The notes under the pieces are model-generated. The model was not told the origin of the DNA. It worked only from the letters and a program-made list of their open reading frames with translations, and made no database searches. From the NCBI RefSeq assembly GCF_030646165.1, contig NZ_JAUTDO010000002.1, forward strand, positions 372,001 to 436,000: a stretch of 64,000 nt of DNA, given 5' to 3'. Shown here one piece after another: positions 1 through 64,000 of this stretch (position 1 is the first letter of the stretch; each line of letters opens with the position of its first letter). The DNA comes from Conexibacter sp. CPCC 206217. GTDB lineage: Bacteria; Actinomycetota; Thermoleophilia; Solirubrobacterales; Solirubrobacteraceae. A program made the translations under genes and the position numbers.

Positions 1-1
1 C

Positions 2-1596
<1,595 letters not shown>

Positions 1597-1597
<1 letters not shown>

Positions 1598-1628
1598 GTC
1601 CGGCGCCGCCCCCTGGCGGCGCCGGACC
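1597..1628. terminator. Bidirectional hairpin between convergent genes
   Basis: A perfect 14-bp stem (1597-1610 with 1615-1628) closes a 4-nt CCCT loop. It begins at the last base of the mutase stop codon and lies 13 nt before the stop of the convergent phosphatase gene. There is no U-tract on either side, so intrinsic termination is inferred from position and stem strength. Confidence 0.7.
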
Positions 1629-1640
1629 AAGCAGCGCGGC

Positions 1641-3623
1641 TCAGCGCACGCGGACGGGGAACGTCAGCACGTTGCGGCCGACCTTCGCGCGCAGCGTGTA
1701 GCGGCCGCGCGTGACGCGGTGACCGCTGAGGTGCGCGACGTTGCCGCTCGCGAACGTGCGGCCGTTGCGCACGAGGCGCGCTGTGGCGTGCGTGACCGCG
1801 CTGCGCGAGGCCTTGTTCGCCAGCGTCACCTTGCACGCGACCTTCTGGCCGCCGCGACCCGGCGCGACTCTGAGCTTGCACGTGATCTTCGCGTCACGGC
1901 CGGGCGCGCCCTTCGGGCCGGTCGCGCCTCTGGCGCCTCTGGCACCGGCGTCGCCCTTGGGGCCGAGCGGACCGACGGGGCCGAGCGGACCGACCGGACC
2001 GACGGGACCGACCGGGCCGGTCGAGCCGACGTCGCCCTTGTCGCCCTTGTCACCCTTCGGACCGCTGTCGCCCGTATCGCCCTTCGGACCGGCCGGACCG
2101 GTGGCCGGCTCGTCGCTGCCGGGCACCGGCACCTGCGGGATCGTGAAGCTGTCGACCAGCCCGCCGCCGTACAGCGGCTGATGGGTGACCGGGTCGAGCG
2201 CATCCGTGCGGACGAACTTCGCGCTGATCGTTCTGGCGCCGAACGTGAACAGCAGCACCGCCGGCATCGTCTCCTGCGTCTGCGACCAGGCGACCCACGG
2301 CTCGCGGTCGAGCAGGCCGTCGTAGTTCTTGCCGGTCGTCGACTGCTCCAGGTACGTCGTGCCATGCCCCGGCGCGACCAGCTCCGGCGAGACTCTCGGC
2401 TGCCCCTCGGTCCAGTCCGGCGTCGGCGTGCCGACGAGCGGATGGCTGCGGACGTTGTGCGCGTCGTGGCCGGAGACGACGACTTCGACCCCGTACTTGT
2501 CCATCAGCGGGAGGATGTCGTCGCGGAACTCCGGATCGGCGTACTCCGGGTAGACGCGGCTCGTCTTGGAGTGGAACGGCGGCTGGTGCATCACGACGAC
2601 CTGGAAGCGCGTGCGTCTGACGGCCGACGCGAGATCCGCGTCGAGCCACTGCAGCTCGTGCGCCCAGTACTCGGGCGCGGCCGACGGCGGCAGGCCGGGG
2701 CTGGCCTCCAGGACGGTCCAGTGGACGCCGTTGTAGTCGTAGGAGTAGGAGCGGTTCTCCTGCCCGGACGGACCGTTGGCCGGGTTGGGCAGGTGCGCGT
2801 AGTACAGCGGCGAGGCCGTGCCGGGCGTCGGGGTGTTCTTGTACTCGTGGTCGCCGAGCGCGGACATGAACGGGACGCTGCCGACGAACGTTCTGATGAA
2901 CGTCGTGTCGAGCGTTCTGCCGGCACCGGCGGGGCTGTCAGGAGCGCCGGCGAGCAGGTCGTTCCATCTGACCTCCATCGTGCCGTCGTTCATGTTGTCG
3001 CCGGAGGAGACGACGAACGCGGGGCGCGTGTCCTGGTTCCAGACGACTCTGTCGGCGAAGCTGAGGCCGACGACGCCCTGGACGGAGTAGTCGCCGGGGC
3101 CGTTGGCACCGAACGCGGGGACGTCGTCGCCGTCGTCGGTGTGGACCTCGCCGTACGTCGCGGCGGTGTAGACCTTGTCGCCGCCCTTGGCGGTCTCGAA
3201 GGTGCCGGGCGTGACGCCGGCCGGCGTGACGCTGTCGCTGACGAACCAGTCATATCTGGCGCCCGGAGTGAGGTCTCTGAACGTGCCGGTGAAGAACGTG
3301 TACGTCGGGTCGACGCCCTGTCTGCCCTGCGCGTCGGTGCGCTGCAGGGGGATCTGGAGGCAGTCGGCGGGAGCCGGCGAGACGGCGCAGGCGGCGGCAC
3401 CGTCGCTGCCGCCGACCGGGCGCGCGTAGGCGAGCGCGGTCGTGCCGGAGACGGCGGCGTCTTCCTTGAAGGTGACCGTCATCGTCGTGCTGGTGTCACC
3501 GGTGAAGGCGAGGTGGGCCTGCGTGATCGCGGCGCTCGCGGGTGACGCCGGGGCGAGCCCGGCCGCCGCCAGCGCAGCGGCAGCCGCCAGGCCGGCGAAC
3601 CGGCCAGAGGAGGTACGACTCAT
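1641..3623 (-). CDS. Secreted purple-acid-phosphatase-like metallophosphoesterase with collagen-like C-terminal tail
   Basis: This 660-aa exported protein has a signal peptide (residues 1-31, ending SPASA). An Fn3-like N-terminal domain of the purple acid phosphatase type follows (about 32-140), then a calcineurin-like phosphoesterase domain (about 150-470). Visible metal motifs are SSGDN, ALGDHE (GNHE variant), VVMHQPP and VSGHDAH (GHxH variant). Residues about 510-575 are a Gly-X-Y collagen-like stretch (repeats such as [11 protein letters not shown] and GPVGPVGP), followed by a short C-terminal beta-type domain with two Cys. Secreted phosphomonoesterase or phosphodiesterase activity is inferred; the substrate is unknown. 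Arginine is very often AGA. No good Shine-Dalgarno precedes the ATG. The collagen-like insert is unusual for the family. Confidence 0.85.
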
Positions 3624-3838
3624 GAGGAGATATTCCGTTCAATCGGTGGGCCTGACAGCAGCACCTCACTGAATTCGGCGTCGGCGATCGTTACTGGGGT
3701 GTGAAGTTGCATCGACTCTCGTCGAACTTCCTAGAGACACGCCCTGAAACGCACGTGTTTGCCACTCGATTCTCGCGGGCATGCATCGGGAGCGGTACGG
3801 AAGATCCGTTGCAGCACCGTCGCAAGGAGAGGTGAGAA

Positions 3839-6832
3839 ATGAAGCTCGTCCCCCCGCGGGCGCTGTTGGCAGCGCTCGCCGTCCTGATCTCGTCGTGCGC
3901 GCTCACGGCCAGCGCACAGGCCTTCTCGCTCGACAGCGTCGATCCTGTCGCGAGCGCGCCGTCGCAGGGCAGCCCGGTCCCCGGCGATCCGGTCCTGAGA
4001 GACCCGACGGCCGCCGCGGCGCACCCGGACATGGCGATCAACCTCACCTTCGCCAGAGACGGGAACGACAGCGTCGCGGGGCTGAGACTCGACCTCGCGC
4101 CGGGAATCGTGTCGTTCATCAACCACGTGCCGGTCTGCGACAGCTGGGACGCGACGACGCAGACGGCGACGAGCTGTCCCGACTCGATCGTCGGCGCCAC
4201 CGCGACGAGAGTGACGCTGCTCGTCGAGATCCCGCTGCTGAGAATCCCGGTCGGGACGCCGCTCACCCTCAGAGGCACGATCTACCGCATCGCCTCCCCC
4301 GATCCGACGAGAGTCCCGGCGGCCCTCGGCATCGACATCGACCCGCCGATCTCCGGCCTGCAGCGGACCAAGCTCGTCTCGCCGATCACCGTCGACCCGG
4401 CGACGCTCGGGCTGACCGCGACGCTCGACGGGCTGCCGGACGAGGCGTCCGGGTTCGCGCTCCACATCGACGCGATCACGCAGATCCTCTACGGCTACAC
4501 GCCGACGCAGAGATCGTTCTTCACCAACCCGACCTCCTGCCTCCCGGCGACGATCAACGTCAGCGCGACCTCGCACGCCGGCGCGACCAGCGCCAGCAGC
4601 GGCACCTACACGCCGACCGACTGCGCCGGCGTCCCGTTCGGCGCGACCCTCACGACGACCGCGGACCCGGCGACACCGGACTCGACCTCCGCGATCAGCT
4701 TCGACGTCAAGCCGACCGACCAGGACATCCCGCGCGCGACCTCGCACGTGAAGGGCACGACGGTCATAGCGCCGCCCGGCGTGCTCCTGAACGCGTCGCT
4801 GGCCGCGGGCCTCGACGCCTGCACCGACGCCGGCTTCCAGCAGTCGAACACGGCGGTCGCCGCGAACTGCCCGGCCTCCTCGGAGGTCGGCAGCATCGAG
4901 TTCGTCTCGCCGATCCTCGGCGCGTTCCCCGGCAAGGTCTACTTCGGCACGCAGACGCCGACCGATCGTCTGCGGCTGTTCCTCGACGTGCCGCTGTTCG
5001 GCGCGCACATCAAGGTCTCCGCGACGGTGAACCCGGACTTCACGACCGGTCAGGTGACGACCAGGTTCAGCGACCTGCCGCAGATCGCCTTCACCGACTT
5101 CAGACTGACGTTCAACGGCGGCCCCAGATCGGCGCTCGTGACACCGACGACCTGCGGTGAGAACGTCTCGCAGGCGATCGTCGGACCGTGGTCGGGCGGC
5201 GCGGACGTGAGACCGACCGGCTCGTTCAGAACCGACGGCAACTGCGCACCGGCCTTCACCCCCTCGATGGGCACGACGGTCTCCAACCCGCAGGGCGGCG
5301 CGAGCACCGGCTTCTCGCTCTCGTTCGACCGGCCCGACAGAACGACCCCCGTCGGCAGCGTCTCCTTCGACCTGCCGCCCGGCCTGATCGGAGCGCTCGC
5401 GCTGCCGGGCCTGACGAAGTGCTCGCTCGTGAACGCCGCCGCCGGCAACTGCGAGGCGTCGAGCCGGATCGGCGGCGTGGCGTCGGTCGTCGGCTCCGGC
5501 AGCGAGCCGCCGACGCTGCCCGGCTCGATCTACCTGACCGAGCCGCAGGCAGCCGGCGACCCGGCCGGCCTGGTCGTCGTCGTGCCCGCGAGACTCGGGC
5601 CGGTCGACGCCGGCACGGTGATCGTCAAGCAGCGGCTGACGCTCACCAACGACGGCGCGCTGCACGTCATCAGCGACGCGATCCCGGCGCTGCAACTCGG
5701 CATCCCGCTCGCGATCCGCAGACTGACCGTCAACGTCGACCGCGACGGCTTCATGCGCAACCCGTCCAACTGCGGCGTCAAGCCGACCGGCGGCACGTTC
5801 CAGCCGCTCGGCGGCGGCACGCCCGCGACGGCGGCCAGCTCGCTCGAGTTCACGGGCTGCGACAGACTCCCGTTCACCCCGCGGATCAGAGGCGTGATCG
5901 GCGGCAGAGGGCTGACGACCGTCGGCAAGCAGCCGCAGTTCACGACGACGATCACGCAGAGAGCCGGCGAGGCGGCGATGAAGCAGGCGGTCGTGACGCT
6001 GCCGAGAGCGGTCGCGACGAACCTGCCGACGCTCAGAGCGGCGTGCGATCCCGCGGCCTACCTGGCGAGAAGATGCGCGACGCGCACGATCGTCGCGACC
6101 GCGAAGGCCGTCAGCCCGCTGATCTCCAGACCGCTGACCGGCAACACGTACCTCGTGAGAGTGGCGAGCGGCGGGCTGCCGAAGCTGATGGTGGAGCTGC
6201 GCGGCGAGGTGAACCTCGACCTGGAGGGCATCGTCACGATCAGAAAGGGCCTCGTCGTGACGACGTTCGGCACGATCCCCGACCTTGCCCTGTCGAGCTT
6301 CGAGCTGAAGTTCAGAGGGGGACCGGAGGGCGTGCTGACGACCGTCGGCGACATCTGCGCCGGGCCGAGACTGGTCTCGACGTTCGCCGGCCAGAACGGC
6401 AAGACCGCGGCGCAGAGCCCGAGACTGATCCCCGAGGGCTGCACGCGGCCGCGCTCGACCGCGTCGCTGCGCTTCCGCAGAGGCGCTGGGACGCTGTCGA
6501 TCAAGACGACGCTGCCGAGCGGCGCCAAGCCGATCGCGACCTACGCGGTCGCGCTGCCGAGAGGCTTCACGCTCGCCAGAGCGGGCGTCTCGGCGAAGGC
6601 CGGCGGCAAGAGAGCTGGCAGAAGAGCGCTGCGGATCAGAGGCCGCAACGTCAGCGTCAAGCTGCCCAAAGGCGGCGCCAGAGCGGTGACGCTGAAGCTC
6701 ACGAAGATCGGCGCGAGCAGAAGAGTCGCGGGACGGCTCGCGTCGAGGAGAGCGCGCGTCTCGGTCCGCGTCGTGACGCGCCAGACCAACAGAGCGAAGG
6801 CGTCGCAGTCGGTGCGCGTGACGCTGCGCTGA
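3839..6832 (+). CDS. Large secreted four-repeat protein of unknown function
   Basis: The 997-aa product begins with a signal peptide (about residues 1-29, ending ASAQA) behind a good ribosome site (AAGGAGAGG). I do not recognise a characterised family. Four units of about 205 aa can be seen: each has a Cys pair (near residues 98-113, 326-343, 527-536, 734-744), then beta-rich text with GxxVxV and LTFNGGP-like segments, and a closing Cys (near 232, 438, 645, 838). The last about 110 residues are basic (RRGAGTLSIK onward) and may bind an anionic wall polymer. There is no membrane anchor or sortase motif. Arginine is written largely as AGA. A structural, extracellular beta-repeat role is inference only. 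Confidence 0.75.
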   Translation: MKLVPPRALLAALAVLISSCALTASAQAFSLDSVDPVASAPSQGSPVPGDPVLRDPTAAAAHPDMAINLTFARDGNDSVAGLRLDLAPGIVSFINHVPVCDSWDATTQTATSCPDSIVGATATRVTLLVEIPLLRIPVGTPLTLRGTIYRIASPDPTRVPAALGIDIDPPISGLQRTKLVSPITVDPATLGLTATLDGLPDEASGFALHIDAITQILYGYTPTQRSFFTNPTSCLPATINVSATSHAGATSASSGTYTPTDCAGVPFGATLTTTADPATPDSTSAISFDVKPTDQDIPRATSHVKGTTVIAPPGVLLNASLAAGLDACTDAGFQQSNTAVAANCPASSEVGSIEFVSPILGAFPGKVYFGTQTPTDRLRLFLDVPLFGAHIKVSATVNPDFTTGQVTTRFSDLPQIAFTDFRLTFNGGPRSALVTPTTCGENVSQAIVGPWSGGADVRPTGSFRTDGNCAPAFTPSMGTTVSNPQGGASTGFSLSFDRPDRTTPVGSVSFDLPPGLIGALALPGLTKCSLVNAAAGNCEASSRIGGVASVVGSGSEPPTLPGSIYLTEPQAAGDPAGLVVVVPARLGPVDAGTVIVKQRLTLTNDGALHVISDAIPALQLGIPLAIRRLTVNVDRDGFMRNPSNCGVKPTGGTFQPLGGGTPATAASSLEFTGCDRLPFTPRIRGVIGGRGLTTVGKQPQFTTTITQRAGEAAMKQAVVTLPRAVATNLPTLRAACDPAAYLARRCATRTIVATAKAVSPLISRPLTGNTYLVRVASGGLPKLMVELRGEVNLDLEGIVTIRKGLVVTTFGTIPDLALSSFELKFRGGPEGVLTTVGDICAGPRLVSTFAGQNGKTAAQSPRLIPEGCTRPRSTASLRFRRGAGTLSIKTTLPSGAKPIATYAVALPRGFTLARAGVSAKAGGKRAGRRALRIRGRNVSVKLPKGGARAVTLKLTKIGASRRVAGRLASRRARVSVRVVTRQTNRAKASQSVRVTLR

Positions 6833-6853
6833 GCGTGCGTCGGGATGGTCGGG

Positions 6854-6859
6854 TAGCGT
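6854..6859 (+). promoter_or_regulatory. -10 element (TAGCGT) of a leaderless promoter
   Basis: TAGCGT ends 7 nt before the ATG at 6867 and no Shine-Dalgarno intervenes, which predicts a leaderless transcript. Confidence 0.5.
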
Positions 6860-6866
6860 CTGGAAG

Positions 6867-7361
6867 ATGACTGCACCCGGCCATCTCGACTTCTACGCGA
6901 TCGTCCTCTTCGTCCACATCGTGTCGGCGATCGTCGCGTTCGGCGTGACGTTCGCCTACCCGGTGATCGACAGCGTCGTGCGCACGCGCGACCCGCGCTC
7001 GCTGGCGACCTACCACGAGGCGCAGATCCAGGTCGGCCGCAGAATCGTCACGCCCGCGGCGATCCTGCTGCTGGTCGCCGGCATCTACCTGGTCAGCGAC
7101 CGCTGGAGCGACTTCTCCAGCGGCTGGTGGAGCGCCGCGCTGGCGATCGTCGTCGTGCTGCTGGGTCTGGAGCACGGCTTCCTGATCCCGAACGCGCGCA
7201 GAATGCGCGACCGGGCCGCGCTCGACGTGCAGGGCTCCGGCGGCGTCACGCTGAGCGCCGAGTACGAGCAGCTCGCCAGACAGCGCGCGATCTTCGGCGG
7301 GCTCGCCTCGCTGCTGGTCGTGATCGCCGTCTTCCTGATGGTCGTCAAGCCGGGCGTCTGA
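6867..7361 (+). CDS. Small integral membrane protein, DUF2269-like
   Basis: A 164-aa protein with four predicted transmembrane helices (about residues 8-30, 57-78, 88-108, 140-161). The first helix carries a His (LFVHIVSAI) as in DUF2269-type predicted membrane proteins. The loop after helix 1 has a conserved-looking acidic/arginine segment (DSVVRTRDPRS). The function is unknown. A leaderless promoter precedes the ATG. It is followed in the same direction by the carboxylase beta gene, but that gene has its own promoter and palindrome, so the two are probably not one operon. Family assignment is tentative. Confidence 0.6.
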   Translation: MTAPGHLDFYAIVLFVHIVSAIVAFGVTFAYPVIDSVVRTRDPRSLATYHEAQIQVGRRIVTPAAILLLVAGIYLVSDRWSDFSSGWWSAALAIVVVLLGLEHGFLIPNARRMRDRAALDVQGSGGVTLSAEYEQLARQRAIFGGLASLLVVIAVFLMVVKPGV

Positions 7362-7373
7362 GCGCTCGGCGGC

Positions 7374-7391
7374 GCTCCCCGATCGGGGAGC
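7374..7391. promoter_or_regulatory. Perfect 18-bp palindrome upstream of pccB
   Basis: GCTCCCCGATCGGGGAGC is its own reverse complement. It lies 18 nt upstream of the TAGCAT -10 hexamer of the following gene, over the -35 position, so an operator for a dimeric regulator is more likely than a terminator (no loop, no U-tract). Confidence 0.5.
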
Positions 7392-7409
7392 GTTGGAGCG
7401 GCGGGTCGA

Positions 7410-7415
7410 TAGCAT
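7410..7415 (+). promoter_or_regulatory. -10 element (TAGCAT) of pccB
   Basis: TAGCAT ends 11 nt before the ATG at 7427. The intervening sequence is GC-only without a Shine-Dalgarno, suggesting a leaderless or near-leaderless mRNA. Confidence 0.45.
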
Positions 7416-7426
7416 CCGCCGCCGCT

Positions 7427-8995
<1,569 letters not shown>

Positions 8996-9007
8996 GCGGG
9001 CCCGCCA

Positions 9008-9042
9008 CCCTGCCGGCGCGCTCGCGCCACGCGCCGGCAGGG
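9008..9042. terminator. Hairpin between convergent pccB and the sugar operon
   Basis: A 13-bp perfect stem (9008-9020 with 9030-9042) with a 9-nt loop lies between the pccB stop (8995) and the stop of the convergent aldehyde dehydrogenase gene (9079). No U-tract is present; bidirectional termination is inferred. Confidence 0.65.
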
Positions 9043-9078
9043 GGAGCGCGCGCAGCGGCGCGGGCGCTCAGGCGGCGC

Positions 9079-10641
9079 TCAGGCTGCGCGCGTGACGGGG
9101 CCGGCGCCCAGTACGCCGTCCACCCGCCGCACGAGCCCGAGCGGGTTCGCGTCGCGCAGGGCCGGCGGCAGCAGCGCGTCGGGCAGCGACTGGTAGCCGA
9201 CCGGGCGCATGAAGCGCAACGCGGCCGTCATCCCGACCGAGGTCGTCGCCGGCGCGCTGGTCGCCGGGAACGGCCCGCCGTGAACCGTCGCCCAGCCGAC
9301 GGCCACGCCGGTCGGATAGCCGTTGACGATCACGCGTCCCACGCGCGCGGCGAGCTGGCGCAGCAGCCGCTGCACGAGCGGATCCTCGCCGTCGCCGTGG
9401 ACGGTCCCGGTCAGCGCCGCCGGCAAACGCTCGCCCGCGAGCAGCTCCAGCTCAGCCGCGTCCGCGCACCAGAGCACGAGCGCGCCGGGGCCGAACAGCT
9501 CCTCCAGCAGGACGTCGCCGGGCTCCAGCGCCGCGGCGCGCAGCTCGCCCAGCAGCGGCGCCTGCCACGCGCCGGGGCGGGCATCGGCAGCGGGTCGCAC
9601 GCGCGCGGTGACGCGCTCGTCGCCGAGCGCCAGCGTCGCGGCGGCGGCGAAGCCGTCGCGCAGCCGCGGCGTCAGCATCGGGAGCACGTCGGCGGCGGCA
9701 AGCCGCTGCGACAGCGCCTCGACGAGCGCGCGTCCGGCCGCGTCGTCGACGAGCGCGATCAGGCCCGGCTTGGTGCACAGCTGCCCGGCCGAGCCGGTGA
9801 TCGCGGCCGCCAGCCCGGCGGCGATCTCCGCGCCGCGCGCGGCCGCCGCGGCCGGCGTGACCAGCAGCGGATTCGCGGAGCCCATCTCGGCGAAGACGGG
9901 GACCGGGCGGTCGCGCAGCGCGGCGGCGCGGGCGAGCGCCGTGCCGGCGCCGGTCGAGCCGGTGAAGGCGATCGCCTCGATCGCCGACGCCTGCGCGAGC
10001 GCCTGCCCGACCGCGGGCGTGCTGCCGTGCAGGAGCTGGAACCACGCCTGCGGCGCACCCACGGCGGCGACCGCCTCCGCGACGATCGCCGCCGTCAGGT
10101 CCGACGTGCGCGGATGCGCGGGATGGGCCTTCAGCACGACCGGGCAGCCGGCCGCGAGCGCGGCCGCGGTGTCGCCGCCCGCGACGCTGAAGGCGAACGG
10201 GAAGTTGCTCGCGGCGAAGACGGCGACCGGCCCGATCGGCACGTTCGCGCGCCGCTGGTCGGGCTTGGGCGGGGTCGCGCCCGCAACGGCCGTGTCGATG
10301 ATCGGATCGAGCAGGTCGCCGCGCTCGGCGACGTCGGCGAAGGCACGCAGCTGCCCGGTGGTGCGCGCGAGCTCACCGCTCAGACGGGGCTCGGGCAGGC
10401 CCGTCTCGGCCTGCGCGCATGCGCGCAGCGCCTGCGCGGATGCCTCGATCCCGTCGGCGATCGCGCGCAGCAGCGCGGCGTCGGAGAACGTGCGCGCCGT
10501 CCACTCGGCGGCGAAGGCGCAGCCGGCGCGGCGCGCGGCGGCCTCGACAGCCGCCGGCTGGGCGTCGGCGAAGGCCGGCTCCAGCGTCGCTCCGCTGCAC
10601 GGGTCGACGGCGCGGAAGGTCGTGATCGCGGAGGCCTCCAC
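9079..10641 (-). CDS. 2,5-dioxovalerate (2-oxoglutarate semialdehyde) dehydrogenase-like aldehyde dehydrogenase
   Basis: A 520-aa ALDH-superfamily enzyme starting at GTG, 4 nt after the isomerase stop; last gene of the sugar operon. Key segments are the cofactor-binding VVLKAHPAHP region, FTGSTGAG, the general base Glu in FAEMGSANP and the catalytic Cys in AGQLCTKPG. The FAEMGS and GQLCTKPG context matches the 2-oxoglutarate-semialdehyde dehydrogenase subfamily used in oxidative pentose/hexarate pathways. In this operon it might instead oxidise L-lactaldehyde released from a 6-deoxysugar; sequence alone cannot decide. The protein is Ala-rich, typical of this genome. Confidence 0.8.
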   Translation of the reverse strand: MEASAITTFRAVDPCSGATLEPAFADAQPAAVEAAARRAGCAFAAEWTARTFSDAALLRAIADGIEASAQALRACAQAETGLPEPRLSGELARTTGQLRAFADVAERGDLLDPIIDTAVAGATPPKPDQRRANVPIGPVAVFAASNFPFAFSVAGGDTAAALAAGCPVVLKAHPAHPRTSDLTAAIVAEAVAAVGAPQAWFQLLHGSTPAVGQALAQASAIEAIAFTGSTGAGTALARAAALRDRPVPVFAEMGSANPLLVTPAAAAARGAEIAAGLAAAITGSAGQLCTKPGLIALVDDAAGRALVEALSQRLAAADVLPMLTPRLRDGFAAAATLALGDERVTARVRPAADARPGAWQAPLLGELRAAALEPGDVLLEELFGPGALVLWCADAAELELLAGERLPAALTGTVHGDGEDPLVQRLLRQLAARVGRVIVNGYPTGVAVGWATVHGGPFPATSAPATTSVGMTAALRFMRPVGYQSLPDALLPPALRDANPLGLVRRVDGVLGAGPVTRAA

Positions 10642-10645
10642 GCGC

Positions 10646-11818
10646 TCAGCCCCAGCCGCCGTCGCCGGCGCTGCCGCGCTCGGCGATCAGCGCCTCGCGA
10701 CGGCCGCTGTCGCGATAGGTCTTGAGCGGCTGCTCGGGGGCGCCGTGCTGCGCACGCCATCTCGCCAGCAGCGGACGCACGTCGGTGCTGTATGCGTCGA
10801 GCATCACCTCGTGGCCGCCCATCACGTCCCCGGCCGCCTGCGCCGCGGCGAGCGCCGCGCGGTCGACGAGCGCCGCCTTCGCCGCCGCCTCCTGGATGTT
10901 GAGCACCGAGCGCACGACGGCGGGGATCTTCTCCTCGATGTTGTGGTTCTGATCGAGCGCGAGCACGACGTCGCGGGCCCTGTCCCAGCCGATCACCAGC
11001 TGGTCGAGTACGAGGAACAGCTCGAACGGATCGACCGAGCCGACGATCAGGTCGTCGTCGGCGTAGGCGCGGTTGTTGAAGTCGAAGCCGCCGAGGCGCC
11101 CGACGTCGAGCAGCTGCGCGACAACGCCCTCGACGTTCGTGTGCGCGGCGTGGTGGCCCATGTCGACCAGCACCTTCGCGTTGTCGCCGAGCCGCTCGCA
11201 GTGCATCAGCGACGTGCCCCAGTCGGGCAGGTCGGTCCAGTAGAAAGCGGGCTCGAAGAACTTGTACTCCAGCAGCAGCGTGATCTCGTCGGGGAAGAAG
11301 TCGTGGACCTCGTCCAGCGAGGCCTCCAGGCGCCGCTTGCGCTCGACGATCGAGTCCTGGCCGGGATAGTTGGTGCCGTCGGGCAGCCAGATGCCGACGG
11401 TCTCGGAGCCGACCGCCTGCGCCAGCTCGACGCATGCGCGGATGTGCGCGATCGCCTTGTCGCGCACGCGCTGCTCGGGGTGGCAGAGCGTGCCGAGCAT
11501 GTAGTCGTCGTCCTGGAACAGGTTGGTGCGGATCGGGCCGGGCTTCAGGTTGCGCTGCCGCAGCCCGTCGACCAGCTGCTGCGGATCGGGCACGACGTCC
11601 CAGGGGACGATCAGCGCGACGCTGCCGGCGGCCGCCGTCAGCTCGTGCACGGTCGCGGCGTCGTCGAGCTTCTCCCACACGTTGCGGGGACAGCCTGGAT
11701 GCTGCACGACGTTGAAGCGCGTGCCGGCGTTGCCGAACGCCCACGAGGCCGTGACGACCTCCAGCTCGTCGAGCAGCGGCTCGACGGCGGCGAACTGCGC
11801 GGTGGTGTCCATGTCCAT
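10646..11818 (-). CDS. rhaI: L-rhamnose isomerase-type sugar isomerase
   Basis: A 390-aa TIM-barrel aldose-ketose isomerase of the Pseudomonas stutzeri/Gram-positive RhaI type. Metal and substrate ligands are recognisable in order: LLEYKFFEP (Glu), LVDMGHHA (Asp, His), GFDFNNRAYADDDL (Asp residues) and LALDQNHNIE (Asp). It would convert L-rhamnose (or a related sugar) to the ketose. It lies 16 nt downstream of the SDR with its own Shine-Dalgarno (GGAGCTGA). No kinase or phospho-aldolase follows, so the ketose has no obvious phosphorylative outlet inside this operon. Confidence 0.87.
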   Translation of the reverse strand: MDMDTTAQFAAVEPLLDELEVVTASWAFGNAGTRFNVVQHPGCPRNVWEKLDDAATVHELTAAAGSVALIVPWDVVPDPQQLVDGLRQRNLKPGPIRTNLFQDDDYMLGTLCHPEQRVRDKAIAHIRACVELAQAVGSETVGIWLPDGTNYPGQDSIVERKRRLEASLDEVHDFFPDEITLLLEYKFFEPAFYWTDLPDWGTSLMHCERLGDNAKVLVDMGHHAAHTNVEGVVAQLLDVGRLGGFDFNNRAYADDDLIVGSVDPFELFLVLDQLVIGWDRARDVVLALDQNHNIEEKIPAVVRSVLNIQEAAAKAALVDRAALAAAQAAGDVMGGHEVMLDAYSTDVRPLLARWRAQHGAPEQPLKTYRDSGRREALIAERGSAGDGGWG

Positions 11819-11834
11819 TGGTTCAGCTCCTGCT

Positions 11835-12599
11835 CTAGGCGAGGTTCACGAGGGCGCCGCCGTCGACGAGGATCTCTGTCCCGTTGACGTAGGCGGCGTC
11901 CTCGGAGACGAGGAAGGCGACGGCGCCGGCGATGTCGGCCGGCGCGCCGATCCGCCGCACGGGGATGCGCGACTCGTAGTGCTCGCGCATTCTCGGATCG
12001 GAGAGCACCTCGGCGTTGAGGTCGGTCTCGATCGTGCCCGGCTCGACGCAGTTGCAGGTGATCCCGTACGGGCCGAGCGCGATCGCGAGCGAGCGCATCA
12101 GCGAGACCTGTCCGGCCTTGGTCGGCGTGTAGGCCGTCTGCATCGAGCCGCCGGCGATCGCGGAGATCGACGAGATCGCGACGATCCGTCCGCCGTCGCC
12201 CTGCGCGATCAGCACGCGCGAGGCGGCCTGGCTGACGAGGAACGTGCCCTTCAGGTTGACCTGGTGGGTGCGGTCCCAGACCGCCTCGGAGACGTCGTCG
12301 AAGGGACCGAACGGGCAGATGCCGGCGTTGCAGACGACCGCGTCGAGACGGCCGAAGTGGGCGACGACGGCGTCGACGAGTCCGGTCGCCTCCACGGCGA
12401 CGCCGACGTCGGCCACGAAGCCGTGGGCCTCGCCGCCGGCGGCGGCGATCTGGGCGACGGTCTCCTGCGGCCCGTCGTCGGCGCTCGGCCCGTTGACGGC
12501 GACGCGATAGCCGTCGGCGGCGAGCCGCAGCGCGATCCCGCGTCCGATCCCGCGGGCGGAGCCGGTGACGAGCGCCACCCGTCTGACCGCGGCGCTCAC
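11835..12599 (-). CDS. Short-chain dehydrogenase, probable L-rhamnose 1-dehydrogenase
   Basis: A 254-aa classical SDR. TGSARGIG binds NAD(P), NAG is present, and the catalytic set is the SSIS serine and YTPTK (Tyr-x3-Lys). The C-terminus (ILVDGGALVNLA) resembles bacterial L-rhamnose 1-dehydrogenases. The GTG start overlaps the preceding stop as GTGA. In an oxidative route it would make the sugar lactone; an alternative role is oxidation of 2-keto-3-deoxy-L-rhamnonate at C4. A longer open frame upstream to 12914 lies inside the MBL-fold gene and is rejected. Confidence 0.8.
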   Translation of the reverse strand: MSAAVRRVALVTGSARGIGRGIALRLAADGYRVAVNGPSADDGPQETVAQIAAAGGEAHGFVADVGVAVEATGLVDAVVAHFGRLDAVVCNAGICPFGPFDDVSEAVWDRTHQVNLKGTFLVSQAASRVLIAQGDGGRIVAISSISAIAGGSMQTAYTPTKAGQVSLMRSLAIALGPYGITCNCVEPGTIETDLNAEVLSDPRMREHYESRIPVRRIGAPADIAGAVAFLVSEDAAYVNGTEILVDGGALVNLA

Positions 12600-13396
12600 G
12601 CGATCACCCCGTCGGGATAGCGCTCGAGCACCTGCGCGTCGCACAGCGGCACGAAGTGGTCGGCGCGACGGAAGCGGGCGTAGGCGTCGAGCGTCTCGTA
12701 CATGCTCTCGTTGATCCCGAGGATCTTGTCCTGCTCGACGTTCTCGTACAGGAACGCGGTGTCGGAGGCGACGACCGTCCCCCTCGCCGTCGCGAACTGA
12801 GCGGCGATCGACGCGCGGTGGTGGCCGCCGGTGAAGTAGGTGCTGAGGCCCGCCGCGACCTCGTGCTCGTCGTCGAGCAGCTCGATCCGGTCGTGCGCCT
12901 CGTAGACGAGCCACTCCAGCACCCGCGGCGGGAAGACCATCGGGCGGAAGTCGTGCGGGTGGTTGGGGTACGGGTTCTGGAAGAAGAACTCCCAGCCTCT
13001 GCGCGAGAGGCAGATCCGCGCGTTGTGAAACAGCGGCAGGTTGCCGACCGTATAGGCCTGGAACGGCGTGCAGATCACGTAGTCGACGTCACTCGGGGTC
13101 AGCTCGTTGGCCGCGAGGATCGCCTCGACCCGCTGCTCGGGAGCGACGTCGAAGGAGCAGTCCTCGCGCACGACGCGCGCCCAGTGCGCGTTCATGAACG
13201 GCAGGTAGTCCTGCCCGGGGCCGGTGTTGACGAGCGCGACTCTGCCGTCATCGCTCCTGGCGACGAGCATCAGGACCGACACCTGCCGCCACTCGTCCCA
13301 GTTGGACATCCAGAACAGCTCGGGGCCGGGCACCGTCGTCCAGTGGCCGACCTTCATCGCGCGTACGTGCCAATTCACTGCGATCTCCTCAGGCAT
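12596..13396 (-). CDS. Metallo-beta-lactamase-fold protein with erased metal-binding motif
   Basis: A 266-aa MBL-fold protein similar in layout to AHL-lactonase-like hydrolases: VALVNTGPGQDYLP, the helix before motif II (LTPSDVDYVICT), TGGHHRAS and ASDTAFLYEN. At the position where active members have T-H-x-H-x-D-H it reads TPFQAYTVGNL, so the motif II His residues and the Asp are replaced. The later His (TGGHH) and Asp (SDTAF) remain. It overlaps the dehydratase gene by 8 nt upstream and the SDR by 4 nt downstream. Position would suit a sugar lactonase step, but the lost ligands argue for one-metal chemistry or a non-catalytic role. Confidence 0.75.
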   Translation of the reverse strand: MPEEIAVNWHVRAMKVGHWTTVPGPELFWMSNWDEWRQVSVLMLVARSDDGRVALVNTGPGQDYLPFMNAHWARVVREDCSFDVAPEQRVEAILAANELTPSDVDYVICTPFQAYTVGNLPLFHNARICLSRRGWEFFFQNPYPNHPHDFRPMVFPPRVLEWLVYEAHDRIELLDDEHEVAAGLSTYFTGGHHRASIAAQFATARGTVVASDTAFLYENVEQDKILGINESMYETLDAYARFRRADHFVPLCDAQVLERYPDGVIA

Positions 13397-14573
13397 GCGT
13401 CGTCAGCTCCTCGAGCGCGGACTCGCGGATCGACAGGCCGAGACCGGGCGCATCGCCCAGCTCGACGAAGCCGTCGCGCGCGACGGGAGCGCCCTCGAAG
13501 ATCTTCCAGAACAGCTCGTTGCCGGTGTCCGGCTCGACATCTGGAAAGTACTCGGCCATCGGCGCGTTGGGCTGCGAGACCACGAGATGGAGATTGTGCA
13601 GCTCGTTGGAGTGCGGGATCACGGCGAGGTCTCTGGCCGCCGCCAACGCGAAGATCTTGCGCGCCTCCGTGAGGCCGCCGACGCGGTTGACGTCGGGCTG
13701 CAGGAGGTGCGCGGCCTCCGCTTCGATCACGCGCGCGAAGCCGTAGCGCGTGTACTGGTGCTCGCCGTGGGAGATCGGGATCGGGCTCGTGCGGCAGAGG
13801 CGCCGGTAGCCGTCGATGTCGTGCGGCAGCAGCGGCTCCTCGATCCATTTGAGGTCGAACTCGGCCAGCCGCTTGATCATCTCCAGCGTGTACTCGACGG
13901 TCCAGCCCATGTAGGCGTCGGCGGCGACCTCGACGTCGTCGCCGACCGCCTCGCGCACGGTCCGCACCAGCTCGACGTTGCGGCGCATGCCGGCAAGGCC
14001 GTCGCGCGCGGTGAAGCCGAAGCGCTGCTTGACGAGCCTGAAGCCGGCGTCGCGCCAGCGGCGCGCCTCGTCGGCGAGCTCGTCGAGGTCGTCGAGCGCG
14101 TAGAGGCGGCTGGCGTAGACCGGAATGCGCTCCTGCTTGCGACCGCCGACGAGGTCGTAGACGGGCACGCCGAGCGCCTTGCCCATGATGTCGTAGCAGG
14201 CGATGTCGATCCCGCTGATCCCGGCCATCACCGCGCCGCTGATGCCGAGCCGGGCGACCGCGCGGTACATCAGGTCCCAGTTGCGCTCGACGTTGAACGG
14301 GTCGGCGCCGAGCACGAGCGGGCGCAGGTGCTGCTCGATCACGGTCGCGGGCACGGCGCTGAAGCCGCCGGCGGTGCCGACCCCGACCAGGCCGGTGTCG
14401 GTCACGACCTCGACGATCACCTGCGCGCACGGCCCGAACCAGCTGCCGCCGCCGGCCGGCTCCACCGGCGGCAGCGCGCTGATCGGACTGGCGAGGTGGG
14501 CCTGGAGCGTCTTCGGTGTCCGCGAGAACCCGACGCGGCGGGTGCGGATGTCGACGATTCGATGTTCAGACAT
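13389..14573 (-). CDS. Enolase-superfamily acid-sugar dehydratase, L-rhamnonate dehydratase-like
   Basis: A 394-aa mandelate racemase/enolase-superfamily protein. Metal ligands fall in order in VAADAYMG (Asp), WIEEPLLPHD (Glu) and SHGEHQYTRYGF (Glu), with a C-terminal general base His in VIPHSNELHN. The GEHQYTRYGF and C-terminal barrel text resemble L-rhamnonate dehydratase RhmD. It would dehydrate the aldonate to a 2-keto-3-deoxy sugar acid. ATG overlaps the preceding gene by 8 nt, consistent with translational coupling. Other 6-deoxy- or pentonate substrates are possible. Confidence 0.82.
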   Translation of the reverse strand: MSEHRIVDIRTRRVGFSRTPKTLQAHLASPISALPPVEPAGGGSWFGPCAQVIVEVVTDTGLVGVGTAGGFSAVPATVIEQHLRPLVLGADPFNVERNWDLMYRAVARLGISGAVMAGISGIDIACYDIMGKALGVPVYDLVGGRKQERIPVYASRLYALDDLDELADEARRWRDAGFRLVKQRFGFTARDGLAGMRRNVELVRTVREAVGDDVEVAADAYMGWTVEYTLEMIKRLAEFDLKWIEEPLLPHDIDGYRRLCRTSPIPISHGEHQYTRYGFARVIEAEAAHLLQPDVNRVGGLTEARKIFALAAARDLAVIPHSNELHNLHLVVSQPNAPMAEYFPDVEPDTGNELFWKIFEGAPVARDGFVELGDAPGLGLSIRESALEELTTHA

Positions 14574-15519
14574 GGTCTCTGGAGTCGGGGGTCGGGTGGG
14601 CCGGCGCGGCGCCGACGCCGCCGGGCGAGCAACGTGCCTGCGGCGCGACGTCGCGCAGGATCTCCAGCGCCGCCGCGGCACGGCGGACGCGCTCGATCGA
14701 GCCGGCGACGACGGCGCCCTCGTGATGGCGGCCGGCCGGGTAGTGGTTGGGCGCGTTCTTGAGCGCGAACTTGAGGTGGACGGGCGCAGCGACGCGCACG
14801 ATCTCGCCGATCTCCCACTGACGCGCGAAACCGCCGAGCGCGTCCGGGCTCTCCACGTACAGGTCGAGCGGGCGGTCGGTGACCGCGCGGAACGCGGCCA
14901 GCCGCGCCAGCGAGGTGTCGGAGGCGACGTTGATCGTGTCGGCGCCGGCCTGCGCGAGCATCCGCGCCTGCACCGGGTTGGCGATCCCCGCGAGCGCGCT
15001 GACCTTGAGGATCAGCTCGGCCGGCAGCTCGCCGCGCGCGCGCGCCTGTGCCAGCAGCCACAGCAGACCCTCGTCGGCGACGCAGATCGAGCGCACGCCG
15101 GCGCGCACGGCGCGCTGCACGTCGCGGACCGCGTAGCCGAGCTGGTCCATGCCGAAGTTGCGCCAGCCGAAGACCCCGCCCTGCGGCGTGTGCGGCGAGG
15201 CGGTGCCGTCCCACGGACCGCGCGGCCCGACGAAGATGCAGACCTCGGCGCCGTGCTCGGCACCGAGCTGCGCCATCGCGGTCAGCTCGGCCGCGGTCAG
15301 CAGCATCGCGCCGCTGCCCTGCGTGAAGCGATGGACGGGGACGCCCAGCTCCAGCGCGGTCGCGACGCTCGCCTCGATCGAGGCGAGCCCCTCCGCTGTC
15401 GCGATCTCGATCCGGTACTCGCCGCCGTCGGGGAACGACAGCGGCGAGCTCGGGTGGTCGTGGAGGTCGCCCGCGGGCAGATCGAGCGCGTGGAAGAGCT
15501 TCGTGTGATCGATGCTCAT
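14566..15519 (-). CDS. Uncharacterised probable TIM-barrel protein of the sugar operon
   Basis: A 317-aa protein I do not recognise with confidence. Alternating beta/alpha text with recurring strand ends (VCIFVG, SICVADEG, LILKVSAL, TINVASDTS, DLYVESPD, HLKFALKN) suggests a TIM barrel, distantly like U32-peptidase or aldolase-type barrels. Buried Lys residues sit in ILKVSAL and HLKFALKN, and His/Arg-rich YPAGRHHEG lies near the C-terminus. It is placed between the binding protein and the dehydratase and overlaps the latter by 8 nt, so it is an operon member. An aldolase, epimerase or other missing pathway step is inference. Confidence 0.6.
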   Translation of the reverse strand: MSIDHTKLFHALDLPAGDLHDHPSSPLSFPDGGEYRIEIATAEGLASIEASVATALELGVPVHRFTQGSGAMLLTAAELTAMAQLGAEHGAEVCIFVGPRGPWDGTASPHTPQGGVFGWRNFGMDQLGYAVRDVQRAVRAGVRSICVADEGLLWLLAQARARGELPAELILKVSALAGIANPVQARMLAQAGADTINVASDTSLARLAAFRAVTDRPLDLYVESPDALGGFARQWEIGEIVRVAAPVHLKFALKNAPNHYPAGRHHEGAVVAGSIERVRRAAAALEILRDVAPQARCSPGGVGAAPAHPTPDSRDHV

Positions 15520-15528
15520 CGCGCCCGC

Positions 15529-16578
15529 CTAGAAGTCGTAGTCGTCGATGTTGTCCTTGTCGAAGACCGTCATCTCCGGCGCGACGTAGACGACGCCGCT
15601 CTCGGAGACTCTCTGCGTGCCGTATCTGCCGGCGTCGAAGGAGACCCCCGGCCCGGCCTCGATCTCGCCGTCGATCAGGCCCTTCAGCAGCGTGCCGCCG
15701 ACGTAGCCCTGGTCGTAGGGGACCCACAGCTGGAACTTCTCGACCGTGCCGTCTCTGACGAACTTGCGCATCTGGTTGGGCTGCCCGACGCCGGTCAGCG
15801 CGACCCTGCCGCCCTTGCCGGCGGTCTCGATCGCCTGCGCGGCGGCCGGCAGGCCGACGGTCGTCGGCGCGAGGATCCCCTTCAGGTCCGGATAGCTCGT
15901 CAGCAGGCCCTGGGTCTCGGTCGTCGACTTCTGCGGCTCGTCGTTGCCGTAGGCGACCTTGACCATCTTCATCGCTCTGTATCTGGGGTCGGAGGCGAGC
16001 AGTCTTCTGATGTGGTCGATCACGGTGACCTGGAACGGGGCCGTCGTCGTCGCGCTCAGGACCGCGAAGTCGCCCCTGTAGCCCATCAGCTCGCCGAGCA
16101 GCTCGAGCTGGGCGGCGCCGACTCTCTCGAAGTCGACCGGGGTGACGGCGGCGTCGCGCACCTCCTCGATCTGGTCGGAGTTGACGGCGATGATTCTGAT
16201 CCCCTTCGCCTGCGCCTGTCTGAGCGCGGGCAGCACCGCCTTCGGGTCGCTCGCCTGGATCGCGATCGCGTCGACCTGCTTCTGGATCTGGTCCTGGATC
16301 AGCGGGACCTGGTCGGCCGCGGCGGCGGTCGACGGGCCGGTCGCGGTGAAGTCGTAGCCGAGCGCTCTGCCGGCCGCCTCGAAGCCGGCGGAGATGTTGT
16401 CGAAGTAGGGGTTGCCCGAGTTCTGCTGGATGAAGACGATCCGCGGCTTGCCGCCGCTGGAACCGCCGGACGACGCGGCGCCGGTGGCGCTGCCGTCGGA
16501 CTTCTCGCCGCAGCCTGCGAACAGCAGCGCAGCAGCTCCCAGGCCCAGCGCCGTCAGGCGCGCAGCCGTTCTCACCAT
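15529..16578 (-). CDS. rhaS: Sugar ABC transporter substrate-binding lipoprotein, RhaS-like
   Basis: A 349-aa periplasmic-binding-protein type 1 lipoprotein. The signal peptide ends in a lipobox (LLFAGC, Cys about 23) and a Gly/Ser linker follows. The mature part has IVFIQQNSGNPYFD, the IQASDP and AVNSD segments, and a C-terminal FDKDNIDDYDF that resembles rhamnose-binding RhaS proteins. It delivers the sugar to the two permeases encoded just upstream in the operon. Arg is frequently AGA here, unlike the adjoining permeases. Confidence 0.85.
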   Translation of the reverse strand: MVRTAARLTALGLGAAALLFAGCGEKSDGSATGAASSGGSSGGKPRIVFIQQNSGNPYFDNISAGFEAAGRALGYDFTATGPSTAAAADQVPLIQDQIQKQVDAIAIQASDPKAVLPALRQAQAKGIRIIAVNSDQIEEVRDAAVTPVDFERVGAAQLELLGELMGYRGDFAVLSATTTAPFQVTVIDHIRRLLASDPRYRAMKMVKVAYGNDEPQKSTTETQGLLTSYPDLKGILAPTTVGLPAAAQAIETAGKGGRVALTGVGQPNQMRKFVRDGTVEKFQLWVPYDQGYVGGTLLKGLIDGEIEAGPGVSFDAGRYGTQRVSESGVVYVAPEMTVFDKDNIDDYDF

Positions 16579-16590
16579 TGGTCTCTCCTC

Positions 16591-17616
16591 CTACTTCGTG
16601 GATGTGGGTTGGAGCTCCGCGCCCGCGCGGATCCTCCGGGTGGTGCGACGCCCCGCGACCGCTCTGCGCAGCGTCTCGATCCCGACGCCGGCGCCGATCG
16701 ACAGCAGCAGCAGCCCGCCGACGACGGCGACGCGCGCCTGGTCGGGCAGGTCCCCCAGCGCCATCCCGCTGCGCACCGCGCCGACGAGCGCGAGCGCGAC
16801 GAGCGTGCCGAAGATCGTCCCGCGCCCGCCGCGGATGTCCGCGCCGCCGAGCAGGACGACGGTCAGCACGAGCAGTTCCAGACCGGTGCCGGTGTCGGCT
16901 CGCACCGACTGCAGCCGCGAGGTCATGAACAGCCCCGCGATCGCGGCGAGCATGCCGGCCGCGACGAACAGACCGACCTTGAGCCGGTCGACGCGCACGC
17001 CCGAGAGCGCCGCCACCTCGGGGCTCGAGCCGCTGAAGAAGATCCGCCGCCCGACCGTCGAGCGGTGGAGGATCAGCGCCGCGGCGGACGCGAACAGCAG
17101 GAACAGCACGTGCGGGACGGTCACGAGCGTGCCGATCGCGAAGCGCGTGTCGCTGGCGGTGAAGTCACCGGGCAGGTCGACGATCGTCTGGTCGCCGACG
17201 ATCGCGTTGGCGAGCCCGCGGTAGAGCGCCATCGTCCCCAGCGTCACGACGATCGACGACAGCCCGAAGCGCGTCACCAGCACGCCGTTGAGCAGGCCGG
17301 CGAGGCCGCCGGCGGCGACCGTCAGGACGATCGCCGCCAGCAGCGGCACGTCGTGCGTGGCGAGCTCGCCGAAGATCACCGCCGTCAACCCGAGCGTCGA
17401 GCCGACCGACAGGTCGATCTCGCGCATCACGATCAGCGGCGTCATCGCGAGCGCGATCAGGCCGATCTCCAGCGAGTCGGTCGCGATCTGCGAGAAGTTC
17501 TGCGCGTCGAAGAAGTACGGCGACAGCTGCGAGACCACGGCGACGGCGATCACGAGCAGCACGAGCGCGAACGCCTCGTGCGAGAAGGCGAAGCGGCGGG
17601 CGGTCTGTCGGATCAT
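16591..17616 (-). CDS. Sugar ABC transporter permease (second)
   Basis: A 341-aa RbsC/AraH-family permease with about 8-10 membrane helices. Signatures are the REIDLSVGSTLGLTAV helix start and VVLLGGADIRGGRGTIFGT near the C-terminus. Start chosen at ATG 17616, whose ATGA overlaps the stop of the first permease; the open frame upstream to 18675 is antisense-like Arg-rich text and was rejected. It pairs with the permease at 17613-18611 to form the membrane channel. Confidence 0.9.
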   Translation of the reverse strand: MIRQTARRFAFSHEAFALVLLVIAVAVVSQLSPYFFDAQNFSQIATDSLEIGLIALAMTPLIVMREIDLSVGSTLGLTAVIFGELATHDVPLLAAIVLTVAAGGLAGLLNGVLVTRFGLSSIVVTLGTMALYRGLANAIVGDQTIVDLPGDFTASDTRFAIGTLVTVPHVLFLLFASAAALILHRSTVGRRIFFSGSSPEVAALSGVRVDRLKVGLFVAAGMLAAIAGLFMTSRLQSVRADTGTGLELLVLTVVLLGGADIRGGRGTIFGTLVALALVGAVRSGMALGDLPDQARVAVVGGLLLLSIGAGVGIETLRRAVAGRRTTRRIRAGAELQPTSTK

Positions 17617-18611
17617 GCGACGGCCTCCGTCGTCGTCTCGGGGGAACGGGCGGGGGAGCGCCGCGCGCGCAACCGCTGGTCGGCGATCACGGCGAGCAGG
17701 ATCAGCGCGCCGTAGGCGGCCTCCTGCCAGTACTGCGAGACGCCCAGCACCGCGAAGCCGTTGCCGATGACGCCGAGCAGCAGGCAGCCCAGCAACGTGC
17801 CGGCGACGCTGCCCGAGCCGCCGAAGATCGACGCTCCGCCGACGACGACGGCGGCGATCACGGTCAGCTCCATGCCGCTGCCGGCGGTGATCTGCGCGAA
17901 GCCGAAGCGGCTCAGGTACATCGCGCCGGCGAGGCCGGCGGTCGCGCCGCTGAGCGCGAACACGAGCACGATCGTGCGCGAGACCGGCAGCCCGTGCAGG
18001 CGAGCGGCGTCGGGGTTGGAGCCGACCGCGTAGACGCTGCGGCCGCTGCGCGTCCAGCGCAGGAACAGCGCCACCGCGACCGCGACCGCGACCGCGATCA
18101 GCACCAGCGGCGGGATCCCGAGCAGGCCGCCCGTCGAGAGGTCGGTCAGCCCCTTCGGCACGTCCTCGCTGTTGACCTGGCCGCCGTCGGCGACGAGGTA
18201 CACGGCGCCGCGCACGACGCTCAGCATCCCGAGCGTGAAGATGATCGACGGGATCCGCAGCCACGCGATCAGGAAGCCGTTGAGCAGCCCGACGACGAGC
18301 CCGACCGCGATCGCGATCAGGTAGGCGACGGGTGTCGAGAGCGCGCCGTGCTGCTGACAGATCATCCCGACCGTGACGGCCGCGAGGCCGACGGTCGAGC
18401 CGATCGAGAGGTCGAAGTTGCGCGTCAGCATCACCATCAGCTGCGCGCTCGCCAGCGCGGCGATCAGCGCGATGTCGAGCAGGATGCTGCGCAGGTTGGA
18501 GCCGGACAGGAAATCGCCGTTCTGCGCGGCGACGACGATCACGAGCAGGACGATGAAGCCGGCCAGCGCCGCTTCTCGTGCACGCGCGAGGCTCCGGGCG
18601 GCGGCGGTCAC
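17613..18611 (-). CDS. Sugar ABC transporter permease (first)
   Basis: A 332-aa RbsC-family permease. TRNFDLSIGSTVGLAAV, LRIPSIIFTLGMLSVVRG and VVVGGASIFGGSGSVAGT are the family landmarks. The start GTG overlaps the ATPase stop as GTGA (18608-18611), while its stop overlaps the next ATG, so three transport genes are translationally coupled. The C-terminus (about residues 315-332) is a cytosolic Arg/Ser/Thr-rich tail. Confidence 0.9.
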   Translation of the reverse strand: MTAAARSLARAREAALAGFIVLLVIVVAAQNGDFLSGSNLRSILLDIALIAALASAQLMVMLTRNFDLSIGSTVGLAAVTVGMICQQHGALSTPVAYLIAIAVGLVVGLLNGFLIAWLRIPSIIFTLGMLSVVRGAVYLVADGGQVNSEDVPKGLTDLSTGGLLGIPPLVLIAVAVAVAVALFLRWTRSGRSVYAVGSNPDAARLHGLPVSRTIVLVFALSGATAGLAGAMYLSRFGFAQITAGSGMELTVIAAVVVGGASIFGGSGSVAGTLLGCLLLGVIGNGFAVLGVSQYWQEAAYGALILLAVIADQRLRARRSPARSPETTTEAVA

Positions 18612-20134
18612 GCGACCACCGCCTCGACCTCGGCGGCCGCCGCCTGCATGACGCGCTCCGGAGTCGCCTCGGCATGCCCCAGCTGCGCGGTCACGCGCCC
18701 CTCGCGCATCACCAGCAGGCGGTCGCTGAGCGCCAGCACCTCGGGCAGGTCGGAGGAGATCAGCAGGATCGCCATCCCTCTGCGCGCCAGCTCGTCGACG
18801 AGACGGTGGATCTCGACCTTCGCGCCGACGTCGACGCCGCGCGTCGGCTCGTCGAGGATCAGCACGCGCGGATCGGTCGCCAGCCACTTCGCCAGCACGA
18901 CCTTCTGCTGGTTGCCGCCGGACAGCTCGCGCGGCGCCTGCGAGACGTCGCGCGCCTTCAGCCGCAGCCGCTCGCCCCACTCGCGCGCGAGCCTGCGCTC
19001 GCGGCCGGGACGCAGCCAGCCGCGCGAGGAGACTCTGCCGAGGATCGGCAGCGCGACGTTGGCGGAGATCGGCAGCTCGACCGCGACGCCCTCGTGCTGG
19101 CGGTCCTCGGGCACGAAGCCGAGACCGGCGCGCATCGCCTTCTGCGGCGTGGCGACGTCGCGCTCGCCGGCGATCTCGACGCTGCCGGCGGAGCGCTTGT
19201 CGATCCCGAAGATCGTGCGCGCGACCTCTGTCCGCCCGGCGCCGACGAGGCCCGCGAGGCCGACGATCTCGCCGGCGCGGACCTCGAGGTCGACGTCGCT
19301 GAAGACGCCGGCGCGCGCCAGCCCCCTGACCGCCAGCAGCACCTCGCCGAGCTCGCCGCGCTCACGCACGTAGGCGCCCTCGACGGCGCGCCCGACCATC
19401 GCTCTGATGATCGACGCCTCGTCGTAGAAGCCAACCGGCTGGGAGTCGACGAAGCGGCCGTCGCGCAGGACGGTGACGCGGTCGGCGAGCGCGAGGATCT
19501 CCTCCAGCCGGTGGCCGATGAAGAGCACGGCGACGCCGCGGTCGCGCAGCCCGCGCAGGACGCGGAAGAGGTCGGCGACCTCGCCGGGCGTGAGCGCGGC
19601 GGTCGGTTCGTCGACGATCAGCACGCGCGCGTCGCGCGACAGCGCGCTGGCCATCTCGACCATCTGCGCCTCCGCCAGCGAGAGGTCGGCGACGCGCGCG
19701 CCCGGGTCGAGCTCGACGCCCAGCTCGCCGAGCAGGCGAGCCGCCTCGGCGCGCATGCGGCGGCGGTCGATCCGCGGCGGACGGCCGTGCTTGGGCTGGC
19801 GCCCGACGAAGACGTTCTCGGCCACGTCGAGGTCGCCGAACAGCGACGGCTCCTGGTGCAGGATCGCGATGTCGCGCTCCTGCGCGGCGGCCGGCGAATG
19901 CAGCTCGACGGGCTCTCCGTCGATCAGCAGCACGCCCGTGTCGGGCCGGTGGACGCCGCAGAGGATGCGCGTGACCGTCGACTTGCCGGCGCCGTTCTCG
20001 CCCATCAGGGCGTGGATCTCGCCCGCGTAGAGGCTGAGGTCGACGTGATCGAGGGCGACGGTCCCGCCGAACACCTTCGACACGTCGCGCGCCTCCAGCA
20101 CGGGTGCAGCTCGTCTTGTTTGGGGGTCGAGCAC
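18608..20134 (-). CDS. rhaT: Sugar ABC transporter ATP-binding protein (two ATPase domains), RhaT-like
   Basis: A 508-aa duplicated ABC ATPase of the RbsA/MglA/RhaT type. Domain 1 has the Walker A GENGAGKS, a diverged signature LSLAEAQM and Walker B VLIVDEPTAAL. Domain 2 has the usual degenerate P-loop GLVGAGRTE, the signature LSGGNQQK and VLILDEPTRGVD. GTG start at 20134 is preceded by GGAGGAG. It is the first gene of the operon, about 60 nt downstream of the -10 element. Assignment to rhamnose uptake comes from the isomerase and dehydratase in the operon. Confidence 0.9.
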   Translation of the reverse strand: MLDPQTRRAAPVLEARDVSKVFGGTVALDHVDLSLYAGEIHALMGENGAGKSTVTRILCGVHRPDTGVLLIDGEPVELHSPAAAQERDIAILHQEPSLFGDLDVAENVFVGRQPKHGRPPRIDRRRMRAEAARLLGELGVELDPGARVADLSLAEAQMVEMASALSRDARVLIVDEPTAALTPGEVADLFRVLRGLRDRGVAVLFIGHRLEEILALADRVTVLRDGRFVDSQPVGFYDEASIIRAMVGRAVEGAYVRERGELGEVLLAVRGLARAGVFSDVDLEVRAGEIVGLAGLVGAGRTEVARTIFGIDKRSAGSVEIAGERDVATPQKAMRAGLGFVPEDRQHEGVAVELPISANVALPILGRVSSRGWLRPGRERRLAREWGERLRLKARDVSQAPRELSGGNQQKVVLAKWLATDPRVLILDEPTRGVDVGAKVEIHRLVDELARRGMAILLISSDLPEVLALSDRLLVMREGRVTAQLGHAEATPERVMQAAAAEVEAVVA

Positions 20135-20193
20135 GTCGATCGTTCTCCTCCCGGCGCGGCGCCCAGATGGCCGCGCCGATCTCTCTGCCAGAC

Positions 20194-20223
20194 AACCTAG
20201 CTACTTCTAATAGAAGCTGTCAA
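20194..20223 (-). promoter_or_regulatory. Promoter with embedded operator for the sugar operon
   Basis: On the minus strand TTGACA (20218-20223) and TAGGTT (20194-20199) are separated by 18 nt. The spacer contains a perfect inverted repeat CTTCT-AAT-AGAAG (20204-20216). An AT-rich palindrome between -35 and -10 next to a divergent GntR gene is a strong candidate repressor site. Confidence 0.7.
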
Positions 20224-20256
20224 GCTAAGAAGATGAGACGAGGCCGGACCTCCCTT

Positions 20257-20262
20257 TACACT
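20257..20262 (+). promoter_or_regulatory. -10 element (TACACT) of the GntR regulator gene
   Basis: TACACT ends 6 nt before GTG 20269, which supports that GTG as the start and predicts a leaderless mRNA. Confidence 0.5.
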
Positions 20263-20268
20263 CGTGGC

Positions 20269-20994
20269 GTGGCGACGCTCCCCCGCAGCTCACTCTCCGA
20301 TCAGGCCGCCGAGGCGATCCTCGTCCTGATCGACGACGAGCGGCTCGGCGCCGGCGATCCCGTCCCGCCGGCCGGCGAGCTCGCGAGACGGTTCGGCGTC
20401 AGCGTCGTCGTCGTGCGCGAGGCGATCGCCGCGCTCGCAGGCCGCGGCATCCTCGTGCGCAGCCAGGGCCGCGGCACCGTGGTCGGCAGACCGGGGGCCG
20501 AGATCCTCGACTCGATCCTGCGCGTGCGGATGCGCCAGGACGGGATCGCCGTGGACGAGTTCCAGCAGTGCCGCGCCGCGCTGGAGGCGCAGTCGGCGGC
20601 GCTGGCGGCGTCGGTCGACGACGCGACGGCGCGCGCGACCGCGCTCTCCCCCGCGCTCGATGCGATGCGCGCGGCCCAGAGCCTCGACGCGTTCCGAGAG
20701 GCCGACCTCGACTTCCACCTCGCGCTCGCGCAGCTGGCCGGCAACCACGCGCTGGTGCTGCTGCTGGAGGCGCTCAACACCGTCGTCTCGCACTCGCTCG
20801 GACAGCTGTGGCGGCGCGTCGCCGGCCGCGCGGACGCGCTCAGAAGGACTGTCGGGCACCACCAGCGGATCGCCGACGCGGTCGCGGCAGGCGACCGCGA
20901 CGCCGCCGTGCGCGCGATGGCCGTGCACTTCCTCGAGTCGGCCCCGGACGTCGACTACGGGATCCTGACGCCGCCCGCGCGGGCCGCGCCGTAG
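20269..20994 (+). CDS. GntR-family (FadR/FCD type) transcriptional regulator of the sugar operon
   Basis: A 241-aa regulator. An N-terminal winged helix (about residues 5-70) contains PPAGELARRFGVSVVVVREAI and a GRGTVVG wing. The C-terminal helical FCD domain (about 85-225) has the D-x3-H metal-site pattern (DLDFHLAL) and later HHQRI and HFLES His residues. GTG 20269 is preferred over ATG 20233 because a TACACT hexamer lies 6 nt upstream and the family N-terminus fits. Divergent from the operon with the inverted repeat 20204-20216 between them, it probably represses it and is released by a pathway intermediate. Confidence 0.85.
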   Translation: MATLPRSSLSDQAAEAILVLIDDERLGAGDPVPPAGELARRFGVSVVVVREAIAALAGRGILVRSQGRGTVVGRPGAEILDSILRVRMRQDGIAVDEFQQCRAALEAQSAALAASVDDATARATALSPALDAMRAAQSLDAFREADLDFHLALAQLAGNHALVLLLEALNTVVSHSLGQLWRRVAGRADALRRTVGHHQRIADAVAAGDRDAAVRAMAVHFLESAPDVDYGILTPPARAAP

Positions 20995-21018
20995 CGCGAC
21001 CCGTCCCGGGGCGCGGCC

Positions 21019-21954
21019 CTAGCCGAACTGCTTGTTCTTCGGCAGGGTTCTCGCGACGAGGTCGGCGATGATCTTGTAGCCGGACGCTCTCGCGTGGATG
21101 TCCTGGTACTGGCAGTACCACGTCAGGTCGCAGATCTTCGCGACGGCGACGGGGATCGTGCCGAACGGCGGCAGGTCGGTCGTCTGGTCGAACGGGATGA
21201 ACCCGCCGGTCCCTCTCGTGACGTCGACGAGCTGGCCTCTGACCGCCTCGTACTCCTCCTTCAGCGTCGGGTTGATGATCGTTCTGAAGGCGATCACCGA
21301 CAGATCGGCGAGCGATCTCGTCGCCGGGTCGGGCGAGAGGTACGCGCCGAGGATCACGTCCGGGTAGGTCGTGCCGACGATGCGGACCTTCGGCCCGGCC
21401 GCTCTGCGCAGTCTCGTGACGAGCTTCTTGACGTTCGCGCGCAGCACGCCGGAGGCCTGCGCGACGCAGGTGACCGCGTTCGCGGCTCTGGCGCAGGCGG
21501 TCACGTCGTTGCCGCCGATCGAGACGGTGATGAGGCCCGTCTTGTCTCTGTTTCTCTTCAGGAACGCCTCGGCGGCGGCGATCTGCGTCTTGCCCTCGTA
21601 CGGTCTGTAGTCGGGGCCGCGCAGGCCGGCCGGACAGCCCTTCTGCGTCAGGATCGAGGAGCTCGTCGCGCCGCCGCAGCCGAACTGCGCGACTCTCAGT
21701 CTCCAGCCCCGTCTGGCCGCGAGGCCCACGGTCTGGTAGACGAACCCGGCCGTCGAGCCCGTGCCAGGCGCGCCGGTGGCGGGGTTCGGCTGGTAGCCGA
21801 CGGCGTAGGAGTCCCCGAGCGAGACGAGGAACTGCGGGGCCGCTCTTCTGCCCTGTGCCGAGGGCTTTCTGGCGGCGAGCGCTGCGGTCGGCAGCGCCAG
21901 GGCGGCGATCGCCGCGATCGCGGCCGCGCCGCTCGCAAAACGTGGTGGGATCAT
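21019..21954 (-). CDS. Secreted SGNH/GDSL hydrolase
   Basis: A 311-aa exported esterase/lipase-like protein. Signal peptide about residues 1-27 (ends ALAA). SGNH blocks are present: SLGDSYAVGYQ (nucleophile Ser), SIGGNDVTAC (Gly and Asn), and YQDIHARASGY (Asp-x-His catalytic pair). Several Cys (FGCGG, KGCPAG, TACARAANAVTC, ICDLTWYC) suggest disulfides as in secreted actinobacterial SGNH enzymes. The ATG overlaps the glycosyltransferase stop (ATGA), so they form an operon. Nearly all Arg codons are AGA. Substrate (lipid or acetylated polysaccharide) unknown. Confidence 0.88.
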   Translation of the reverse strand: MIPPRFASGAAAIAAIAALALPTAALAARKPSAQGRRAAPQFLVSLGDSYAVGYQPNPATGAPGTGSTAGFVYQTVGLAARRGWRLRVAQFGCGGATSSSILTQKGCPAGLRGPDYRPYEGKTQIAAAEAFLKRNRDKTGLITVSIGGNDVTACARAANAVTCVAQASGVLRANVKKLVTRLRRAAGPKVRIVGTTYPDVILGAYLSPDPATRSLADLSVIAFRTIINPTLKEEYEAVRGQLVDVTRGTGGFIPFDQTTDLPPFGTIPVAVAKICDLTWYCQYQDIHARASGYKIIADLVARTLPKNKQFG

Positions 21955-23150
21955 TTCGACACGCTAACGGAGATCGGCGCCGCGCGTGAACGTTCGCGTA
22001 TCCACGACGCGAACACGACCAGCAGCGGCAGGTGCAGCCAGACGACCTGCCGCAGCGAGCCGCTCGGCCCGATCAGCTGCGCGAGGCCGCCGGGCAGCGG
22101 CCGCGACGCCTCTATCACCGCGGCGGCAGCGGGGAGCGAGGCGATCCAGAGCAGGATCCAGGCGCGGCGCGAGAGGTCGACGAGCAGCAGGAACGGCAGC
22201 AGCACCAGCAGGATCCGGTTCGACGGCTGGTCCGGCAGGTAGACGTAGCCGGCCGCGATCGACAGCACGACCGCCTCCTTGACGTCGAGCCGCTCGCGTG
22301 CGTAGAGCGCGATCACGACGATCAGCGAGACGATCATCAGCAGCTGCGGCAGCCACGTCGCGTAGAGGCCGGCGTGCGACAGGAACAGCAGCGGGCTGGC
22401 GTGGATCGGCTCGGGGATCGCCGCGCGGTCGCGGCGGTTGTCGAGCATGTGCAGGCTGTCCGGGAACCACAGCAGGCACGTCAGCGCGACCGCGGCGGCG
22501 CACAGCCCGACCGGGATCAGCGCGCGCCGCCAGCCGAGCGCTCTGACGGTGTGCAGCGCGAGCGCGGGCGCGAAGAAGGCGCCGAGGAACTTCAGCGCCG
22601 TCAGTGCCGCGGTCGCCGCCCACGCCCACGCCAGCCGGCCGCCGTCGAGCGCCAGCAGCAGCGCGGCGATCAGCAGGAACAGCAGCGTCTTGTCCTCCGC
22701 GAACGCCGTCCACCCCGTCAGCACGAACGGGTTGAAGGCGTAGAAGACGAGCACGCGCCAGCGCCACGCGCGCGCGAACGGGAACGCGAACCCGATCAGC
22801 AGCAGCGTGCCGGCGTCGCACAGCGCGAAGAAGATCCGCAGCGTCGCGGCCGAGTCGTGCAGCGCCAGCAGGCCGGCGAAGAGCGCGAACTCCAACGGCG
22901 GGCTGTCGGCGAAGCGCGGCTCTATCGGGCCGCCGGCCGGCGCGTCGTACGGGTTCACGCCGTGCAGCGCGAAGCCGCCGAAGAAGCGGTAGATCGCGAG
23001 GTCCGCGCCGCCGTCGGTGACGGCGATCACGACGAGCCGCACGATCAGCGCGACGGCGGTCAGCGCGATGACGCGCAGCTTCCAGTCGGCCCAGACGGCG
23101 GCGAGCAGGCCGCGGGCGCCCAGGCGCTCGCTGTGACGTACGTCCTCCAC
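21951..23150 (-). CDS. Polytopic membrane glycosyltransferase, GT-C/GT87-like
   Basis: A 399-aa protein with about 10 hydrophobic helices. After the first helix it carries a loop with acidic residues (VTDGGADLAIYRFFGGFALHGVNPYD) typical of polyprenyl-phosphate-sugar-dependent GT-C enzymes, followed by EPRFADSPPLEFALFAG. A role in transferring a sugar to a cell-surface glycan or protein is inferred. GTG start follows a minus-strand TATCGT hexamer by 9 nt. It is co-transcribed with the secreted SGNH hydrolase, which might act on the same glycan. Confidence 0.75.
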   Translation of the reverse strand: MEDVRHSERLGARGLLAAVWADWKLRVIALTAVALIVRLVVIAVTDGGADLAIYRFFGGFALHGVNPYDAPAGGPIEPRFADSPPLEFALFAGLLALHDSAATLRIFFALCDAGTLLLIGFAFPFARAWRWRVLVFYAFNPFVLTGWTAFAEDKTLLFLLIAALLLALDGGRLAWAWAATAALTALKFLGAFFAPALALHTVRALGWRRALIPVGLCAAAVALTCLLWFPDSLHMLDNRRDRAAIPEPIHASPLLFLSHAGLYATWLPQLLMIVSLIVVIALYARERLDVKEAVVLSIAAGYVYLPDQPSNRILLVLLPFLLLVDLSRRAWILLWIASLPAAAAVIEASRPLPGGLAQLIGPSGSLRQVVWLHLPLLVVFASWIRERSRAAPISVSVSK

Positions 23151-23159
23151 AGCGCCGCC

Positions 23160-23169
23160 ACGATACCCT
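23160..23169. promoter_or_regulatory. Overlapping divergent -10 elements
   Basis: TATCGT on the minus strand (23160-23165, 9 nt before GTG 23150) and TACCCT on the plus strand (23164-23169, 7 nt before ATG 23177) share two bases. The two leaderless promoters cannot be occupied at the same time. Confidence 0.5.
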
Positions 23170-23176
23170 CACGCGC

Positions 23177-23392
23177 ATGAACCGTCGTCCCCAGTTGGAG
23201 ATCGTCGCGCCGAACGCCTCCCCCGAGGAGGCCGCGGCGGTCGTCGCCGCGCTGGAGCAGTTCATGCGCGAGACGGCGCCTGTGCTGGTCGCGGCGCCCG
23301 AGCGCGTGAACCGCTGGACGCACGCGGCGCTGCTGGAAGGCGTGCGCGGCGGGACCGTGGGCGTCACCGGCGCGCATCCCTGGGCGCGCTGA
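23177..23392 (+). CDS. Acyl-CoA carboxylase epsilon-like small subunit
   Basis: A 71-aa protein. The N-terminal strand followed by SPEEAAAVVAALEQF and a C-terminal Trp-containing segment (NRWTHAALLEGVR) match the layout of actinobacterial acyl-CoA carboxylase epsilon subunits (a strand, PTxEELAAL helix, then W-x-R region). Such subunits stabilise the alpha-beta holoenzyme. Here it stands alone, 14 kb from the beta gene and 8 kb from the alpha gene. It is short and low in information, so the assignment is moderate. ATG is 7 nt after a TACCCT hexamer. Confidence 0.55.
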   Translation: MNRRPQLEIVAPNASPEEAAAVVAALEQFMRETAPVLVAAPERVNRWTHAALLEGVRGGTVGVTGAHPWAR

Positions 23393-23413
23393 CGCCCACC
23401 GGGAAATACCCGA

Positions 23414-23437
23414 AAAGCCACTCGGCTTTGCTACCTT
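23414..23437 (+). promoter_or_regulatory. Sulfite reductase promoter with sulfur-gene motif
   Basis: AAAGCC-ACTC-GGCTTT (23414-23429) is a 6-bp-arm inverted repeat containing CCACTCGG (23418-23425). It is followed at once by TGCTACCTTT, in which TACCTT (23432-23437) is an extended -10. CCACTCGG, TTT and TGCTA recur in the same order upstream of cysH (26034-26055). Confidence 0.6.
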
Positions 23438-23471
23438 TGGTCTCCGCCCGCCCGTAGGAGGAACGCAGCGC

Positions 23472-25304
23472 ATGGAGCCCAGCTCGGTCAGCGAGAAGAC
23501 GAAGAGACCCAGCGGCAAGCTGGGTTCGATCGACAACCCGGAGGTCGTCGAAGACGTCCCGGGGTACGTGATCCCGATCATCGAGCGCGAGTTCGACGAC
23601 TTCGACACGGAGTCGCAGAGATTCCTGCGCGGCGACTACCCGGAGAACGAGTTCATCGGCTTCCGGCTCAGACAGGGTGTCTACGGGCAGCGCCAGCCGA
23701 ACGTGCAGATGGTCCGCGTGAAGCTGCCGTGGGGCGGCGTCAGCCCCGAGCAGATGGACATGTTCGGCGACGTCGTCGAGCGCTACGCGCCCTTGAGAAA
23801 GGGCCACATCACGACGCGCCAGAACATCCAGATCCACCACGTGCCGCTCGACCAGATGGCCGTGATGATCCGCGACGTCAGCGCCGTCGGCCTCTCCAGC
23901 CGCGAGGGTTGCGGCAACACGGTGCGCAACGTCACCGCCGATCCCTGGGCGGGGATCTGCGAGGACGAGGTCTTCGACACGACGCCGTGGGCGGGCGCGT
24001 ACGTGCGCTACTTCGTGCGCCACCCGACGACGCAGCTGATGCCGCGCAAGGTCAAGACCGCGTTCGACGGCACTCCCGCCGACCGCGCGATCACCGGCAT
24101 CCACGACATCGCGTTCCTCGCGAGAGTCCGCGACGGCGTCAAGGGCTTCGAGATCCGCGTCGGCGGCGGCACGTCGATCATGGCGCGCGTCGCACCGACG
24201 CTGTACGAGTTCAAGACGGCCGAGGACGGCGAGTACCTGAAGGTCGCCGAGGCCGTCTTCCGCATCTTCGACCGCCAGGACTGGCTGCGCAAGAACCGCG
24301 CGCGTGCCCGCCTGAAGGTCTTCGTCGACAAGTTCGGCATCGACGAGCTGCGCAACCAGGTCGAGGAGGAGCTCAAGGGCGACTGGGTCCACGAGCGCGA
24401 CTTCGACCCGATGCAGCGGCTGTTCGTGCACGACGAGGAGGCGTACGCCCCGGCGCTGCAGCCGTCCTACGACACGCCCAACGGCGACCTGTCGGAGTTC
24501 GAGCACTACGTCTCGACCAACGTCAGAGCGCAGATCCAGGCGGGCTTCTCGACCGTCGAGGTGAAGATCGAGCGCGGCGACCTGACGCCCGAGCAGTTCC
24601 GCGGCCTCGCGCAGATCATGCGCGACTACAGCGGCGGCTACGCGCGCACGACGGTGCAGCAGAACCTCGTGCTGCGGTGGGTCCGCGACGAGGCGCTCTA
24701 CGACGTCTGGACGCGGCTGAAGGCGCTCGACCTCGGCGAGGCCGGCGTCGACGAGATCTCCGACGTCGTCTCGTGCCCCGGCACCGACTCCTGCAAGCTC
24801 GGGATCACCAGCTCGATGGGCCTCAACCAGGCCGTCAAGCAGCGGATCCTGGAGATGAGACTGAACGACCCGCTGACGCGGAGAATCCACATCAAGATGT
24901 CGGGCTGCCCGAACGGCTGCTCCCAGCACCACATCGCCAACATCGGCTTCTACGGCGCCTCGATCAAGGTCGGCGACAAGACGATCCCCGCCTCGATCCC
25001 GCACATCGGCGGCCGCTACGAGGGCGGCGACGTGCTGTTCGGCGCGCGCCTGAGACTGCGCCTGCCGTCCAAGCGCGTCCCGGACGCCGTCGAGCGCTGG
25101 ATCCGCATGTACGAGGCCGGGCGCGAAGAGGGCGAGGCGTTCAACGACTACGCCGAGCGCGTCGGCACGAGAACGTTCGAGGACGAAGTCCGCGATCTCG
25201 CGATGCCGGCCGAGTTCAACCTCGAGAACATGAACCTGTTCATCGACTGGAACAAGAACGTCCCGTTCGCCGTCGAGCGCGGCGAGGGAGAGTGCGCTGT
25301 CTGA
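23472..25304 (+). CDS. sir: Ferredoxin-dependent assimilatory sulfite reductase (nitrite/sulfite reductase family)
   Basis: A 610-aa siroheme/4Fe-4S reductase that takes sulfite to sulfide. Both ferredoxin-like and siroheme-binding repeats are present. TTRQNIQIHH and GCGNTVRN line the siroheme pocket. The iron-sulfur ligands are in SCPGTDSCKLG and SGCPNGCSQHH (C-x5-C and C-x3-C). A good ribosome site (TAGGAGGAA) precedes the ATG. Nitrite reduction is possible for this family, but CysH, CysD and CysN directly downstream make sulfite the likely substrate. The electron donor is probably ferredoxin, as no flavoprotein subunit is near. Confidence 0.92.
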   Translation: MEPSSVSEKTKRPSGKLGSIDNPEVVEDVPGYVIPIIEREFDDFDTESQRFLRGDYPENEFIGFRLRQGVYGQRQPNVQMVRVKLPWGGVSPEQMDMFGDVVERYAPLRKGHITTRQNIQIHHVPLDQMAVMIRDVSAVGLSSREGCGNTVRNVTADPWAGICEDEVFDTTPWAGAYVRYFVRHPTTQLMPRKVKTAFDGTPADRAITGIHDIAFLARVRDGVKGFEIRVGGGTSIMARVAPTLYEFKTAEDGEYLKVAEAVFRIFDRQDWLRKNRARARLKVFVDKFGIDELRNQVEEELKGDWVHERDFDPMQRLFVHDEEAYAPALQPSYDTPNGDLSEFEHYVSTNVRAQIQAGFSTVEVKIERGDLTPEQFRGLAQIMRDYSGGYARTTVQQNLVLRWVRDEALYDVWTRLKALDLGEAGVDEISDVVSCPGTDSCKLGITSSMGLNQAVKQRILEMRLNDPLTRRIHIKMSGCPNGCSQHHIANIGFYGASIKVGDKTIPASIPHIGGRYEGGDVLFGARLRLRLPSKRVPDAVERWIRMYEAGREEGEAFNDYAERVGTRTFEDEVRDLAMPAEFNLENMNLFIDWNKNVPFAVERGEGECAV

Positions 25305-26022
25305 CGACGGCGCCCGCGAGTTCCCCGAGCGCGACGAAGCGGCACCACGCCGCCGTGGAACTCGCAGTGCGAAGCACATCATCTTCGACTGCGACGGGGT
25401 TCTCGTCGACTCCGAGCCGACCGCGAACAGGATCCTCACGGAGGGCCTGAACGCGATCGGCTTCGCGACGACGCTCGAGCAGAGCGAGCGCGCCTTCATG
25501 GGCCGCTCGTGGGAGCACATGGTGGAGGTCGTGACCGAGCGGCTCGGCGCGCCGCCGCCGGACGCCCTGCGCCAGCAGTACCGCGACCGGCTGTTCGCCG
25601 CCTACGCCGCCCGCAGCGTCCCGGCCGTGCCGGGGATCGCCGCGGCCCTCGACGGGCTCGACGCGGCCGGCCTGCCCTACTGCGTCGCCTCCAGCGGCGA
25701 CCACGAGCGGATCCGCAACGGGCTCGCGACCGCGGGCCTGAGCGACCGCTTCCACGACGAGCAGACCTTCAGCGCCGACGACGTCGGGCGCGGCAAGCCG
25801 TGGCCCGATCTGTTCCTGCACGCGGCGCGGCAGATGGGGTTCGAGCCGGCCTCGACGGTCGTCGTCGAGGACAGCCCGGCCGGCGTCGAGGCCGGTCTGG
25901 CAGCGGGAATGCGCGTGCTCGGCTACAGCGGCCGAACGCCCGCGGAAGTGCTGCGATCGGCCGGCGCAGAGCCGTTCGCGGCGATGGCCGAACTGCCGCG
26001 CTTGTTGACCGCAACGGTCTAA
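25297..26022 (+). CDS. HAD-superfamily phosphatase (beta-phosphoglucomutase-like); start codon uncertain
   Basis: The protein is a normal HAD hydrolase: motif I IIFDCDGVLVDSEP (from 25378), motif II in VASSGD, motif III Lys in GKPWPDLF and motif IV VVVEDSPAGVEAG. Problem: between the upstream in-frame stop (25231-25233) and an internal Met at 25498, which lies after motif I, there is no ATG, GTG or TTG. The only near-cognate start that could serve is CTG 25297, overlapping the sir stop. A hairpin repeat (25316-25377) lies exactly at the N-terminal coding region. Options are a CTG start with translational coupling, a small indel, or a disrupted gene. Substrate unknown. Confidence 0.7.
   Translation: MSDDGAREFPERDEAAPRRRGTRSAKHIIFDCDGVLVDSEPTANRILTEGLNAIGFATTLEQSERAFMGRSWEHMVEVVTERLGAPPPDALRQQYRDRLFAAYAARSVPAVPGIAAALDGLDAAGLPYCVASSGDHERIRNGLATAGLSDRFHDEQTFSADDVGRGKPWPDLFLHAARQMGFEPASTVVVEDSPAGVEAGLAAGMRVLGYSGRTPAEVLRSAGAEPFAAMAELPRLLTATV
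25316..25377. repeat. REP-like hairpin repeat, copy A
   Basis: GCGAGTTCC (25316-25324) pairs with GGAACTCGC (25357-25365), with an inner GCGGC/GCCGC stem. The same element, about 75% identical with the core CGAAGCGGC and the end CGTGGAACTCGC conserved, occurs at 29939-29999. Both copies follow the last gene of a sulfur transcript. Confidence 0.65.
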
Positions 26023-26033
26023 ATTGCCAATTC

Positions 26034-26055
26034 CCACTCGGGTTTCTGCTAATTT
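26034..26055 (+). promoter_or_regulatory. cysH promoter with sulfur-gene motif
   Basis: CCACTCGG (26034-26041), TTT and extended -10 TGCTAATTT (TAATTT 26050-26055) repeat the arrangement upstream of sir. The -10 ends 9 nt before ATG 26065, predicting a leaderless cysH mRNA. Confidence 0.6.
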
Positions 26056-26064
26056 CTGCGGACG

Positions 26065-26739
26065 ATGAGTGCGACCGTTCCCACCGACAGCTCTCTGACC
26101 GCCGACGCCGAGTCGCTCAGCGCGACCGGGGTCCTCACGCGGATGGTCGACCGCTTCCATCCGAAGCTCTACCTGGCGTGCTCCTTCCAGCAGGAGGAGT
26201 CCGTGATGGTCGACCTGTTGCTGAGAATCGAGCCGCAGGCGCGCATCTTCACGCTCGACACCGGTGTTCTCTTCCCGGAGACGTACGAGACCTGGAGAAC
26301 GATGGAAGCGCGCTACGACACCGAGTTCGAGTCCTGGAGCGGCATGTCGCTGGAACAGCAGGCCGCCGAGCACGGCGCCGCGCTGTGGGAGCGGGACCCC
26401 GACGCCTGCTGCGCGATCCGCAAGGTCGTGCCGCTGAAGGAGGCGCTCGGCGAGGTCGACGCGTGGATCGTCGGCGTGCGCCGCGACCAGGCCCCGACGC
26501 GGGCGAACACGCCGAAGATCGACTGGGACGCCAAGCACGGGATCTGGAAGGCCGCCCCGCTCGCCGACTGGAGCGAGAGAGACGTGTGGCGCTACATCCA
26601 CGAGCACGACCTGCCGTACAACCCGCTGCACGACCGCGGCTACGCTTCGATCGGCTGCACCCACTGCACCGTCCCGGCGGCGGACCGCAGCGGCCGCTGG
26701 GCGGGCAACGGCAAGGTCGAGTGCGGCCTGCATGGCTGA
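26065..26739 (+). CDS. cysH: Adenylyl-sulfate (APS) reductase, iron-sulfur type
   Basis: A 224-aa CysH-family reductase producing sulfite from APS. The PP-loop-type nucleotide site is ACSFQQEES and the LDTGVLFPETY segment binds the nucleotide. The CC-x80-CxxC iron-sulfur set (DACCAIRK and GCTHCT) marks an APS rather than PAPS reductase. The catalytic Cys is in the C-terminal ECGLH. It probably starts a transcript continuing into the permease, CysD and CysN. Confidence 0.93.
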   Translation: MSATVPTDSSLTADAESLSATGVLTRMVDRFHPKLYLACSFQQEESVMVDLLLRIEPQARIFTLDTGVLFPETYETWRTMEARYDTEFESWSGMSLEQQAAEHGAALWERDPDACCAIRKVVPLKEALGEVDAWIVGVRRDQAPTRANTPKIDWDAKHGIWKAAPLADWSERDVWRYIHEHDLPYNPLHDRGYASIGCTHCTVPAADRSGRWAGNGKVECGLHG

Positions 26740-26782
26740 CCGGCCGGTTTCTCCGACCGGACAAGTGAAACACTGAGGCGCG

Positions 26783-27715
26783 ATGGACTGGCCTCTCGTC
26801 ATCGCGTTCGGGTTCGGCGTCGGGATGCTGGTCGGAATGACCGGCATCGGCGGCGGCTCGCTGATGACTCCCCTCTTGATTCTCGTGCTCGGAACCGCCC
26901 CCACAACCGCGATCGGCACCGACCTCGCCTACGCGGCCGTCACGAAGACGCTGGGCGGCTGGCGCCACTGGCGCCGCGGCTCGGTCGACATGACGATCGC
27001 GCTGTGGCTGGCGGTCGGCTCGATCCCCGGCGCGCTCGGCGGCGTCGAGGTGCTGCACCGATTGGAGAAGGCGCTCGGCGGCGACTCGTTCGACACCTTC
27101 CTGCTGACGGCGGTCGCCGGCGCCCTGTTCGTGACCGGCATCGCCGTGCTCGCGCGGGCCCTGTTCATGAGCAGCGGCGGCGAGCGCGTCACGGTCGAGC
27201 ACTTCCAGACCCGCCACAAGGTCGCCGCGATCCTCGTCGGCGTCTCGGTCGGCTTCGTGCTCGGCCTCACCTCCGCCGGCAGCGGTGCGCTGATCGCCGT
27301 CGCGCTGATCATCATCTTCCGCCTGACGCCGATCCGCGTCGTCGGCACCGACGTCTTCCACGCCGCGCTGCTGCTGTGGGTCGCCTCGCTCGCGCACCTC
27401 TTCAGCGGCAACGTCGACCTGTTGCTGGCGGGCAATCTGCTGCTCGGATCGCTGCCCGGCGTGTGGATCGGATCGAACCTCGCGTTCAAGCTGCCGGAGA
27501 ACGCGCTGCGGCCGACGCTGGGCATCGTTCTGCTGGCAGCAGGACTGGCGCTGCTGAAGAAAGCGGGCGCCGACATCCCCGTGTCTGTCATCTTCATAGG
27601 CCCGATCGCGGTCGCGATCGCCGCATACGCCCTTCATCGCACGCGTCAGCGTCGCGAGGAAGACCCTTCTCAACCCACTCTCACCACCGACACAACGGCA
27701 ACGGAACAGGCATGA
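26783..27715 (+). CDS. TauE/SafE-family membrane permease, likely sulfate importer
   Basis: A 310-aa protein with about eight transmembrane helices in two halves, each with the TauE/SafE loop (VGMTGIGGGSLMTPLL; LGLTSAGSGALIAVAL). Family members move sulfite, sulfonates or other organic anions. Placed between cysH and cysD and overlapping cysD (ATGA), it most plausibly supplies sulfate or removes excess sulfite. The C-terminal 25 residues are a polar cytosolic tail. No CysTWA or SulP sulfate transporter is in this window. Confidence 0.85.
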   Translation: MDWPLVIAFGFGVGMLVGMTGIGGGSLMTPLLILVLGTAPTTAIGTDLAYAAVTKTLGGWRHWRRGSVDMTIALWLAVGSIPGALGGVEVLHRLEKALGGDSFDTFLLTAVAGALFVTGIAVLARALFMSSGGERVTVEHFQTRHKVAAILVGVSVGFVLGLTSAGSGALIAVALIIIFRLTPIRVVGTDVFHAALLLWVASLAHLFSGNVDLLLAGNLLLGSLPGVWIGSNLAFKLPENALRPTLGIVLLAAGLALLKKAGADIPVSVIFIGPIAVAIAAYALHRTRQRREEDPSQPTLTTDTTATEQA

Positions 27716-28617
27716 CGTACGAGCTCTCACACCTGGACGCACTCGAAGCCGAGGCGATCCACATCATGCGCGAGGTCGCCGCCGAGCTTGAGCGGCCGGT
27801 CCTGCTCTTCTCGGGCGGCAAGGACTCGATCGTGCTGCTGCGGCTGGCGGAGAAGGCGTTCCGTCCGGGCCGCTTCCCGTTCCCGGTGATGCACGTCGAC
27901 ACGGGTCACAACTTCCCCGAAGTGACCGAGTACCGCGACCGTCGCATCGAGGAGATCGGCGAGCGGCTGATCGTCGCCTCCGTGCAGGAGTCGATCGACA
28001 AGGGCCGCGTCGTCGAGGACACCGGCCCGCGCGCCTCGCGCAACCGGCTGCAGACGGTGACGCTGCTGGACGCGATCGAGGAGCACGGCTTCGACGCCGC
28101 CTTCGGCGGCGCCCGCCGCGACGAGGAGCGCGCCCGCGCGAAGGAGCGGATCTTCTCCTTCCGCGACGACTTCGGCCAGTGGGACCCGAAGGCGCAGCGC
28201 CCGGAGCTGTGGTCGCTCTACAACGGCCGCGTGCGCAAGGGCGAGCACGTGCGCGTCTTCCCGATCTCGAACTGGACCGAGCTCGACGTCTGGCAGTACA
28301 TCGAGCGCGAGGAGCTCGAGCTGCCGTCGATCTACTTCGCGCACGAGCGCGAGGTCTTCGCGCGCGACGGCATGCTGTACGCCGCCTTCGACTTCATGGA
28401 GCGGTTCGAGCACGAGACCGTCTTCACCGAGACGGTGCGCTACCGCACCGTCGGCGACATCACCTGTACCGGCGCGGTCCAGTCGACCGCCGCCACCCTG
28501 GAGACGGTCGTCGCGGAGATCGCCGCGACGAACATCACCGAACGAGGCCAGACGCGCGCGGACGACCGCGTGACGGAGGCCGCGATGGAAGATCGCAAGC
28601 GAGAGGGTTACTTCTAA
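27712..28617 (+). CDS. cysD: Sulfate adenylyltransferase subunit 2
   Basis: A 301-aa PP-loop ATPase subunit of ATP sulfurylase. The PP-loop is LLFSGGKDSIV, followed by MHVDTGHNFPEV, FGGARRDEERARAKER and the C-terminal RYRTVGDITCTGAV segment. It catalyses APS formation from sulfate and ATP with CysN. Start ATG overlaps the permease stop; stop overlaps the cysN start by one base (TAATG). Confidence 0.95.
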   Translation: MTYELSHLDALEAEAIHIMREVAAELERPVLLFSGGKDSIVLLRLAEKAFRPGRFPFPVMHVDTGHNFPEVTEYRDRRIEEIGERLIVASVQESIDKGRVVEDTGPRASRNRLQTVTLLDAIEEHGFDAAFGGARRDEERARAKERIFSFRDDFGQWDPKAQRPELWSLYNGRVRKGEHVRVFPISNWTELDVWQYIEREELELPSIYFAHEREVFARDGMLYAAFDFMERFEHETVFTETVRYRTVGDITCTGAVQSTAATLETVVAEIAATNITERGQTRADDRVTEAAMEDRKREGYF

Positions 28618-29924
28618 TGGCAGTCACGGCGACCATGAACGGACGCCCCCACGGCGAGGACACCAGCACGACGGAGCTGCTGCGGTTCGCGACGGCGGGT
28701 TCGGTCGACGACGGCAAGAGCACCCTGATCGGCCGGCTGCTGCACGACGCGAAGTCGATCCTCGCCGACCAGCTCGCGCACGTGAAGGAGACGAGCGAGC
28801 GGCGCGGCGACGGCGAGCTGAACCTCGCGCTGCTGACCGACGGCCTGCGCGCCGAGCGCGAGCAGGGCATCACGATCGACGTCGCCTACCGCTCGTTCCA
28901 GACCGACAGACGCCGCTTCATCATCGCCGACTGCCCGGGCCACGAGCAGTACACGCGCAACATGGTGACGGGTGCCTCGACGGCCGACCTCTCGCTCGTG
29001 CTCGTCGACGCCCGCAACGGCCTCGTCAGACAGTCGCGCCGCCACGCCGCGATCTCGGCGCTGCTGCGCACCCCGCACCTCGTCGTCTGCGTCAACAAGA
29101 TGGACCTCGTCGACTACGACGAGGCGATCTTCGACGCGATCGTGGCCGACTTCAAGCAGTGGTCGGCGCAACTGGACGGCTTCCGCGAGGTCACCTTCAT
29201 CCCGATCTCCGCGCTGAAGGGCGACAACGTCGTCGACGCCTCCACGAACATGCCGTGGTACACCGGCGAGCCGCTGCTGCACCACCTCGAGACCGTCGAG
29301 ATATCGGGCGACCGCAACCTCGACGACTGGCGCTTCCCGGTCCAGTGGGTCGTGCGCCCGCAGAACGACGAGCGCCACCACGACTACCGCGGCTACAGCG
29401 GCACCGTCGCCGGCGGCGTGCTGACGCCGGGCGAGGAGGTCGTCGTGCTGCCGTCCGGGCGCACGACCAGACTCGCCGCGATCGACACGATCGACGGCCC
29501 GCTCGACGTCGCCTTCCCGCCGCAGTCGGTCACGCTGCTGCTGGAGGACGACCTCGACGTCTCGCGCGGCGACCTGATCGCGCGCCCGTCGGACGCGCCG
29601 ACGGTCGCGCGCGAACTGGAGGCGGTCGTCTGCTGGATGGCCGACCGGCCGCTGCAGCCGGGCGGCAGATACGCGATCAAGCACACCACGCGCGCGGCGC
29701 GCGCGGTCGTCGACTCGATCGACTGGCGCCTCAACGTCGAGTCGCTCGACCGCGAGGAGGCCGAGGGCGGCCTGTCGCTGAACGAGATCGGCCACGTCAA
29801 GCTGCGCCTCAGCGCGCCGCTCGCGTTCGACTCCTACGAGCGCAACCGCGACACCGGCAGCTTCATCCTGATCGACGAGGCGACCAACGACACCGTCGGC
29901 GCCGGGATGATCGTCACGCCGTAA
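28617..29924 (+). CDS. cysN: Sulfate adenylyltransferase subunit 1 (GTPase)
   Basis: A 435-aa EF-Tu-like GTPase that drives the CysD reaction. G motifs: GSVDDGKST, DCPGHEQYT, NKMDLVD; two beta-barrel domains follow. There is no fused APS kinase (CysC) domain and no separate cysC next to it, which agrees with the APS-type CysH. The sulfur block ends here, and a second copy of the hairpin repeat lies 15 nt after the stop. Confidence 0.95.
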   Translation: MAVTATMNGRPHGEDTSTTELLRFATAGSVDDGKSTLIGRLLHDAKSILADQLAHVKETSERRGDGELNLALLTDGLRAEREQGITIDVAYRSFQTDRRRFIIADCPGHEQYTRNMVTGASTADLSLVLVDARNGLVRQSRRHAAISALLRTPHLVVCVNKMDLVDYDEAIFDAIVADFKQWSAQLDGFREVTFIPISALKGDNVVDASTNMPWYTGEPLLHHLETVEISGDRNLDDWRFPVQWVVRPQNDERHHDYRGYSGTVAGGVLTPGEEVVVLPSGRTTRLAAIDTIDGPLDVAFPPQSVTLLLEDDLDVSRGDLIARPSDAPTVARELEAVVCWMADRPLQPGGRYAIKHTTRAARAVVDSIDWRLNVESLDREEAEGGLSLNEIGHVKLRLSAPLAFDSYERNRDTGSFILIDEATNDTVGAGMIVTP

Positions 29925-29938
29925 GACGGAGCCTCAGC

Positions 29939-29999
29939 GCGAGTCCCGGGGCGTCGCGAAGCGGCGTCCCGCGGTCGTGGAACTCGCGATGCGCAGCAC
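29939..29999. repeat. REP-like hairpin repeat, copy B
   Basis: GCGAGTCC (29939-29946) pairs with GGAACTCGC (29979-29987) with one mismatch. Aligned to copy A (25316-25377), the termini, the centre CGAAGCGGC and the flank TGCG-x-AGCAC are shared. It lies between cysN and the PAP2 gene. Confidence 0.65.
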
Positions 30000-30001
30000 G
30001 C

Positions 30002-30007
30002 TATGGT
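30002..30007 (+). promoter_or_regulatory. -10 element (TATGGT) of the PAP2 gene
   Basis: TATGGT ends 6 nt before ATG 30014, directly downstream of the hairpin repeat; no Shine-Dalgarno. Confidence 0.45.
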
Positions 30008-30013
30008 CGCGCG

Positions 30014-31012
30014 ATGCAGTGGAACTTCGTTCCGGCAGCGACCACCACCCGCAACCCGTTTCGAAGCGGGTCCAGATGGATGCGCCTGGCCCGCGTCGTC
30101 GTACCGACGATCTGGGTGCTCGCGACGATCTGGTTCGTCGCGTTCGAGGGGTTGCCGCTGACGCGCGACTGGATCGCCGCGTGGGTCGTGCTCGGCCTGC
30201 TCGCGTTCTCGCTCGGCGACCTCGGCGGCTGGTTCAGAGGCGTCGTCTTCGACTGGCTGCCGTTCTTCGGAATACTCGCGCTCTACGACCTGCTGCGCGG
30301 CGCCGCCGACGGGCTCGTCTTCAGACCGTTCTTCCTGCCGCAGATCGACGTCGACGAGTTCCTCTTCTTCGGGACGGTGCCGACCGTCTGGCTGCAGGAC
30401 CATCTGTACACGCGCGGCACGCTGCCGTGGTACGGCGTGATCGCCTGGACGGTGTACATGTCGCACTTCTTCGCGACGCCGCTGTTGGCGGGAATCCTCT
30501 GGAAGCTCGACCGGATGCGCTTCCGCCGCTACGCCGCCTGCGTCGCGGTGCTGTCGCTGCTGGGCTTCGCGACCTACGCGCTGTTCCCCGCGGCGCCGCC
30601 GTGGATGGCGGGCGAGGCGGGCCTGATCCCGCACACCGTGCGCGTGATCCCCGAGATCTGGGGACAGCTCGGCTTCGCGCCAAGATTCGGCCTCGTCGGG
30701 ACGGGCTACGAGTACGCCAACGACGTCGCGGCCGTCCCCTCCCTGCACGCCGCCTTCTCGCTGCTGATCTCGCTGGAGCTCTGGCAGAACGCTCGTCGCT
30801 GGTACCTCCGCGCCGTCTTGGTCGCCTATCCCCTCACGATGGCGTTCGCGCTCGTCTACAGCGGCGAGCACTATGTCGCCGACGTGCTGCTCGGCTGGCT
30901 CTACGCCGTCGTCACCGTCTGGGGCGTGCGCAAGGCGTTCGCGCGCTGGGTTGTCCGGCACCACAAGGAACCGGCCGTGACATCGGGGTCCTTTTCCACG
31001 ACCAGCGACTAA
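30014..31012 (+). CDS. PAP2-superfamily membrane phosphatase/transferase
   Basis: A 332-aa polytopic protein (about 6-7 helices). The C-terminal half has the phosphatidic-acid-phosphatase signature pair VPSLHAAFSLL and YSGEHYVADVLLG with catalytic His residues. The layout resembles the inositolphosphorylceramide-synthase/AUR1-like branch of PAP2 proteins found in actinobacteria. The likely role is dephosphorylation or head-group transfer on a membrane lipid. Its stop codon overlaps the -10 element of the next gene. Confidence 0.8.
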   Translation: MQWNFVPAATTTRNPFRSGSRWMRLARVVVPTIWVLATIWFVAFEGLPLTRDWIAAWVVLGLLAFSLGDLGGWFRGVVFDWLPFFGILALYDLLRGAADGLVFRPFFLPQIDVDEFLFFGTVPTVWLQDHLYTRGTLPWYGVIAWTVYMSHFFATPLLAGILWKLDRMRFRRYAACVAVLSLLGFATYALFPAAPPWMAGEAGLIPHTVRVIPEIWGQLGFAPRFGLVGTGYEYANDVAAVPSLHAAFSLLISLELWQNARRWYLRAVLVAYPLTMAFALVYSGEHYVADVLLGWLYAVVTVWGVRKAFARWVVRHHKEPAVTSGSFSTTSD

Positions 31013-31015
31013 CCT
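31010..31015 (+). promoter_or_regulatory. -10 element (TAACCT) of the carboxylase alpha gene
   Basis: TAACCT overlaps the TAA stop of the PAP2 gene and ends 8 nt before GTG 31024, with no Shine-Dalgarno. Confidence 0.5.
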
Positions 31016-31023
31016 TCCGCCGC

Positions 31024-32811
31024 GTGTTCTCGAAGATTCTGATCGCCAATCGCGGCGAGATCGCCGTCCGCGTCATCCGCGCGTGCGAAGAGCTGGGCAT
31101 CGGCTCCGTCGCCGTCTACTCGGAGCTGGACCGCGACGCCCTGCACGTCAAGCGCGCCGACGAGGCGTACCTGATCGGCCCCGGCCCGGCCGCGGAGTCC
31201 TACCTCAGAGTCGACAAGATCCTCGCGGTGGCGAAGAGATCCGGCGCCGAGGCGATCCACCCCGGCTACGGCTTCCTGGCCGAGAACGCCGCCTTCGCCG
31301 CCGCCTGCGAGGAGGCGGGGATCACCTTCATCGGGCCGCCCGCAGCCGCGATCGACGCGATGGGCTCCAAGACCGCCGCGCGCGATCTGATGCAGAAGGC
31401 CGGCGTGCCGATCGTGCCCGGCACGACCGAGCCGGTCAAGGACGTCAAGGCGGCGCGCAAGATCATCGAGAGAACGATCGGCTTCCCGGTCGCCGTCAAG
31501 GCGGCGGGCGGCGGCGGCGGCAAGGGCTTCCGCGTCGCGCTGACCGACGACGAGCTGGAGGCGGCCTTCGAGGGCGCCGCGCGCGAAGGCGAGAAGTTCT
31601 TCTCCGACGCGACCGTCTACCTCGAGCGCTACCTGCCGGACCCGCGCCACGTCGAGGTGCAGGTGCTGGCCGACCGTCACGGCAACGTGATCCACCTCGG
31701 CGAGCGCGACTGCTCGATCCAGCGCCGCCACCAGAAGCTGATCGAGGAGTCGCCCGCGCCGGCCGTCGACGCCGAGCTGCGCGCGAAGATCGGCAAGATC
31801 GCGACCGACGCCGCGGCGGCGGTGCACTACGTCGGCGCCGGCACGATCGAGGGCCTGCTGCAGGACGGCGAGTACTACTTCCTCGAGATGAACACGCGCG
31901 TGCAGGTCGAGCACTGCGTGACCGAGATGGTGACGGGGATCGACATCGTCAAAGAGGGCATCCGCGCCGCCGCCGGCGAGCCGCTGTCGATCACGCAGGA
32001 CGACGTCGAGCTGCGCGGCCACGCGATCGAGTGCCGCATCAACGCCGAGGACGCCTCGCGCAACTTCGCCCCCGCGCCGGGCAGAATCGGCGCGTACAAG
32101 GAGCCCTCGGGCCCCGGCGTGCGCGTCGACTCGGGCGTCGGCGCCGGCGGCGAGGTGTCGCCGATGTACGACCCGATGGTCGCGAAGCTGATCGTCTGGG
32201 ACGTCGACCGCGAGTCCGCCACGAGACGGATGCTGCGTGCGCTGGCGGAGTACGAGATCGGCGAGCTGAAGACGCTGCTGCCGTTCCACACCGCGCTCCT
32301 CTCGACCCGTCAGTGGGGCGACGCGGAGACCTGCCGCGACCTCGTCGAGGATCGCAAGTGGCTCAGAACGCTCGCGTTTCCGCCGCCCACGCCGAGCGAC
32401 GACGAGGACGACCCGAAGGTCGAGCAGACCTACACCGTCGAGGTCTCCGGCCGCCGCTTCGACGTCAGAGTGATCGGCGCGCCGTTCGCGGGCGGCGGCG
32501 CCGTCGTCGCGCACAACGGCGCCGGCCCGGGCGCGAAGAGACCGCGGCGCGAGCGCAAGAGCGGCGCTGCCGGCGGCGGCGCCGACACGCTGCCCTCGCC
32601 GATGCAGGGCAACATGTGGAGAGTCAAGGTCAGACAGGGCGACAGCGTGACCGAGGGGCAGCTGCTCTGCATCATCGAGGCGATGAAGATGGAGAACGAG
32701 ATCACCGCCCACAAGGCGGGCGTGATCGCCGAGATCCCGATCACCGAGGGCGCGTCGATCAGCGCCGGCGACACGATCGCCGTCATCAGATCCCCGGCAG
32801 CGGCCGAGTAG
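31024..32811 (+). CDS. accA: Acyl-CoA carboxylase alpha subunit (biotin carboxylase + BCCP)
   Basis: A 595-aa fusion. Biotin carboxylase covers about residues 1-450 (ILIANRGEIAVR; glycine-rich ATP loop AAGGGGGKGF; HPGYGFLAENAAF; EMNTRVQVEH). A linker rich in Ala/Gly/Arg follows, then a C-terminal biotinyl domain with the biotinylated Lys in EAMKMENE. It charges biotin with bicarbonate for the beta subunit (7427-8995). Length and arrangement match actinobacterial AccA/PccA. Propionyl- versus acetyl-CoA use depends on the beta partner. Confidence 0.93.
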   Translation: MFSKILIANRGEIAVRVIRACEELGIGSVAVYSELDRDALHVKRADEAYLIGPGPAAESYLRVDKILAVAKRSGAEAIHPGYGFLAENAAFAAACEEAGITFIGPPAAAIDAMGSKTAARDLMQKAGVPIVPGTTEPVKDVKAARKIIERTIGFPVAVKAAGGGGGKGFRVALTDDELEAAFEGAAREGEKFFSDATVYLERYLPDPRHVEVQVLADRHGNVIHLGERDCSIQRRHQKLIEESPAPAVDAELRAKIGKIATDAAAAVHYVGAGTIEGLLQDGEYYFLEMNTRVQVEHCVTEMVTGIDIVKEGIRAAAGEPLSITQDDVELRGHAIECRINAEDASRNFAPAPGRIGAYKEPSGPGVRVDSGVGAGGEVSPMYDPMVAKLIVWDVDRESATRRMLRALAEYEIGELKTLLPFHTALLSTRQWGDAETCRDLVEDRKWLRTLAFPPPTPSDDEDDPKVEQTYTVEVSGRRFDVRVIGAPFAGGGAVVAHNGAGPGAKRPRRERKSGAAGGGADTLPSPMQGNMWRVKVRQGDSVTEGQLLCIIEAMKMENEITAHKAGVIAEIPITEGASISAGDTIAVIRSPAAAE

Positions 32812-32833
32812 CCGCCGCCGGGACGCGACCAAC

Positions 32834-33322
32834 GTGAGCGACGCCGCTCCCCACGTCTGGCGCGCGACGCCGCACGAGGCCGAGACGGTCGCCGAGCTGC
32901 TCGTCGAGTTCCGCGATCACATCGGCCGCGACTGGCCCTCCGACAACGCGTTCCACGCGGGCGTCGAGCGGATGCTGGAGCGCAACGAGGCCGACTTCCT
33001 GCTCGCCTCCGCCGCCGACGGCGCCCCGGCCGCCGGCGTCTGCCAGCTGCGCTTCGGCTTCAACCTCTGGCGCGCGGGGACGGAATGCGTGCTGGAGGAC
33101 CTGTTCGTGCGCGAGCGCGCACGCCGCGAGGGCCTCGGCGCCGCGCTGGTGACCGCGGCGCTGGAGCGGGCGCGCGAACGCAACAGCCGCTGGATCGAGC
33201 TGGACGCCTACGAGGACAACGCGCCCGCGATCGCGCTCTACGAGCGCTTCGGCTTCGTCCTCGGCCGCTCCGGCGGACGCCGCGAGATCGTCCTCGCGCG
33301 CTCGCTGGACGACCCGCGCTAG
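32834..33322 (+). CDS. GNAT-family N-acetyltransferase
   Basis: A 162-aa acetyltransferase-like protein. The acetyl-CoA loop is RREGLGAALV, preceded by strand CVLEDLFVRE and followed by ELDAYEDNAPAIALYERFGF. It starts at GTG 22 nt after the carboxylase gene and may be co-transcribed. The substrate is unknown. Its stop touches the stop of the convergent MBL gene (no spacer). Confidence 0.82.
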   Translation: MSDAAPHVWRATPHEAETVAELLVEFRDHIGRDWPSDNAFHAGVERMLERNEADFLLASAADGAPAAGVCQLRFGFNLWRAGTECVLEDLFVRERARREGLGAALVTAALERARERNSRWIELDAYEDNAPAIALYERFGFVLGRSGGRREIVLARSLDDPR

Positions 33323-34117
33323 CTAGACCGCTCTGCCCTCTCGCAGCAGCGAGAGGTTGTACTGGTGCAGGTTCTTCTGCGCGGTCGTGCGGCGGGCGAG
33401 CGGGAGCGGGGCTCTGTCGGGATCCTCGCCGCGCAGGCCTTCCAGGTATGCGACGTCCTCGCGCAGGATCGCCGCGGCGCGGGCGCCGTCGAGCGGCTCG
33501 CCGTGGCCCGGCACGACGACGTCGGCCTGCGTCAGCAGCGGGCCGAACCGTCTCAGCGTCGCGAGGTAGTTGTCGATCGAAGCCCCGGGCGACAGCTCCG
33601 GGATCGCGTGCGAGGAGAGGTAGTCGCCGACGACCAGCACGCGCGCCCACGGGATCCAGACGGCGGTGCCGTCCGCCGTGTGGCCGTCGGCCGGGTGCAG
33701 CTCCAGCTCCTGTTCGCCGACGGCGCAGTAGCCGGGCACCGGCAGCGCCTGCACGCCCGGCAGCGACAGCGGGCTGGGGCGGTCGACGTAGTACTCCTCG
33801 TCGAACGCGCGCAGCTCGCGCGCGGCGGCGCCGGGCTCGGCCGTCAGCCGTGCGGCGGTCGTCTCGCCGCAGCCGATCGCGGCCTCCGGGAAGGCGTAGC
33901 GGCCGAGCAGGTGGTCCCAGTCGGCGTGCGTCGCCAGCAGGCCGGTGATCGGGAAGCCGGCCTGGTCCATCAGCGCCGGCAGGATCTCCAGCTCGTCCGG
34001 CAGGATCGGCGAGTCGATCAGGAACGCCTCGTCGCCGCTGCGGACGGCCGTCGCGGTCGTCTTCCAGATCCGGCTCGTGACGACGATCACGTCCGCGTGG
34101 ACGGCGACGGCCTTCAT
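33323..34117 (-). CDS. Metallo-beta-lactamase-fold hydrolase
   Basis: A 264-aa MBL-fold protein with an intact dinuclear site: ATHADWDH (motif II), ADGHTADG, VVGDYLSSH (Asp) and VVPGHGEP (His). Unlike the MBL-like protein in the sugar operon it should bind two metals. Hydrolase of a thioester, lactone or similar; substrate unknown. It starts 15 nt after the dehalogenase-like gene and is probably in one operon with it. Confidence 0.82.
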   Translation of the reverse strand: MKAVAVHADVIVVTSRIWKTTATAVRSGDEAFLIDSPILPDELEILPALMDQAGFPITGLLATHADWDHLLGRYAFPEAAIGCGETTAARLTAEPGAAARELRAFDEEYYVDRPSPLSLPGVQALPVPGYCAVGEQELELHPADGHTADGTAVWIPWARVLVVGDYLSSHAIPELSPGASIDNYLATLRRFGPLLTQADVVVPGHGEPLDGARAAAILREDVAYLEGLRGEDPDRAPLPLARRTTAQKNLHQYNLSLLREGRAV

Positions 34118-34132
34118 CGTGCGCGGCTCAGC

Positions 34133-34813
34133 TCAGTCGCCGGCGAGCAGTCTGAACGCCTCGCGCAGGTTCGAGACCTCCGCGTCAGGCTTCTTCTGCC
34201 CGCTCTCGAGCGCGACTCTGTCGCGGTTGACCCAGACGACGGGGATTCTCGCTCTGAGGCACGGCTCGACGTCCGTCACGTAGCTGGAGCCGACGTGGAC
34301 CCAGCCTCTCTTGCCGCCGACGCGCCGCTCGCACTCCTTGAAGTGCGCGGGGTCCGGCTTGTACGAGCGCACCTGCTGCGCCGTCACGACGAGGTCGAAG
34401 TCGAGCGGGATGTGGCGCCGCGTCTGGCCGAGCAGCTTGTCGTCGATGTTCGAGATCAGGCCGGTTCTGAACAGCTTCGCGAATCTCGCGAGCGTCGGGT
34501 TGGCCTCTCTGAACGCGGGCCAGCGCTGGACCGAGTCGGGCAGGAAACCCGAGCGCGAGGGCTCCAGGCCCCAGCCCAGCTCCTCCGAGGTTCTGACCGC
34601 GGTGCGCCGCAGCACCTCCGCGTAGAGCTCGTACGAGCCGGCCTCGATCTCCTGCTGTATCGAGTGGAACAGCGGGATGAGGGCGTCGCGGTCGATCGTG
34701 AAGCCGTCACGCTTCGCCTCTCTGGCGAAAGCGTCGTAGGCGCCCGTATCCCAGTCGATCAGGGTGCCGTAGACGTCGAACGTAACGAATGTGACATTTC
34801 TGGGAATCGCCAT
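34133..34813 (-). CDS. HAD-family protein, L-2-haloacid dehalogenase type II-like
   Basis: A 226-aa HAD hydrolase starting at ATG 34813, 9 nt after a minus-strand CATAAT hexamer. Motif I FDVYGTLIDWDTG carries the Asp nucleophile and the YGTL context of type II haloacid dehalogenases. SNIDD and KPDP (Lys) are motifs II/III, and VGSSYVTDVEP is motif IV. True dehalogenase activity is not proven; many such proteins are phosphatases. The open frame upstream of 34813 is not needed. Confidence 0.78.
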   Translation of the reverse strand: MAIPRNVTFVTFDVYGTLIDWDTGAYDAFAREAKRDGFTIDRDALIPLFHSIQQEIEAGSYELYAEVLRRTAVRTSEELGWGLEPSRSGFLPDSVQRWPAFREANPTLARFAKLFRTGLISNIDDKLLGQTRRHIPLDFDLVVTAQQVRSYKPDPAHFKECERRVGGKRGWVHVGSSYVTDVEPCLRARIPVVWVNRDRVALESGQKKPDAEVSNLREAFRLLAGD

Positions 34814-34880
34814 TGGCCCGGCATTATGCCTGCTCGGGTGAGGTTCGCGCTTCCTGGGGGCGGTTTCTGCTAGCGCGGAG

Positions 34881-34886
34881 TAGAGT
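34881..34886 (+). promoter_or_regulatory. -10 element (TAGAGT) of sucC
   Basis: TAGAGT ends 11 nt before ATG 34898. An upstream GGTTTCTGCTA (34862-34872) matches the sequence before the cysH -10. Confidence 0.4.
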
Positions 34887-34897
34887 CCGCGAGCGCT

Positions 34898-36052
34898 ATG
34901 GACCTGCTCGAATATCAGGGCAAGCAGCTTTTCGCCCGTCACGGAATCCCGGTCCCTTCCGGGAAGCCCGCCTCAACGGTCGAAGTGGCCGTCGCGGCGG
35001 CTGATGAAATTGGATATCCCTGCGTCGTGAAGGCGCAAGTGCTGATCGGCGGCCGCGGTAAGGCCGGCGGCGTGAAACTCGCGAAGGACAGAGCGGAGGC
35101 GACGCAGTACGCCACCGACATCCTCGGGATGGACATCAAGGGCTTCACGGTCCATGAGGTCTGGATCGAGGCTGCCTCTGACATCGCCGAGGAGTACTAC
35201 GCCTCGATCGTCTTCGACCGCGCCGCCAAGGCGCCCCTCGTCATGCTCTCCACACAGGGCGGCATGGACATCGAGGAAGTGGCCGAGAAGACGCCGGATG
35301 CGCTTGCGAGACTTCACGTCGACCCGCTGCTGGGCTTTCAGGACTTCCACGGCCGCAAGCTGGCGTTCGCCGCCGGCATCCCGGCCGACCTGATCCGTCC
35401 TGTCGGAGCGATGCTCGCAAAGCTCTACACGACGTTCGTCGCCGAAGAGGCGATGCTGATCGAGGTCAACCCGCTGATCGTCACGCCGGAGCGCGAGGTG
35501 CGTGCGCTCGACGCGAAGGTCACGCTCGACGACAACTCGCTCTACCGCCACGCCGACAACGCGGCGTTGCGCGATCCCTCCGCGGAGGATCCGCAGGAGC
35601 AGATGGCGCACGAGCGCGGGCTCACGTACGTGAAGCTCGACGGCGACATCGGGATCCTCGGCAACGGCGCCGGGCTCGTGATGTCGACGCTCGACGTCGT
35701 CGCCCAGGCGGGCGGCGCGCCGGCGAACTTCCTCGATGCGGGCGGCGGCTCGAAGTCGGAGGCGATCGTCAGCGCCGTCGAGGTGATCCTGTCCGACGAG
35801 AAGGTCAGAGCCGTCCTCTTCAACATCTTCGGCGGCATCACCCGCTGCGACGAGGTGGCGAAGGGCCTGATCGAGGCGTACGCGGTGATCAGACCGACGG
35901 TCCCGTTCGTCGTGCGCCTCGACGGCACCAACGACGTCGAGGGCCGGCGGCTGCTGGCCGAGGCTGACCTGCCGGGCGTCGCCACCGCGGCGACGATGAA
36001 CGAGGCGGCCGAACTGGTCGTCGAGCGCGCGAAGACCGGAGTCGCAGCATGA
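34898..36052 (+). CDS. sucC: Succinyl-CoA synthetase beta subunit
   Basis: A 384-aa ADP/GDP-forming subunit. The ATP-grasp domain covers about residues 1-235 (LLEYQGKQLF, KAQVLIGGRGKAGG, EVNPLIVTPE) and the ligase domain carries LDAGGGSKSE and FNIFGGITRCDEVA. It forms the TCA enzyme with SucD and receives succinyl-CoA made by the methylmalonyl-CoA route. Stop overlaps the sucD ATG. Confidence 0.96.
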   Translation: MDLLEYQGKQLFARHGIPVPSGKPASTVEVAVAAADEIGYPCVVKAQVLIGGRGKAGGVKLAKDRAEATQYATDILGMDIKGFTVHEVWIEAASDIAEEYYASIVFDRAAKAPLVMLSTQGGMDIEEVAEKTPDALARLHVDPLLGFQDFHGRKLAFAAGIPADLIRPVGAMLAKLYTTFVAEEAMLIEVNPLIVTPEREVRALDAKVTLDDNSLYRHADNAALRDPSAEDPQEQMAHERGLTYVKLDGDIGILGNGAGLVMSTLDVVAQAGGAPANFLDAGGGSKSEAIVSAVEVILSDEKVRAVLFNIFGGITRCDEVAKGLIEAYAVIRPTVPFVVRLDGTNDVEGRRLLAEADLPGVATAATMNEAAELVVERAKTGVAA

Positions 36053-36921
36053 GCGTCCTCGTCGACAACGACACCCGCCTCGTCGTCACCGGCATCACCG
36101 GCCGCGAGGGCACGTTCCACGCGACCAACAACAAGCGCTACGGCACGCAGGTCGTGGCGGGCGTGACGCCCGGCAAGGGCGGCCAGGACGTCGACGGGAT
36201 CCCCGTCTTCAACACGGTCGCGGAGTCGGTCGAGAAGGCCGGCGCGAACACGGCGATGATCTTCGTCCCGCCGCGCTTCGCCGCCGACTCGATCCTCGAG
36301 GCCGCGGACGCCGGCGTCAGACTGATCATCGCGATCACCGAGGGCATCCCGGCACACGACGAGCTGCGCGTCTACACGCAGCTCAGACGCAACGCGGACG
36401 TGCGCCTGATCGGCCCGAACTGCCCGGGCATCCTGTCGCCGGGCAAGGCGAGCGTCGGCATCATCCCGGCGTCGTTCTTCAAGCCGGGCAACGTCGGCGT
36501 CGTGTCGCGCTCCGGCACGCTGACCTACCAGATCGGCAACGAGCTGGCCCAGCGCGGCTTCGGCAACTCCTCGATCGTCGGCATCGGCGGCGACCCGGTC
36601 CCGGGCTCGTCGTTCATCGACATCATCGAGCTGTTCGAGGCCGATCCGGAGACCGAGATCATCGTCATGTCCGGCGAGATCGGCGGCTCTGCCGAGGAGG
36701 AGGCGGCCGAGTACATCGCGGCGCACGTCACCAAGCCGGTCGTCGCCTACATCGCCGGCTTCACGGCGCCGCCCGGCAAGACGATGGGCCACGCCGGCGC
36801 GATCGTCTCCGGCAACGCGGGCACGGCGAGAGCCAAGGCCCAGGCCCTCGAGGCCAAGGGCGTGCGCGTCGGTCGCACTCCCACCGAGACCGCCGAGATC
36901 GCGATGGAGATCCTGGGCTGA
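36049..36921 (+). CDS. sucD: Succinyl-CoA synthetase alpha subunit
   Basis: A 290-aa CoA-binding subunit. The Rossmann loop is [20 protein letters not shown] binds CoA, and the phosphorylated His is in [10 protein letters not shown]. Coupled to sucC by an ATGA overlap and followed by a strong hairpin. Confidence 0.96.
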
Positions 36922-36949
36922 GGGGCGCCTCCCCGCCGCTCGGACACGC

Positions 36950-36973
36950 GCAGCGCCCCTCCAGGGGCGCTGC
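36950..36973 (+). terminator. Terminator hairpin after sucCD
   Basis: GCAGCGCCCC (36950-36959) and GGGGCGCTGC (36964-36973) form a perfect 10-bp stem with loop TCCA. The sequence after it is only moderately T-rich. Confidence 0.7.
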
Positions 36974-37012
36974 GTCGTTAACACGGGGGTTACGTCGCCG
37001 GACGGCATTGCG

Positions 37013-37018
37013 TACCCT
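37013..37018 (+). promoter_or_regulatory. -10 element (TACCCT) of the aminotransferase gene
   Basis: TACCCT ends 6 nt before ATG 37025; leaderless arrangement. Confidence 0.5.
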
Positions 37019-37024
37019 GGGCTG

Positions 37025-38125
37025 ATGGCCTCCGAACCCGCTCCGATCTCCTTCGCACGCGGCGCTCCGTCGCTCGACATCATCGACGTCGAGGGCCTGC
37101 GCGCCGCGGCCGACCGCGCCTTCGCGGACGACCCCGCCGGAACCTTCTCGTACGGCACGTCGGTCGGCTACAGACCGCTGCGCGCCTGGATCGCGGAGCA
37201 GCACGGCGTCGCGCAGGAGAACGTGATCGTCACGAACGGGTCGATGCAGGCCGACGCGTTCCTGTTCGAGGCGCTCGTCGAGCCCGACGACGTCGTGATC
37301 GTCGAGCGGCCGACGTACGACCGCACGCTGCTGTCGCTGCGCTCGCGCGGGGGCGACCTGCGCCCGGTCGCGATGCAGGAGGACGGGATCGACGTGAGCG
37401 GCGTGCAGGCGCTGATCGCCGACGGCGTCAAGCCGCGGATAGCGCACCTGATCCCGAACTTCCAGAACCCCGCCGGCTACACGCTCTCGCTGCCCAAGCG
37501 CGAGGCGCTCGTCGAGCTGGCGAAGGCCAACGGCTTCGTGATCTTCGAGGACGACCCGTACGTCGAGCTGCGCTTCAGCGGCGAGACGCTGCCGACGATG
37601 CTGTCGATGGCGCAGGACGACCAGGTCGTCTACGCCTCCTCGTTCTCCAAGACCGTCTGCCCCGGCATCCGGGTCGGTTACCTCGTCGGCCCGGAGAAGC
37701 TGATCTCGCGGATCGCGAAGCTGGCGACGAACACCTACATCTCGCCGAACATGGTGGCGCAGTCGATCGTCAACACGTTCTGCCGCGACGGCTCCTACGA
37801 GCGCTCGATCGAGACCGTCAAGGTCGCGCTGAAGGAGCGCGCCGACGCGCTCTGCGACGCGCTCGCCGAGCAGCTGCCGGAGGCCCGCTTCGTCCGTCCC
37901 GAGGGCGGCTACTTCCTCTGGGTCGAGATGCCGGAGGGCTTCGACGCCGACGCGCTCTTCAAGGCCGCCGCCGAGCGCGGCGTCGCGATCGTGAAGGGCA
38001 CGGACTTCCTGATCGAGGGCGGCGAGAACGCCTTCCGCCTCGCCTACTCCGGCGTCAGCGTCGAGCAGATCCGCGAGGGCGTCACGCGGCTCGCCGAAGC
38101 AGCCAACTCCCTGCCGGTCGCCTGA
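37025..38125 (+). CDS. PLP-dependent class I/II aminotransferase (2-aminoadipate/MocR-type)
   Basis: A 366-aa fold-type I aminotransferase. Visible: FSYGTSVGYRPLR, TNGSMQADAFLFEALVEPDD, PNFQNPAGYT, the PLP Asp region FEDDPYVEL and the Schiff-base Lys in SSFSKTVCPGIRVGYL. This pattern is typical of LysN-like 2-aminoadipate aminotransferases and of the MocR catalytic domain; the DNA-binding domain of MocR is absent. Amino donor unknown. Confidence 0.85.
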   Translation: MASEPAPISFARGAPSLDIIDVEGLRAAADRAFADDPAGTFSYGTSVGYRPLRAWIAEQHGVAQENVIVTNGSMQADAFLFEALVEPDDVVIVERPTYDRTLLSLRSRGGDLRPVAMQEDGIDVSGVQALIADGVKPRIAHLIPNFQNPAGYTLSLPKREALVELAKANGFVIFEDDPYVELRFSGETLPTMLSMAQDDQVVYASSFSKTVCPGIRVGYLVGPEKLISRIAKLATNTYISPNMVAQSIVNTFCRDGSYERSIETVKVALKERADALCDALAEQLPEARFVRPEGGYFLWVEMPEGFDADALFKAAAERGVAIVKGTDFLIEGGENAFRLAYSGVSVEQIREGVTRLAEAANSLPVA

Positions 38126-38146
38126 GCGGTTCGCTCAGGCGGCCGG

Positions 38147-38875
38147 CTAGCGGCCGTAGCGATTTGCTCCGAGCACGAGCTGCTCGGCGGGGATCGCGGT
38201 GCGGGCGGGCGGCGACGGGTCGGCTCTGACGGTGACCGTCTCGGCGACGCTGCGCGTGAGCGTGTGCTCGGAGCCGTCGGCGTCGGCCCGGACCGTGACG
38301 TGCTCGTCGTCGCTGGCGACGACGGTGCCCTGCAGGCCCGGTTCGACGCCCGCGTCCATCAGATAGTGCAGGACGTCCTCGGCCTCGTTCTCCAGCCGCA
38401 GGATCAGCACGCTGGCGCCGATCTCGCAGTCGGACAGCGGCACGCCGGAGATCCGCTCGCCGACCTTGATCGGGTGGCCGTGCGGGCAGGTCGTCGCGTC
38501 GGCGACCGATGCGCGCACGTACGCCTCGAAGCGCGGCGTCATCGCGTGCTCCAGCCGCTCGGCCTCCTCGTGCACGTCGTCCCACGGGACGCCGACGACG
38601 TCGGTCAGGAAGCGCTCGATCAGGCGGTGGCGGCTGGTGACCTCCTCCGCCTCCCTGCGCCCCTGGTCGGTGAACGAGATCGACTTGTCTCTCGCGCGGG
38701 TGATGTAGCCGTCGCGTTCCAGCCGGCCGATCATCTCGTGGACCGTCGGCGCCGACAGCTGCATCGCGCGCGCGAGGTTCGCGCCGGTCATCGGCAGGTT
38801 CGCCTCGAACAGCCAGAAGAGCATCTGGAGGTACTCCTCCTCCGCGACCGTCACGTGCTCATGGGACACGCGCAC
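38147..38875 (-). CDS. DtxR/MntR-family metal-dependent regulator
   Basis: A 242-aa protein with a three-part layout: winged helix (about residues 8-70, TGANLARAMQLSAPTVHEMIGRLERDGYI as a helix-turn-helix), metal-binding dimerisation domain (HRLIERFLTDVVGV, HEEAERLEHAM, CPHGHPI) and C-terminal FeoA/SH3-like domain (GERISGVPL to about 225). It should repress metal uptake or storage genes in response to Fe or Mn. A Shine-Dalgarno-like AGGGGA lies before GTG 38875. It is divergent from an SDR gene. Confidence 0.88.
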   Translation of the reverse strand: MRVSHEHVTVAEEEYLQMLFWLFEANLPMTGANLARAMQLSAPTVHEMIGRLERDGYITRARDKSISFTDQGRREAEEVTSRHRLIERFLTDVVGVPWDDVHEEAERLEHAMTPRFEAYVRASVADATTCPHGHPIKVGERISGVPLSDCEIGASVLILRLENEAEDVLHYLMDAGVEPGLQGTVVASDDEHVTVRADADGSEHTLTRSVAETVTVRADPSPPARTAIPAEQLVLGANRYGR

Positions 38876-38924
38876 TCCCCTTTCCGGCTGTCTCTGACTG
38901 ACCCATGCCCATGATCGTATTGAC

Positions 38925-38930
38925 TACGCT
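38925..38930 (+). promoter_or_regulatory. -10 element (TACGCT) of the SDR gene
   Basis: TACGCT ends 7 nt before GTG 38938 and supports that start over ATG 38905/38911. Confidence 0.45.
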
Positions 38931-38937
38931 GGCGCGC

Positions 38938-39741
38938 GTGGAGGTCACGACCGGAACACGCGCACTCGTCACCGGCGCGTCCAGCGGCATCGGCCGTGCG
39001 CTCGCGCAGAAGCTGGCGCAGCGCGGCGCCCGCGTCGGGCTGGCGGCGCGGTCGGTGGATCAGCTGGAGTCGTTGGCGGCGGAGCTGCCGGGCGGACCCC
39101 ATCTCGTCCTCCCCTGCGACGTCGCTGTCCGCGCGGACGTCGAGACTGCCGTCGCGCGGTTCGTCGCCCAGACCGGCGGCGGGATCGAGCTGGTGGTCGC
39201 GAACGCGGGTATCGCCCACTACGGCCCGTTCCGCGAACTGGCGCCGGAGCTGGTCGAGCGGATGACGCAGGTCAACTGGCTCGGGACCGTCTGGACGGTG
39301 CGCGCGGCGCTGGAGCCGATGGTCGCCGCCGGCCGCGGCCACGTCGTGATCGTCTCCTCCGGCGCAGCCCAGCGATCGTTCCCCGACGCCGCCGTCTACG
39401 GCGCGACGAAGGCCGCCCAGCGCGCGTTCGGCGAGGCGCTGCGACACGAGCTGGACGGCACGGGCGTCTCGCTGACGGTCGCCTACCCCGGCGAGATCGC
39501 GACCTCGCTGCACGACCATGAGAAGGCGACGATGCCGGTCTGGTACCACGGCGACGCGAGAGCGTCTCCGCCGGACGAGCTCGCCGACGCGATCCTCGAC
39601 GCAGTCGCAAGAGACCGCCGCGCCGTCGCGTACCCGCGCGTCGTCGGCCTGCTCGGCGTCGCGCACGGCATCTCCCCGCGCCTCGCCGACACCGTCCTGC
39701 GCCGCCTGCGCGGCCCGAGCGCGGCGCCGCGGCGGGACTGA
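38938..39741 (+). CDS. Short-chain dehydrogenase/reductase
   Basis: A 267-aa SDR: TGASSGIG nucleotide loop, NAGIAHYGPF, active-site VSSGA and YGATK. The C-terminus (GLLGVAHGISPRLADTVLRRL) is an amphipathic/hydrophobic tail as in membrane-associated SDRs acting on lipids or retinol-like substrates. Starts at ATG 38905 or 38911 would add 9-11 residues; GTG 38938 fits both the promoter hexamer and the family N-terminus. It ends just before a long hairpin. Substrate unknown. Confidence 0.82.
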   Translation: MEVTTGTRALVTGASSGIGRALAQKLAQRGARVGLAARSVDQLESLAAELPGGPHLVLPCDVAVRADVETAVARFVAQTGGGIELVVANAGIAHYGPFRELAPELVERMTQVNWLGTVWTVRAALEPMVAAGRGHVVIVSSGAAQRSFPDAAVYGATKAAQRAFGEALRHELDGTGVSLTVAYPGEIATSLHDHEKATMPVWYHGDARASPPDELADAILDAVARDRRAVAYPRVVGLLGVAHGISPRLADTVLRRLRGPSAAPRRD

Positions 39742-39746
39742 GCGAC

Positions 39747-39795
39747 GGACACGGCAGGTTCGGTGTCGTCACACGACACCAAACCTGCCGTGTCC
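39747..39795. terminator. Long bidirectional hairpin between convergent SDR and LysR genes
   Basis: A 23-bp stem (39747-39769 with 39773-39795) with a single C/A mismatch and a 3-nt loop CAC fills almost all of the 57-nt gap between two convergent stops. No U-tract. Length and near perfection are unusual for a plain terminator. Confidence 0.75.
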
Positions 39796-39798
39796 TCC

Positions 39799-40719
39799 TC
39801 AGCGCGCCGCCGCGCGCCGCTCCTGCATGTCGGCGAGCTGGCGCTCGGCCAGCGCTATCAGCTCTCGCGTGGCGGGCGAGAGGATCGCGTCGCGGCGGGT
39901 GATGAAGGCGAACGTCTCGTTCAGCGGCGGGTCGAACGGGACCCATCTGAGCGCACTCGGCAGCGCGCCGCGGCGCAGCGAGATCGAGGCCGAGATGACG
40001 GTGTCGCCGAGCCCGCGCGCGGCCAGGTCGAGCGCGTTGACGACCTCCTCGACCTCGATCGCCGGGTCCAGCCGCACGCCGGCGCGTTGGGCGCGCTCCA
40101 ACAGCGCGCGACGGGTCGGGTCCTCCCAGCCCCAGCGCGCGTCGTAGAGGATCAGCGGCACGCCCGCGAGCAGCTCGATCGCGACCGGCCGCGCGACGCG
40201 CGACGGCTCGGCGCTGACGTAGACGATCTCGTCTTCCATCGCGGGGCGCACGTCGAGCCCGGCGTCGTCGATCGGCAGCACGATCAGGCCGGCCTCGATC
40301 CGCCCCTCGCGGACCTCGTCGGCGACCTCGGCCGAGTTGGAGCCGACGACGCGCAGGCGCACGTCCGGATGGCGGCGGCGGAAGGTCGCCACGACGTTGC
40401 CGATCAGCCACGTCGGCGCGTCGCCGAACGTGCCGAAGGTCGCGGTGCCGGCGCGCAGCTCGCGCACGCCCGCGACCGACTCCGCCGCGTGCGCGGCCGC
40501 CTCCAGCGTGCGCTCGGCCTCCGGGCGCAGCGCGCGGCCGGCCTCCGTCAGCGCGAGTCTGCGGCCGGCGCGCACGAACAGCGCCACGCCCAGCTCCGCC
40601 TCCAGCCGCCGGATCTGCTCCGACAGCGACGGCTGCGCCATGTAGAGCGCGTCGGCGGCCGCGCTGAAGGTGCCGTGCTCGATCGCCGCGAGGAAGTACT
40701 GGAGCTGCTGCAGAGTCAA
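39799..40719 (-). CDS. LysR-family transcriptional regulator
   Basis: A 306-aa LTTR. The N-terminal winged helix is LQQLQYFLAAIEHGTFSAAAD with MAQPSLSEQIRRLEAELG, and the C-terminal effector domain starts about residue 90. The start is TTG 40719: the family N-terminus begins exactly there, and a minus-strand TAGGTT ends 6 nt upstream, so a leaderless TTG-started mRNA is predicted. It is divergent from an EamA transporter, which it probably controls. Confidence 0.87.
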   Translation of the reverse strand: MTLQQLQYFLAAIEHGTFSAAADALYMAQPSLSEQIRRLEAELGVALFVRAGRRLALTEAGRALRPEAERTLEAAAHAAESVAGVRELRAGTATFGTFGDAPTWLIGNVVATFRRRHPDVRLRVVGSNSAEVADEVREGRIEAGLIVLPIDDAGLDVRPAMEDEIVYVSAEPSRVARPVAIELLAGVPLILYDARWGWEDPTRRALLERAQRAGVRLDPAIEVEEVVNALDLAARGLGDTVISASISLRRGALPSALRWVPFDPPLNETFAFITRRDAILSPATRELIALAERQLADMQERRAAAR

Positions 40720-40725
40720 AGGTAA

Positions 40726-40783
40726 AACCTATGGATAGTGAAGTACATCAAGGGTAACGCAGTTCTTTACGCACGCCTAAGGT
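40726..40783. promoter_or_regulatory. Divergent LysR/EamA control region
   Basis: Minus-strand -10 TAGGTT (40726-40731) and plus-strand -10 TAAGGT (40778-40783) flank the region. CTAT-GG-ATAG (40729-40738) is a short palindrome over the LysR -10, and GAT-N10-ATC (40734-40749) resembles an LTTR half-site pair. These are candidate autoregulatory and activation sites. Confidence 0.45.
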
Positions 40784-40790
40784 GGTCCGC

Positions 40791-41981
40791 GTGAACGTTT
40801 TCCCGCACATCAGCCGCGAGCGCCAGGGCCTCGTCCTGTGCCTCCTCGCCGCGCTCGGCTTCGGCACGATGGCCGTCTTCGCGAAGCTCGCGTACGCCGC
40901 CGGCGCAAGCGTGCTGACGCTGCTGTCGATCCGCTTCGTGATCGGCGCCGCGCTGCTGTGGGGCTTCGCCGCCTATCGCGGCGTCGCGCGCATCACGCAG
41001 CCGCGCGCGGCATTCGGCGCGCTCGGCCTCGGCCTCTTCCTCTATGCCGCCGAGTCCGGCCTCTACGCGGGCGCGCTGACGCGCATCGACGCCTCGCTCG
41101 GCGAGCTGTTGCTGTTCAGCTACCCCGCGATCGTCGTCGTGGCCGCGATCCTGCTGCGGCGCGAGTCGCCGTCGCGCCGCCGCATCGGCGCGGTCGTGAT
41201 CGCGACCAGCGGCGTCGCGCTGGTGCTGGCCGGCGGCTCGACCGGCGCGATCGACCCCGCCGGGGTCGCGCTCGCGCTCGGCGCAGCCGTCATCTACGCG
41301 ACCTACGTGCTGAGCGCCGACGGGCTTGGCGGCAAGCTGCACCCGCTCACCTTCTCCGCGCTCGTCTGCTCCGGCGCGGCGATCTCCTTCACGATCGCGG
41401 GCACGGCGTCCGGCTCGATCGACGTCGGCGCGCTGCAGCCGAGCGCCTGGGTGTGGATCGCCCTGATCGCCGTCGGCTCGACCGCCGTCGCGATGACGGC
41501 GTTCATAGCCGGCGTCGAGCGCCTCGGCGCCAGCCGCACCTCGATCATGTCGGCACTGGACCCGGTCGTCGCGATCGTCGCGGGCGGGATCGCCTTCGGC
41601 GAGCGGCTCGGCCCGATCCAGATCGTCGGCGCGCTGCTCGTCGTCACCGCAGTGCTGGTGCTGCAGATGCGCGGGGTCGCAGAGCTGCGGCGCGGTGCGC
41701 GGGCTGGCGTGGTCGCGGCTGGCGCGGCAGGCGGCCGCGCGGGGCGAGGCGCGCGAGCCGGCGTCGTCGCCGCCGGCGGCGGCCTGATCGCGCCGATGCG
41801 GCGCATCCGCGGCGCGCACACGGGGCGCGAATCCGCGGTCTCCGCGCGCACCGCCGCACGCGCCGACGGCTGCGAAGAGCCGATCGTGCCGATACCATCG
41901 CGCGACCGTGGCGCTTCCGCTCAGCCCGCCCCTCAGCCCTCAGCTGGCTCGCTCGCGCTCGTCACTTCCGAGCGGCAGTAG
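40791..41981 (+). CDS. EamA-family (DMT) transporter with low-complexity C-terminal tail
   Basis: A 396-aa protein. Two EamA repeats give ten helices (about residues 10-290). After helix 10 (VVTAVLVLQM) comes about 100 residues of Ala/Gly/Arg text including two imperfect GARAGVVAAG repeats, not seen in typical 300-aa members. GTG 40791 is chosen because TAAGGT ends 7 nt upstream; GTG 40782 lies inside that hexamer. The tail's last 74 nt overlap the start of the ligase gene in another frame and carry its promoter. Metabolite export is the likely role. Confidence 0.82.
   Translation: MNVFPHISRERQGLVLCLLAALGFGTMAVFAKLAYAAGASVLTLLSIRFVIGAALLWGFAAYRGVARITQPRAAFGALGLGLFLYAAESGLYAGALTRIDASLGELLLFSYPAIVVVAAILLRRESPSRRRIGAVVIATSGVALVLAGGSTGAIDPAGVALALGAAVIYATYVLSADGLGGKLHPLTFSALVCSGAAISFTIAGTASGSIDVGALQPSAWVWIALIAVGSTAVAMTAFIAGVERLGASRTSIMSALDPVVAIVAGGIAFGERLGPIQIVGALLVVTAVLVLQMRGVAELRRGARAGVVAAGAAGGRAGRGARAGVVAAGGGLIAPMRRIRGAHTGRESAVSARTAARADGCEEPIVPIPSRDRGASAQPAPQPSAGSLALVTSERQ
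41893..41898 (+). promoter_or_regulatory. -10 element (TACCAT) of the ligase gene, inside the EamA gene
   Basis: TACCAT ends 9 nt before GTG 41908. It is embedded in coding sequence of the EamA tail. Confidence 0.45.
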
Positions 41982-42870
41982 CTGGGTCTTCGAGCCGAAG
42001 TTCGACGGCTTCCGCGCGATCGCGTTCGTCGACGGTGACGTGGTGCTGCTGCTGTCGCGCGGCGGCAGACCGCTGGAGCGTTACTTCCCCGAGCTGAAGT
42101 TCCCGCCCGGCCGCTACGTCGTCGACGGCGAGATCGTGATCGAGGGCGACGACGGCCGCCAGGATTTCGACCTGCTGTCGCAGCGGATCCACCCGGCCGC
42201 GTCGCGGATCGAGCGGCTGTCGCAGGAGACGCCGGCGCACTACATCGCCTTCGACCTGCTCGCCGACGATGACGACGTGCTGCTGGAGCGGCCGTTCGGC
42301 GAACGGCGCGCCGCGCTGGAGGCGCTGCGGGCGCGGCTGCCGGACGCTCCCGACCCGCTGACGCTGACGCCGCTGGTGCGGACCACCGCCGAGGCGGAAG
42401 GATGGCTGCGCAGTGCCGAGGGCGTCGTCGCGAAGGAGTTGGAGGCGCCCTACAAGCCCGGCGAACGCGCCGGCATGGCGAAGATCAAGCGCGTGCGCAC
42501 GATCGACTGCGTACTGGTCGGCTGGCGCCCCGGCAAGGAGGAGCGCACCGTCGGCTCGCTGATCCTCGGCCTCTACAACGACGAGGGCGAGCTGCGCGTC
42601 GTCGGCCACACGTCGTCGTTGAGAGCGGCGGAGAGACGCGAGCTGGTCGACAGACTGGCGCCGTTTCAGAGCGGCGAGCGCGGCTCCGCCGATCCCAGCC
42701 GCTGGAAGAACGACAAGGACCTCGAGTGGGTCGGGCTGCGGCCGGAGCTGGTCGTAGAGGTCAGCTTCGACCACGTCGCCGGCGGACGCATACGTCACGG
42801 CGCGAAGCTGAAGCGCTGGCGCGACGACAAGCCGCCCGCCGAGTGCGGCGTCGCGCAGCTCGACGACTGA
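41908..42870 (+). CDS. ATP-dependent DNA ligase, LigC-like
   Basis: A 320-aa ligase. The adenylated Lys is in EPKFDGFRA (KxDG). Further nucleotidyltransferase motifs are DGEIVIEG, FDLLADD, EGVVAKE and MAKIKRV. A C-terminal OB-fold runs about residues 200-315 (VLVGWRPGKEE, VEVSFDHV). No primase or nuclease domain is fused, so it resembles the small LigC repair ligases rather than LigD. The gene overlaps the EamA gene by 74 nt. Likely role: excision or end-joining repair. Confidence 0.87.
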   Translation: MALPLSPPLSPQLARSRSSLPSGSSWVFEPKFDGFRAIAFVDGDVVLLLSRGGRPLERYFPELKFPPGRYVVDGEIVIEGDDGRQDFDLLSQRIHPAASRIERLSQETPAHYIAFDLLADDDDVLLERPFGERRAALEALRARLPDAPDPLTLTPLVRTTAEAEGWLRSAEGVVAKELEAPYKPGERAGMAKIKRVRTIDCVLVGWRPGKEERTVGSLILGLYNDEGELRVVGHTSSLRAAERRELVDRLAPFQSGERGSADPSRWKNDKDLEWVGLRPELVVEVSFDHVAGGRIRHGAKLKRWRDDKPPAECGVAQLDD

Positions 42871-42999
42871 CGCGCGGGGCTCGACGCGCGGCGCCGGCAC
42901 GGGCAGGCGGCGCCGGCAGGCGGCGCGAGCGCGGGCGGGCGGCGCGGATCGCCGGCAGCCGCTTCACGCTGCGATCACCGACCGGGGCGAGCGGCGCGT

Positions 43000-43005
43000 T
43001 AGCAT
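43000..43005 (+). promoter_or_regulatory. -10 element (TAGCAT) of the 43013 gene
   Basis: TAGCAT ends 7 nt before GTG 43013; no Shine-Dalgarno. Confidence 0.5.
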
Positions 43006-43012
43006 TTGGCGC

Positions 43013-44506
43013 GTGAGCGTGCGCGCGTGCCAGCTCGGTCTGCGGATCGCCGCGGGGGCGTTCATCGCCGTCGCGTTCATGCTGCCGATCGGCGCCGCCG
43101 CGGCGCAGGCGGAGGTCCGTCACGCGAATCTGCTCGACCCGCCCGACCCTGCCGTCACGTTCGACATGAGCGCGCTCGACGTCACGTTCGACCGCGCGGC
43201 GAGCACGCTGACGGTCGAGCTCGACCTGCACCAGCCGCTGCCGGCGCTGCTGCCCAGCCCCGACCAGCAGGTGACGATCGCGCTCGGCGAGCACGCGACG
43301 GCGACCGCCGACGCCGGCTGCCGGCTCGAGCCGCCCGAGAGCACCGGCGACGTGCGGCTGACGATCGCCGCGGGCCCGCTCGGCGACGCGCTCGTCGCGA
43401 CCGCGACGGTGGCTCCGAACGGCGATCCGCTCCTGCTGCCGGTCGCTCTGTCGCCCGATCGCTCGCGACTGTCGCTGACGCTGCGCGATCCGCTGCTGGC
43501 GCAGGCGCAGCCACGTTGTGTGGAGGCACGGGCACATGGGCTCGTCGCGGATCTGCCACTCGCGCCGAGCGACCCGGCGCAACCGCCGGCCGACGACCTG
43601 CTCAGCGGCTGGTTCGACGGGTACGCGCCGGCCGAGCCGGGCGAACCCAGAGGCCCGGGTGACCCGGATCCGGGGCCGTCCGGCGACCAGCCGCCCTCCC
43701 CCGCGCCTCCGGCCCCGCCGAGCGTCGGCGCGTCGCCGCCCGCGCCCACCAGCCCCACAGTCGCCACCAGATCCGACGTCGCCCGCGCCTGCCGCACGAT
43801 CGCGACGCCCGCGCTGACGTGGCGCGAGTTCCCACGCGAGCTGGCAGTGCGCGCGACCGCGACGGTGCCGGTGCAGGCGCGCAGAGACCGGCGCGTCGAG
43901 GACGTCGTCGCGACGGTCACGACCTTCCGCGCGGGGGCGCAGGTCGGCGAGCCCGCCCGGATCGCGCTGCCCGCGCGCGGCTACGCGCTGCAGTTGCGCG
44001 CGCCCGCCCGCACCGGTCGCCTCACCGTGGCGCTGGCGTGGGTCGAGCGGCGCGGCAGCGGCGCCGGAACGCCGTGCCCGCAGCGCTCCGACCCACACGA
44101 GACGACGGTCGTGCAGCCGCTGGAGCCGCGGCTTCAGCTCGCGCGCGACCCGGACCGGTTGTCGCTCGCCTGGGGTGCCCGCGGGCGCGACTGCCATGCG
44201 CTGCAACGGCGCGCGCTCGACGTGCAGGTCGAGGGGCTCGGCTACACCCGCAGCTACCGCGTGACGGAGCCGTGCGCCGGCTGGGGCGCACCGGGCGCGG
44301 CGCTGCCGGACATCGCCGCGCGACGCGCGGGCGCGGCGCTGCGGCTGACGCCGCGCGGCGAGGACAGCGGCAGCTGGAGCTACAGGATGACGGCGCGCAC
44401 GGGCGCGCGCGTGCTGCTGCAGGGGCTGCTGGTCGTGACCGTCGGCAGACGCGACGGAGCCGTCTGGCGGACGATCCGCTTCGTGCCGGATCGTCCGCCT
44501 CATTGA
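43013..44506 (+). CDS. Secreted protein of unknown function with Pro-rich linker
   Basis: A 497-aa exported protein I do not recognise. Signal peptide about residues 1-34 (ends AAAAQA). Two beta-rich regions (about 35-195 and 265-490) are separated by a Pro/Ala/Ser linker (about 205-255, rich in PPSPAPPAPP-type text). Cys residues are few and spaced (GCRLEP, PRCVEA, ARACRT, TPCPQ, RDCHAL, EPCAGW), suggesting disulfides. No transmembrane helix or sorting motif at the C-terminus. GTG start behind a TAGCAT hexamer. Confidence 0.7.
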   Translation: MSVRACQLGLRIAAGAFIAVAFMLPIGAAAAQAEVRHANLLDPPDPAVTFDMSALDVTFDRAASTLTVELDLHQPLPALLPSPDQQVTIALGEHATATADAGCRLEPPESTGDVRLTIAAGPLGDALVATATVAPNGDPLLLPVALSPDRSRLSLTLRDPLLAQAQPRCVEARAHGLVADLPLAPSDPAQPPADDLLSGWFDGYAPAEPGEPRGPGDPDPGPSGDQPPSPAPPAPPSVGASPPAPTSPTVATRSDVARACRTIATPALTWREFPRELAVRATATVPVQARRDRRVEDVVATVTTFRAGAQVGEPARIALPARGYALQLRAPARTGRLTVALAWVERRGSGAGTPCPQRSDPHETTVVQPLEPRLQLARDPDRLSLAWGARGRDCHALQRRALDVQVEGLGYTRSYRVTEPCAGWGAPGAALPDIAARRAGAALRLTPRGEDSGSWSYRMTARTGARVLLQGLLVVTVGRRDGAVWRTIRFVPDRPPH

Positions 44507-44600
44507 TCGACCTTCTTTCTGTAATGTGAGCCGCACGGGGCACATACCGCTCGGCGCCAGGCGGCGATCCCCATTACACGATTGTAAGGTAGATCAAACC

Positions 44601-44629
44601 TGACTATTGCTTGCTCGTAGTCTGACTAC
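44601..44629 (+). promoter_or_regulatory. Palindrome and direct repeat upstream of the TasA-like gene
   Basis: GTAGTC-T-GACTAC (44617-44629) is a perfect 13-nt palindrome. Its TGACTA half-site also occurs at 44601-44606, 22 bp (two helical turns) upstream. The 193-nt gap 44507-44699 is markedly AT-richer than the window and holds no gene, so a regulated promoter is likely. Confidence 0.5.
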
Positions 44630-44699
44630 TTTCAAGTTTCTCGATCAGTTGTCGATACCACCCCTGGTTCAGTCCCACTGACATTCGGGAGGTGTCGGA

Positions 44700-45248
44700 A
44701 TGAAGTTCCCCTCGTCGCGCCGCGTGCGGGCGTTGCTTGCGATCGGTCCGCTCGTCGGACTCTCATGGCTGGGTGCGTACGCCGCGTTCACCGACTCCGT
44801 CGACGTGACGACGAGCTTCTCGACCGGCACGATCGCGATCAGAGCGAACGACCAGACGGGCACCGTCGCGTTCACCTCGCTGACGACGACCGGGATGATC
44901 CCCGGCACCGTCAGATACGCGCCGCTGAGAATCACCAACAGCGGCACGTCAGACTTCGACTACGCGATGAGCACCGCGGTGACGGGCAGCGCGCCGCTGG
45001 CGAGCGCGCTCACGATCGGGATCAAGACCGTCACCAGCGCGACCTGCACCGCGACGGAGTACAACGCGTCGAGAACGGTCGTCTACGCCGAAGCGGCAGA
45101 GCTCGGCAGCGCAGCGATCGCCTCACGTCCGCTGGCGGCAGCCGCCAGCGAGTTCCTCTGCTACCGCGTGGAGCTGCCCAGCGGCGCCGCCAACTCGCTG
45201 CAGGGCCTGACGTCGAATGCGACGTTCACCTTCACCGCAACCAGCTGA
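44700..45248 (+). CDS. TasA/camelysin-like secreted protein with SipW-type signal
   Basis: A 182-aa protein. The N-terminus is basic and hydrophobic, then WLGAYAAFTDSVDVTTSFSTGTI, which matches the SipW-dependent signal pattern (small residues, AAFTD, then FSTGTI) of TasA/CalY-like matrix proteins. The mature part is beta-rich with an ITNSGTSDFDY segment and two Cys (ATCTATE, FLCYRV). Shine-Dalgarno GGGAGG is present. The adjoining SipW-like peptidase supports the idea. Likely an extracellular fibre or surface protein. Confidence 0.75.
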   Translation: MKFPSSRRVRALLAIGPLVGLSWLGAYAAFTDSVDVTTSFSTGTIAIRANDQTGTVAFTSLTTTGMIPGTVRYAPLRITNSGTSDFDYAMSTAVTGSAPLASALTIGIKTVTSATCTATEYNASRTVVYAEAAELGSAAIASRPLAAAASEFLCYRVELPSGAANSLQGLTSNATFTFTATS

Positions 45249-45774
45249 CCAGCGGCAGCTGCGGCGCGGGCTGCTGCGCACGCTCAGCTGGGGGTTCGCG
45301 CTGTTCGGCGCGGCGTGCATCGCCGCGACCGTGCTCGGGATGACGGTCGGCGCGACGCCGCTGGTGATCAAGACCGGCTCGATGCGGCCCGAGCTGCCGG
45401 TCGGCACCGTCGCGATTGTGCGCCCAGTCGCCGCGACGACGGTCAGAGTCGGCGAGGTCGTCGCCGTGCGCCGCAGCGACGGCAGGCGCATCATGCACCG
45501 CGTGCAGTCGCTCAGAGCGGCCGGCGGCGGGGCCGTGACGCTGGTCGTGAAGGGCGACCGCAACAGAACCGCCGACCCGCCGCTGACCGTCAGCAGGGTG
45601 GAGCGCCCGCTCGCGGTCGTGCCGTGGCTGGGCGCGCCGATCGGCTGGCTCGACAACCCCTGGATGCAGTACTGGCTCGGCGTCCTCACGAGCGCGATCG
45701 CGCTGGCATGGTTCTTCGAGCGCCGACGCGGAGGGAGCGGGCGGGCCGCTGCGCCGGCGCGGAAGGCGTCCTGA
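45217..45774 (+). CDS. sipW: Signal peptidase I, SipW/ER type
   Basis: A 185-aa membrane peptidase. The catalytic Ser is in KTGSMRPELPVGT; at the position of the usual Lys there is a His (RRIMHRVQS), marking the SipW/eukaryote-like class. VKGDRNR is the third conserved block. One helix lies before the catalytic domain and one at the C-terminus (WMQYWLGVLTSAIALAWFF). ATG 45217 overlaps the TasA-like gene by 32 nt. It presumably cleaves the two neighbouring secreted proteins. Confidence 0.85.
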   Translation: MRRSPSPQPADQRQLRRGLLRTLSWGFALFGAACIAATVLGMTVGATPLVIKTGSMRPELPVGTVAIVRPVAATTVRVGEVVAVRRSDGRRIMHRVQSLRAAGGGAVTLVVKGDRNRTADPPLTVSRVERPLAVVPWLGAPIGWLDNPWMQYWLGVLTSAIALAWFFERRRGGSGRAAAPARKAS

Positions 45775-45777
45775 GCG

Positions 45778-46182
45778 ATGGGGGCGCGTCGGCGCACCGG
45801 TCTGCTCGGCGCGATCGTCGCGGCCGCGCTGTGGGCGGCCGTTCCCGCCGCCGCCGCGTTCCTCGCGTCGGTCGCGGCGACCGCGGCCTTCTCCGCCTAC
45901 ACGGTGCCGGCGCCGGCCAACGTCAGATGCGCCGGGCTGGGGTTGCTGAGCGGAGCGATCGTGTGGGACGCGGTCACGCCGCCGGCCGGCGCGACCGTCT
46001 CCTACGACGTGACCCGGCCGGACGCGAGAGTCGTCAACACGAGCGCCACCAGCTACACGTTGCCGGCGATCTCGCTGATAGGCGCCTACAGAGTCCAGAC
46101 GAGACTGTCGGCGGGCGGCTGGAGATCGACCGCGGTCACCGTGACGGTGACGAACGTCGCCGGCATCTACATATGCGGGTGA
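45778..46182 (+). CDS. Small secreted protein, Fn3-like, in the SipW cluster
   Basis: A 134-aa protein starting 3 nt after the peptidase stop. The N-terminal about 45 residues are strongly hydrophobic with ATAAFSAYTVPAP, resembling the region cleaved by SipW. The rest (PANVRCAGLGLLSGAIVWDAVTPP onward) looks like one fibronectin-III-type beta domain with two Cys at its ends (VRCAG, IYICG). Probably a second surface or matrix component. Arg is almost always AGA. Confidence 0.6.
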   Translation: MGARRRTGLLGAIVAAALWAAVPAAAAFLASVAATAAFSAYTVPAPANVRCAGLGLLSGAIVWDAVTPPAGATVSYDVTRPDARVVNTSATSYTLPAISLIGAYRVQTRLSAGGWRSTAVTVTVTNVAGIYICG

Positions 46183-46189
46183 CGCCTCG

Positions 46190-46195
46190 TAGGAT
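46190..46195 (+). promoter_or_regulatory. -10 element (TAGGAT) of the glycerate-kinase-like gene
   Basis: TAGGAT ends 9 nt before ATG 46205. Confidence 0.45.
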
Positions 46196-46204
46196 CTCGG
46201 GCCG

Positions 46205-47116
46205 ATGTCCGGACCGATCCTCGTCGCCCCCGCCCCGTTTCGCGCCGCCGGGCTGCGCGCCACGCAGGTCGCCGCGGCGCTCGGACGCGGTCTGGAGGCC
46301 GGCGGCCGGGAGGTCGACCTGTGCCCGCTCGCCGACGGCGGCGCCGGCACGCTCGAGATCCTGCTGCCGCGGCTGGCGGGCGAGACCGCGGCCGTCGAGG
46401 TCGGCGGCAGACGGGTCGGGATCGGTCTGATCGAGGACGGCGGCACCGCGATCGTGGAATTGGGGAGCGTGTTGGGCGAGAGCCGCGGCGCGGGCGCGGG
46501 CGGTGGCAGCAGCAGCGCGCGTGCGGGCGAAGGCGACGGCAGCGCACGCGCGGGTGGCGCTGGCGAGGCTGCGTCGAGCGCCCCCGCCGGTGAGCTGCTG
46601 CTGGCTGCCGCGGCGACCGGCGCCGAGGTCCTGCTCGTCGGGGCGGGCGACGTGGCGGCCGGCGACGGCGGCGAGGGGTGCGTCGAGGTGATCGCGTCGG
46701 GCGGCGGGATCGATGCGCGGATCGTCGTGCTGTGCGACGTGCGCACGCCCGCGGGCGGTGTCGCCTGGGGCGCAACCGGCGGCGGGATCGCAGGCGCGCT
46801 GGCGCAGGCGTGCGACGCGCAGCCGGAGTCGGGCGCCTCGTTCGTGCTCGACGTGCTCGACGGCGACGCGCGCATGCGGGCGGCGCGAGCGATCGTCGTC
46901 GGCGAGGGGCTGCTCGACCTGCACACGCTCGCGGGCAAGGCGCCGGGCGAACTGGCGACGCGCGCGCGGCAGAGCGGCGTGCCGTGCTTCGCGGTCGTCG
47001 GAAGCCGCACGCTCGACGCGTTCGGCGGGCGGATCCTCGATCTTCAAGCGGTGCTGGAAGCATCGACGCTGGACGCGCTGGAGCAGGCCGGCAAGCGCCT
47101 GGCGGAATTGGTCTAG
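46205..47116 (+). CDS. Shortened, diverged glycerate kinase (GlxK/GckA family)
   Basis: A 303-aa protein; family members are usually about 370-380 aa. Recognisable blocks are VAPAPFRAAGLRATQVAAAL (family DSFKGSLSA region, here altered), CPLADGGAGTLEIL (family PxADGGEGT, Glu lost) and VVGEGLLDLHTLAGKAPGELA (family TGEGxxDxQTxxGKxP). A low-complexity Gly/Ala/Ser/Arg stretch (about residues 95-120) replaces part of the central domain. Either a diverged kinase or a decaying paralogue; activity is uncertain. Confidence 0.7.
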   Translation: MSGPILVAPAPFRAAGLRATQVAAALGRGLEAGGREVDLCPLADGGAGTLEILLPRLAGETAAVEVGGRRVGIGLIEDGGTAIVELGSVLGESRGAGAGGGSSSARAGEGDGSARAGGAGEAASSAPAGELLLAAAATGAEVLLVGAGDVAAGDGGEGCVEVIASGGGIDARIVVLCDVRTPAGGVAWGATGGGIAGALAQACDAQPESGASFVLDVLDGDARMRAARAIVVGEGLLDLHTLAGKAPGELATRARQSGVPCFAVVGSRTLDAFGGRILDLQAVLEASTLDALEQAGKRLAELV

Positions 47117-47182
47117 TCGCCGGCTCCCGCCCAGGCGCATCTCGCGTCGTCGGGCCGCTGACGCGAGCGACCTGGCCGCCGC

Positions 47183-47188
47183 TAGGCT
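47183..47188 (+). promoter_or_regulatory. -10 element (TAGGCT) of the 47196 gene
   Basis: TAGGCT ends 7 nt before GTG 47196. Confidence 0.5.
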
Positions 47189-47195
47189 GCGGGTC

Positions 47196-47576
47196 GTGGG
47201 ACTGTTCAAACGCAAGCCGAATCCTGAGAAGGAACTGGCATCCGCGCTCGCGCGCCGCGGCGTCGCCGGTCGCGCGACGGTCGTCGAGCTGCGCGCGACG
47301 GGCGCGACGCGCGACGAGGCCGCCAGAGAGATCGAGTTCACGCTCGACCTCGCGCTGCCGGACGGGACGACCGTACGCACCGTCCACCGCCAGTACATGA
47401 ACCGCTTCACGCTGCACGGCCTCGCGCCCGGCGAGCCCGCGCGCGTGATGTACGACCGCGACGATCCGCAGACGGTGATGGTCAGAGGCCACCCCCGCTT
47501 CCGCACCGACGTCGTCGCCGGCGAGATCGTGATCGTCGAGGTGCAGGATCTGGATGCGCCGACCTCCGCCGGCTGA
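47196..47576 (+). CDS. Conserved-looking small protein of unknown function
   Basis: A 126-aa soluble protein, not recognised. The basic start GLFKRKPNPEKEL is followed by a beta-barrel-like domain (GRATVVELRATG, FTLDLALPDGTTV, LAPGEPARVMYDRDDPQTVMV). This strand layout is like small SH3/DUF3592-type barrels. GTG start placed by the TAGGCT hexamer; the open frame upstream to 46713 is antiphase to the kinase gene and rejected. Confidence 0.6.
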   Translation: MGLFKRKPNPEKELASALARRGVAGRATVVELRATGATRDEAAREIEFTLDLALPDGTTVRTVHRQYMNRFTLHGLAPGEPARVMYDRDDPQTVMVRGHPRFRTDVVAGEIVIVEVQDLDAPTSAG

Positions 47577-47670
47577 GCGGCGGCGCCCGCACTGCACCGC
47601 CGGCGAGCGGGCTCGGCGCAAGCTCACTGTCACGTGCGGCGCGAACGTGCGGCGCGCGCGGCCGGAGCGC

Positions 47671-47676
47671 TAGGCT
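47671..47676 (+). promoter_or_regulatory. -10 element (TAGGCT) of gpsA
   Basis: TAGGCT ends 9 nt before GTG 47686. Confidence 0.5.
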
Positions 47677-47685
47677 CGCCGCTCC

Positions 47686-48813
47686 GTGCCGCCGCTTCCC
47701 CGCCCCCAGATCCCCGTCCCGCCCGCGTTGCGACGCGCGGTGGTGATCGGCGCGGGGTCGTTCGGGACCGCGGTCGCGGTGCTGCTGGCGCGCGGCGGGC
47801 TGCGCACCACCTTGCAGACGCGCACGCCGGAGCAGGCCGAGACGCTGCAGGCCGCGCGCGAGAACAGCGCGTACCTGCCCGGCGTCGAGCTGCCGCGGGA
47901 GCTGCGCGTCGAGCCGGCCTCGGCAGGGCTCGGGCGGGCGGAGTTCGTCTTCCTCGCGATCCCTTCGGCGCAGCTGGAGCCCGTCATGGCCGGGCTGGAA
48001 TCGGCCGGCCTCAGCCGCCGCGCCTCGATCGTCTCGCTCACGAAGGGCCTCGTCCCGCCCGCCGGGACCGCGCCGACGGTGCTGCTGCGCGAGCGCTTCG
48101 GCGCGCAGCGGGTCGCCTGCGTCGGCGGGCCGGCGCACGCGCAGGAGATGGTGCGCGAGGGCGCCGGGCTCGTCGCCGCCGCGACCGACGAGGCGCTCGC
48201 GCGACTGATCGCGTCGGTCTTCATCCGCGCCGGGGTCGTCTGCGAGCAGTCCAACGACCCGGTCGGCGTCGAGCTGGCCGGCGCGGCCAAGAACGCCGCC
48301 GCGCTCGCCGCGGGCGCGACCGAGTCGCAGGGCCTTAACGCCGCCGGCGCCGCCGCCGGCCACATCTTCGCGGAGGTCTGGCGCTACGCCGAGCGCCAGG
48401 GCGCGCGGCCGGAGTCGATGATCGGCCTCGCCGGCACCGGCGACCTCGTCGCGACCGCGCTCGCGCCGCAGAGCCGCAACCGCCGCGCCGGCGAGCTGCT
48501 CGCGCAGGGCGTGCCGGCGAGCGAGATCCCGGCGCGGATCGGCCAGGCGGTCGAGGCGCTGGAGTCGGTCCCGCTGCTGGCCCACGCGCTCGCGCGCGCC
48601 GGCGTCGAGGCCCCCGTCACGAGCGCGCTGGCGCAGCTGATCGCGGGCGAGCTGCCGCTGAGCGAATGGGTCGCGCTGGTGCGCGCGACCGTCCCCCCGC
48701 CCGCCCGCTGGCGCCCGGCGAGAGCGGTCCCCCGCGGCGCGCTCGGGCGCGCCGCGACGAGGGTGCGCGGGTGGTTCAGACGCGGTGAGGACCTGCGGGG
48801 AGCGGCGGAGTAG
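47686..48813 (+). CDS. gpsA: NAD(P)-dependent glycerol-3-phosphate dehydrogenase
   Basis: A 375-aa GpsA. Rossmann loop VIGAGSFGTAVA; catalytic Lys segments SLTKGL and GAAKNAAALAAGA; substrate loop GTGDLVATALAPQSRNRRAG. It makes sn-glycerol-3-phosphate for phospholipids. A C-terminal basic extension (about residues 335-375) is longer than in typical 330-aa GpsA. The nearest neighbours are unrelated. Confidence 0.92.
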   Translation: MPPLPRPQIPVPPALRRAVVIGAGSFGTAVAVLLARGGLRTTLQTRTPEQAETLQAARENSAYLPGVELPRELRVEPASAGLGRAEFVFLAIPSAQLEPVMAGLESAGLSRRASIVSLTKGLVPPAGTAPTVLLRERFGAQRVACVGGPAHAQEMVREGAGLVAAATDEALARLIASVFIRAGVVCEQSNDPVGVELAGAAKNAAALAAGATESQGLNAAGAAAGHIFAEVWRYAERQGARPESMIGLAGTGDLVATALAPQSRNRRAGELLAQGVPASEIPARIGQAVEALESVPLLAHALARAGVEAPVTSALAQLIAGELPLSEWVALVRATVPPPARWRPARAVPRGALGRAATRVRGWFRRGEDLRGAAE

Positions 48814-48870
48814 CGACGCGCAGGCTGCCGGGCGGCGTGCGCGCAGGCCAGTGCGGCGGCGCCGTCCAGC

Positions 48871-49689
48871 TCAGCCGCGCCGCTGCGCCAACGTCGTGAC
48901 GACCGCCTCGTAGACGCCCTCGCCGTTGCGGCCCTCGGCGATGCGGACGTTGGGTCTGCCCTTGATCGCCTCGCGCAGGGTCGGGTCCTTCTCCAGCGCG
49001 TTGGCGACGAGCCAGAAGGTGCCGACGGCGGCGGCGGCGCCGAGGTCCTCGCGCGAGTCGCCGACGGCGATGCACTCCTCGGACGTGTAGCCGCGGATCT
49101 GCATGTGGCGCGCGACCGCCGCCGCCTTCGAGGCCGATCTCGGAACCAGGTGATAGGCGCGCACCTGCTCCAGGCCGGCGAGCGCGTCGGAGCGCGAGTG
49201 GACGGTGCCGTTGTCGACCAGACGCAGGTCGTCGTGGCCGTTGGCGCTCAGCAGCGCGTCGACCTCGAACGCGTCGACGAGGCCGCGGAAGAGGTGCGAG
49301 ACCTCGCGGTCGACGTGCCATGGCGCGTGGTACTCGAGCTGGCCGGGGAAGCGCTCCAGCAGCAGCGCAGGCGCGCCGCGGTCCTCGATCTGCTGGTGGA
49401 TCGTGATGCCGTCGCGCGGCTCCAGTCCGCCCGTGAGCCACTCCAGCTCGCCGTCGACGACGAGGCCCGAGCCGGCCTCGAAGATGTACGCCGAGTGGCC
49501 GAGCAGGCGCGCGTCCTCTCTCACCTGCGTCTCGCGCCGACCGGTGTAGATGACGACCTCGACGCCGGCGCGGTGGCACGCCTCCAGCGCGCGCACCGCG
49601 GCGGTCGAGAAGTTCCCGTCGGCGTCGCTCAGGAGCGACGCGCCGCGGCCCAGCAGGGTTCCGTCGAGGTCGACGTAGAGACAGCGCAT
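48871..49689 (-). CDS. HAD-superfamily type IIB sugar-phosphatase-like protein
   Basis: A 272-aa HAD hydrolase with motif I YVDLDGTLLG, motif II VIYTGR, Lys in PRSASKAAAV and motif IV AVGDSREDLGAA. The C2-type cap between residues about 85 and 195 is like mannosyl-/glucosyl-3-phosphoglycerate phosphatases and Cof proteins. A minus-strand CACAAT ends 7 nt before ATG 49689. Its stop-side neighbour gpsA is convergent. Substrate unknown. Confidence 0.8.
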   Translation of the reverse strand: MRCLYVDLDGTLLGRGASLLSDADGNFSTAAVRALEACHRAGVEVVIYTGRRETQVREDARLLGHSAYIFEAGSGLVVDGELEWLTGGLEPRDGITIHQQIEDRGAPALLLERFPGQLEYHAPWHVDREVSHLFRGLVDAFEVDALLSANGHDDLRLVDNGTVHSRSDALAGLEQVRAYHLVPRSASKAAAVARHMQIRGYTSEECIAVGDSREDLGAAAAVGTFWLVANALEKDPTLREAIKGRPNVRIAEGRNGEGVYEAVVTTLAQRRG

Positions 49690-49708
49690 GGCGGGGATTG
49701 TGTCGGGC

Positions 49709-50749
49709 TCAGGCCGCGACCGCCGCCAGCTCCGCCTTGATCGCCGCGGCGAACGCGTCGACGTCCTCCTCCGTCGTGTCCCACGAGCACATCCAGCGAA
49801 CCTCGCCGGTGTTCGCGTCCCACGTGTAGAAGCGGAACTGCTGCTGCAGCCGCGCGGTCACCTCGGCCGGCAGCTTCGCGAAGATCGCGTTCGCCTGCAC
49901 GGTCTGCGTGATCTCCAGGCCGGGCGTGTCGCGCACGGCGTCGGCGAGCCGCGCCGCCATCGCGTTCGCGTGCGAGGCGAGCCGCTCCCACAGGCCGTCC
50001 TCCAGCAGCGCGATGAACTGCGCGGCGAGGAAGCGGCCCTTGGAGGCGAGCTGCAGCGACTGCTTGCGCAGGAACGGCAGGCCGTCGGCCAGCTCGCCCT
50101 CCGGCCGCAGCACGACGACGGCCTCGGCGCCGAGCGCGCCGACCTTCGTCGCACCGAACGACAGCAGGTCGACGCCGGCGCCGGTGGTGATCTCGCGCAG
50201 CGGCACGCCGAGCGCGGCGGCCGCCATCGGCAGCCGCGCGCCGTCGACGTGCAGCAGCATGTGCCGTGCGTGCGCGGCGTCGGCGAGCGCGCGGATCTCC
50301 TGCGGCGTGTAGAGCGTGCCCAGCTCGGTCGACTGCGCGATCGAGACGACCTGCGCCTGCGCCTGGTGCTCGTCGCCGAGGCGATCGGTCAGCCGCACGA
50401 CGTCGTCGGGCACGAGCTTGCCGTCGGGCGTCGGCGTCGTCAGCAGCTTGACGCCGCCGACACGCTCGGGCGCGCCGCCCTCGTCGACGTGCAGGTGCGC
50501 CGTCTGCGAGCAGATCACCGCACCCCAGGCCGTGCACGCGGCCCGCAGCGCGAGCACGTTCGCGCCGGTTCCGTTGAAGACGAGGAAGGCGCGCGCGTCG
50601 TCGCCCAGCTGCTGCTGGATCAGCTCCTGCGCACGCGCGGTCCAGGGATCGGCGCCGTAGGCGACCGCGTGGCCCGTGTTGGCCGCCGCGACCGCCTCGA
50701 CGACGGCCGGGTGCGCGCCCGCGTAGTTGTCGCTCGCGAACGTCGTCAC
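49709..50749 (-). CDS. ltaE: Low-specificity threonine aldolase / beta-eliminating lyase family PLP enzyme
   Basis: A 346-aa fold-type I PLP enzyme: SDNYAGAHPAVVEAV near the N-terminus, FNGTGANVLAL, LHVDGARLPMAAAALG and the Schiff-base Lys in LLSFGATKVGALGAEAVV. Family enzymes cleave beta-hydroxy amino acids to glycine and an aldehyde. GTG 50749 overlaps the SDR stop (GTGA); longer upstream frames are rejected. It is the last gene of the DUF6421 operon, so its true substrate may be specific to that pathway. Confidence 0.85.
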   Translation of the reverse strand: MTTFASDNYAGAHPAVVEAVAAANTGHAVAYGADPWTARAQELIQQQLGDDARAFLVFNGTGANVLALRAACTAWGAVICSQTAHLHVDEGGAPERVGGVKLLTTPTPDGKLVPDDVVRLTDRLGDEHQAQAQVVSIAQSTELGTLYTPQEIRALADAAHARHMLLHVDGARLPMAAAALGVPLREITTGAGVDLLSFGATKVGALGAEAVVVLRPEGELADGLPFLRKQSLQLASKGRFLAAQFIALLEDGLWERLASHANAMAARLADAVRDTPGLEITQTVQANAIFAKLPAEVTARLQQQFRFYTWDANTGEVRWMCSWDTTEEDVDAFAAAIKAELAAVAA

Positions 50750-51492
50750 GACGCGCTGTACAGCGCCAGGCGCTGCCCGTTGACCTTGCGCGCGGCGTCG
50801 CCGAGCAGGTAGACGATCGCGTCCGCGACCTCGCCCGCGTCGGTGAACGTGAGGAACGCCTTCTCGGGCGACTGCTCGCGCATTCTCGGCGTCACGAGCG
50901 CGTTGATCGCGACGACGTTCGCCGTCGGGCGCGCGCCGCCGGCGGACACGTCCAGGCCGCCGAACTCCTCCGCGAGCGCGTACGTCCACGCCTCCGCGGC
51001 GGCCTTCGCCGCGGCGTACGCGGCGTTGCTGCCGGTCGGGCGGACCGCCTGCTTGGCGGAGACGAGCACGAAGCGGCCGCGGCCGGAGCTGGCAAGCGCG
51101 TCGTGGAACGCGCGCGAGGTGTTCTGCGCGGTGCGGATCAGCAGCCCTTCGAGGAACGTCCAGTCCTCAGCCGGAGCCTCGGCGATCGGCTTGCCGCCGC
51201 GCCAGCCGCCGACGGCGTGCACGAGCCCGTCGACGCGGCCGAAGCGCTCCGTCAGCGTCGCCGCCCACGCGGCCGTCTCGTCGGCGTCGAGCAGGTTCAG
51301 CGCCTGCGCGTGGACGCGCTCGGCCGGCAGACCCAGCTGCGCCACGAGCGGGTCGAGATGCTCCTGCGTGCGGTCGGCCAGCGCGACGGTCGCGCCGGCG
51401 TCGGCCAGCGCGCGGGCGACGATCGGCCCGAGCGAGCCGCCGGCGCCGGCGAGGGCGATCACGCGGCCGTCGAGCGAACTGCTTGCGGTCAT
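50746..51492 (-). CDS. Short-chain dehydrogenase of the DUF6421 operon
   Basis: A 248-aa SDR with a variant nucleotide loop (AGAGGSLGP instead of TGxxxGIG), HAVGGWRGG, active site LVSAK and YAAAKAA (Tyr-x3-Lys kept), and C-terminal KVNGQRLALYSAS. It overlaps DUF6421 (ATGA) and the aldolase (GTGA), so the three genes are translationally coupled. Substrate unknown; a beta-hydroxy/keto amino-acid-like compound would link it to the aldolase. Confidence 0.82.
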   Translation of the reverse strand: MTASSSLDGRVIALAGAGGSLGPIVARALADAGATVALADRTQEHLDPLVAQLGLPAERVHAQALNLLDADETAAWAATLTERFGRVDGLVHAVGGWRGGKPIAEAPAEDWTFLEGLLIRTAQNTSRAFHDALASSGRGRFVLVSAKQAVRPTGSNAAYAAAKAAAEAWTYALAEEFGGLDVSAGGARPTANVVAINALVTPRMREQSPEKAFLTFTDAGEVADAIVYLLGDAARKVNGQRLALYSAS

Positions 51493-53603
51493 GCGGGGAC
51501 AGCCTCCTTCGCCGCCGACAGCTTGCCCTGCAGCGACACGTAGAAGAGCGAGAGCGGGAACTCGTCGTCGAGCACCTCGTCGACATACGGTCGCAGATCC
51601 GCAGCCTCCTCGAACGCCCGCGTGCCCGCCACCCAGCGCGAGCTGGAGGCCGGCGAGACGTGCGCGGCGACGAGGTCGTGCGCGGCCGCCCAGTGCTGCA
51701 GCTTCGTGCGCTGGATGCCGGCGCGGTAGAGCGTCTCGACCTGCTCACGCAGCTCCAGCACGCCCTCGGAGACCTGCTCCCAGTCGATCGTCAGGCGGTT
51801 GTCGGTCCAGTGCAGGCGACGCGAGCCGTGCAGGAAGCCGAACAGCAGCTGTCCGCCGAGGCCGTCGTAGTTGCGCACGCGCGTGCCGGTGATCGGGAAG
51901 CGGAAGAGACGGTCGAAGAGGATCGCGTACTGCACGTTGCGCGCGAACGCGAAGCCCTCCTGCTCCAGCTTGACCGCCTCGCTGAACGCGGTCAGGTCGC
52001 AGCGCAGCTCCTCCAGTGCGTACATCCAGAACGGCATCCGCTGGCGGATCATGAACGGGTCGAACGGCAGGTCGCCGTGACTGTGCGCGCGGTCGTGGAT
52101 CAGGTCCCACAGCTCGAACGCGTCACGCGACAGGCGCTCGCTGCTGAGCAGCGCGGCGGCGTCGGGCGGCAGGTTCAGGCGCAGCAGCTCGGCCGCGTCG
52201 CTGGAGGTGCGGCGGAAGCGCTCGGCCTCGCGGTCGCAGAAGATCCCGCCGAAGTGGTTGACGGGCTTGCCGGCGACCGAGACCGTCTCGGGGAACAGGA
52301 CCGCGCAGTCGGACTCGTAGCCGGCGGTGTAGTCGACGAGCGTGACCGGCACGAACTTCGCGTTGTCGTAGCGGTCGCGCTCCAGCTCGGCGAGCCACGC
52401 GGGCCATGGGACGCCGACTATCAGCGCCTCGAAGACTCTGTCGCGCGAGCCGTTCTGCTTGTACATCGGGAACAGCACGAGGTGCTGGATGCCGTCCTCG
52501 CGCTGCAGGTCGGGGCGGAACTGCTCCAGCGCCGCGGTGAAGTCCGGCACGCCGAAGCCGCCGTCGGCCCACGCGCGCAGGTCTGCGACCGCGGCCGCGA
52601 GGTAGTCGGCCTGGTGCGGGAAGCGCGGCGCGAGACCCTCGACCGCGGCGACGATCGCGTCGACGCGCGCGTTCAGCGCGGCGGCGTCGTTGGCCGCGTC
52701 GTCGAGGTCGACCGAGCCGTCGGGGCGCTGCCGCAGGCGCAGCGCGTCGACCTCGGCCTTGAGCGCCTGCCAGTGGGGGTCGTCCTTCGCGGCGACCGCC
52801 TGCGGGAGGGGCTCCAGCGGCGCGGCGAACGCGCGGCGGGCGACCCAGTGGACGAGGTTGAGCCACAGGTCGGCGTGGTCGAGCGCGTCCATGCAGTCGT
52901 CGCCGAACAGGTCGGAGTCGCCCAGCACGACGACGCGGCCCTTGCCGTGCTCGGTGATCGCGACGAGCGGCGCGCTCGGCACGGAGGCGGTCTTCGACGT
53001 GCGCGCGAGCACGTGCGCGCCGTTGGAGAGCTGCAGCGTCGTCGCGCGGTAGAAGCACGCCTGGTGCACGCGCGCGAGCAGGTCGACGCCGTCGGCGGAG
53101 CGCGTCTGGCCCGTCAGCTCGGCGAGGATCCAGTGTGGGCTGGAGCGGTGCTGCTCGTAGTCGGAGACCGTGCGGTTCTCGATCTCGACGTGGAAGCGCG
53201 CGAGCAGCTCGTTGACGTTGTTGCCGTACTTGCGCTGCTCCTCCTCGCCGAGGACGATCAGGCCGCCGCCGGCGTCGACGAACGCCTCGAGCGCGTCGAG
53301 CTCCTCGGGGGTGAAGCGGGGACTGCCGCCGGGGACGACCTGCTCCCACTCCGGCTCCGACGGGTGCGCGATCACGAGCACGTCGGCGGTCGCGAGCGCA
53401 GCGCCGGTCAGCGCGCCCTGCTCGGGCGCGTGGACGGCGACGTCGAGGTCATGGCTGCGCAGCAGCTCGGCGGCGCGCGCGTACGAGGAATCCTGCGGAT
53501 GGGACGGCTGGATCGCACGGGCGACATCCGGACGCACCGTCCATGCCTCCGCGTGTGCCTCGTCGAAGACGATCCGAGCTGATGCCGGACGCTGGGGCGA
53601 CAT
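51489..53603 (-). CDS. DUF6421-type protein with N-terminal GATase-like (DUF4350) domain
   Basis: A 704-aa protein starting at ATG 53603 behind AAGGAG. Residues about 8-265 look like a DUF4350 / class-I glutamine-amidotransferase-like Rossmann domain (RIVFDEAHAEAWT, DVLVIAHPSEPEWE, FVDAGGGLIVLGEEE) without a visible catalytic Cys. Residues about 300-700 match the actinobacterial DUF6421 family, which I recall beside SDR and threonine-aldolase genes in other actinobacteria. A candidate metal site is LIHDRAHSHGDLPFDPF (about 500) followed by ALEELRCDLTAF (about 530). Enzymatic function unknown; a metalloenzyme is inference. Confidence 0.72.
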   Translation of the reverse strand: MSPQRPASARIVFDEAHAEAWTVRPDVARAIQPSHPQDSSYARAAELLRSHDLDVAVHAPEQGALTGAALATADVLVIAHPSEPEWEQVVPGGSPRFTPEELDALEAFVDAGGGLIVLGEEEQRKYGNNVNELLARFHVEIENRTVSDYEQHRSSPHWILAELTGQTRSADGVDLLARVHQACFYRATTLQLSNGAHVLARTSKTASVPSAPLVAITEHGKGRVVVLGDSDLFGDDCMDALDHADLWLNLVHWVARRAFAAPLEPLPQAVAAKDDPHWQALKAEVDALRLRQRPDGSVDLDDAANDAAALNARVDAIVAAVEGLAPRFPHQADYLAAAVADLRAWADGGFGVPDFTAALEQFRPDLQREDGIQHLVLFPMYKQNGSRDRVFEALIVGVPWPAWLAELERDRYDNAKFVPVTLVDYTAGYESDCAVLFPETVSVAGKPVNHFGGIFCDREAERFRRTSSDAAELLRLNLPPDAAALLSSERLSRDAFELWDLIHDRAHSHGDLPFDPFMIRQRMPFWMYALEELRCDLTAFSEAVKLEQEGFAFARNVQYAILFDRLFRFPITGTRVRNYDGLGGQLLFGFLHGSRRLHWTDNRLTIDWEQVSEGVLELREQVETLYRAGIQRTKLQHWAAAHDLVAAHVSPASSSRWVAGTRAFEEAADLRPYVDEVLDDEFPLSLFYVSLQGKLSAAKEAVPA

Positions 53604-53703
53604 GGGTGCTCCTTCCGAGAGTCGAACGGTGCCAAGGAAGCTAGTCCCCACCATCGGCATCTGGAAGGGACCGATCGCTCGTCCTGCTGCAACAATCGAA
53701 CGA

Positions 53704-54147
53704 ATGGACGCAGTCGACCGGCAGATCGTTGCGCTACTCGTCGAGGATGCACGTCGTTCGTACGGCGAGATCGGCCGTCAGGTCGCGCTCAGCGCGCCCG
53801 CGGTGAAGCGCCGCGTCGATCGCCTGCGCGCAAGCGGCGCGATCGAGGGCTTCACCGCGATCCTCGACCACGCCGCGCTCGGCGCCGGCACGGAGGCGCT
53901 CGTCGAGCTGTTCTTCGCCCCCGGCACGCTGCTGGACGAGGTGACCGAGCGGCTGAAGCTGCACCCCGAGGTCGTCGAGGCGTGGAGCGTGACCGGCGAC
54001 GCCGACGCGATCGCGCGCGTCCGGGTCACCGACGCCCGCGACCTGGAGCGCCTGATCATGGCGCTCCAGCGCGACGGCTCCGTCGTGCGCACGCGGTCGC
54101 AGATCGTGCTGTCGCGGCTGGTCGTGCGGGGGCAGGCGGAGCGGTAG
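53704..54147 (+). CDS. Lrp/AsnC-family regulator, divergent from the DUF6421 operon
   Basis: A 147-aa AsnC protein: N-terminal helix-turn-helix (DRQIVALLVEDARRSYGEIGRQVALSAPAVKRRVDRL) and C-terminal RAM ligand domain (TEALVELFFAP, VVEAWSVTGDADAIARV). The 100-nt gap to the divergent operon carries a TCGAACG heptamer twice (53617-53623 and 53695-53701), a candidate operator pair. It probably senses an amino acid and controls DUF6421-SDR-aldolase. Confidence 0.87.
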   Translation: MDAVDRQIVALLVEDARRSYGEIGRQVALSAPAVKRRVDRLRASGAIEGFTAILDHAALGAGTEALVELFFAPGTLLDEVTERLKLHPEVVEAWSVTGDADAIARVRVTDARDLERLIMALQRDGSVVRTRSQIVLSRLVVRGQAER

Positions 54148-54204
54148 GGAGCGCGCCCAGAGCGTCGAGGCGAGCCGATCGGCTGCGAGGTCGCGCGGGG
54201 CGCG

Positions 54205-54210
54205 TACTCT
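54205..54210 (+). promoter_or_regulatory. -10 element (TACTCT) of the helicase gene
   Basis: TACTCT ends 8 nt before ATG 54219. Confidence 0.5.
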
Positions 54211-54218
54211 GGACAGAG

Positions 54219-56504
54219 ATGGCCGCAGCGGATCAGATCGTCGAGCCCTGGGAGGGGCTGCTCGCGCGTGGGCGAGCGGACGAGCGGCTCGTGCACGAGT
54301 CGATCGTGCCGCCCAGAGCCGGCAGGGCGGTGCCGATACCGCGCGAGCTGCACCACGAGGTCGGCGACGCGTTGGCGCGGGTCGGAATCGCGGCGCTGCA
54401 CACGCATCAGCAGCAGGCTTTGTACGCCGCGATGGACGGCCCGATGATCGTCACGACCGGGACCGCCTCCGGCAAGTCGCTCTGCTTCAACCTGCCGACG
54501 CTGCAGATGCTGCACGTCGACCCGCGCGCGCGGGCGCTCTACCTGTACCCGACGAAGGCGCTCGCGCAGGACCAGGCGCGCGCGCTGGCGGCACTGAGAC
54601 TGCCGCGGCTGCGTCCCGCGATCTACGACGGCGACACGCCGCAGGTCGAGCGCAGAGCGATCCGCAGAAACGCCAACGTCGTGCTGACGAATCCCGACAT
54701 GCTGCACGTCGGGATCCTGCCCAACCACCGCGCGTGGGGCGACTTCCTCGCCAACCTCGCGGTCGTCGTGGTCGACGAGGCGCACGTCTACCGCGGCGTG
54801 TTCGGCTCGCACGTGGCGAACGTGCTGCGGCGGCTGCGGCGGATCGCGGTCGCGTACGGGACCGAGCCGCGCTTCCTGCTCGCGAGCGCGACGATCGCCA
54901 ACCCGCTGGAGCTGGCGCAGCGGCTGACCGGGCTCGACGAGATCGAGCTGATCGACGAGGACGGCGCGCCCGCCTCACAGCGCACGATCGCGATGTGGAA
55001 CCCGCCGATGCTCGACGAGGCGCTCGGGACGCGCGCCTCGGCGCTGAGCGAGGCGTCGGACCTGCTCGCCGACCTCGTCGCCGCCGGCTCGCGCACGATC
55101 TGCTTCATCAAGTCGCGCAAGGCGGTCGAGGTGATCATGCGCAGCGCGACCGCGCGGCTGCGGCAGATGGGCCACGACGACCTCGCCGACAAGCTCGCGC
55201 CGTACCGTGCCGGCTACACGTCGTTGCAGCGGCGCGAACTGGAGCAGCGGCTGATGAGCGGCGAGCTGCGCGGCGTCGTGGCGACCGACGCGCTGGAGCT
55301 GGGGATCGACATCGGCGAGCTGGACGCCGCGATCTGCGTGACGTTCCCCGGCACGGTCGCGTCGCTGCGGCAGATGTGGGGCCGCGCCGGGCGGCGCGGC
55401 AGAGGGCTCGCGGTCTACGTCGCCGGCGAGGACGCGCTGGACCAGTTCTTCTGCCGCCACCCGGACGAGTTCCTGCAGCGGCCGGTCGAGGCGGCGATCC
55501 TCGACCACGAGAGCGAGCAGATCCACGCCGCGCACCTCGTCTGCGCCGCGCACGAGGGGCCGCTGGCGCCGGGCGACGCGGAGGTGCTCGGACCGAGATG
55601 GCGCGAGCACGCCGAGCGGCTCGTCGGGGCGGGCGTGCTGATCGAGCGGCGCGGCACGTTCCAGCTGCGCGCGCCGGAGGACTTCCCCGCCGCGCGCGTC
55701 CCGCTGCGCTCCTCCTCGACGGACAACTTCACGCTGATCGACGGCACCTCCGGCGAGGTCGTCGGCACGCTCGAGTCGGCGCGCGCGTTCAACACCGCGC
55801 ACGAGGGCGCCGTCTACCTGCACATGGGGCGCGCGTACGAGGTCGAGCAGCTCGACCTGCACGACCGCCGCGCGCTGCTGCGCCCGTTCGACGGCGACTG
55901 GTTCACGCAGCCGCGGCGCGAGACGATGACGGCGATCGAGCGACTGATCGAACGGCGCGAGACGATGGGCGTGCGGCTCTCGTTCGGGACCGTCGTCGTG
56001 ACGGAGCTGGTCGTCGGCTACCAGAGAAAGTCGCTCGTCGACCACGAGTCGATCGACTTCCACTCGCTCGACATGCCGGAGACCGCGTTCACGACGCAGG
56101 CGCTCTGGTACGAGCTGCCGGATGCGGTGCTCGGCCCGGAGCAGATGCTGGATCGGCTGCTGGGCGCGCTGCACGCCGCCGAGCATTCGCAGATCGCGGT
56201 GCTGCCGCTGCTGGCGATGTGCGACCGCTGGGACATCGGCGGCCTCTCCACCAACGCCCACCCGCAGACCGGCCGCCCGACGATCTTCATCTACGACGGC
56301 CACCCCGGCGGCGTCGGCATCACCCGCCAGGGCTTCAACCGCTTCGAGCAGCTCGTCGGAGACGCCTACCGCTTGATCTCGGAGTGCAGCTGCAAGCACG
56401 GCTGCCCGTCGTGCGTGCAGTCGCCGAAGTGCGGGAACTTGAACGAGCCGCTGTCGAAGGGCGGGGCGAGCGCGTTGATGCGACGGTTGCTGAGCGAGGC
56501 ATGA
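54219..56504 (+). CDS. DEAD/DEAH-box helicase, MrfA/YprA/Hrq1-like, with C-terminal DUF1998/MZB Cys cluster
   Basis: A 761-aa SF2 helicase. Motif I TGTASGKS, Ia YLYPTKAL, II VVDEAHVYRG (DEAH), III LASATIANP, V ATDALELGIDIG and VI QMWGRAGRRGRG. The C-terminal domain ends with four Cys (CSCKHGCPSCVQSPKCGN), the metal-binding site of MrfA/Hrq1-like repair helicases. Known relatives unwind DNA in repair of mitomycin-type crosslinks together with an exonuclease MrfB; no exonuclease gene is adjacent here. ATG 54219 fits the promoter; the longer frame inside the AsnC gene is rejected. Confidence 0.9.
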   Translation: MAAADQIVEPWEGLLARGRADERLVHESIVPPRAGRAVPIPRELHHEVGDALARVGIAALHTHQQQALYAAMDGPMIVTTGTASGKSLCFNLPTLQMLHVDPRARALYLYPTKALAQDQARALAALRLPRLRPAIYDGDTPQVERRAIRRNANVVLTNPDMLHVGILPNHRAWGDFLANLAVVVVDEAHVYRGVFGSHVANVLRRLRRIAVAYGTEPRFLLASATIANPLELAQRLTGLDEIELIDEDGAPASQRTIAMWNPPMLDEALGTRASALSEASDLLADLVAAGSRTICFIKSRKAVEVIMRSATARLRQMGHDDLADKLAPYRAGYTSLQRRELEQRLMSGELRGVVATDALELGIDIGELDAAICVTFPGTVASLRQMWGRAGRRGRGLAVYVAGEDALDQFFCRHPDEFLQRPVEAAILDHESEQIHAAHLVCAAHEGPLAPGDAEVLGPRWREHAERLVGAGVLIERRGTFQLRAPEDFPAARVPLRSSSTDNFTLIDGTSGEVVGTLESARAFNTAHEGAVYLHMGRAYEVEQLDLHDRRALLRPFDGDWFTQPRRETMTAIERLIERRETMGVRLSFGTVVVTELVVGYQRKSLVDHESIDFHSLDMPETAFTTQALWYELPDAVLGPEQMLDRLLGALHAAEHSQIAVLPLLAMCDRWDIGGLSTNAHPQTGRPTIFIYDGHPGGVGITRQGFNRFEQLVGDAYRLISECSCKHGCPSCVQSPKCGNLNEPLSKGGASALMRRLLSEA

Positions 56505-56622
56505 CGGTGTAATTGAAGGATCCGTTGCAGCCGGGCGCGAAGGCGCGCGCCGCGCTGCAGCTTGCTCCCCTCGAACCTGTGCACGAGGCTGTCACCGGCT
56601 GGCTGGTGCATTGGATCGGCCG

Positions 56623-57363
56623 ATGTTGGTCGTGATGGTTCGACGTACCTCTCTCCTCGCAGTGGCTCTCGGAGCCGCGTGCGCCGTGCCGGCATCCGCG
56701 CTGGCAGCCAACGGCGGCGCGGCTCCGATAGCTGCGTCCGCTGCGAGCGGCGGTGGGGCGCCCGATGCGCCGGCCGGCGCTCCGAACCGCTCGACGGGCG
56801 CCCCGAGCGCGCAGACCGGTGGCGCGGTGCCGGGGAGCGTGCCGAAGCGCAGAGTCGCGCCGGCTCCCAGAAGATCCGCCGTCGTCGCCCCGACCGGATC
56901 CGACGTTCCGGCCGATCCGGACGCCGCCGGGACGGTCGTCGGCCGCTTCCCGGTCCAGGGCGCCTACAGCTTCGGCGGCAGAGACGCGCGCTTCGGCGTC
57001 GGGCGGCCCGGTCATGTGCACCAGGGCCAGGACGTGCCCGCCGCGAGCGGGACCCCGATCGTCGCGCCGGTCGCCGGCACGATCATCTGGAAGGCCAACC
57101 AGCCGGGCGGGGCGGGGATCTACCTCGTGCTGCGCGCCAGCTCCGACGGCCGCGACTACGTCTTCATGCATCTCAAGCGGGGTTCGGTGCTCGTCGCGCC
57201 GGACCAGGCCGTGACGGCCGGGCAGCAGCTCGCCGAGGTCGGCGCGACCGGCATCGCGTCCGGTCCGCACCTGCACTTCGAGATCTGGATCGGCGGCTGG
57301 CAGGCCAGAGGCGGAGCGCCGATCGATCCGCTGCCGCAACTGGAGCGCTGGGCGGGGTCGTAG
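56623..57363 (+). CDS. Secreted M23/LytM-family peptidase
   Basis: A 246-aa cell-wall peptidase. Signal sequence MVRRTSLLAVALG to ALAANG, then about 75 residues of Ala/Gly/Pro/Ser linker, then the LytM domain (about 110-240) with zinc ligands in GHVHQGQDV (His, Asp) and HLHFEIW (His-x-His). Active-type motif complete. Start may be ATG 56623 or ATG 56635; the latter gives the cleaner signal peptide. The 118-nt gap before it contains GC-rich inverted repeats but no clear riboswitch. Confidence 0.85.
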   Translation: MLVVMVRRTSLLAVALGAACAVPASALAANGGAAPIAASAASGGGAPDAPAGAPNRSTGAPSAQTGGAVPGSVPKRRVAPAPRRSAVVAPTGSDVPADPDAAGTVVGRFPVQGAYSFGGRDARFGVGRPGHVHQGQDVPAASGTPIVAPVAGTIIWKANQPGGAGIYLVLRASSDGRDYVFMHLKRGSVLVAPDQAVTAGQQLAEVGATGIASGPHLHFEIWIGGWQARGGAPIDPLPQLERWAGS

Positions 57364-57411
57364 CCGGCCCGGGCCGCGCCGGGCCGCGCCGGCCGCAGCG
57401 ATGCGGTCCGC

Positions 57412-58296
57412 TCACGGCGTGGCGGCGGCTGCCGCTTCCGCGCGCATGTTGCGCGTGTACATCAGACGGGCGAAGCCGCAGCCCGTTATGAACATGAAGA
57501 GCGCGTAGACGGCGGCGGGGATCGTCAGCACCGTCGCCAGCGAGGCGCCCACGGCGATCGCCAGCGTCGCGTTGTGGACGCCCAGTTCGAGCGAGATCGC
57601 GGTCGCGCTGCGGTCGTCGAGCCGGGCGAGCTTGGAGATCGTGAAGGAGACGGTCATCGCCGCGACGTTGAGCGCGAGCGCCGCGCCGGCGACGTCGGCG
57701 AGGTTGTCGATCGCCTTCTCGTGCTCGGCCGTGACGGCCCCGACGACCACGAGCAGGAAGAGCCCGAGCGCGATCTTCGAGACGAACGGCCGGGCCGCGT
57801 GCGTCCACTCGGGCCAGCGCGCGCGGATCGTCATCCCGACTGCGACCGGCACGACGGTGACGAGCAGGATCCGCAGCACGATCCCGCCCATCGCGACGTC
57901 GCCGACGAGTGACTGCGCGTCGAAGTGGTTCGACGCGAGAGACAGGAAGAGCGGCACGGTGATCGCGGCCGCGAGGCTGCTGATCGCGGTCATCGTCACC
58001 GACAGCGCCGTGTCGCCGCGGGCGAAGTGGGTGAGCAGGTTCGCCATCGTGCCGCCGGGCGAGGCACCGAGCAGCACCAGCCCGACGGCGAGGCCGGGCG
58101 AGAGGCCGAACAGCTCCGCGATCGCGACCGCGAGCAGGGGTGAGATGATCGCGAGGTTGACGAGCCCGATCGCGACCCCGCGCGGCTGTTGCACGATCCG
58201 CGCGAAGTCGGCGCGCGTCAGCTCCAGCCCGAGGCTGACCATGATCAGCGCGAGCGCGGCGGGGAGCAGGACGGCGGTAAGAATCGAATCCTCCAT
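57412..58296 (-). CDS. Bile acid:sodium symporter (SBF/BASS) family transporter
   Basis: A 294-aa protein with about 9-10 helices. Crossover-region motifs GASPGGTMANLLTH and SLELGVHNATLAIAV are family-specific (the usual E-x-G-x-Q/H-N-x). Bacterial members carry pantoate, keto acids or other organic anions with Na+; substrate here unknown. ATG is 9 nt after a minus-strand TAGGGT. Confidence 0.85.
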   Translation of the reverse strand: MEDSILTAVLLPAALALIMVSLGLELTRADFARIVQQPRGVAIGLVNLAIISPLLAVAIAELFGLSPGLAVGLVLLGASPGGTMANLLTHFARGDTALSVTMTAISSLAAAITVPLFLSLASNHFDAQSLVGDVAMGGIVLRILLVTVVPVAVGMTIRARWPEWTHAARPFVSKIALGLFLLVVVGAVTAEHEKAIDNLADVAGAALALNVAAMTVSFTISKLARLDDRSATAISLELGVHNATLAIAVGASLATVLTIPAAVYALFMFITGCGFARLMYTRNMRAEAAAAATP

Positions 58297-58305
58297 CGGC
58301 GGCCG

Positions 58306-58311
58306 ACCCTA
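58306..58311 (-). promoter_or_regulatory. -10 element (TAGGGT) of the SBF transporter
   Basis: Minus-strand TAGGGT ends 9 nt before ATG 58296. Confidence 0.45.
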
Positions 58312-58390
58312 GTGAGGGGATGCGGCCGACGCGCCAGTCGGATCGCGGGCGGTCGGCGAGCCCCCTGCGCCCGTCAGCGATGATGTGACG

Positions 58391-59077
58391 ATGAGCGTCA
58401 CGCCGACCCCTTCGACCCGCACCGCCAAGCAGCCCGCGACCGCCGCGCGCTTCACCGCGCTGGCGGTGCTGGTCGCGCTCAACGTCGGCATCTTCCTGAT
58501 CGAGGTCGCCAGCGCGCCGTTCAGCGACACGTTGAACGGGACGCTCGTGCAGCACGGCGGCCTGAGCGCGTTCGAGGTCGACCACGGCGAGTGGTGGCGG
58601 ATCGTCACGAGCGGCTTTCTGCACGCGAGCGGGGCGCACCTGTTCGGCAACCTCGTCGCCCTGCTGATCCTCGGCGGCGTGCTGACGCTGGCGATCGGCC
58701 AACTGCGGATGGTGCTCGTCTACGCGGCGGGCCTGCTCGGCAGCTCGTTCTCGGTGATCGTCTTCGCCCCCGACACGCTGACGGTGGGCGCGTCCGGAGC
58801 GATCTTCGGCCTGGCCGGCGGCGCCCTGCTGGTCGGCTGGCGCCAGAGAAGGATCTTCCTGCTGCTGTTCGCGGCGGCCTGGACGCTCTACACGTTGAGC
58901 AGCACAATCTTCGTCCCCGGCATCTCCCAGGCGGGCCACTTCGGCGGGCTGGTCGCCGGCTGCCTGGCGGGCGGGCTGCTGGTCGACGACGGCGCGCGAC
59001 TGCGGTCGGAGGGGACGGCGACGGCACTGGTCGCGGCGCTGCTCGTGATCTTGTTCGTGGGGGCGCTGGTGGTGTGA
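58391..59077 (+). CDS. Rhomboid-family intramembrane serine protease
   Basis: A 228-aa protein with six to seven helices. The catalytic Ser is in VGASGAIFGLAGG, the catalytic His in SQAGHFGGLVAG, and HASGAHLFGNLVAL is the conserved H-x-x-x-N region. ATG 58391 preferred; GTG 58385 would add two residues. It cleaves membrane proteins; targets unknown. Confidence 0.88.
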   Translation: MSVTPTPSTRTAKQPATAARFTALAVLVALNVGIFLIEVASAPFSDTLNGTLVQHGGLSAFEVDHGEWWRIVTSGFLHASGAHLFGNLVALLILGGVLTLAIGQLRMVLVYAAGLLGSSFSVIVFAPDTLTVGASGAIFGLAGGALLVGWRQRRIFLLLFAAAWTLYTLSSTIFVPGISQAGHFGGLVAGCLAGGLLVDDGARLRSEGTATALVAALLVILFVGALVV

Positions 59078-59081
59078 GGGG

Positions 59082-59450
59082 CTAGAGCGCCTTCAACAGC
59101 CCCAACTGCAGCCCGAACGAGCCGCCCGCGAGCGCCCCGACACCGGCACGGCCCGCGGCCGGAATCGACTGCCCGGCGGCGAGCGTGGCGAAGAAGTCGG
59201 TCCCGTCCGCGATCGTCGCCCCGAGCACCCAGGGCTCGAGCGAGGAGCCCTGCTTCAGGGCGATCAGCGTGCCGAGCCCGAGCGCGACGTCACGCGCCCC
59301 GACAGCGCGCAGCAACACGCCGGCCGGCGGCCGCTCCGCCTCCGTCCCGATCCACCCGGGTCCGAAGACCTTGCGCGGCGCCACCACAAGCGCCGCACCG
59401 ATCGCCAGACGCCCCAGCGCAATGCCCGTCACCAGCGTGCGAGGACTCAT
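59082..59450 (-). CDS. Small membrane protein, DUF4267-like
   Basis: A 122-aa protein with three to four hydrophobic segments (GIALGRLAIGAALVVAP; GARDVALGLGTLIAL; GVGALAGGSFGLQLG). The GARDVALGLG and DGTDF segments resemble DUF4267. Function unknown. ATG is 6 nt after a minus-strand TAGGAT. It lies convergent to the rhomboid gene with 4 nt between stops. Confidence 0.65.
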   Translation of the reverse strand: MSPRTLVTGIALGRLAIGAALVVAPRKVFGPGWIGTEAERPPAGVLLRAVGARDVALGLGTLIALKQGSSLEPWVLGATIADGTDFFATLAAGQSIPAAGRAGVGALAGGSFGLQLGLLKAL

Positions 59451-59456
59451 CCGCCG

Positions 59457-59462
59457 ATCCTA
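59457..59462 (-). promoter_or_regulatory. -10 element (TAGGAT) of the DUF4267-like gene
   Basis: Minus-strand TAGGAT ends 6 nt before ATG 59450. Confidence 0.45.
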
Positions 59463-59536
59463 ACCCGCCCCTCCCCGCGCCGCGCCACCCACCGCCACTC
59501 GCCCCCCGCCCGATCTTCGGTACCATCCGCCGTCGC

Positions 59537-59609
59537 GGCGACTTAGCTCAGTTGGTAGAGCACACGACTGAAAATCGTGGTGTCCCCAGTTCGAATCTGG
59601 GAGTCGCCA
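59537..59609 (+). tRNA. tRNA-Phe (GAA)
   Basis: A 73-nt cloverleaf. Acceptor stem GGCGACT pairs with AGTCGCC, discriminator A. The D-arm has AGCTCAGTTGGTAGAGC; the anticodon loop is CTGAAAA with GAA; the T-arm is CCCAG-TTCGAAT-CTGGG. CCA is not encoded. TACCAT at 59521-59526 is a suitable -10, and a terminator follows. Confidence 0.96.
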
Positions 59610-59615
59610 TCAGAC

Positions 59616-59645
59616 GAAAGCCCTGCATATCGCGGGGTTTCTTTT
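59616..59645 (+). terminator. Intrinsic terminator of tRNA-Phe
   Basis: GAAAGCCCTGC and GCGGGGTTTC form a stem with one mismatch and an ATATC loop, followed by TTTCTTTT. This is the only classic stem-plus-T-tract terminator seen in the window. Confidence 0.75.
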
Positions 59646-59933
59646 GCCTGGAGCGCGTTCGATCTGAGCGCTGACGTGCCACTTCGGACGCTCGTGGCCC
59701 GCTCGTGGCCCAATGGGGCGGTCGTAGGAGGAACGTGGGGCGCGTGAAGGCTTGCCGTGGGTGCCGCCTCCACCTAGCTTCACGACAGCTGTTCCATCCA
59801 TAAAGCGGCCCGGCGGTGCTTGCGACACCCCGGGCCCGGCACCGAAGGAGTTAGCTCCGATGCCCTTCCATTGTTCCCCACATGCCTGCAGGCGTGTGGA
59901 GCTTCTCCTCGTGCGCGCTCGGGCGGGTGCGTC
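59646..59933. other. Gene-less segment downstream of tRNA-Phe with tandem 11-bp repeat
   Basis: No supported gene. GCTCGTGGCCC is repeated in tandem at 59690-59700 and 59701-59711. On the minus strand the adjoining text reads as an Arg/Lys-rich peptide tail but lacks an integrase catalytic motif. Likely residue of an integration event next to the tRNA. Confidence 0.45.
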
Positions 59934-60185
59934 ATGCCTGTGACGATCCGGCGTGCCCATCGCGACGTGCTGCGCCGCCAGGTGATCGCGGAGCTGCGTG
60001 ACATCGGCGAGATCCACCTGATGCTCGACACCGGCAAAGGCCCGCTCGCGCTCGGGCTGCGGCGCCGCTACGAGGGCTACATGCGGCTGCTGGACGACCT
60101 CGGCTGGCGCGAGGACGACCCCGGTGAGGAGTTCGCGATCACGACGGATCCGATCGTGCTGATGCGGGTGCCGTGGCGCTTGTAG
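59934..60185 (+). CDS. Small protein of unknown function, 3' end rewritten by IS fragment
   Basis: An 83-aa frame with ordinary coding character (MPVTIRRAHRDVLRRQVIAE onward). The region LLDDLGWREDDPGEEFAITT looks like a real helical/acidic domain. I do not recognise it. Its last residues (VPWRL and the stop) are read from the antisense of the IS630 remnant (conserved HDYKRHGT segment), so the original C-terminus was probably lost. Earlier starts exist at 59820 but add Cys/Pro-rich text. Cargo of a decayed island is plausible. Confidence 0.4.
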   Translation: MPVTIRRAHRDVLRRQVIAELRDIGEIHLMLDTGKGPLALGLRRRYEGYMRLLDDLGWREDDPGEEFAITTDPIVLMRVPWRL

Positions 60186-60744
60186 TCGTGGGTGGCGCGC
60201 TGCGGGGTCCCGGGCAGCATCGGCAGAATCGGCGCGCTCAGGCGGGTCGAGATAGAGACCGACGACGTCTCGGACCTTCTCAACGAACAACGGGTCCCTG
60301 GACAGCTTCCACGTCTCCTGGCGATGGGGCTGCAGCCCAAATGCCCGCCAGATCCGCGCGACCGCGGTCTGGTTGAGCCCGACCTCGGCTGCCATCGACC
60401 GCGTCGACCAATGCGTCGCGCCCTTGGGAGCGCTCTCCAGCGTCTTGGCGATCACCTCCTCGACCTTGGCGTCGGTGATCCTGCGCGGCTGCCCCGGCCG
60501 CGGCTCATCGGTCAGGCCGTCGAGCCGGAACTCCAAGAACCGCCTGCGCCACAGCGCCACCGTGTTGCGATGAACACCCAGCCCAGCAGCAATCTCGGTA
60601 TTGCCCTGGCCAGCCGCGCACGCCAGCACGATCCGCGACCGCAACGACAAACGCCGCCGCAGACGTACGCCGACGCGTCCACGCCTCCAACGCCTCGCGC
60701 TCCTCACCGCTCAACTCGATCGGCACAGCAGCAGGACTCGGCAT
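60166..60744 (-). pseudogene. IS630-family transposase remnant
   Basis: Reading on the minus strand from ATG 60744 (MPSPAAVPIELSGEEREALE), a frameshift near 60660 moves the reading to a long intact stretch: RSRIVLACAAG, helix-turn-helix GNTEIAAGLGVHRNTVALWR, RLDGLTDEPRPGQPRRIT, ATHWSTRSMAAE and LYLDPPERA. Then an internal deletion removes the CVDEKSQ block with the first catalytic Asp; the frame resumes in another phase at APILPMLPGT and ends abruptly after HDYKRHGT. The rest of the DDE domain and the outer end are missing. Non-functional. Confidence 0.85.
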
Positions 60745-61484
60745 CACCAAACCCTCCCACTGCAACTCGCCGCTGCCATCCGTCGCTCGCACCTGCGGAC
60801 GCTGCCTCGGCACGCGGACCGCGCCGACGAAATACCTGCATGCTGCCTCTCTCGCAGCGCGCAATACGAGGAAGTCGGCCGATTCCTGGTCCCAAAACGC
60901 CGATTGAAGCCCGTTTTCTGACTAAACCCACCTCTCGCCGCCGCCGCGCAGCCACGCCGATACCAATTCAGGGGGGTGCTTTCGAGGCCTGTTGCGACGC
61001 GGCTGCGGTGAGACCCGGGCCAGAGCTGACACCCGAGTTCATCGACGCCGTCGCCAGGCGCGTACCGGCCATTTCGCGTCGCAAACTGAGAGCCGTCAGG
61101 CGCTCGGTGATCTCCTGCGCACTGACGAGACGCTGCCCGTCTCGCGCCAGCAGTTCGACGGCCGCCGTGCGCGCAGCACCCGCCCGCATCCCGCTACTGG
61201 AGGGCCGACGTTCTGCACGTTCGAGCCAGCGGTGCGCAGGTCCGGCTCCATGCGTCGCAGGCCTCAGTCTGTCCATGCGAGCTTGGGCATTCTCATCTAT
61301 TTGACCTTCTCCCGTGCGCCGTCACCGTTGCAAGTCCGGGCCGCGCCGCGACGAACCGGCGAGCACGCTCATAGCGCTCCAAGCTCCTGCGGATGGCGCG
61401 ACACGGACCGGAGGTGCGCGGCACATGCCGCGCATCTTCGGTGTCAGCTGCTCGGCAAGACTCGGCCTCGCCTCGCGCAATTGC
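60745..61484. other. 740-nt segment without a convincing gene
   Basis: Only short, low-quality frames are found. A minus-strand frame at 60968-61276 (102 aa) contains VELLARDGQRLVSAQEITERL, which could be a fragment of a DNA-binding or regulatory gene, but nothing supports a complete protein. Base composition is less GC-rich around 60840-60970 and 61280-61330. Together with the IS remnant this looks like decayed foreign DNA between tRNA-Phe and the E2 gene. Confidence 0.5.
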
Positions 61485-62660
61485 TCACAGCGCCATCGTC
61501 AGCGGGTCCTCCAGCCGATCGCGCAGACGCGCGAGGAACGCGGCGGCGTCGGCCCCGTAGAGGATCCGATGGTCTGCGACCAGAGACACCGTCATGATTG
61601 GCCGGATCACCACCTCGCCCGCGCGCGCGACAGGACGGTCGACGATCGCCCCCACGGCGACGATCGCAGCCTGCGGCGGATTGATGATCGCGGTGAAGCT
61701 GCTCACCCCGAACATCCCCAGGTTGGACACCGTGCAGGTGCCGCCCGCCAGCTCCCCCGCTTCGATCGAGCCGTCACGCACACTTGCAGCGAGGTGCCGC
61801 GTCGTGCGGGCGATCTCGATCAGCGACAGGCGGTCCGCATCGAAGACCGTCGGCACGACCAGCGTGCCGTCGCCGGCGACGGCCACGCCGACGTTGACGT
61901 GGTCGTGCAACTGGTAGCGCCCGTCGCGGAACGACGCGTTCGCTCGCGGCGTGTCGCGCAACGACAACGCGGTCGCCTTGACGACCATGTCGTTGTACGA
62001 CGGCGCTGGCCGCTGTGGCGTCGCGCGCGATCCCAGCTCGGCACGCAGTTCCCGGCAGGCTCCCATGTCGATCTCGATGGCGACGGCGAAGTCGGGCACG
62101 GACGCCTTCGCAGCGGCCATCCGTCTCGCGACTACCTGCTGGATACGGCTGAGGTCCTGCCACGTCGAGCCGTCCGCCGCGACCGGGAGCGGCGCGCCGT
62201 CCGCCTCCGGGGATGCCTCCGCGACCTTCCGCTCCGAGCGGGGCGCCTCCGCGGGCGCGGGCTCCTGCTGGATCGCGCTCAGCACGTCGAACTTGAGGAC
62301 ACGTCCGTGCGGGCCGCTCCCGCGCACCTGCGCCAGCTCGACGCCGTGTTCGCGCGCGATCCGCCGGGCGACCGGCGAAGCCGTGAAACGGCCCTGGACG
62401 TTCGCGGCCGGCTCCGCTGCGATCGTCGCCAGCGTCGCTCCCACCGCCGCCGTCGCGCCCTCCTGCACGAGCACCCGCAGCCGGCCGTCGGCCGTCGCCT
62501 CGTGCACCGTCGTCGCCTTGTCGGTCTCGATCTCGACCAGCTCGTCGCCGACGGCGACCTCGTCACCGTCGGCTCTGAGCCAGCGCGCGACGGTCGCCTC
62601 CTCCATCGTCTCCGTCAGCCGCGGCATCGCGACCTCGGCGTGCATGCTCGCGTGCGGCAT
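61485..62660 (-). CDS. 2-oxoacid dehydrogenase E2 (dihydrolipoamide acyltransferase)
   Basis: A 391-aa E2. Lipoyl domain (about residues 9-85) with the lipoylated Lys in IETDKATTV; peripheral-subunit-binding domain (about 95-130, SPVARRIAREHGVELAQVRGSGPHGRV); catalytic domain (about 165-391) with SNLGMFGVSSF and the active-site SLVADHRILYGADAAAF. One lipoyl domain only. E1 and E3 are not in the window. Beside methylmalonate-semialdehyde dehydrogenase a branched-chain keto-acid or acetoin-type role is plausible. Confidence 0.88.
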   Translation of the reverse strand: MPHASMHAEVAMPRLTETMEEATVARWLRADGDEVAVGDELVEIETDKATTVHEATADGRLRVLVQEGATAAVGATLATIAAEPAANVQGRFTASPVARRIAREHGVELAQVRGSGPHGRVLKFDVLSAIQQEPAPAEAPRSERKVAEASPEADGAPLPVAADGSTWQDLSRIQQVVARRMAAAKASVPDFAVAIEIDMGACRELRAELGSRATPQRPAPSYNDMVVKATALSLRDTPRANASFRDGRYQLHDHVNVGVAVAGDGTLVVPTVFDADRLSLIEIARTTRHLAASVRDGSIEAGELAGGTCTVSNLGMFGVSSFTAIINPPQAAIVAVGAIVDRPVARAGEVVIRPIMTVSLVADHRILYGADAAAFLARLRDRLEDPLTMAL

Positions 62661-62664
62661 CGCG

Positions 62665-64000
62665 TCAGCTCTCGACGAAGTACTTGCCGGTCTGCCCGCC
62701 CGAGAACCAGCGCGAGGTGACGGTCTTCTTGCGCGTGAAGAAGTCGATCGCGTCGGTGCCGCAGGCGCCGACGTCGCCCAGGAAGGAGCTCTTCCAGCCG
62801 CCGAACGGGAAGAACGCGACCGGCGCGGCGACGCCGATGTTGACGCCGATCATGCCGACCTCGACCTCCTCCCGGTAGCGCCGCACGACGGCGCCCGACT
62901 CGGTGAAGATCGACGTGCCGTTGCCGTAGCGGCTCGCGTTCACGAGCGCGATCGCCTCGTCGAGGCTCGCGACGGGGATCACGGACAGCACCGGGCCGAA
63001 TATCTCCTCCCTGGCGACGAGCATCTGCGCGGAGACGTTCTCGAGCACGGTCGGGCCGACGAAGGCGCCGTTGGGGTCCGCCACCGGCCCGCGGCCGTCG
63101 AGCGCGAGCGACGCGCCCTCGTCGACGCCGATCTCGATCATGTCGGTCACGCGCGCGCGGGCGTCCTGCGAGACGACCGGCCCGAGGTCGGTGCCGGCCT
63201 GCATCCCGTCGCCCACCCGCAGTCTGTCCGCGGCCGCCACCAGCGGTTCGCGGATCTGCTCCCAGGCGCCGTCGACCGCGAGGATCACCGAGCCCGCCAT
63301 GCAGCGCTGCCCGGCGCCGCCGAAGGCGCTCGCGACGATGTTGGCGGCGACCTTGTCGGCGACCGCGTCCGGCATCACCACCATGTAGTTCTTCGCGCCG
63401 CCGAACGCCTGCACGCGCTTGCCGGTGGCGGCGGCGCGCTCATAGACGTAGGCCGCCGTCGCTGCCGATCCGACGAACGAGACCGCGTCGACCCCGGGTG
63501 CGTCGAGGAGCGCGTTGACCGCCGCCTCGCCGCCGTGGACGAGGTTGACGACCCCGGGCGGAAGCTCCAGCTGCTCCAGCAGCTCGAAGATCAGCTCGGG
63601 CACGAGCGGCGTCTGCTCCGAGGGCTTCAGCACGAGCGTGTTGCCGCAGCCGATCGCGAACGGCAGGAACCACATCGTCAGCATCGCCGGGAAGTTGAAC
63701 GGTGTGATCGCGGCGCAGACGCCGACCGGCTGGCGGAACGTCTCGCAGTCGACGCCGTTGGCGATCTGCCCGAGCGCGCGGCCCTGCATCGTCTGCGGGA
63801 TCGCGCAGGCGCACTCGATCGTCTCCAGCGCGCGCATCATCTCCAGCCGCGCGTCGAGGAGCGCCTTGCCGGTGTCGCGCGTCAGCAGCTCGGCGAAGTC
63901 CTCGAGTCGCTCCTCGACCAGCTGGCGAAGCCTGAACAGGAGCCGTGCCCGCTCGATCACGGGTCGCCGGCTCCACTGGGGCAGCGCCGCGCGCGCGGCG
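62665..64000 (-). CDS. mmsA: Methylmalonate-semialdehyde dehydrogenase (acylating), 5' end outside window
   Basis: An ALDH-superfamily CoA-acylating enzyme; the frame is open to base 64000, so the start lies upstream and GTG 63960 is internal. Features: PFNFPAMLTMWFLPFAIGCGNT, KPSEQTPLV, FVGSAATAAYVYERAA, GGAKNYMVVMPDA, catalytic Cys in GGAGQRCMAG, and the C-terminal FPFGGWKSSFLGD. It converts methylmalonate semialdehyde to propionyl-CoA in valine (or myo-inositol) breakdown. It lies 4 nt upstream of the E2 gene in one operon and would feed the carboxylase/mutase route. Confidence 0.9.
   Translation of the reverse strand, partial: AARAALPQWSRRPVIERARLLFRLRQLVEERLEDFAELLTRDTGKALLDARLEMMRALETIECACAIPQTMQGRALGQIANGVDCETFRQPVGVCAAITPFNFPAMLTMWFLPFAIGCGNTLVLKPSEQTPLVPELIFELLEQLELPPGVVNLVHGGEAAVNALLDAPGVDAVSFVGSAATAAYVYERAAATGKRVQAFGGAKNYMVVMPDAVADKVAANIVASAFGGAGQRCMAGSVILAVDGAWEQIREPLVAAADRLRVGDGMQAGTDLGPVVSQDARARVTDMIEIGVDEGASLALDGRGPVADPNGAFVGPTVLENVSAQMLVAREEIFGPVLSVIPVASLDEAIALVNASRYGNGTSIFTESGAVVRRYREEVEVGMIGVNIGVAAPVAFFPFGGWKSSFLGDVGACGTDAIDFFTRKKTVTSRWFSGGQTGKYFVES

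What the first reader, a model, noticed from the sequence alone, without database searches (positions are those of the whole stretch)
49709..54147. AsnC / DUF6421 / SDR / threonine-aldolase-like cluster: candidate undescribed pathway
Three minus-strand genes are translationally coupled (ATGA and GTGA overlaps) and divergent from an Lrp/AsnC regulator. The lead protein (704 aa) combines a GATase/DUF4350-like domain with a DUF6421 domain carrying a His-rich HDRAHSHGD segment and a downstream Glu pair, suggestive of a metal centre. A PLP aldolase plus an SDR plus a putative metalloenzyme under an amino-acid sensor points to metabolism of a beta-hydroxy amino-acid-like compound. I recall the DUF6421-SDR-aldolase association from other actinobacteria but know of no assigned function.
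Basis: partly seen in the sequence, partly recalled or inferred. Interest (0 to 1): 0.72.

Follow-up and report, generated by a model that had tools for sequence, protein, structure and literature searches.

The report
Iron–pterin amino-acid oxidation gene cluster
An actinobacterium related to Conexibacter carries a conserved three-gene operon, next to a regulator of the amino-acid-sensing type, whose lead enzyme belongs to a recently recognised iron- and pterin-dependent amino-acid oxidase family and whose partners suggest a route that oxidises an amino acid and then splits it, although the substrate is still unknown.

Summary
The cluster is real and conserved. The window protein matches the PolE fold (Foldseek E 1e-14) and keeps the metal motif as HDRAH-x23-EE.

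DUF6421–SDR–threonine-aldolase is a recurrent operon. An aldolase homologue is in 22 of 22 DUF6421-positive genomes, against 31 of 374 others. An SDR is near DUF6421 in 63 of 77 named loci not cut by a contig end. AsnC accompanies only a minority.

My reading: DUF6421 oxidises (probably beta-hydroxylates) an amino acid, and the aldolase splits the product into glycine and an aldehyde. The SDR resembles dihydropteridine reductase (GGWRGG motif, catalytic Ser replaced by Ala) and may recycle the pterin. Against this, global sequence and fold searches rank classical SDRs first, 14 of 77 loci lack the SDR, and one genome kept the SDR without the other two genes.

Shown: family, fold, motif, co-occurrence. 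Inferred: substrate, hydroxylation, direction, SDR role. Verdict: new variant of a known kind.

The parts
53704..54147 (+). Lrp/AsnC-family regulator, 147 aa, divergent from the operon
   Evidence: Pfam HTH_AsnC-type 1.2e-16 and AsnC_trans_reg 4.3e-16; divergent AsnC also in L025, L026, L043, L045, L046 and in 9 of 80 named loci
53604..53703 (.). 100-bp shared divergent promoter region; the element by the AsnC start (CGTTCGATTGTTGC here) recurs in relatives
   Evidence: AsnC-proximal 12- and 13-mers found with up to 2 mismatches in 5 of 13 intergenic regions, against at most 3 of 13 in 10 mononucleotide shuffles; the 12-mer with 6 of 13 is a separate TTGAC-bearing element that I do not see in the window
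51489..53603 (-). DUF6421 protein, 704 aa: proposed Fe(II)/tetrahydropterin-dependent amino-acid oxidase/hydroxylase
   Evidence: PF19985 2.8e-180; profile of 17 relatives hits SnPolE 9j2e E 3e-93; AF2 model's best PDB match is SnPolE, E 1.1e-14, TM 0.80 on the target
52851..53336 (-). N-terminal DUF4350/GIFT-like domain (residues 90-251), absent from the short-type members
   Evidence: Pfam DUF4350 1.1e-9 and IFT52_GIFT 1.2e-8; Foldseek match to IFT52 5fms; alignment A2
52083..52097 (-). HDRAH (residues 503-507), two predicted Fe-ligand His
   Evidence: invariant H503 and H507; HDxxH in 102 of 103 family members read, HExxH in the PolE-like one
52008..52013 (-). Glu531-Glu532, one of which is the predicted third Fe ligand (equivalent of PolE Glu230)
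   Evidence: both invariant; E532 aligns with SnPolE chain residue 233, which is PolE Glu230 if the offset is 3
50746..51492 (-). SDR, 248 aa, proposed pterin-recycling reductase (resembles dihydropteridine reductase)
   Evidence: ATGA overlap with DUF6421
51193..51210 (-). GGWRGG motif of the SDR (residues 95-100), as GGWAGG in eukaryotic DHPR
   Evidence: V94-G99 (VGGWRG) invariant in 17 linked SDRs; GGWAGG invariant in three DHPR stretches; GGWxG not found in 30 own-genome SDR loci
51004..51057 (-). SDR active-site segment A146...Y159xxxK163; the catalytic Ser position (Y-13) is Ala
   Evidence: of 83 linked SDRs in 82 loci (window not counted) Y-13 is Ala 55, Ser 20, Gln 4, Thr 3, unreadable 1; Ser in 19 of 19 own-genome SDRs parsed with a pattern that allowed Ser, Ala or Thr
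49709..50749 (-). PLP-dependent aldolase of the L-threonine aldolase type, 346 aa
   Evidence: Beta_elim_lyase 1.8e-46; 5vye L-threonine aldolase E 1e-80, 1v72 aldolase 7e-66; homologue in 22 of 22 DUF6421+ genomes

Best explanation
The operon encodes a short oxidative amino-acid pathway. (1) DUF6421 binds Fe(II) through His503, His507 and Glu531/532. It uses O2 and a tetrahydropterin to form a high-valent iron-oxo species that abstracts H from an aliphatic C-H of a free amino acid, most likely at C-beta, giving a beta-hydroxy amino acid. (2) The PLP aldolase splits that product by retro-aldol into glycine and an aldehyde. (3) The SDR reduces the quinonoid dihydropterin back to tetrahydropterin, so the oxygenase carries its own cofactor recycler. 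A pterin-carbinolamine dehydratase is encoded elsewhere in the genome. (4) The divergent AsnC protein adjusts expression to the amino acid. Shown: gene identities, PolE-type fold and motif, operon conservation, co-occurrence. Inferred: Fe/pterin use by this member, hydroxylation rather than desaturation, substrate, catabolic direction, SDR role, AsnC ligand. My sub-estimates: Fe/pterin oxygenase 0.85; hydroxylation followed by aldol cleavage 0.45; SDR as pterin reductase 0.5.
For: Fold and family: A2 profile to SnPolE E 3e-93, Foldseek E 1e-14. Ligands: H, H, E, E invariant; SnPolE Phe140 and Tyr280, mutated in PDB entries, are Phe437 and Tyr579 here. PolE activity depends strictly on Fe2+, O2 and BH4, and rises about 2-3 fold with added QDPR (PMC12614342 section 16). 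Aldolase link: 22 of 22 DUF6421+ genomes against 31 of 374, p 7e-22; full-length, same strand, within about 2.4 kb downstream in 18 of 22 unnamed loci; near in 75 of 77 named loci, plus a partial hit at a contig end in L058. SDR as pterin reductase: GGW[RK]G motif plus frequent loss of the catalytic Ser; a eukaryotic DHPR profile ranks the window SDR first in its own genome although PF13561 ranks it 101st of 114 matches; linked SDRs outscore own-genome SDRs on the DHPR profile, medians 22.6 (n=21) against 4.1 (n=29, two rows apparently one protein), p 2e-5; SDR stays with DUF6421 where the aldolase is about 16 and 25 kb away (L027, L028). PCD (PF01329) is in 21 of 22 DUF6421+ genomes against 191 of 374, p 1.4e-5; by genus 10 of 10 against 136 of 237 in all, p 0.003; confounded by ancestry.
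Against: PolE desaturates Ile and is not reported to hydroxylate it, and a 3,4-desaturated product would not be an aldolase substrate. DHPR is absent from the rows shown of sequence and fold searches with the SDR (best 60 of 300; best 50). The linked SDR is the top DHPR-profile hit in only 6 of 15 genomes; in 7 another SDR is first, G165 has no hit, and in G338 the linked SDR is off the contig. The reverse search (SDR profile against DHPR) does not favour DHPR over generic SDRs. 20 of 83 linked SDRs keep the catalytic Ser. 14 of 77 named loci lack the SDR, and 7 such genomes searched show only generic-level scores elsewhere. G055 keeps the SDR at the same syntenic place without DUF6421 and aldolase, and 4 DUF6421-negative genomes hold an SDR homologue (3 with GGW) without a Biopterin_H hydroxylase. 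PCD is not in the window cluster, and a crude tblastx with three PCD stretches gave only two weak hits (E about 1e-4) over 104 loci. The aldolase also occurs in 31 DUF6421-negative genomes.
Confidence: 0.45

Rival explanations
1. The SDR works on the carbon skeleton, not on the cofactor: it reduces the aldehyde released by the aldolase, or oxidises the beta-hydroxyl to a keto group. The pterin is recycled by general reductases or non-enzymatically.
For: Sequence and fold searches place it among classical SDRs. YxxxK is intact, and 20 of 83 linked SDRs keep the catalytic Ser. It is missing in 14 of 77 loci and can survive without DUF6421.
Against: 62 of 83 linked SDRs have Ala, Gln or Thr at the catalytic Ser position, and the window SDR, not in that count, has Ala: unusual for an alcohol/carbonyl SDR (established knowledge). 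The GGWRGG motif stands where generic SDRs have NNAG, as in DHPR. SDR remains next to DUF6421 where the aldolase lies elsewhere.
Confidence: 0.35
2. The cluster is biosynthetic: the aldolase condenses glycine with an aldehyde (or cleaves a side product), and DUF6421 desaturates or hydroxylates to make an unusual amino acid or signal.
For: PolE acts in antibiotic biosynthesis, and the authors infer diverse unusual-amino-acid pathways from neighbourhoods (passages). A PolE-like copy sits by an NRPS and a Trp-halogenase-like gene in L047.
Against: Among the recurrent neighbour families I recognised no NRPS, ligase or exporter that goes with the operon across lineages, but most of those families were read by eye and not scanned. 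Cleavage is the usual direction in cells for this enzyme class (recalled). AsnC neighbours and an amino-acid permease in L031 fit catabolism.
Confidence: 0.2
3. DUF6421 here is not an oxygenase but a hydrolase-like relative of dipeptidyl-peptidase III.
For: DPP III is the next fold match (best E 8.8e-9).
Against: The DPP III motif HExxGH is absent: 102 pathway-type members read HDxxH. The PolE match is stronger. The paper says DPP III's motif and catalytic His are not conserved in the family.
Confidence: 0.04

Closest known systems
PolE of the polyoxin pathway (DUF6421; PMC12614342; PDB 9j2e, 9j3g)
   Same: Same Pfam family and fold; His/His/Glu ligand set; Phe140 and Tyr280 equivalents conserved
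   Different: Window has HDxxH, not HExxH, and one more residue before the Glu pair (23 against 22 to the first Glu); SnPolE Tyr157 is not conserved as Tyr (alignment ambiguous, Phe or Ile); extra N-terminal GIFT/DUF4350-like domain; partners are SDR and aldolase, not PolF
Eukaryotic quinonoid dihydropteridine reductase (QDPR; 1hdr, 1ooe, 8b5t)
   Same: GGWxGG in place of NNAG, Ala at the catalytic Ser position, YxxxK
   Different: Low overall similarity; closest solved structures are classical SDRs; some linked SDRs keep Ser
L-threonine aldolases (5vye) and the aldolase 1v72 (recalled as phenylserine aldolase)
   Same: Clear homology over nearly the whole length, E 1e-80 and 7e-66
   Different: Coupled in an operon to an oxygenase; substrate unknown
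Aromatic amino acid hydroxylases with PCD and DHPR (PAH system)
   Same: Proposed logic: Fe/pterin oxygenase plus pterin recycling
   Different: No Biopterin_H match in the window protein or genome G000; PolE is reported to show no sequence or structural homology to them (passage); PCD encoded elsewhere in the genome

Membership tests
DUF6421 (PF19985) | profile score above the curated cut-off | tested here: met
   600.2 bits against cut-off 25
PolE-type Fe/pterin-dependent oxidases | HE/DxxHx(21-23)E metal motif | tested here: met
   HDRAH-x23-E531, E532 following; invariant across members
PolE-type Fe/pterin-dependent oxidases | PolE fold | tested here: met
   Foldseek E 1.1e-14, TM 0.80 on target, model mean pLDDT 77.7
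PolE-type Fe/pterin-dependent oxidases | Fe2+, O2 and BH4-dependent amino-acid oxidation | not testable with these tools
   needs purified protein
PolE orthologue (L-Ile desaturase) | HExxH motif and PolF or NRPS context | tested here: not met
   HDxxH; the adjacent genes are SDR, aldolase, HAD, AsnC and a helicase-like gene (the last named by eye); PolF itself was not searched for
Quinonoid dihydropteridine reductase | GGWxGG motif | tested here: met
   GGWRGG, residues 95-100
Quinonoid dihydropteridine reductase | no catalytic Ser (Ala), YxxxK kept | tested here: met
   A146, Y159, K163 in the window; 20 of 83 linked relatives keep Ser
Quinonoid dihydropteridine reductase | closest overall to DHPRs among SDRs | tested here: not met
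   classical SDRs rank first in phmmer, hmmsearch and Foldseek; yet best DHPR-profile hit in own genome
Quinonoid dihydropteridine reductase | quinonoid dihydropterin reductase activity | not testable with these tools
   needs assay
L-threonine aldolase family | full-length homology to solved aldolases | tested here: met
   5vye E 1.1e-80 over residues 3-340; NCBIfam models match below their own cut-offs
L-threonine aldolase family | retro-aldol activity on a beta-hydroxy amino acid | not testable with these tools
   needs assay
Aromatic amino acid hydroxylase (Biopterin_H, PF00351) | Biopterin_H domain | tested here: not met
   no hit; none in G000
Dipeptidyl-peptidase III | HExxGH zinc motif | tested here: not met
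   HDxxH in 102 pathway-type members read
Class I glutamine amidotransferase (N-terminal domain) | nucleophile Cys | tested here: inconclusive
   the expected loop reads LGEEEQ with no Cys in relatives, but the position was chosen from a recalled motif

The most novel reading that the evidence does not exclude
Many Actinomycetota use an undescribed route in which a non-PAH-type iron/tetrahydropterin enzyme beta-hydroxylates a free amino acid, a dedicated dihydropteridine-reductase-like SDR recycles its pterin, and a partner aldolase cuts the product to glycine and an aldehyde, under Lrp/AsnC control in some lineages. That would be an oxidative side-chain removal pathway and a second, independent family of pterin-dependent amino-acid hydroxylases with its own bacterial cofactor recycler.
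Probability: 0.3. Interest if true: 0.75.

Novelty: new variant of a known kind. Interest (0 to 1): 0.52.

Why it matters
The DUF6421 family is large (about 10,000 homologues per PMC12614342, passages read), and PolE is the only member for which my searches found a reaction. This cluster gives the actinobacterial members seen here two concrete partners and therefore a testable reaction order. If the SDR recycles the pterin, it also answers where such bacteria get reducing power for a pterin oxygenase, and supplies a self-contained aliphatic C-H oxidation cassette.

Tried and rejected
Amidotransferase role for the N-terminal domain: no Cys in the expected loop. Downstream HAD phosphatase as part of the system: found only in the window and in Conexibacter L048 among 104 loci, window included. 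SDR shown to be DHPR by global similarity: not supported. SDR in a PAH-PCD operon in a DUF6421-negative genome: G175 has PCD 1.6 kb from the SDR, but an opposite-strand gene lies between and the genome has no Biopterin_H. Conserved extra operon genes giving the substrate: none general; B3/4 and tRNA-synthetase neighbours are local. PCD near the cluster: only two weak tblastx hits, a crude test. Background for the SDR motif: 30 of 114 own-genome PF13561 matches were fetched and 19 of those parsed; one search was a first version that crashed. The count finds SDRs by the motif itself, so it cannot show how often the motif is absent; two BLAST-positive loci that it missed were L059 (gene in pieces) and L068 (has the motif). 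Rows dropped: L091, L103 and L106 (contig ends) from neighbourhood rates; L083 from the motif count; L046 and L047 from SDR rates; L053, L091, L103 and L106 from the tree. In the FastTree of 100 rows the SDR-presence label changes 10 times, at least 5 forced by supported branches, with long-branch warnings. Substrate identity could not be read from sequence. PMC12614342: outline, abstract, section 16 and search passages seen, not the whole text or supplements; all other papers seen only as search listings.
Full report
Observation. The four genes and the two overlaps are as described. Pfam assigns them to AsnC, DUF4350/GIFT plus DUF6421, SDR and Beta_elim_lyase. The DUF6421 profile covers residues 276-697 with E 2.8e-180. 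The window is G000:C12:372001-436000, and that genome holds one DUF6421. The closest named relative found is in Conexibacter sp. CPCC 205762 (82% best-segment identity).

DUF6421 is no longer without function. phmmer finds PolE structures (9j2e, E 7e-11); a profile of 17 relatives raises this to 3e-93. Nat Chem 2025 (PMC12614342; outline, abstract, section 16 and passages seen) reports that PolE, a DUF6421 protein, desaturates L-Ile strictly dependent on Fe2+, O2 and BH4, enhanced about 2-3 fold by dihydropteridine reductase. It proposes the motif HE/DxxHx(21-23)E for the family and notes that many members colocalise with putative amino-acid-modifying enzymes. It was the only paper in the held library containing the term DUF6421. 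No title or abstract listed describes a DUF6421-SDR-aldolase cluster.

The window protein keeps the site. H503, H507, E531 and E532 are invariant in the alignment. Of 103 members read, 102 have HDxxH with 23 residues to the first Glu, while the PolE-like copy L047 has HExxH with 22. In the AF2 model (mean pLDDT 77.7) the His pair lies on helix 489-508 and the Glu pair on helix 525-548; residues 510-520 between them are below 50. The best PDB matches are SnPolE (E 1e-14, TM 0.80 on target), then SmPolE, DPP III, and IFT52 for the N-terminal domain. SnPolE Phe140 and Tyr280 are Phe437 and Tyr579 here; the Tyr157 position is not Tyr.

Neighbourhood. In a phylum sample 22 of 396 genomes carry DUF6421. 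In the 22 pathway-type loci fetched around them (L025-L046, the window not counted), an SDR follows DUF6421 in 21 (L046 ends at the contig edge), and a full-length aldolase lies on the same strand within about 2.4 kb in 18. Exceptions for the aldolase: L027 and L028, where it lies about 16 and 25 kb away; L031, with only about its first 70 residues; and L046. Of 80 named loci (the best 80 of 566 confirmed relatives), 3 end at contig edges. Of the other 77, an SDR is near in 63 and the aldolase in 75 by a 3.5-kb rule, with a partial aldolase hit at the contig end in L058. L054 has none nearby but its genome has one elsewhere. AsnC is divergent in 9 of 80, sits between DUF6421 and aldolase in 4 (L086, L092, L095, L096), and is otherwise placed in 1. 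An aldolase homologue (E below 1e-60) is in 22 of 22 DUF6421+ genomes and 31 of 374 others, p 7e-22; the SDR (E below 1e-25) in 16 of 22 and 4 of 374, p 3e-20. Genomes are not independent; by genus the aldolase link still has p 3e-10.

The SDR. All 17 linked SDRs aligned have VGGWRG; three of 83 found by motif have GGWKG. Eukaryotic dihydropteridine reductases share GGWAGG and have Ala at the catalytic Ser position. The window SDR has Ala there. Of 83 linked SDRs 55 have Ala, 20 Ser, 4 Gln, 3 Thr and 1 is unreadable. In the same genome 19 of 19 parsed SDRs have Ser (the pattern allowed Ser, Ala or Thr), and none of 30 loci has GGWxG. A DHPR profile puts the window SDR first in its genome (E 5e-6; runner-up 4e-5), and the linked SDR first in 6 of 15 genomes. 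Linked SDRs outscore own-genome SDRs on it. Against: overall the protein is nearest to classical SDRs, the reverse profile test is neutral, several linked SDRs (L025, L027, L028, L030) score at background on the DHPR profile, and a VGGF-bearing SDR on another contig of G338 (L161) scores higher still. I put pterin recycling at about even odds.

Dispensability. The SDR is missing in 14 of 77 loci, and the seven such genomes searched show at best 83 bits, the level of generic SDRs (99.8 bits for the best PDB chain on the same profile). On a FastTree of 100 rows presence changes 10 times, at least 5 forced. Conversely, G055 keeps the SDR between the same neighbours (dnaG, a dGTPase-like gene, a glycosyltransferase; named by eye) with DUF6421 and aldolase gone. 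So the aldolase is the constant partner and the SDR a frequent helper, with some life of its own.

Mechanism. An Fe/pterin C-H oxidase whose constant partner looks like a beta-hydroxy-amino-acid aldolase most simply makes a beta-hydroxy amino acid. The aldolase's solved relatives include threonine aldolases and 1v72 (recalled as phenylserine aldolase). PolE's own reaction is desaturation, so hydroxylation is an inference. PCD, the enzyme expected after pterin hydroxylation, is in 21 of 22 DUF6421+ genomes against 191 of 374, but ancestry confounds this; in G000 it lies at C1:526920, on another contig, and it was not found near the cluster in relatives beyond two weak hits.

Regulation. The 100-bp AsnC-DUF6421 gap carries an element by the AsnC start that recurs in 5 of 13 gaps, against at most 3 in 10 shuffles; several relatives, but not visibly the window, also share a TTGAC-bearing element (6 of 13) followed by TACCGT-like letters.

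Verdict. Real, conserved, partly explained by recent work; a new variant of the PolE kind with a distinct partner set, and a sharp experimental question.

Noticed in passing
48871-49689: HAD-IIB phosphatase-type gene starts 19 bp after the aldolase stop on the same strand; found again there only in Conexibacter L048 among 104 loci, window included.
   Followed up: yes
L049:3063-3665 and L094:10145-10861: In two SDR-less loci small genes sit between DUF6421 and the aldolase: a PemK/MazF-like toxin gene in L094 (Pfam 3e-10) and a sub-threshold ribbon-helix-helix hit in L049 (E 0.0026).
   Followed up: partly
L123:11360-12076; also L036, L112, L117, L120, L124: Some Streptomyces and Microtetraspora loci have a free-standing B3/4 domain gene shortly after the aldolase (PF03483 tested in L123 only; the others by clustering or pattern): a weak hint at an amino acid that could be mischarged.
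   Followed up: partly
L060, L062, L064, L089 (after the aldolase): A class I (W/Y-type) tRNA synthetase gene follows the aldolase in four loci (clustered; Pfam tested in L089 only).
   Followed up: partly
L047:6956-8077: PolE-like short DUF6421 (HExxH) next to a tryptophan-halogenase-like gene and an NRPS with a methyltransferase domain.
   Followed up: partly
L201:3524-4204 (G055): Syntenic locus without DUF6421 and aldolase that keeps the SDR with its GGWRGG motif between dnaG-like and glycosyltransferase-like genes.
   Followed up: yes
L051:10065-11362: Two tandem GGWRGG SDR copies, one with Ser and one with Ala at the catalytic position; the aldolase hit there is in two pieces.
   Followed up: no
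L031:9179-9394: Second DUF6421 locus of G008 holds only about the first 70 residues of the aldolase, and an amino-acid permease lies divergently upstream.
   Followed up: no
L161 (G338 C305): An SDR with VGGF instead of VGGW, on another contig than DUF6421, is the best match to the eukaryotic dihydropteridine reductase profile among the 15 genomes searched (E 7e-12).
   Followed up: partly
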